The position numbers and the translations under genes were made by a program. The notes beneath the pieces were generated by a model that saw only the letters and a list, made by a program, of their open reading frames with translations, did not search any database and had not been told where the DNA came from. Positions 1-20,757 of a stretch of 20,757 nt of DNA are shown piece by piece. The stretch is from a virus: positions 1-20,757 of IMG/VR virus record IMGVR_UViG_3300030388_001337; one strand, written 5' to 3'. Numbering within the stretch: the first letter of the stretch is position 1; each line of letters begins with the position of its first letter.

Positions 1-852
1 AAAGGTGGAACTCCTAGTGAAACTCCTAGTGAAACTCCTAGTGAAACTCCTAGTGAAACTCCTAGTGAAACTCCTAGTGAAACTCCTAGTGAAACTCCTA
101 GTGTAGGGAAATTTCCAGGACTAACCACGCCGGAACAAGTTTTTAAGCATATTGAAGCCACTAAAGATACAGCTGGGTTAACTGAAAAACAAATAGCAGA
201 TGCAGCAGAGTATGCTAAGGCGCAGCCTAAAGGCATTGTTCCTAATTGGTTGTTGGCGCTCTTAGGATTAGGAGCTGTTTTAGGTGGGTCAAGTGATGAT
301 CCAAAGCCTACGTCACTCCAAGAAGCTGCAGCCAACAGATCAAAGGAAGTTTATGAAAATGAAAACCTCTTTGATCCAACAGGACCATCTCCTCTTCAGG
401 AAATTGATCCCGCATTTAAAGACATAAAAACCTTTATGCCTGCAGGGCAGGTGCCTGATTTTAATCTAGGCTACAGAGGCGTACCCGGTCAGATGTATGC
501 CAACTATGAGGGTACAGGTCCAAGAGGTGTAGCAGGATTAAGAGGCAACATTACTCCAATGTCTCAGGCAGCGCAGGTAGCGCAAGGCGGATTGATGGAA
601 TTGGCCTATGGAGGATCAACGTCTTATCCCAGGATGAATGGTCAGATCTCTGGGCCAGGGACAGAGAAGTCAGATGATATACCCGCCATGCTTTCTGACG
701 GAGAGTTTGTTGTTAACTCAGCGGCAGTCAGAGGTATTGGTAATTTAATGGGAAACAAAAAACCTAAGAGCAAAGCGGCCCAAAGAAGAGAAGGCGCTAG
801 AATGATGTATGCTCTACAGAAAGCAGGCGAAAAAGCAGCGGGGATGACATAA
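1..852 (+). CDS. Virion structural protein, C-terminal part (gene enters from the left edge)
   Basis: The frame is open from base 1, so the true start lies upstream; the TTG at 250 is only an internal codon. Visible residues begin with a Thr-Pro-Ser-Glu tandem repeat, followed by a helical stretch, a short hydrophobic segment (LLALLGLGAVLGG), and then a Gly-rich region. From about base 649 it has the sequence GPGTEKSDDIPAMLSDGEF, followed by VVNSAAVRGIG. That pattern is familiar from virion proteins of tailed phages, particularly aquatic ones, but its exact role is not known to me. The C-terminus is basic (KKPKSKAAQRREGARMM). It ends in TAATG, overlapping the next gene by one base, which indicates translational coupling inside a virion operon. 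Function (minor virion or ejected protein) is inferred from family resemblance and position. Confidence 0.8.
   Translation, partial: KGGTPSETPSETPSETPSETPSETPSETPSETPSVGKFPGLTTPEQVFKHIEATKDTAGLTEKQIADAAEYAKAQPKGIVPNWLLALLGLGAVLGGSSDDPKPTSLQEAAANRSKEVYENENLFDPTGPSPLQEIDPAFKDIKTFMPAGQVPDFNLGYRGVPGQMYANYEGTGPRGVAGLRGNITPMSQAAQVAQGGLMELAYGGSTSYPRMNGQISGPGTEKSDDIPAMLSDGEFVVNSAAVRGIGNLMGNKKPKSKAAQRREGARMMYALQKAGEKAAGMT
7..102. repeat. 12-bp tandem repeat, 8 units, in frame (ETPS repeat)
   Basis: Eight consecutive 12-base units of gaaactcctagt. Seven are identical; the first reads ggaactcctagt. They are in frame with the virion gene and encode repeated Glu-Thr-Pro-Ser, likely a flexible, extended linker. 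Near-perfect identity at the nucleotide level suggests recent expansion by slippage. Confidence 0.97.
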
Positions 853-1784
853 TGAGTTTTAGCGATTTTTTTGAATCAGATACAGAGTTAGTTGACACTA
901 GCCAACCTTATGTTTTACCTAAAGCGCAAAAGGATTTTTCTGATCCTGCTGTAGAGTATGGCGCTAGACAGTTACTTGGATCTTATTTCGGGGGAGAAGG
1001 ACAGCCTGGCATGATAAGCCAGCAGATACCTGTACCCATAAGACAAATAGCAGGACTTTCTCCTCTTGAGATACAAGCAAGAAATTCAGCTCAGGGGTTA
1101 GGTGGCTTTGCACCACAGTTGAATCAGGCTCAACAGTACTACCAACAGAGTGCAATGGGGTACAACCCCATGATGGCTCAATCGTTCATGAACCCTTACA
1201 TGAACAGCGTATACCAGCCACAGATGCAGGAAATACAAAGGCTGGGCGAAGCTCAGAAGAGAGATGCCAGAGCAAATCAAGTCCAATCAGGTGCCTTTGG
1301 CGGATCAAGAGGCGCTGTCCAGGAAGCTGAGATAGATAGAAGTGTGCTTGATAAGCAAGCGCAGTTTGGCTCAGACCTGGCTTATAAAGGCTACGGCGAT
1401 GCGATGGCTAACTCTATGTCTGGCTTTAATACCATGCAGTCTAATAGAGCAGGCGCTGCCCGTGGCATTTCTGGGTTAGGACAGCAAGGGTACGACATGC
1501 TATCTGGTCAAATAGGTACTCTCTCTGGTCTGGGGCAGGCAGGCAGGGGCATTCAAGATACTGCGTTTGGCAATCAATATACAGCAGCGACTCAAATGGC
1601 AGATGAACCATATATGCGATTGCAGAGAGGACAGCAAATGCTCGGTGGATTAGGTGGCTTATTGCCTCAATACATGTCTGGTTTTGGCGGTGGCATGGGC
1701 CAGATGGAGGCTTATCAAGATCCTAGTATGGCTGCCAAATTAGGTGGCGCTTTACTGACGTTATCGAACTATGGACAGCAATAA
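852..1784 (+). CDS. Virion structural protein, Gln/Gly/Met-rich (310 aa)
   Basis: The product is rich in Gln, Gly, Met and Tyr (for example QAQQYYQQSAMGYNPMMAQ). It has a central segment AFGGSRGAVQEAEIDRSVLDKQAQ that looks like an amphipathic helix. Proteins of this composition, with an AFGGSR-type motif after a run of N-P-Y/Q-P-Q residues, are common in the structural modules of aquatic podovirus-like phages and are usually called internal or minor virion proteins. No enzymatic motif, signal peptide or convincing membrane segment is visible. The ATG overlaps the stop of the previous gene by one base, and the next gene follows after 17 bases, so it is part of a virion operon. The role is inferred from context and composition only. 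Confidence 0.8.
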   Translation: MSFSDFFESDTELVDTSQPYVLPKAQKDFSDPAVEYGARQLLGSYFGGEGQPGMISQQIPVPIRQIAGLSPLEIQARNSAQGLGGFAPQLNQAQQYYQQSAMGYNPMMAQSFMNPYMNSVYQPQMQEIQRLGEAQKRDARANQVQSGAFGGSRGAVQEAEIDRSVLDKQAQFGSDLAYKGYGDAMANSMSGFNTMQSNRAGAARGISGLGQQGYDMLSGQIGTLSGLGQAGRGIQDTAFGNQYTAATQMADEPYMRLQRGQQMLGGLGGLLPQYMSGFGGGMGQMEAYQDPSMAAKLGGALLTLSNYGQQ

Positions 1785-1801
1785 GATGAATAGGAAAAAC
1801 T

Positions 1802-3841
1802 ATGAACCCTAATATATACAATCGACCTATGTTTCAAACTCCCCAGCGCCGTGCTGGTGGAGGGATCATGGCTGGCGTTGCTCCGATCAATATGAATGAC
1901 GGAGGAGATCCTAACGATACTTGGGGTAATGCAGCAGGAAGTCTTTTCCGAGCCATCGGAGATGTTGGCAGGGATGCTTATGACGATTATGTTCCTGACA
2001 TGCCATCACCTAGTGAAGCATTAAGAATGTATGATGAAGGAATAGACATTAATCTGGGCGACATGTACGGGAAAGGAAACTTTGTTGATTTTTCGGAAAC
2101 GCAACTCGGTTCGATGAAGCCTGTAGATTATTTCCCTACTAAAACGGAAGAAGGTTCTGGAATAAATCTTAGGGATATAACTGATCTTCTTATTGTTGAC
2201 CCAGAAGATCCTGTGGATGTTGCGATAGCTGCATCTGCTGTTGGGATGTTAGCTTTTCCTCCGGGTCTTATTGGTGTTGGATTAGCAAAGCTAGGATATA
2301 CGGGAGTAAAAATAAAAAGAGTTTTACAAAGAGTTGCTGGCTTACAGAAAAAATTAGGTGACGATGAGTTAAAAAATATACAAGGAACAGGTCGTTCTGG
2401 AAGGCTTGAAGAAAGAGCAAGAGAGCTAGGGGCTAATTGGAAAGACAATTTTAAACGAGATCCAGATGCTGCAGGTTTTGTTCAAAACAGAATTGCTCCA
2501 ACAAGAGTGGGGCAGTATGAAACTACCAGAGTTCTAGGTGAGCTTGGAGAAGGAGCTTTAGACAAAGTAAACTTTATTTCTCCAGCGCAGGCAGAAGAGT
2601 TGCCAATGGTGGTAGAAGAGCCTGCCGGAATTGCTGCGCTAGAAAATGAAAGAGTTGCATTGGATCCAATGATTGAAGAGGCAGAGGCAGAGGCAGAAGG
2701 CGGCATTGCTAATGTAGCAAAAACCATTGCAGAAGCAAGAAGCGATAAGTTTAAGTCTCCAACCTTCAGAAGGGGCGACAAAGATTTAGCGGCTGTTACC
2801 AGAGAAGACTTGATAGATGCCGGGTATGAAGGACCAGGTGCTCTGACCGATTACCTTAACGACATGAAGTTCGATGATGAGCTTGGTCGGTATATTGAAG
2901 AGATTGAAGCCGAAGGTAAAGCCAACGGCGGCATCATGCGGTTGAGTAAAGGTAAATTTATAGATTCTACTTTTGGAAAAGTAGTTGAGGCGTATAAGAA
3001 GCGACAGGCTTTGGCAAAGAAAGCCCCTTGGAGAGAACAAGATTTGCCAGGACCAAGATCTGGCGGCGGGAAGCCAAAGCTCAACGAAAAGCCTGATGGC
3101 AAAAAGCCTAAGGGCTCAGAAGGCGAAACAGTTGAGGGAGGTGGAGCAACTAAAGGCGGAGGCCGACTCGGAAAGGCTGCGAGATATGGAGCCGGTGCTG
3201 TTATCGGTGGTGCTGTTGTAGCGTATCAATTTGCTGCCGATAATGCTGAAGAAGAATTAAATACTGCAGTAGCTGCAGGCGCACCAGACACAGAAATTGC
3301 AGCATTAAAAGCTCAGTTGGCAAAAGCGCAAGAAGATTTAGCGGCAGCATTGGAAGGCAATACAACAGGCGATGAACCGCCCCCCGATGAAGGCAATCCT
3401 TTAAAGAAATTATTTTCAAAGGCAAGACAAAGTTTGACTTTTGACGATCCTCAGAAAGCTCTTTATATTGCTGGCCAAATGATGAAGCCAACAAAAGGTA
3501 TTGTCCCGGTCAATGCGTTTACTGCAGGTACTGAAGCAGCCATGGCGTATGACAAGAGTCAATCTGAGATGGCTAGAGATCAAGCGGCTATTGATCAAGT
3601 CGGAACTGATCTAGAAAGAGAATTCTTTACATTAAAATCTTCTGCAGAAGCTGAACTTGGTAGAGAATTAAAGGCAACTGAGGCAAACGAATTATTACTA
3701 TATGTCAGAGCTGACATGCAAAGTAAAAAATCTTTAATGACTTTATTTTCTACGACCGCTCCTGATTTAATTAACAAAGATACTGTTAACCAATTAAGTC
3801 TAAGTGAAGCAGCAAAATATATTAGAGAGCTTAAAGCCTAA
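1802..3841 (+). CDS. Large virion-associated protein with a hydrophobic helix and coiled coil (679 aa)
   Basis: The N-terminus carries RRAGGGIMAGVAPINMNDGG; related GGI motifs recur near residues 300-303 and 376-380 (NGGIMRLSKGKF). A hydrophobic stretch lies around residues 138-165. A second, clearer membrane-like helix at 460-479 (GAGAVIGGAVVAYQF) is followed by an Ala/Glu/Lys-rich coiled coil to about 520. The region before the helix (400-457) is Lys/Gly/Pro-rich and probably disordered. The membrane-like helix, the coiled coil and the position between other virion genes suggest a protein that leaves the particle during DNA ejection or a scaffold-like component, but this is inference and no family is securely recognised. 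An SD-like AGGAAAAA sequence precedes the ATG, and the stop overlaps the next ATG (TAATG). Confidence 0.75.
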   Translation: MNPNIYNRPMFQTPQRRAGGGIMAGVAPINMNDGGDPNDTWGNAAGSLFRAIGDVGRDAYDDYVPDMPSPSEALRMYDEGIDINLGDMYGKGNFVDFSETQLGSMKPVDYFPTKTEEGSGINLRDITDLLIVDPEDPVDVAIAASAVGMLAFPPGLIGVGLAKLGYTGVKIKRVLQRVAGLQKKLGDDELKNIQGTGRSGRLEERARELGANWKDNFKRDPDAAGFVQNRIAPTRVGQYETTRVLGELGEGALDKVNFISPAQAEELPMVVEEPAGIAALENERVALDPMIEEAEAEAEGGIANVAKTIAEARSDKFKSPTFRRGDKDLAAVTREDLIDAGYEGPGALTDYLNDMKFDDELGRYIEEIEAEGKANGGIMRLSKGKFIDSTFGKVVEAYKKRQALAKKAPWREQDLPGPRSGGGKPKLNEKPDGKKPKGSEGETVEGGGATKGGGRLGKAARYGAGAVIGGAVVAYQFAADNAEEELNTAVAAGAPDTEIAALKAQLAKAQEDLAAALEGNTTGDEPPPDEGNPLKKLFSKARQSLTFDDPQKALYIAGQMMKPTKGIVPVNAFTAGTEAAMAYDKSQSEMARDQAAIDQVGTDLEREFFTLKSSAEAELGRELKATEANELLLYVRADMQSKKSLMTLFSTTAPDLINKDTVNQLSLSEAAKYIRELKA

Positions 3842-6800
3842 TGCCTTATGAGAAGCTAACAGATGGTAGTTATTTGCCATATGAGCTTAATGACGATCCT
3901 AATGAAATTGCTAGAAGAGTCAAAGAAAGAAACCTAGCTATTAAAGCAGAACAAGCTCAGTTTAATTATCTTAATTCTGATAAGAATAATCCAGCCACTG
4001 AGTTATTGCAGGAAGATGTAAGCTTTGGCGGCAAGGTTGGTAGAGGCGCTCTCAATGGCCTTGTCTCTATACCAACAGAGATTGCTTCTACTATAGGATA
4101 TGGCCTGCAGTTAGCCGGAGAAGAAGAAGCTGGCGAAGATATGGTTGCCAGAGCACAAGCTGTTCAGGAAATGTATGCCCCTAACATCGAGGGTCTTGGG
4201 TTTGCTGCAGAGTTACCTAAAGCTTTAGTCCAGTTTGGTGTGCCAGGTGGTGCAATATTAAAAGCAACAAAGGGAATTAGGAAAGGTGCTGGTCTAATAC
4301 CTTTAGCTGCTGCTGAGTTCACTGTTGCATCTCCTGACATGGAAACTTTTGGAGATGCTTATCTCCCCGGTGGGCCAACAAAAACAAAAGATCTTCAGTA
4401 TCTTGATGGCCAAGAAAAAGCTTACGCAGCCTTAGAAAACAAAGGAAAGGTTGCTCTTGAGGGAGCGGCTCTTGCTTTAGGTGTTCCATTTGCTTTTGCT
4501 AAGACCGCGCAGATAGGGCTCCCCTTGATCTCAAAGACTGCTGCTTTGCCTATAGTAGGCGATGTTATTCGTGGAGGATTTACAGCAGCAAGGGAAACTG
4601 GAGCGTTTATAGGTAAAGGCGTTGATCAAATTCTTAAAAACAAGCCTGGTCTAGACAGGGTTGCTGGTGCTTTCCGGTACAGGGGTATGCTCCCAGATAA
4701 AGAGATGGCTGAAATTAGAGATGCAAGATCTCTTGAGTTCGCATCTTTGATTCAGGCAAATAAGATTGCGCTAGATGACGCGCAAGAAAGTCTTGAGTTT
4801 GTTTTTAGAAAAGGAGATGCCAACGGCATTACATCTAAAAACATTATGGACGCTTGGGACAAAGCTGTCTTTCCTTCAGGAGAGTTGCTTGATCCTAATG
4901 CAAAAAATTATGGAAAAGTTAGAGACAGTTTAAACTCAGATCAAATAAAAGCTTTTGAAACTCTTGTCGAAGCAGACAAAGCATACGGGTTGACGGCAAA
5001 GAACTTAAACATTAACTCTAATGTTGACGCAATAAAGTCTGATTTTAGTTTGTTTAGATCTGCAAAAAGAGCAAGAGAAACCATAGACAACTACAGTGAA
5101 GCAATACAGATGCATCCCGATCTCCTGCCAAAGGGAGCCATGGATACAATCGGTGGACAGCTTGGCCTGTATGGCACAAGACAGTACCGGGCTTTCTTGG
5201 AAAGAGACTATAAGCCGTCAATACAGTTAGAAGAAAAAGCTATTGAATCTGTCATAAGAGCCAACAAGAAAAATGGTAAAAATATCTCAACAGATGAAGC
5301 GAGAGGACAGCTTAACCAACTTATAGAAAAGCCAGGGTTCCTTAACTCTTCTCTGAATCCAAAGGATCTTATTGAAGATTCAGTCCTTTTAAAAATGAAT
5401 GATGGAATCTTAAAGGGCAGAACTTTAAACAGCAAAGCGATTAGAGAATATCTAGGAGAGTACAGCGGCAGAGATTATATCTCTCCAGAAAAAACATCTA
5501 GGTCTTTAGATGTAAGAAAAGCGGATGTATCAGTAAAGTTAAAAGAAACATTAGGTAGGCAAGCAGGCATCATAAGCAAAGGTAACTTCATTGATTACCT
5601 AGATGAGTACAACAATGCACGACCCGCTGGAAAAGTATTCCTCGATGCTCTTCCTGAAGGATCTGCTGGTAGCGGAGAGTATACAAAGTTAGCTGACTCT
5701 CCGTTCTATGGAAAGTTAAGGGGAAAGTTTGTTAAGAATGAATATCTTAACGCTTTAGAAAAAGACTCTTGGCAACCAACAGGTGTTTTACAAACGGGGT
5801 GGTCTTTTTTCTTAGGGCTTAAAGGATTAAGCCAGCTAGGTAAAACTGCATACAACCCGGTTGGCCAAGTAAGAAACGTGACTAGCGCCATGGGCTTTGC
5901 ATTAGCTAATGGTAACGTACCTAATGGCCAGACAATGGCTGAATCTTTTTCCCTTGTATCTGCATCTATAAAGAATGAGTTTGGTAAAGATGCTACCGGG
6001 AAAGCTATGTTTGAAAAGTACAGCAGGCTTGGCGTAGTAGGTCAGCAAGCACAACTAGGAGAATTAAACAGTCTGATTGATGAGGCTGCTTCAGCGTCTG
6101 GACTTACAGGAAAAGTATTCGGAAGCAAAGCTCTTCAAGGATACCAGAACAACATCATGACCAAGCTTTACCAAGGTGGTGATGATGTCTGGAGAATCTT
6201 TAACTTCAAGACAGAAAGCCAGAAGATTCAATCTATGATTGCTGCTTCTGATATTAAAGGTAAGCCTTTCATAATGAAGGCCAGCACTCCAGCGCAAAGA
6301 AAAATAGCAGTTGAAGCTGGATTAGACCCAAATAGATTAGATGTCACCCAGCTTTCAAAGAAAAAATTTAATGATTTTGTAGATGAAGAGGCTGCATTTA
6401 TAACGAGAGATGTTGTTCCTAACTATGAGCGAGTTCCTGAAGCGATAAGGCTATTAAGAAAAACTCCTTTAGGAAACTTTATTGCTTACCCTGCAGAAAT
6501 AATAAGGACAAGCCTTAATATATTAGGTAGATCAATCACAGAGCTTTCAAGTGAGAATGCTTTGATGAGAGCTAGAGGAATGGAAAGGCTTTTAGGATTC
6601 TCTGCAACTACAGTGGGTATACCATCTGGTATAACGGCGCTTGGGCATATGATGACAGGTTCTAATGAAGAGCAGCTTGATGCTTATCGAAGATCGGGAG
6701 CAAATCCTTGGGATAAAAATGCCTCGTTAGTTACTGTTGGGACTGATGAAAACGGAGTAGTGAAAGAAGCTATAAACTTATCTTACACAATGCCATATGA

Positions 6801-7920
6801 GTATTTAATTACTCCATTTCTTGCGGTTCAAAATGCATGGGACAATGGCGTAAGAGAAGAGAAAGATCTTCAAACGATTGCATACAATGCAACGCTTGGA
6901 GATGGTGGAGTTTACGATGAATTCTTCAAGCCATTCATGGGTCAGTCGATGTTAAGCCAAAGATTGCTAGAGAGTATCAACGGAAAGACTAGCACCGGGT
7001 ATGAGATAGGTCCAGGAGACACGGCTCCTTGGGTAGACAGAGCTTTCTTTGGGTTTTCCCACGTTTTCAATGGGTTAATTCCAACGATTTCTCCTGCAGA
7101 AATTAATGCGGATGTGCCACCATGGCAATTAGGAAAGATAACGCCCGGTGGTGAGCCTGCTAGTGCAAGAGACTTTTACGGATTATCAAGAGCGCTTAAC
7201 ATTAAAGACCTCCCAATGGCGGCGTTCCAAGCTAGTGGTTTAGTTGATCCTAGGTACAAGGTTTCAAAAAAGAAACAGTTAGATTTATATGGTGAAATGT
7301 TTGAAGCCATGTCTGGGGTTAAGACAGTTAAAGTAGACATGAAAAAATCTTTGCGCTACAAGGCAATTGATCTGGCAAACAAAATAAACAGCGATGCTGG
7401 TCGAACTCTTAGAAAATTAGGCAGGACTCAAGAGTACAGAAGCTCAGAAGAATTTGTTTACAACTACGAAAAGAAAATAGAACAACAGATGAAGTTGGCA
7501 GAAGAGTTAAGAGTTGCCATGCAAGATGCAAAAACTTTAGGGTTATCCCAACAAGAAATAAATAAAATATTATCAGACAATAGAGTCCCTCGATGGCAGA
7601 GTTTAGTGCGAGGTAATTTTGTTCCTTCTCTACCAAATCCAAATCTTTATATTAATCAAAAAGATTTTGGCACAGAGCGAAATAAGATAAGAAACATTAT
7701 TGATCAGCAACGTATGAGAAATCTTTATGGCAAGTATAAAGGTCGATCTTTGCCAGCACTGCCGCCAGAAGTACCACAAGTTCCACGCACTCCACCCCCA
7801 GACTTACGGGCATTTCCCAGCGCCAGGGAGGGGACTAGATCTTTGTCTACACCTCAGTCAAACTCTGCCGGTATATCTGCGCTGAGGCAGATAGAGTTAA
7901 ACAAGCTACTAGGAATCTAA
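3841..7920 (+). CDS. Very large internal virion-type protein (1359 aa)
   Basis: The longest gene in the window. It starts at an ATG overlapping the upstream stop by one base. The product alternates Ala/Gly-rich hydrophobic stretches (around residues 75-90, 130-160 and 195-225) with long charged helical regions. It ends in a Pro-rich tail (from about residue 1305) and a C-terminus reading ALRQIELNKLLGI. I see no lysozyme, transglycosylase (no clear E-S-G-N type motif), polymerase or protease signature. Very large helical proteins at the end of a structural module are typical of internal core or ejection proteins of podoviruses (the position of the T7 gp15/gp16 type); that comparison rests on size and place, not on detectable homology. 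A tape-measure protein is a less likely alternative, because the other tail genes expected beside it are absent. Confidence 0.75.
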   Translation: MPYEKLTDGSYLPYELNDDPNEIARRVKERNLAIKAEQAQFNYLNSDKNNPATELLQEDVSFGGKVGRGALNGLVSIPTEIASTIGYGLQLAGEEEAGEDMVARAQAVQEMYAPNIEGLGFAAELPKALVQFGVPGGAILKATKGIRKGAGLIPLAAAEFTVASPDMETFGDAYLPGGPTKTKDLQYLDGQEKAYAALENKGKVALEGAALALGVPFAFAKTAQIGLPLISKTAALPIVGDVIRGGFTAARETGAFIGKGVDQILKNKPGLDRVAGAFRYRGMLPDKEMAEIRDARSLEFASLIQANKIALDDAQESLEFVFRKGDANGITSKNIMDAWDKAVFPSGELLDPNAKNYGKVRDSLNSDQIKAFETLVEADKAYGLTAKNLNINSNVDAIKSDFSLFRSAKRARETIDNYSEAIQMHPDLLPKGAMDTIGGQLGLYGTRQYRAFLERDYKPSIQLEEKAIESVIRANKKNGKNISTDEARGQLNQLIEKPGFLNSSLNPKDLIEDSVLLKMNDGILKGRTLNSKAIREYLGEYSGRDYISPEKTSRSLDVRKADVSVKLKETLGRQAGIISKGNFIDYLDEYNNARPAGKVFLDALPEGSAGSGEYTKLADSPFYGKLRGKFVKNEYLNALEKDSWQPTGVLQTGWSFFLGLKGLSQLGKTAYNPVGQVRNVTSAMGFALANGNVPNGQTMAESFSLVSASIKNEFGKDATGKAMFEKYSRLGVVGQQAQLGELNSLIDEAASASGLTGKVFGSKALQGYQNNIMTKLYQGGDDVWRIFNFKTESQKIQSMIAASDIKGKPFIMKASTPAQRKIAVEAGLDPNRLDVTQLSKKKFNDFVDEEAAFITRDVVPNYERVPEAIRLLRKTPLGNFIAYPAEIIRTSLNILGRSITELSSENALMRARGMERLLGFSATTVGIPSGITALGHMMTGSNEEQLDAYRRSGANPWDKNASLVTVGTDENGVVKEAINLSYTMPYEYLITPFLAVQNAWDNGVREEKDLQTIAYNATLGDGGVYDEFFKPFMGQSMLSQRLLESINGKTSTGYEIGPGDTAPWVDRAFFGFSHVFNGLIPTISPAEINADVPPWQLGKITPGGEPASARDFYGLSRALNIKDLPMAAFQASGLVDPRYKVSKKKQLDLYGEMFEAMSGVKTVKVDMKKSLRYKAIDLANKINSDAGRTLRKLGRTQEYRSSEEFVYNYEKKIEQQMKLAEELRVAMQDAKTLGLSQQEINKILSDNRVPRWQSLVRGNFVPSLPNPNLYINQKDFGTERNKIRNIIDQQRMRNLYGKYKGRSLPALPPEVPQVPRTPPPDLRAFPSAREGTRSLSTPQSNSAGISALRQIELNKLLGI

Positions 7921-8295
7921 TTGATCCCGCAGCGTAAGCGCAAGAGCAAGTACTATGCCAAGAAGGTTGAGTACGATGGTATTACATTCGACTCCAAACT
8001 CGAGGGGGCTCGATACAAAATCCTCAAGGGAATGCAGGATCAGGGGTACATCTCTGAGCTTGAAGTACAGATACCCTATGAGTGCGTTGTAGAGGGCAAG
8101 AGGGTGTGCAAATACATATCCGACTTCAGGTATAGGTGCGGGGAAGATGTCGTTGTAGAGGACACCAAGGGTATTATAACGGCAGTATTTTCACTGAAGA
8201 AGAAGCTGGTCGAAGCCCTGTATCCAGGGCTCGTTATCCAGATTATCAAAGATCCAAGAGAATTACCTAGAACGGAATATTATCCTCATCCATGA
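7921..8295 (+). CDS. DUF1064-type endonuclease, PD-(D/E)XK fold (124 aa)
   Basis: The product has the layout of phage DUF1064 proteins: a basic N-terminus with SKYYAKKVEYDGITFDSKLEGARY, then YISDFRY, then VVVEDTKG. Candidate catalytic residues are E28, D68 and the acidic-x-Lys at 81-83 (DTK), as expected for the PD-(D/E)XK nuclease fold; the family is often thought to act on branched DNA. The start is TTG directly after the stop of the large virion gene. It is supported by AGGA six bases upstream, by the lack of an in-frame ATG before residue 38, and by the need for the conserved N-terminal motif. Its 3' end overlaps the end of the convergent exonuclease gene by 29 bases. Codon use is visibly richer in G/C-ending codons than in the virion genes before it. 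Confidence 0.85.
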   Translation: MIPQRKRKSKYYAKKVEYDGITFDSKLEGARYKILKGMQDQGYISELEVQIPYECVVEGKRVCKYISDFRYRCGEDVVVEDTKGIITAVFSLKKKLVEALYPGLVIQIIKDPRELPRTEYYPHP

Positions 8296-9364
8296 CCTGT
8301 ACTTTCTTCAGATCATCGAACTCCCCGTCAAAGAAAGTTCTCAATTTCTCCAGGTCAGAGATGTCGGAGAAGTTATAGTCTATCTTTGACAACTCACGCA
8401 TCTCAGGACTACTGAAGTGCTTATCCCCTAGCTTATCTGCAGTGACATTGTAGAAAGTAAAGATGCCTGAGCGGTAGGCCATGACATCATCACTGCATTC
8501 CTCTGAGATAAGATCTGCCTTGACCAGGCTGGGATTCCATAGATGGTCCCGGCATCCCTGCTTCTGCTCATCGAGGGTCAGGTCTTTATTGAATCTACTG
8601 CAGTGCCATGCAGCGTTGTCGCTTTCCATATCTGGCTTACAGGAGTGACAGTTCCTGCAGTTAACTGATGGCGGCAAACGATGGCCCAAGTAAGAATCCC
8701 GGTACTGTGGCGTTTCATTCTTCAGTCGCCAATCAGTCTCGCTTAACCCGGATGGTGGCCTATCTGAGGAGATGATTCTTTTCGCTTTCTCCTGAGCCTG
8801 TTCCCATATGGATGGATTGAAGTCGATGATCTCTGAATAGATCTGACTGTTGTTCTTATTGAGCACAACTGCCAGCGCCTTGTCTAACCCGAAGCAACCC
8901 ATGTAACAATGTAACTGCCACTGGTAAGCCTGTGACCATCCCTGGTAATCGCCAAGCTTAACAAGCTCCCTGAACCTCTTATCGTTAGCTGACTTAGCCT
9001 CAAACACAAGCATCTCTTCAAGGTCATCCTCAAACACTCGCTTCACAAAGCCATCACAACTGCCGCCAAAGTGACCGCCCAGGTAGGACGCTCGATACTG
9101 ATTGCCATCTGAATCTACAGCAGAGACATCAAACACCTTGGTCTTTTTTATAAAGTAAACCAGTTGATCCTCGATGTGATTGCCCAGATCAAACAGTCTA
9201 AGCATCCTTCCATCAAATGATGAGGGCAAACACCAGCGGAAGTTCATCCAGATCTTTCGCTCATCAGTATCACCGATCCCGCTCATGCCAAGGTGACCCC
9301 TGAACCTATCGTTGTCTTCCGCTATCCGCTTATCCATCTCTTCAAAAAGTAACGCCGATGACAT
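8267..9364 (-). CDS. PD-(D/E)XK exonuclease, RecB/Cas4-like, with a Cys cluster (365 aa)
   Basis: Likely the recombination exonuclease of the phage. The N-terminal part (HLGMSGIGDTDERKIWMNFRW, then FDGRMLRLFDLG) matches the start of RecB/Cas4-like phage nucleases. The core motifs are GGSCDG with D104, the FEAKS motif with E122 and K124, and QLHCY (Q150...Y154). A Cys cluster follows (C236, C239, C242, C255, C271), typical of a metal or Fe-S site in this group. Oddly, the conserved Cys expected in the IG-x-x-C-x-R motif near residue 34 appears as Asp, so an Fe-S cluster of the Cas4/AddB kind may be incomplete. The start ATG has a GGGAGGT site and lies inside the 3' end of the helicase gene (23-base overlap), so translation is probably coupled. 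It is the last gene of the minus operon. Confidence 0.88.
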   Translation of the reverse strand: MSSALLFEEMDKRIAEDNDRFRGHLGMSGIGDTDERKIWMNFRWCLPSSFDGRMLRLFDLGNHIEDQLVYFIKKTKVFDVSAVDSDGNQYRASYLGGHFGGSCDGFVKRVFEDDLEEMLVFEAKSANDKRFRELVKLGDYQGWSQAYQWQLHCYMGCFGLDKALAVVLNKNNSQIYSEIIDFNPSIWEQAQEKAKRIISSDRPPSGLSETDWRLKNETPQYRDSYLGHRLPPSVNCRNCHSCKPDMESDNAAWHCSRFNKDLTLDEQKQGCRDHLWNPSLVKADLISEECSDDVMAYRSGIFTFYNVTADKLGDKHFSSPEMRELSKIDYNFSDISDLEKLRTFFDGEFDDLKKVQVMDEDNIPF

Positions 9365-11003
9365 TCCAGTACCTCCCTTCTTTTCTTAGGTTAACTTTCT
9401 TTATTTCAAGCAGTGCTCCGCTGTTTACCATGTGGACTGCCGAATCAATGCTGTAAGGAAGCTCAAAACCTCTCGACATAATGCGCCATTTCTTTTCAGC
9501 AACCTCTCTTGGCTTACCTCGCATGGTCATCATGAGTGCGGTAGATCTAGGCCAGTAATTTTCTTCAGTCTTAAACATTATCTTCAGGTAATCGTTACCA
9601 TTCTTTGAGACAGCTTTCTCAGCGCGAACAAACTCCACCACCTCTTGTCTTTCAATGATCTCAGCCTCACCCATCTCGTCCGACAGGACTTGGCCTTCAC
9701 CAGCGATGGTTGTTTCAGATGCCTCTTTCTCCTCCTTTAAAGGATTTATTTCTTCGGGCTCAGGCAGTGGCTTAACTAAACCGCATTCTCTGCAGGTCTT
9801 GTCCTCCATGTCATTGACCGACAGACACTCATCACATATCCAGATCTTTAGCTCGTCGATGAGCTCTTCATCTTTCTTGTTGCGCTCAGGTCTAGCGACA
9901 TCGATGCAGCCATGGCGACCCATGTTGCCACCGTAGTCCAGAAGCAGGCAGTCTTTCTTGTCTTCCCAAGGACGCATACCCCTGCCGCAGATCTGCACAT
10001 ACAGACCAAGCGACTTGGTGGGCCTAAGCAATGCAATGCAATCAGTCCGGGGCGCATCCCAGCCCTCAGTCAGGACCGCAACATTACATAGCGCATTGAT
10101 CGTGCCTTGCTCAAAGCTATTAAGGATATCTTCGCGCTCATCCATGGGAGTCTCAGCCGTGACACACGCTGCCTTAATCCCGTGATCTTTCAAGTAGAGC
10201 GCCATCTTGTTGGCATGAAGGACGCTGACACAGAAGAACACCGTGCTCTTCCTGCCTTTTAAGTATGCCTTCTCTATCCAATCGTTGATGATTGCATAGA
10301 TGGTTTCATCTACGATAGCCAATGCTTCAAGGTCCGACTCTCTGTAGTCCCCACCCTTGAACTTAACCCTAGCCTTGGACGCATCGATGACGGCATCGTT
10401 ATTTACTTTGAACGATGACAGCCTGGACAGGTAACCCTGCTTGATCAAGTCGGGAATGGTCGCCTTGTAGGCCACACCTCCGAAGAAGTGATCGTCCATA
10501 CCATAGATGTAGCCTTGTCCCATCCGGTACGGTGTAGCGGTTACGCCTAGGATCTTGGGGCAACCGATCTCTTCAAAGTGATCAATGATCTTTCGGTATC
10601 GGGTACTCATCTGAGGGGCAACGTGATGTGCCTCATCGATGATGATGTAGTCGAAGGGGTAGGATTTCTCCAAGCGTTTCTTTGAGGCCAGGGTATCTCT
10701 GCTGGCGACAACAATGGGCGCTGTGTGATTGAACTGCTTGAGGCTGGCGGCAAGTATCCCTACCGGGGCATCAGGCCACACGTTAAGCAGCTTGTCCACC
10801 GCTTGGCTAATGAGCTCTTGTCTGTGAGCCAGTATGAGAAACCTTTTGCTTGGGTTTGCAAGGTAGAGATCTTTGATTAGCGTGGTAAAGACGATGGTCT
10901 TACCCGCCCCTGTCGGTAGGACAATGAGGGGGTAAGTTGTTTCTTCTTTAAACCAGCAGTGAGCTTTTGCTAAAGCTTTTTTCTGATAGTTTCTGAGTTC
11001 CAT
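9342..11003 (-). CDS. Superfamily 2 DEAD/DEAH-type helicase with zinc-finger insert (553 aa)
   Basis: An ATP-dependent DNA or RNA helicase of superfamily 2. Visible motifs in order: Q-like motif LRNYQKKAL near the start, Walker A PTGAGKT (30-36), motif Ia ILAHRQEL (57-64), Walker B DEAH (123-126), TATPYR (motif III), TEGWDAP (motif V) and QICGRGMRP (motif VI). After the RecA-like domains there is a CxxC...CxxC zinc ribbon (ICDEC...CRECG), an acidic linker, and a C-terminal domain of unknown role (from about residue 450). Phage members of this group (UvsW-like) remodel branched DNA and help recombination-dependent replication, which fits the neighbouring exonuclease and Sak4 genes. The ATG lies two bases after the previous stop; GGAGGAG is 13 bases upstream, longer than ideal, so reinitiation after the upstream gene is likely. 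Confidence 0.93.
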   Translation of the reverse strand: MELRNYQKKALAKAHCWFKEETTYPLIVLPTGAGKTIVFTTLIKDLYLANPSKRFLILAHRQELISQAVDKLLNVWPDAPVGILAASLKQFNHTAPIVVASRDTLASKKRLEKSYPFDYIIIDEAHHVAPQMSTRYRKIIDHFEEIGCPKILGVTATPYRMGQGYIYGMDDHFFGGVAYKATIPDLIKQGYLSRLSSFKVNNDAVIDASKARVKFKGGDYRESDLEALAIVDETIYAIINDWIEKAYLKGRKSTVFFCVSVLHANKMALYLKDHGIKAACVTAETPMDEREDILNSFEQGTINALCNVAVLTEGWDAPRTDCIALLRPTKSLGLYVQICGRGMRPWEDKKDCLLLDYGGNMGRHGCIDVARPERNKKDEELIDELKIWICDECLSVNDMEDKTCRECGLVKPLPEPEEINPLKEEKEASETTIAGEGQVLSDEMGEAEIIERQEVVEFVRAEKAVSKNGNDYLKIMFKTEENYWPRSTALMMTMRGKPREVAEKKWRIMSRGFELPYSIDSAVHMVNSGALLEIKKVNLRKEGRYWNVIGVTF

Positions 11004-11005
11004 AG

Positions 11006-11248
11006 TTAGTGTAATTCTCCTCCATAAATGAGTTCATCTTCCATTTCTTTACGCTTCTTCAACGCTTCTTTTTTGATATACCTGATGGTCCAATCAACTT
11101 GATCTGTATCTTTAGCAAAGATGTAGGCGTTGCTGACTGATAAAGACATAAGCTCTTGGATTAAGGTTCCATGAGACAACTCTTCTGTTGCATATTCTTC
11201 TATGAGATCTTGTAACTGATCATGAAACGCAGTTAATTTTTCATTCAT
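11006..11248 (-). CDS. Small acidic helical protein of unknown function (80 aa)
   Basis: Not recognised. The product is highly charged (DQLQDLIEEYATEELSHG near the N-terminus and KKEALKKRKEMEDELIYGG at the end) and predicted by eye to be mostly alpha-helical, with no Cys or His cluster. Its ATG has an AAAGGAGAG site and overlaps the stop of the 46-aa gene (ATGAATGA arrangement); its own stop lies two bases before the helicase ATG. This tight packing means it is very probably a real operon member, perhaps an accessory factor for replication. No function can be assigned from sequence. Confidence 0.75.
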   Translation of the reverse strand: MNEKLTAFHDQLQDLIEEYATEELSHGTLIQELMSLSVSNAYIFAKDTDQVDWTIRYIKKEALKKRKEMEDELIYGGELH

Positions 11249-11381
11249 TGTTACTCTCCTTTACAAGGTTAAGACAAAACTCTATGGCTTGTTGTCGGTC
11301 GGCATCATAGGCAATGCATGGACTGCCATTCGCCTTGCAAAAAGCACAGTAGATACCGTCACTTCCTCTAACTACTATCAT
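11241..11381 (-). CDS. 46-aa Cys-containing mini-protein
   Basis: An ATG at 11381 with AAAGGAG seven bases upstream opens a 46-codon frame ending in TGA at 11243-11241. The product begins MIVVRGSDGIYCAFCKANG and contains C12, C15, C22 and C36; the CxxC pair plus two more Cys could hold a zinc ion. The frame overlaps the 3' end of the upstream gene by 14 bases and the start of the next gene by 8 bases, filling the gap between them exactly as a phage operon gene would. The small size makes it easy to miss in automated annotation. Function unknown; a zinc-ribbon-like adaptor is a guess. Confidence 0.7.
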   Translation of the reverse strand: MIVVRGSDGIYCAFCKANGSPCIAYDADRQQAIEFCLNLVKESNNE

Positions 11382-11757
11382 TCCAACTCCTTTCATTCTC
11401 GATACGAACTATGATCTTTCTAAGTGCGTTTTTAAACAGATTTGCTTTCATGGATAAAGAGTAGCCATTCCACGTTCCCACAGAAAACTTCACTACAGTT
11501 TTATCTTTGAATTCCAAGCGGTAATAACCTATCTTCTTATCGAGGTACATCTGCCCCCCGTGTTCCATGATGTCAACAGAAAGCTTCTTGATAGTAGCCC
11601 TGAGGTCATTGTCGTAAGCTAACCTTCGCTGATTCCCGTCACCCTTGATAGTTCCTAAAGCTGCGCCTCTTTCGCCAGGAGGCAAATAGTCGCTCTCGCC
11701 GTCAACCATCGGGTGGTTTAGATATTTTTCCGTTTGGAACAAATCGCTAAGATACAT
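11368..11757 (-). CDS. Unknown protein with very strong ribosome binding site (129 aa)
   Basis: Not recognised. The N-terminal half contains ESDYLPPGERGAALGTIKGDGNQRR; the C-terminal half looks like a small alpha/beta domain (GYYRLEFKDKTVVKFSVGTWNGY followed by a basic helix). There is no signal peptide, membrane segment or metal motif. It is preceded by AAAGGAGGTGA six bases before the ATG, nearly the full anti-SD complement, which predicts high translation. The leader upstream can form competing hairpins, so expression may be controlled after transcription. It sits in the recombination operon between the DUF669 gene and the helicase; a DNA-metabolism role is only inferred from that. Confidence 0.78.
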   Translation of the reverse strand: MYLSDLFQTEKYLNHPMVDGESDYLPPGERGAALGTIKGDGNQRRLAYDNDLRATIKKLSVDIMEHGGQMYLDKKIGYYRLEFKDKTVVKFSVGTWNGYSLSMKANLFKNALRKIIVRIENERSWNDSS

Positions 11758-11763
11758 AGCGCA

Positions 11764-11774
11764 TCACCTCCTTT
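11764..11774 (-). promoter_or_regulatory. Near-perfect Shine-Dalgarno sequence
   Basis: On the minus strand this reads AAAGGAGGTGA, ten of eleven bases complementary to the usual 16S rRNA 3' end, six bases before the ATG at 11757. It is stronger than any other ribosome site in the operon. Confidence 0.85.
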
Positions 11775-11785
11775 GAGTGGTGTAT

Positions 11786-11827
11786 CGCCAAAGAGAAAGA
11801 CCTTCTCTGCCAAGAATCTTTTTGGCG
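11786..11827 (-). promoter_or_regulatory. Leader with competing hairpins in the replication operon
   Basis: The 113-base gap between the DUF669 gene and the 129-aa gene is the only sizeable gap in the operon. On the minus-strand transcript, CGCCAA (complement of 11827-11822) can pair with a nearby TTGGC (11813-11809) or with a distant TTGGCG (11791-11786). In the second form the stem encloses and stacks on AGAGAA-ggtct-TTCTCT (11808-11792). The two forms cannot exist together. A third small stem, TCCAC/GTGGA, lies further upstream. This could be an mRNA processing site, a translational switch or a partial terminator; no T-run follows, so a simple terminator is unlikely. Confidence 0.45.
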
Positions 11828-11870
11828 TTGGTTCAGGATTCCACCGCACCCTGTGGATTTTCTTAGCAGA

Positions 11871-12386
11871 TTAGTCTTGCCAGTTTACCTGCTGCCCGGT
11901 AGGTTGATTCGCCTGAGGCGCAGGTGCTTGTGCCTGAGCTTGAGGAGCCTGAGCCTGTGGTGCTTGAGCCTGGGCTTGAGGCGCTAAGAAAGATTTAATT
12001 TGATTCTTAGCAGGGTAGCCGTTCGTTCCTGCCTGTGTGTAGATGTTTGCCTGAACTGGTGTGTTCATAGCCTGACTCAACGTCTGCTGGTTGAGAGGCA
12101 CAGTGTCCACATCAATGCCAGCACTTCGCATGAAAGCCTTCATCCTACCCAAAGCCACTTGGGGGTTTTTGCCTGTCAGCACAAAGGTTTCAAAAACCTT
12201 TCTGTTCTGGTGAGTTGGCCCCATGATCGAGAACTGGATATCAACTCCTTCGTTTCCGCTGCCGTATGTTTTTGATTCAAACTTAACAGCCTCGATGCTG
12301 TACTGGCCATCCGGTACGGGTGAGTAATCACCTGTCGAAGACTCATCAACGCCGTCAAAACTTAACCCGCCATCTAATATACCCAT
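11871..12386 (-). CDS. DUF669-family protein, probable single-strand DNA binding partner (171 aa)
   Basis: The product begins MGILDGGLSFDGVDES and contains the typical DUF669 pattern: Y-S-P-V-P-D-G-Q-Y-x-x-x-I, then a conserved beta region (VDIQFSIMGPTHQNRKVFETF), followed by ALGRMKAFMRSAGID. The family is found beside phage recombinases and is thought to bind single-stranded DNA or serve the recombinase. From about residue 134 the tail is almost only Gln, Ala and Pro (repeating APQAQ units) and ends in an acidic-tipped VNWQD; a flexible tail with acidic tip resembles the layout of bacterial SSB proteins that recruit partners. It follows the Sak4-like gene with a one-base gap, so the two are surely co-translated. 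Confidence 0.82.
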   Translation of the reverse strand: MGILDGGLSFDGVDESSTGDYSPVPDGQYSIEAVKFESKTYGSGNEGVDIQFSIMGPTHQNRKVFETFVLTGKNPQVALGRMKAFMRSAGIDVDTVPLNQQTLSQAMNTPVQANIYTQAGTNGYPAKNQIKSFLAPQAQAQAPQAQAPQAQAQAPAPQANQPTGQQVNWQD

Positions 12387-12387
12387 G

Positions 12388-13173
12388 TTACTTAGCTCCT
12401 TTAACTACAGTTGGTTTCGCTGGATTCAGCGCATTCTTATATGCATTGATGAATGCACCCCACTCAAATTTAAGTTTAGGTGGTAACTCAAGCCTGGATT
12501 TAGCATCAAATCCCGCAGAGAATTTCGTGTGAAGTGCTCGATTACCGTAGCTTATTGCACGGCTCTTCGCGCCATCTTGGGTTACGGTAACGTCGTGGTT
12601 GGCAAACAGATTGAAGTCCACCCAATCTTTAATCAGGTGATTAACTTTCTTGTGACACCTCATCTCCCAACGATCATAACTCTCATTGATCGGATCGTTG
12701 AAAGGCTTGACCTGAACGTGTGATAACAAGATGACGTTCATGTGTTTTTGGTTAACAAGATAGTCGAATGCACTAAGCAACTTGATCCATTGCTCTGCCA
12801 CTGCGGTGTAACCTTTGCCGTACCCCGGCGTTTCAATGGATGGCCACCCTTCCTTCTCGCACACATAGGCCTCGGCCAAAATGCTTGCAGCATCTGTGGT
12901 GTCAAAGACCAGGGTACGAAAAGAGTGCGCCTCGTTTGCTAACATTTGTAAATGCCCAAACACATCATTCCATTTCTCGCATAGATCAAACGCTTGGGTA
13001 TCTATAAACTTCAGGCCATCCTCTGCCTGAATAAAGATTGGATCGTCAGCGTTAGCGCCGAAACTACTTTTACCAATCCCATCTACTCCCTGAATGTTTA
13101 TCCGCAATGGCGGATATGATGATTCATCAGAACGAGCAGAGGTGTTTCTTACACTGTCCAATATCGCAGACAT
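12388..13173 (-). CDS. Sak4-like recombinase ATPase (AAA_24 type, 261 aa)
   Basis: A RecA-fold ATPase of the kind that phages use for single-strand annealing or strand exchange (Sak4 group, AAA_24). Walker A is GVDGIGKSS at residues 29-37, Walker B is TLVFD near 87-91, and VILLSHVQV near 148 fits the following beta strand with its sensor His. The length (261 aa) fits the family. It overlaps the upstream stop by one base (TAATG) and is followed after one base by the DUF669 gene, a pairing repeatedly seen in phages. Together with the exonuclease and the helicase it would repair and recombine phage DNA in the host cytoplasm. The ATPase assignment is firm; Sak4 membership is judged by motifs and context. 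Confidence 0.88.
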   Translation of the reverse strand: MSAILDSVRNTSARSDESSYPPLRINIQGVDGIGKSSFGANADDPIFIQAEDGLKFIDTQAFDLCEKWNDVFGHLQMLANEAHSFRTLVFDTTDAASILAEAYVCEKEGWPSIETPGYGKGYTAVAEQWIKLLSAFDYLVNQKHMNVILLSHVQVKPFNDPINESYDRWEMRCHKKVNHLIKDWVDFNLFANHDVTVTQDGAKSRAISYGNRALHTKFSAGFDAKSRLELPPKLKFEWGAFINAYKNALNPAKPTVVKGAK

Positions 13174-13592
13174 TAGCTTTCCTCTTTTGAGTTGAATTTA
13201 TCAAGATCAATTTTCTTGACGGTAGGTTTGCCCAGCTTGGTTGCTAAGGCGCTTGAAAAGATCTGAGCATTGATGGGATTGAGCGTAGCCCAATCCTTGT
13301 ACTTGCTCATGTTAATTTTCCAAAGGCTGGTCAAGAACGGCAGATAATTCTCATCTTTTAACAGCAATAAAGCTGCCTCAATCTGATCTTGATCCCACTC
13401 ATAACTACGCTTGACTTCGTAAGTCACACCTTGATCGGTGCGCTCACCACCCTGATTGGATAGCAACAGGACTGATGCCTGCGCTTCTTGAGAGTCCAGA
13501 ACTACCCTGGTTAATTTCTTTATCTCTCTTTCTATAAAGGATTTATCTTCTTTTAAACGGTATAAAGCTTCTACAGCTTCTGCATATGTCAT
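13173..13592 (-). CDS. Unknown protein, first gene of the recombination operon (139 aa)
   Basis: The start chosen is the ATG at 13592, preceded by GAGGAGAAAAGAA; the upstream in-frame start at 13649 would lie before the -35 box of the promoter found here. The N-terminal half is a charged coiled coil (LYRLKEDKSFIEREIKKLTRVV). The middle has GVTYEVKRSYEWDQDQIEAAL, and the end has KYKDWATLNPINAQIFSSALATKLGKPTVKKI. This layout, with a KPTVK tail and a W-D motif, resembles small phage proteins that commonly sit before Sak4-type ATPases, but I cannot name the function. It is leaderless of any other gene and is first to be transcribed from the promoter at 13618-13646. Confidence 0.78.
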   Translation of the reverse strand: MTYAEAVEALYRLKEDKSFIEREIKKLTRVVLDSQEAQASVLLLSNQGGERTDQGVTYEVKRSYEWDQDQIEAALLLLKDENYLPFLTSLWKINMSKYKDWATLNPINAQIFSSALATKLGKPTVKKIDLDKFNSKEES

Positions 13593-13617
13593 TTCTTTTC
13601 TCCTCTCTACACAACTG

Positions 13618-13646
13618 AATCTACGCTCATTCAAAAACCTTGTCAA
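13618..13646 (-). promoter_or_regulatory. Sigma70-like promoter for the minus-strand recombination operon
   Basis: On the minus strand the -35 box is a perfect TTGACA (13646-13641). It is followed by a 17-base spacer and TAGATT (13623-13618; four of six consensus bases). The first gene start lies about 26 bases after the -10 box. Confidence 0.7.
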
Positions 13647-13680
13647 CAAAATATATAGATTTATTTAATGGCTTAATATG

Positions 13681-13709
13681 TTGCATAAACAATCACCATT
13701 TCGTATAGT
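13681..13709 (+). promoter_or_regulatory. Sigma70-like promoter for the plus-strand replication operon
   Basis: TTGCAT (13681-13686), a 17-base spacer, and TATAGT (13704-13709, five of six). It faces away from the promoter at 13618-13646, with about 35 bases between their -35 boxes. Confidence 0.65.
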
Positions 13710-13710
13710 T

Positions 13711-13730
13711 CAAAAGTACTTTTGCGCAAA
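13711..13730. promoter_or_regulatory. Overlapping palindromes at the transcription start: operator candidate
   Basis: CAAAAGTACTTTTG (13711-13724) is a perfect 14-bp palindrome. TTTGCGCAAA (13721-13730) is a perfect 10-bp palindrome overlapping it by four bases. Both lie just after the -10 box, where a bound dimeric repressor would block transcription of the plus operon. Confidence 0.5.
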
Positions 13731-13741
13731 GAGGAGTAGCA

Positions 13742-13870
13742 ATGACTAGGCTTGAAGAAATGATAGAGGTCCAGTGGGACATGATGAATGACGAGATAGA
13801 GCCGTGTGATGAGTGCCGCTATAAGGATGGTGCTTGTCTCGATTGTGGCCAAGAGGAAGAAGAAGAATGA
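13742..13870 (+). CDS. 42-aa Cys-rich mini-protein (zinc ribbon-like)
   Basis: An ATG at 13742 with GAGGAG seven bases upstream starts a 42-codon frame. The product has an acidic helix (TRLEEMIEVQWDMMNDEIEP), then two CxxC pairs (C22/C25 and C32/C35, six residues apart) typical of a zinc knuckle, and an all-Glu tail. It is the first gene after the divergent plus promoter, and its stop overlaps the next ATG (ATGA), so it is very likely real despite its size. First-gene position and metal knuckle would suit a small regulator or host-protein binder; this is inference. Confidence 0.72.
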   Translation: MTRLEEMIEVQWDMMNDEIEPCDECRYKDGACLDCGQEEEEE

Positions 13871-14124
13871 ACGACAAGGTAAAGGTTGATGACTATCTGA
13901 TCGAGAAGAATGTCCCGATTCAGAAAAGCTTTCGATCCCGGCCAGGTAAATGGCAAAAAGTGCTGAAGGAAATGGAGGTTGAAGATAGTTTCGTCATCGA
14001 TGAGACAGAGGATTCAACTTTCAGTCAGATGAATGCCATCCGCAATGCGGCTACAACGCTGGGTATTAAAGTAAAAGGGACAAGAGAAAGTGAACACAGT
14101 CGAAGGGTCCACAGGACAGGGTGA
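13867..14124 (+). CDS. Unknown small protein (85 aa)
   Basis: The start chosen is the ATG at 13867 (ATGA overlap with the mini-protein gene), not the upstream TTG at 13834. The product contains a basic segment (QKSFRSRPGKWQKVLKEMEVEDSFVI), then NAIRNAATTLGIKVKGTRE and a basic C-terminus. The pattern of a short basic start, an acidic loop and a helix with R-N-A-A resembles small DNA-binding or primase-accessory proteins seen next to phage primases, but no family is certain. It lies immediately upstream of the primase-helicase in the same operon. Confidence 0.68.
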   Translation: MNDKVKVDDYLIEKNVPIQKSFRSRPGKWQKVLKEMEVEDSFVIDETEDSTFSQMNAIRNAATTLGIKVKGTRESEHSRRVHRTG

Positions 14125-14125
14125 C

Positions 14126-16162
14126 ATGCATATTTTTCAGGCTGAATTTAACGGTCAGGAAATAACGCATGAACAAAAAACAGATTGGCTCCACGATTGT
14201 TGGGAGCACGGTCTGCATATCATCCCGTGCGGCAGTCCATCAGAGATTGTCCCCGCCTACTTCCGCAAACGTCATCCGTTTGATGATGAGCTTGCACTCA
14301 AGGGTAAGTGGGCAAAGACACCAAGGGTAAGCTGGGCTACCTATCAGAAGATCCAGCCAAGCGATGAGGAGATCCAACGCTGGCATCAGGAATATCCTAA
14401 CGCAAACTGGGCAGCCATCACCGGCATCACCTTCGTGGTCATCGATGCCGATTCAGAAGAGGCTGTTGATTGGATATCGCAAGGCGCTATCACGCAGAGC
14501 CCACTCGTTCAGCGTACCCCTAGAGGAGGAGCGCACTACTTCTATGGCATTGGCCAACACACTGTCAAGACAGCAGCAGGTGCCAACAAGATAGATACCA
14601 GGGGGGGCGGAGGCTATGCGATGATCGCCCCCTCCACCGGGTACACCATGTATTGCAATCAATCGGTGGGCCTGACCTCAATCGATGAGCTCCCATGGCT
14701 GACCGAAGAAGACATCAATGCCATCTCTTTATACAACAGCGATGGTGAGGTTGAACCATCACTACGCGATAAGCTTAATGATGATGCGGTCAAGGAAGGT
14801 GGACGCAACGATAAGCTTGCCCGACTCGTAGGCAAGTGGATCAAGGAAGGCTGGGGCATGAGGGAGATCCAGCTCAAGGCTCAGGATTGGGCTCAGACCT
14901 GTGAACCTCCCATGAATATTGTCGAGACAGCCACTACAGTTATGTCGATCTGTCAAGGTCACATCAAACGCAACCCGGATGACCTCCACGCCGGGGTGAA
15001 CGAGTGGAAGACCAGTGAATGGCAGACGCAGATCAGTGAAGACCTGAAAGAGATACAGGATCAGGAGGATCCCGTCCTGGTCGAGGCTCCCCCAGAGAAA
15101 GGACCGCTTGGCTTAGTCTCTTTTGGCGACAAAGAATGGCAGGAAGACACCTTAGAAGATAGCGTCGAGCAGTACTGGGGTGATGCATTCATCTTCAAGC
15201 AGAGCAGGGTGCTCCTGTTAGGTAAGCCGAAGATTGGTAAGTCTAATTTCCTTGGGGCATTCGCCGCCGGGGCGACCACAGGCACTGACTTCATGGGGTT
15301 ACCCTTCAGCAAGCCATTGAAGGTGATGTGGTTTCAGGCTGAGATCATCAAGGAATTCATGAAGGGTAGGATCGAGACATACTTCAGAAGGTTTGGCGAT
15401 GATGAGGATCTGATCCGCATGGGGTACGAGAATCTCATCGTGTCAGGCAGGCTAAGAAAGAACCTGATGACCGATCAGGATATCCAGGCGTTCCACGATG
15501 AGATTCAATACCACAAACCAGACATCATCATGATAGATCCGATCATTAACTTCTTCGATGGTGAAGAGAACAGCAACACAGAGATCCGTAAGCTGCTTGA
15601 CAGGGTGGATAAGCTGATCGAGATGAATGATATTGCGGTCATCTTGGCGCACCACACAGGCAAGGATAGAGCCGATGACAAAAGCTTTATGTCAGCCCGT
15701 GGAGGTAGCGTGTTCGCAGGATGGTTCGACAGTGGGGTCAAGCTGGCAGGGGAAAAACCCAACGTCAGCTTCTACTATGAAGCGCGGAATGCGAAAGATC
15801 CCGACGAGCACCTGGCTTACTTTGATTTTCAATTGGGTGTCTGGACCGTCAGTGATCTGGGACGTAAGCCAGTGAAGCAATTGTCTGAAGAAGATGAGGT
15901 TGAGATAGCCAGCATCGTGCTCAAGGGCATGAAGGTGGATAAGTATTACAAACGTAATGAGCTTGAACTAATCGCCAAGGCTCAACTGCGTAGACACAAC
16001 AAGGCGAATGGTCAGAAAGCCTGTCAGAAGGCAGTTAGCTATGTGCAGAGTAACCTGGGCCACAAGGTGCTGACATTCAGTCTGCCGGGTCAGGCGATGT
16101 GGCACTACCTTGCGGAGAGTACCGCAGCAAAACCATGGGAGATAGACGATGAGTTATCGTGA
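14126..16162 (+). CDS. Bifunctional primase-polymerase / RepA-like helicase (678 aa)
   Basis: Likely the replication initiator. The N-terminal half is a Prim-Pol domain: IDAD with D107 and D109 as metal ligands, RTPRGGAHYFY (130-140), and DTRGGGGYAMIAPS as the nucleotide-binding part. The C-terminal half is a RecA-fold hexameric helicase of the RepA/AAA_25 type: Walker A GKPKIGKSN (366-374), Walker B IIMIDP (467-472), and the sensor ILAHHTGKD (506-514). A winged-helix-like tail follows. It would prime and unwind DNA for phage replication. ATG 14126 lies one base after the previous stop with AGGACAGGG before it; a GTG at 14090 gives a 12-residue longer form with a 35-base overlap and cannot be excluded. 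No separate DNA polymerase is seen in this window. Confidence 0.92.
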   Translation: MHIFQAEFNGQEITHEQKTDWLHDCWEHGLHIIPCGSPSEIVPAYFRKRHPFDDELALKGKWAKTPRVSWATYQKIQPSDEEIQRWHQEYPNANWAAITGITFVVIDADSEEAVDWISQGAITQSPLVQRTPRGGAHYFYGIGQHTVKTAAGANKIDTRGGGGYAMIAPSTGYTMYCNQSVGLTSIDELPWLTEEDINAISLYNSDGEVEPSLRDKLNDDAVKEGGRNDKLARLVGKWIKEGWGMREIQLKAQDWAQTCEPPMNIVETATTVMSICQGHIKRNPDDLHAGVNEWKTSEWQTQISEDLKEIQDQEDPVLVEAPPEKGPLGLVSFGDKEWQEDTLEDSVEQYWGDAFIFKQSRVLLLGKPKIGKSNFLGAFAAGATTGTDFMGLPFSKPLKVMWFQAEIIKEFMKGRIETYFRRFGDDEDLIRMGYENLIVSGRLRKNLMTDQDIQAFHDEIQYHKPDIIMIDPIINFFDGEENSNTEIRKLLDRVDKLIEMNDIAVILAHHTGKDRADDKSFMSARGGSVFAGWFDSGVKLAGEKPNVSFYYEARNAKDPDEHLAYFDFQLGVWTVSDLGRKPVKQLSEEDEVEIASIVLKGMKVDKYYKRNELELIAKAQLRRHNKANGQKACQKAVSYVQSNLGHKVLTFSLPGQAMWHYLAESTAAKPWEIDDELS

Positions 16163-16187
16163 TTATTTTACAAAGGAGAAAAGCACG

Positions 16188-16415
16188 ATGAGTATGATGA
16201 CACAATTTAAAAACTGGATGGCTGGACTGATGGGCCGTGAAAAAAATCAAGAGGTCGTAGAAAACCTTCCTCAAAAGGTTCAAAAGGTCAAGCAAGCGCG
16301 GGATGCTAGGGGTAGATTCCTCAAGGATGATCCAACAACAGAAGAGAACGAAGCTTTTGTGTCGGAAACTGAAAGGTATCACGGTAAAGGTAACAACAGA
16401 ATAGAGAGGCCGTGA
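16188..16415 (+). CDS. Small basic protein of unknown function (75 aa)
   Basis: The start chosen is the ATG at 16188, which has AAAGGAG nine bases upstream; an in-frame ATG at 16149 lies inside the primase-helicase gene and has no good ribosome site. The product has an amphipathic N-terminal helix (TQFKNWMAGLMG), a charged middle, and RDARGRFLKDDPTTEENEAF. A R-D-x-x-G-R-F-x-x-D-D-P-x-T-x-x-N-E-A pattern recurs in short phage proteins and at the ends of some phage structural proteins; its role is unknown to me. One base separates its stop from the nuclease ATG. Confidence 0.72.
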   Translation: MSMMTQFKNWMAGLMGREKNQEVVENLPQKVQKVKQARDARGRFLKDDPTTEENEAFVSETERYHGKGNNRIERP

Positions 16416-16416
16416 C

Positions 16417-16833
16417 ATGAAGCTGACCAATAAGAAAAACATCAAGCAGCAGTACATCTACAAGGCTAAGGTGGTCCGGGTCATCGATGGTGACACGATT
16501 GATATCGATATCCCTATGGGGTTCGGCATCACAAAGACCAAGCAGCGGTGCCGATCACATGGTATCGATACACCAGAGTCGCGGATCAATACAAAGCGAC
16601 AGCCCGAGAGGATCCGGGAGAAGGAGCTTGGCTTCGAGAGTAAGGCGAGGATGAAGGTGCTGTGTGGTAAGGAGGTGTACATCGAGAGCCTGGACGGCGG
16701 TAAGCTCGACAAGTACGGGCGCTTGTTGATCAACTTGTATACCCTAGATGGCATCAACATATCAGCAACCCTGATCAATGAAGGGCTGGCAATTAAGTAT
16801 GATGGCGGGAGAAAGAAATATGTCTGGGTCTAG
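16417..16833 (+). CDS. Staphylococcal nuclease-like (thermonuclease family) enzyme (138 aa)
   Basis: A small Ca-dependent phosphodiesterase of the SNase fold. All the active-site positions of the family can be matched: D26 in RVIDGDTIDI, R46 and D51-T52-P-E54 in RSHGIDTPE, and R102 in DKYGRLL; the C-terminal LINEGLAIKY is also standard. There is no signal peptide, so it should act inside the host cell, for example on host DNA or RNA, or in trimming phage DNA; that role is inferred. It sits between replication genes, and its 3' end overlaps the start of the acidic protein gene by 14 bases. The length equals the catalytic domain alone. Confidence 0.93.
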   Translation: MKLTNKKNIKQQYIYKAKVVRVIDGDTIDIDIPMGFGITKTKQRCRSHGIDTPESRINTKRQPERIREKELGFESKARMKVLCGKEVYIESLDGGKLDKYGRLLINLYTLDGINISATLINEGLAIKYDGGRKKYVWV

Positions 16834-17080
16834 TGAAAGCTTGGATGAGGAGATCACAGCGCGGTTAGTTGAGGCGGCAGAAAGTATTGCAAGCTCACTT
16901 GAACGTATCGTTGAGCTAATAGAAAACGGCATCGAGAAAGAGGATGAGTATGATCATGAGGAGTATGATGAACCTGAAGAACCTGAAGAACACACCAATC
17001 TTTTCGCCGGTATCGGCGGCATCCGCAAGGGCTTTGAAGAAGATAAAAGTCGCCCGGAGAGGGGTGAAAAAAGGAATTAA
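16820..17080 (+). CDS. Acidic coiled-coil protein ending in a C5-methyltransferase motif I-like segment (86 aa)
   Basis: The ATG at 16820 has GGAG eight bases upstream; the in-frame ATG at 16778 lies inside the nuclease gene and is less likely. Residues 5-40 look like a coiled coil (ITARLVEAAESIASSLERIVELIE). A very acidic Asp/Glu/Pro/Tyr stretch follows (DEYDHEEYDEPEEPEE). The end reads TNLFAGIGGIRKGFEEDK, matching the start motif of cytosine-C5 DNA methyltransferases (D/N-L-F-A-G-I-G-G-x-R-x-G-F-E) almost exactly, yet the gene stops 11 residues after this segment and no other methyltransferase motif follows in any frame. It may be a truncated relic joined to an unrelated domain, or a real protein using the motif as a small ligand-binding loop. 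Function unknown. Confidence 0.7.
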   Translation: MSGSSESLDEEITARLVEAAESIASSLERIVELIENGIEKEDEYDHEEYDEPEEPEEHTNLFAGIGGIRKGFEEDKSRPERGEKRN

Positions 17081-17098
17081 AACACGCCCTCTCCAGGC
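17052..17098 (+). terminator. Long hairpin at the end of the plus operon (terminator-like, no T-run)
   Basis: GCC-c-GGAGAGGG-GTG (17052-17066) pairs with CAC-g-CCCTCTCC-a-GGC (17083-17098): an 8-bp G/C-rich core flanked by two 3-bp stems, with a 16-base A-rich loop. It overlaps the stop codon of the acidic protein gene. No T-run follows, so it may stabilise the mRNA or slow polymerase rather than act as a classical terminator. Confidence 0.45.
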
Positions 17099-17099
17099 A

Positions 17100-17171
17100 A
17101 GATCCTAGTCAGAAGCAACATCAGCCAGAGTGTGATGTCGCCTATTCAACTGACCGGAGTCGATAGGATCT
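17100..17171. other. Nested inverted repeats, possible structured RNA or cruciform
   Basis: Three inverted pairs are nested in 72 bases: AGATCCTA (17100-17107) with TAGGATCT (17164-17171), GTCAG (17108-17112) with CTGAC (17150-17154), and ACATCA (17118-17123) with TGATGT (17133-17138, 9-base loop). The first two left arms are contiguous; a 9-base bulge separates their right arms. It does not overlap a supported gene. Confidence 0.45.
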
Positions 17172-17200
17172 AGATCATGGTAACAACAAGCATAAGCAGT

Positions 17201-17252
17201 GGCAAGTACAGGTGGCAAGTACAGGTGGCAAGTACAGGTGGCAAGTACAGGT
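17201..17252. repeat. Four perfect 13-bp direct repeats (iteron-like)
   Basis: The unit ggcaagtacaggt occurs four times head-to-tail without a mismatch. The unit length is not a multiple of three, so the array is unlikely to be protein-coding. Confidence 0.95.
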
Positions 17253-17313
17253 GGAGGTGAAGACTATGGAAAATACTTACAAGGCAAAGTTAAAGTGATT
17301 TCGAGGCAAAAGG

Positions 17314-17492
17314 TAGGGTCAGTCGGGGCTGATTTCAAATTGACCCATACCCCCTGTTTTGAAAATAAAGTTGAACGATATCAAGGGTTTAGGGGTAGGG
17401 TCAGTAGGGTCAGCGTTGACCCGCCCCACCTTCGCTGACCCATGCTCTACAGCCCTTTAAAAATAGGTAGGGTCATAGGGTCAGTAGGGTCA
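17314..17492. repeat. Cluster of TAGGGTCA boxes in both orientations
   Basis: TAGGGTCA occurs in direct orientation at 17314, 17396, 17405, 17468, 17476 and 17485. The inverted core TGACCC occurs at 17341, 17417 and 17436. Within each group of direct copies the spacing is 8-9 bases. A repeated, oriented 8-mer in non-coding DNA suggests binding of an initiator, repressor or terminase small subunit. Confidence 0.85.
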
Positions 17493-17494
17493 CT

Positions 17495-17545
17495 CCCTAA
17501 AGGGAGAGAACTATATATACATATTCTCTACCAACTCCTTTAGGG
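17495..17545. other. Cruciform with AT-rich loop
   Basis: CCCTAAAGG (17495-17503) pairs with CCTTTAGGG (17537-17545), and AGAGAA (17505-17510) with TTCTCT (17524-17529). The tip is the 13-base ctatatatacata, which would melt easily. A polypurine tract of six G then mostly A follows at 17547-17568. Confidence 0.6.
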
Positions 17546-17616
17546 TGGGGGGAGAAAAAAAAAGAAAGCAGTTGATCAGATTTTAAATACAAGATTGTCA
17601 GATTGGGAGAATGTAG

Positions 17617-18261
17617 GTGAGTGAGAAGAAGAACCAAAACATGTTGTTAGAACCTGAGCAATTCGCAAAGCGAGGTCTGTCCAGGCGAAAGAGATTGTCG
17701 CCGAAGCAGGAGAAGTTCGTGCAGTTGTTTGTCTATCACGACCTCACCAAAAAGGAATGCGCCATACGAGCCGGGTATAAATCCCCAAGCGTGAGCGCAT
17801 CAACCATGCTACATGGTGTGCAGTTCAGACATGTGCAGGACAGAATCGCAGAGCTCACAGAATCTAAACAACTCAAGTATGGGATTACTTTTGATAAGGT
17901 ATCAAGAGATCTGCAGATGATCAGGGATGCAGCCCTGGAGGATGGCGCGTATGGCCCGGCTGTGCAGGCTGAGATGGGAAGGGCCAAGCTTGCGGGCTTG
18001 ATGGTTGATAAGAAGGAGATCAAGACAGGGACCATCGATCAGATGGATCGAGGCGAAGTCGAGGCAAGGCTAAGGAACCTGATCGAAAAGCATGAGCTGG
18101 TGAGGACAGAAACAATCGAAATCCAGGCGGAGGAAATCGAAGAGGATGGCGAGGTAGAGGAGGCAGAGTACGAGGACATCGAGGATGAGGGTTGGGAGGA
18201 GGAGGAGGATGAGGTAGAGGATGGAGATGAGGGCATTACGCCCTCCACACCTCCGGCCTGA
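17617..18261 (+). CDS. terS: Terminase small subunit (214 aa)
   Basis: Recognises the packaging site and hands DNA to the large subunit. The N-terminal region (residues 27-75) has the family pattern LSPKQEKFVQLFV...KKECAIRAGYKSPSVSASTML...VQDRIAEL, a helix-turn-helix. Residues 88-125 (FDKVSRDLQMIRDAALEDGAYGPAVQAEMGRAKLAGL) fit the oligomerisation helices. An unusually long acidic tail follows (about 167-206, mostly Glu/Asp), perhaps contacting the large subunit or mimicking DNA; it ends in ITPSTPPA. The start is GTG at 17617, supported by GGGAG seven bases upstream. No large subunit gene follows: the next genes run the other way, so it must be elsewhere. The repeats just upstream could be its binding site. 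Confidence 0.85.
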   Translation: MSEKKNQNMLLEPEQFAKRGLSRRKRLSPKQEKFVQLFVYHDLTKKECAIRAGYKSPSVSASTMLHGVQFRHVQDRIAELTESKQLKYGITFDKVSRDLQMIRDAALEDGAYGPAVQAEMGRAKLAGLMVDKKEIKTGTIDQMDRGEVEARLRNLIEKHELVRTETIEIQAEEIEEDGEVEEAEYEDIEDEGWEEEEDEVEDGDEGITPSTPPA

Positions 18262-18499
18262 ATGTATGACGCTTGCGCATTCTCTTGGTCACTCTTTTCT
18301 TGCTGTCTATGGCTTGCTTTAGATAGAACATGTTGATCCGATGATGAGCAGAACAATACCGATCACCTTTCTCTTTGTTGCCCGTGCTAGTGAAGGAGTC
18401 ATTGCACCATGTGCATATGTGATCCAATGGCTTGCGTGATTGGTGCAAGGTGGCTGAGTTCCACCTCAATCCACCCCGTGTTTCTTTTTTATCTTTCAT
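18236..18499 (-). CDS. Small zinc-finger-like basic protein (87 aa)
   Basis: The product has a CxxC...CxxHH cluster (C29, C32, C49, H52, H53), the rest being very basic (KKRVTKRMRKRHTFRPEVWRA at the end). This suits a small zinc finger that binds nucleic acid; the spacing also recalls the zinc part of some HNH nucleases, but no catalytic His-Asn-His is visible. The ATG has GGAG eight bases upstream and overlaps the end of the methyltransferase gene by 11 bases, so they are co-translated. The 3' end overlaps the convergent terminase small subunit gene by 26 bases. Confidence 0.72.
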   Translation of the reverse strand: MKDKKETRGGLRWNSATLHQSRKPLDHICTWCNDSFTSTGNKEKGDRYCSAHHRINMFYLKQAIDSKKRVTKRMRKRHTFRPEVWRA

Positions 18500-19268
18500 T
18501 TAAAGTTCTCCATGCTTTTGCTGCAGTCTGCGGGACTACTCCGTTTCCCAACATCCTAATTCGGTCAACCCTGTCGGCACACCCATCAACCACTCGACCC
18601 ACGTTGGGTTCAATTGACCAGGACATTCCGTTCTGCCACCCGCGTTGTTCACCACCACGGTCAACAGGCTTTCCTGAGATCCCTTCTTGGTCGGATCTGA
18701 TCGATCTTGATATCCCAACCTCGGTTCGTGCGCCGATGGTGTCGGCCAAGATGTAGACTCGCTTGCGTTGGTGAGGTGCGCCGACTTCAGACGCGCTGAA
18801 TATTGACCACGTTGTGCTGTAACCATCTTCTTCCAGATCACTGAGGACTGAGGAGAGTCCAAGCGAGATGTGTCCTTCGACGTTTTCAAAGAAGCATTGA
18901 GTAGGTCTAATTGCGTTGATATGTTCTCTGATGTAGGGCCAGAGATGGCGGGGATCTTCTTTACCCTTGCGCCTTCCCGCTGCACTGAACGGCTGGCACG
19001 GATAGCCTCCAGTGATGAGGTCAACGCAGCCTCGAAAGAGATGTGCTGGGAAGGTTTTAAGATCCGTGTAAATAGGTGCGGCATCCAACTCACCCGATTC
19101 CATCTTGTTTGCCAAGTTCGCAATGGCGAAGGCTTCGATCTCCACATAAGCGAGGACTCGATGGTCGGTGCCAGCAAGGTCAAGTCCTCTTTCGATGCCA
19201 CCGTATCCGCTACAAAAGCTGATGACGTTGAGGGGTCTGTTAGTTGATAGTTCTTTGGAAGTATCCAC
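18489..19268 (-). CDS. C5 cytosine-specific DNA methyltransferase (259 aa)
   Basis: Transfers a methyl group from S-adenosylmethionine to C5 of cytosine in DNA. Motif I is FCSGYGGIERGL (18-29). Motif IV is GGYPCQPFS with catalytic C91. Motif VI is ENV (128-130), motif VIII QRKR (167-170), and motif X RMLGNGVVPQTAAKAW near the end. The target-recognition region between VIII and X is short, so the whole protein is smaller than the usual 300-400 aa but has every core motif. The start is GTG at 19268, as no in-frame ATG lies before motif I. It is intertwined with a second frame whose ATG lies two bases upstream. No partner restriction enzyme is visible, so protection of phage DNA or gene control is more likely than a restriction system (inference). 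Confidence 0.93.
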   Translation of the reverse strand: MDTSKELSTNRPLNVISFCSGYGGIERGLDLAGTDHRVLAYVEIEAFAIANLANKMESGELDAAPIYTDLKTFPAHLFRGCVDLITGGYPCQPFSAAGRRKGKEDPRHLWPYIREHINAIRPTQCFFENVEGHISLGLSSVLSDLEEDGYSTTWSIFSASEVGAPHQRKRVYILADTIGARTEVGISRSIRSDQEGISGKPVDRGGEQRGWQNGMSWSIEPNVGRVVDGCADRVDRIRMLGNGVVPQTAAKAWRTLNER

Positions 19269-19270
19269 AT
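18536..19270 (-). CDS. Possible overlapping gene inside the methyltransferase gene (244 aa, alternate frame)
   Basis: A 244-codon open frame lies on the same strand, almost entirely within the methyltransferase gene. Its ATG (19270) is two bases before the methyltransferase GTG (ATGTG), so one AAAGGAA ribosome site could serve both, with better spacing and start codon for this frame. Its C-terminal part contains SWPTPSAHEPRLGYQD and then LNPTWVEWLMGVPTG. That W-P-T-P ... L-N-P-x-W-V-E-W-L-M-G-x-P arrangement is, to my memory, recurrent in phage proteins found with cytosine methyltransferases. The same bases encode methyltransferase motif X in the other frame. The remainder is Ser/Thr/Arg-rich, as expected of a shadow frame, so this may instead be an old frame relationship rather than a made protein. 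Confidence 0.4.
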   Translation of the reverse strand: MWILPKNYQLTDPSTSSAFVADTVASKEDLTLLAPTIESSLMWRSKPSPLRTWQTRWNRVSWMPHLFTRILKPSQHISFEAALTSSLEAIRASRSVQREGARVKKIPAISGPTSENISTQLDLLNASLKTSKDTSRLDSPQSSVIWKKMVTAQRGQYSARLKSAHLTNASESTSWPTPSAHEPRLGYQDRSDPTKKGSQESLLTVVVNNAGGRTECPGQLNPTWVEWLMGVPTGLTELGCWETE

Positions 19271-19294
19271 TGTGATTCCTTTTTTAAGATTAGA

Positions 19295-19939
19295 TTAGGC
19301 TATGGTCAGCCATAGTTTTAGTTGAGTAGTCTCATCAAGCTCATTCATTAAGATGTAATCAAAATGTTTTCCTATACCCTTGAGGACTTTCTTTGTGTTG
19401 GCTAAATGAATGTCAGTGGGTCGCTTGTTAGTGCTGTAAAGAAACCCACCGTTATCGTTAGCCTCAGTGTCGATGATGTGTATCCGATTGCGTATCGCCT
19501 TAGACATATCCTTCATGGTGAGTTGCTCATTGACCAACGCGCCCACAAGGATGTCGAGGTAAGAGAAGTAAACTTCTTCCTGTCCATATATCGTCTGCTC
19601 TTTCAATCGTATCTCTTCGTAGTCATACCAGCGTTCTGACTGACAGTATCGCTTCGCAATGTCGATTAGCTTGAGGTAAAGATTCTGTGAGGATTCCTTA
19701 TCCGCAATGGATACTCTCTTCTTAGACCGATGGTAGTAGTTGTCGCCACCCTTGCCATCATTCTCTACACGTAGAATCTTTACGCCATCTACACATATCT
19801 GCGCACTGAAATCATGCGTGTCATTTGAACTGCTCTTGTTGTGAATCAGTGAGCGTATCTCTATGCCTGCAGCTTGCTCAGATGCGAGGCGCGTGTTGTG
19901 GATTGAATCTTTGATCCATCTCTTATGTGTACTCATCAT
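19295..19939 (-). CDS. Unknown protein, paralogue of the upstream neighbour (214 aa)
   Basis: Function unknown. The N-terminal half has IEIRSLIHNKSSSND, then QICVDGVKILRVENDGKGGDNYY; the later part has YLDILVGALVNEQLTMKDMSKAI and NKRPTDIHLANTKKVLKGI. All three blocks are also present, in the same order, in the gene directly upstream, so the pair arose by duplication. There is no metal cluster, membrane helix or signal peptide. The ATG overlaps the upstream stop (ATGA), with GGGGAG just before it, and the methyltransferase gene follows after a short gap, so all belong to one minus-strand operon. Confidence 0.75.
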   Translation of the reverse strand: MMSTHKRWIKDSIHNTRLASEQAAGIEIRSLIHNKSSSNDTHDFSAQICVDGVKILRVENDGKGGDNYYHRSKKRVSIADKESSQNLYLKLIDIAKRYCQSERWYDYEEIRLKEQTIYGQEEVYFSYLDILVGALVNEQLTMKDMSKAIRNRIHIIDTEANDNGGFLYSTNKRPTDIHLANTKKVLKGIGKHFDYILMNELDETTQLKLWLTIA

Positions 19940-20457
19940 GCTTGCTCCCCGCTGTAGATTTCCAACGCCTCATCAAATGCAAGGCTGTTGAGAACAATAC
20001 AATCGGGATTTTCATCCTTAACCATATCAATCAGATTCTTATCTACTGGCCGCTTGTTTCCATAGGTAGTTTGATAAATTCCGTTTTCATTGACGAAAAG
20101 TACTTTGTTCTTGAGTGATTTCTTTAACTCTTTAGAGGTCAGCTTCTTATTAATGATGTCCCCGATTAAGATTTCAATATCAACGTCCATGTTGTCTTCA
20201 ATTGCAAACTTACTACGCCATTTTGGGAGGGTAGCGCAATGGGCTTCAATCTTTGCCATCACCACATCAAACTCTGACCTTGCCTCCTTCGGGTCTTTTC
20301 TTTTCGAGTGCAGTGGCTCATAAAAATCAGCGCCACCACGCCCATCATTCGATGCATAGAAGGCGCGTTTGCCATCTACATATACCGTTGCTTCATAACA
20401 ATGCGTTTCGTGTGATGCGAATTCTGCATGCTTAAAGCTCTTGAGTTCTATCTTCAT
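19936..20457 (-). CDS. Unknown protein with VDGK...NDGxGG motif (173 aa)
   Basis: First gene of the minus-strand methyltransferase operon. The product begins MKIELKSFKHAEFASHETHCYEA and then TVYVDGKRAFYASNDGRGGADFY, a beta-rich pattern (E-T-x-x-x-x-A-x-V-Y-V-D-G-K-x-x-x-x-x-x-N-D-G-x-G-G) that I recall from short uncharacterised bacterial and phage proteins. A helical region follows (DIEILIGDIINKKLTSKELKKSLKNKV), then GNKRPVDKNLIDMV. The ATG has GGGAG seven bases upstream. It is paralogous to the next gene. Possibly a DNA-mimic or nucleotide-binding accessory, but nothing in the sequence proves this. Confidence 0.77.
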   Translation of the reverse strand: MKIELKSFKHAEFASHETHCYEATVYVDGKRAFYASNDGRGGADFYEPLHSKRKDPKEARSEFDVVMAKIEAHCATLPKWRSKFAIEDNMDVDIEILIGDIINKKLTSKELKKSLKNKVLFVNENGIYQTTYGNKRPVDKNLIDMVKDENPDCIVLNSLAFDEALEIYSGEQA

Positions 20458-20475
20458 TGTCTTGCTCCCTTTTTT

Positions 20476-20493
20476 AAAGGCGTTATTGCCTTT
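20476..20493. promoter_or_regulatory. Inverted repeat in the leader of the minus-strand methyltransferase operon
   Basis: AAAGGC and GCCTTT form a perfect 6-bp inverted repeat with a 6-base loop, 18-36 bases before the first ATG. A TATACT box (minus strand, 20508-20503), overlapping a TATAAT box on the plus strand (20505-20510), lies just beyond it. The -35 boxes are weak. The repeat could be an operator or an mRNA hairpin. Confidence 0.4.
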
Positions 20494-20551
20494 GCGTTAA
20501 ACAGTATAATTTATAAACACATAAAATAAAACATAAAAATATATATGTATT

Positions 20552-20604
20552 TGTGGGGGTTAATAGCTCCCGCCCCCACAGACGGGGGCTGTAGAGGTTT
20601 TTTT
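20552..20604 (+). terminator. Two mutually exclusive G/C hairpins followed by a T-run
   Basis: TGTGGGGG (20552-20559) can pair with CCCCCACA (20573-20580), or GCCCCC (20572-20577) can pair with GGGGGC (20584-20589). Both need the same C-run, so only one forms. Seven T follow at 20598-20604. The second form is terminator-like for a plus-strand transcript; the first would act as an anti-terminator. No plus-strand gene lies just upstream. Confidence 0.4.
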
Positions 20605-20612
20605 CTATAGTA

Positions 20613-20757
20613 CTTGCGGCCTTTAGCGGGTGCTTGCGGCCTTGGGTGGGGGTATGCGTGTGTGCTTGCGGCCTTGATTGCTTGATTGCTTGCGGCCTTA
20701 CGCAGGTAGTTGCGGCCTTGAGCTTGCGGCCTTCGGCGTTTGGGCTGGGTGCTTGCG
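20613..20757. repeat. Array of CTTGCGGCCTT boxes running off the edge
   Basis: Copies start at 20613, 20633, 20665, 20689, 20709 (first base G), 20723, and a cut copy at 20752. All are in the same orientation with 3-21 bases between copies. The core TTGCGGCCTT is identical in all six full copies. Spacer sequences differ, so selection appears to act on the core. Confidence 0.93.

Follow-up and report, generated by a model that had tools for sequence, protein, structure and literature searches.

Multispecific cytosine-C5 DNA methyltransferases are encoded by the Bacillus phages SPR, phi3T and rho11, in which arrays of short target-recognition domains (TRDs) are carried on one catalytic scaffold; titles on such enzymes are cited in PMC12707154 and PMC4081073. 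A different arrangement is found in M.EcoHK31I, whose large-subunit gene also contains, in another frame, the coding sequence of the small polypeptide. For this enzyme (YGGCCR; Lee, Kam and Shaw 1995), PMC3404938 places motifs I-VIII and X in the large subunit and motif IX in the small subunit, and assigns the TRD to the large subunit. M.AquI is a C5-methyltransferase of two polypeptides, with motifs I-VIII in one chain and TRD, IX and X in the other (PMC3404938). Dual starts have been characterized in E. coli, where AUGUG or GUGUG behind a Shine-Dalgarno (SD) sequence at distances of 12 and 14 allows both frames to be translated, in vivo as well as in vitro, and where longer SD spacing at AUGUG favours the first start (PMC9841429). 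Two-chain C5-methyltransferases such as M.EcoHK31I and M.AquI and AUGUG dual starts are each already known, separately.

The window analyzed here is a whole viral record of 20,757 bases (IMG/VR record IMGVR_UViG_3300030388_001337), in which a methyltransferase gene lies near phage genes for a small terminase (17617-18261), a Cas4-domain exonuclease, a helicase, a Sak4-like annealing protein and a primase/helicase. This locus very probably encodes a two-subunit cytosine-C5 DNA methyltransferase in overlapping frames, here termed alpha (frame 0) and beta (frame +1), with beta as the specificity half (Table 1). Under this proposal, alpha would supply the AdoMet-binding catalytic domain with motifs I-VIII together with motif X, and beta the target-recognition module and motif IX. 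Ribosomes guided by one SD sequence would produce beta when they begin at AUG and alpha when they begin at the GUG that lies two bases further on, so that the choice of start codon would set the ratio of the halves from one message. We infer that both chains are translated and assemble into a single enzyme, which probably methylates phage DNA and thereby evades host restriction, and whose specificity would be determined by the WxTP module or modules of beta.

Table 1. Features of the two-frame methyltransferase locus in the window
Feature	Coordinates	Strand	Remarks
alpha, predicted C5-methyltransferase catalytic subunit	18489..19268	(-)	GTG start, 259 aa; motifs I-VIII and X
beta, proposed specificity subunit	18536..19270	(-)	ATG start, 244 aa; open and constrained in relatives
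ATGTG start common to both frames	19266..19270	(-)	ATG 19268-19270, beta; GTG 19266-19268, alpha
Shine-Dalgarno AAGGA	19277..19281	(-)	distance 12 to ATG, 14 to GTG
alpha motifs I-VIII, large catalytic domain	18744..19229	(-)	PF00145 and PDB matches; HhaI-like fold in virtual-fusion model
alpha motif IV PCQP, catalytic Cys	18990..19001	(-)	invariant in alignment A1
alpha motif X LGNGVVPQ	18528..18551	(-)	G241/N242 invariant (alignment)
beta putative TRD module WPTPSAHEPRLGYQDRSDPTKKGSQESLLTVVVNNAGGRTECPGQ	18614..18748	(-)	module type recurs in L011, L018, L022, L041, L043, L047, L167
beta motif IX LNPTWVEWLMGVPTGLT	18563..18613	(-)	conserved; IX-X profile of frame-joined relatives finds plant DRM C5-methyltransferases
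beta N-terminal extension MWILPKN...	18749..19270	(-)	overlaps alpha motifs I-VIII; constrained (alpha 4-fold differences 0.15-0.34)

A first-pass annotation had described a 244-codon ATG frame that shares its start site with the GTG frame of the methyltransferase, and this layout was recovered: the two frames, of 244 and 259 codons, open at a common ATGTG behind one AAGGA, with beta in the +1 frame relative to alpha and starting 2 nt before it. The same annotation held that LNPTWVEWLMGVPTG and motif X (RMLGNGVVPQ) are encoded by the same bases, which calls for a small correction, as the former occupies 18569-18613 and the latter 18528-18557, with no overlap. The main-frame counterpart of the LNPTWVEWLMGVPTG bases is EPNVGRVVDGCADRV, motif X is overlapped only by the beta tail LGCWETE, and the bases for motif IX lie just upstream of those for motif X. 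Elsewhere in the window, eight tandem copies of a 12-base unit, GTGAAACTCCTA, at 5-103 encode a PSET repeat in a frame running off the contig start, and a 13-base unit, GTGGCAAGTACAG, is repeated 4.3 times with 100% matches at 17199-17254, apparently in an intergenic region. The two adjoining genes upstream of the methyltransferase (19295-19939 and 19936-20457) look related to each other (VDGVKILRVENDGKGGDNYY / VDGKRAFYASNDGRGGADFY), and the latter matches phrog_17767, a family of unknown function.

The Pfam and PDB matches of alpha were confined to the large domain. Residues 14-175 match PF00145 (E=5e-32), covering only positions 2-160 of the 324-position profile, and PDB matches to M.HhaI and M.HaeIII extend only over residues ~13-179, with no match from the PDB sequence search beyond residue ~187. 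PCQP and the GN of motif X are invariant in alignment A1, as are the E and V of ENV, and downstream of the large domain motif X is the sole recognizable motif. A TRD and a canonical motif IX were not found in the alpha chain past the points at which the Pfam and PDB matches stop, and at 259 aa there is little room for both. Alpha also matches phrog_363, labelled DNA methyltransferase (1e-60).

The C-terminal part of beta consists of a module, WPTPSAHEPRLGYQ... (WPTPSAHE...), followed by motif IX, LNPTWVEWLMGVPTGLT. Within the latter, LNPTWVEWLMGVP displays the canonical C5 motif IX spacing, L-x-P-x5-L-x-G-x-P, and P222, E226, M229, G230, P232 and T236 are invariant among the 68 betas of alignment A4. 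A profile of the IX-X region, built from five loci in which LNPxWVEWLMG and motif X occur in one frame, was searched against all PDB chains; its top matches were plant DRM cytosine methyltransferases (E=0.001), with an alignment to LEPDEVEMLLGFPKNHT...SLGNS. Beta alone had no profile match among PDB chains and no Pfam family above the cut-off; phrog_1008, labelled DNA methyltransferase, matches the window beta (3e-15) and, weakly, alpha motif X.

Most betas carry one to six modules that begin with WxTP, and four have variants such as WPTA or WPTL. Identical module types reappear across loci in differing combinations; the window beta has a single WxTP module, SAHEPRLGYQDRSDPTKKG, which is found again in other loci. 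By analogy with the multispecific phage methyltransferases, these modules are likely swappable TRD cassettes. Structure prediction for beta alone was uninformative (AlphaFold, pLDDT 56). For a virtual +1 fusion, in which alpha through residue 176 was joined to beta from residue 178, AlphaFold produced a good, HhaI-like large domain and a low-confidence TRD, and Foldseek matches of this model to bacterial C5-methyltransferases cover approximately the large domain only.

An open +1 frame might be a by-product of the codon and amino-acid usage of alpha, with no beta product. For the window sequence alone, codon shuffles that keep the methyltransferase protein left the +1 frame free of stops in 101/20,000 trials (0.5%), a chance that is not negligible across many genes. 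Among relatives with >44% identity, a set that includes loci found through beta, the +1 frame is fully open in 63 of 68, compared to 0.02 expected from alpha-preserving codon shuffles, while stops in the +2 frame are as frequent as expected, without depletion. In 59 distinct viral loci collected with alpha alone, and therefore unselected for beta, stops are absent from the +1 frame between the alpha start and the end of motif IX in every case (54 by script, plus five with motif IX slightly further upstream, three of which were read by eye and two of which are locally identical to one of these three), and the +2 frame is open in none (0/59). Given also the synonymous constraint and beta-phase substitutions detailed below, the recognizable motif IX and the modularity of the TRDs, we regard a mere by-product as having practically no probability. 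Rather than being frequently interrupted by stops, the alternate frame is kept open in homologues.

The second protein is also widespread. A tblastn search with beta produced matches in 72 phage records, mostly under genes annotated as DNA methyltransferase or hypothetical, and in the nine of these records that were translated, beta lies in the +1 frame of the methyltransferase. Two viral scans yielded 160 loci (80 by beta and 80 by alpha), nearly all of which have LNPxWVEWLMG in the +1 frame of alpha; the usual distance from there to the GN of motif X, which lies downstream, is 65 nt. In bacterial genomes, a scan recovered 300 relatives from many phyla, 80 of which were kept, and motif IX is in the +1 frame in 74 of these 80. 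Proteins matching the WPTP/LNPxWVEWLMG part do therefore exist elsewhere, and the overlapping two-frame layout is, as judged from these sequences, conserved across many phages and prophages. In Paenibacillus phage Bloom, both frames carry a methyltransferase annotation. In Escherichia phage vB_EcoS_SCS92 (L010:1107-1898, 1195-1857), the beta frame alone is annotated, as a methyltransferase, and the frame with the catalytic motifs, alpha, carries no annotation.

Both frames show the marks of selection. Across 38 non-overlapping sequence pairs, which are not fully independent phylogenetically but allow the contrast to be drawn within the same pairs, the level of difference at 4-fold degenerate alpha sites is 0.498 past the beta stop, in the motif X part, compared to 0.149 at the start, 0.196 in motifs I-III, 0.168 in the region that follows, 0.342 in IV-VI, 0.192 in VII-VIII, 0.139 in the TRD and 0.051 in motif IX. 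Synonymous variation in the methyltransferase frame is thus strongly reduced under beta. Conservation of beta exceeds that of alpha at the start (0.84 vs 0.75), in the TRD (0.50 vs 0.41) and in motif IX (0.82 vs 0.70), whereas alpha is better conserved than beta in motifs I-VIII. Among 29 pairs, differences are most frequent at beta third positions, which are alpha first positions, in three regions (start, TRD and IX), whereas the motif X region has its peak at alpha third positions. Taken with the open frame in homologues and a recurring start, this constraint strongly supports the suggestion of the first-pass annotation that the locus is truly double coding from a common start site.

The shared start recurs across the relatives. 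Among 81 distinct DTGTGG sites, 74 are ATGTGG, six GTGTGG and one TTGTGG; as these were selected for TGTGG at the beta start, the counts reflect recurrence and the spread of the first base rather than an unbiased frequency. Within the clade of the window, most loci have the shared start, beta begins MW[IVL][LIV]PK, and SD spacing peaks at 12-13, compared to 12/14 in the window. One relative (L152:2540-2590) has ATGTAG at the shared start, which places a stop right after the beta start codon, and its beta frame is open downstream; its beta start was possibly lost or relocated. In distant relatives, beta opens only inside alpha, and 18 of 35 have a candidate start behind an SD match of 5 nt or more that is embedded in the alpha codons, a count that takes the best of several candidate starts per locus and includes chance matches; one example of an embedded SD is AAAGGAGTTAGCTAATG (L046). 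These SD-preceded internal starts imply that separate initiation of beta is likely general, and that the co-start is particular to the window clade.

The data on initiation also bear on whether the beta sequence might instead be reached by +1 ribosomal frameshifting from alpha, resulting in a fusion of motifs I-VIII with the TRD and motif IX. The order of motifs along the DNA, VIII-TRD-IX-X, is that of a monomeric enzyme, and a single shift would join the parts, as in the virtual fusion described above. However, beta has its own conserved start, conserved N-terminus and third-position variation, the constraint reaches motifs I-III, contrary to what a shift after motif VIII would lead one to expect, beta starts inside alpha behind an embedded SD in several distant relatives, and the fusion product would be without motif X. 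Frameshifting is therefore very improbable as the source of the beta sequence, and we favor independent initiation of a separate beta chain.

The point at which the enzyme is divided between the two frames varies among relatives. In two viral loci (L037 and L056), alpha ends after motif VIII and beta comprises the TRD, IX and X, while in three Streptomyces loci (L214, L241 and L243), IX and X are in alpha, the TRD modules are in the +1 frame, and beta ends just before IX. Motifs IX and X thus appear, from their placement, to be interchangeable between the chains, which is expected for halves of one enzyme and not for an unrelated accessory protein. Since the frame that holds IX, or both IX and X, differs among relatives, alpha and beta look like complementary halves of one enzyme.

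It could alternatively be argued that beta has an accessory role of its own, such as regulation or anti-restriction, and has only its DNA in common with alpha. Beta is conserved and, in the window clade, spans all of alpha up to motif X, yet the parts missing from alpha are exactly those present in beta, motifs IX and X switch frames in relatives, and the motif IX of beta matches that of C5-methyltransferases. We consider this explanation very improbable as well. The first-pass annotation had suggested an accessory protein, but the second protein fits the specificity half (TRD and IX) of a split C5-methyltransferase better. It had also raised the possibility of two families related by an ancient frameshift, an origin that is needless because the pair of motifs would belong to one enzyme, with IX read in the +1 frame and X in frame 0.

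Two further loci depart from these arrangements. In Paenibacillus macquariensis (L223:1163-2250), one frame holds the catalytic motifs together with IX, a second the TRD modules and the remaining one motif X, as if the gene had been broken by an indel. Another locus (L167:839-2200) has an insertion between motif IX of beta and motif X of alpha through which alpha stays open, and an HNH-like zinc pattern, CESCGS...CAHHTDRDWTNN...CSSCHTSEHH, is seen when the insertion is read in +1. This insertion recalls the alternate-frame HNH of mycobacteriophage methylases, an insertion that has been studied previously (PMC11855218); in the sections of that study considered here, the beta frame is not mentioned. 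The possibility that the HNH of the ShiLan methylase insertion lies in the beta frame was rejected, as PMC11855218 places it in the third frame.

On balance, we think it reasonably probable that +1-frame specificity subunits composed of TRD cassettes and motif IX constitute a large, mostly unrecognized class in phages and prophages, of which the window lineage would be a nearly co-extensive form, co-initiated at AUGUG, with the ratio of subunits fixed by start-codon competition. No description of alternate-frame specificity subunits or cassette arrays in phages was found in the literature covered, which was that in PMC with few subscription papers. Should this proposal hold, many genes now annotated as one short DNA methylase would be incompletely annotated two-subunit enzymes, and failed expression or specificity assignment of phage C5-methylases could be explained. 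For AUGUG dual initiation, for which the evidence to date comes mainly from reporters, it would also provide a case that is conserved in evolution and has a legible function, and it would mean that recognition modules are exchanged under the need to keep both frames open. The existing labels of phrog_1008 and phrog_363 do not separate the frames into two different subunits.

Of the known systems, M.EcoHK31I is the nearest precedent, as one chain contains I-VIII and X and the other IX, as in alpha and beta, and at the window locus the putative second subunit is similarly encoded in another frame inside the catalytic gene. Likened by description, the two differ in the TRD, which is assigned to the large subunit in M.EcoHK31I but would belong to beta at the window locus, where alpha is less conserved than beta in the TRD region; because of this difference in TRD assignment, we do not classify the locus as an M.EcoHK31I orthologue, although it would work in a similar way. 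Among plasmids that carry alpha and a beta, which were screened for M.EcoHK31I or close homologues, nothing was identifiable as EcoHK31I. Compared to M.EcoHK31I, the window beta covers almost the full length of alpha, from a start 2 nt ahead of it, and the system is phage-borne and very widespread. The arrangement of M.AquI is similar to that of L037 and L056, whereas in the window motif X stays with alpha and the genes overlap in two frames. With the enzymes of SPR, phi3T and rho11 the likeness would lie in phage-borne TRD arrays; betas have up to six WxTP modules, of types shared between loci, and the window has one. Those enzymes, however, are single-chain, whereas the putative array here is in the alternate frame. 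Finally, the locus resembles the AUGUG/GUGUG sites of E. coli (Kohl et al. 2022, PMC9841429) in having one SD for both frames at a spacing of 12/14, but while that work concerned reporters and native E. coli sites, the present locus adds evolutionary conservation and two recognizable predicted proteins.
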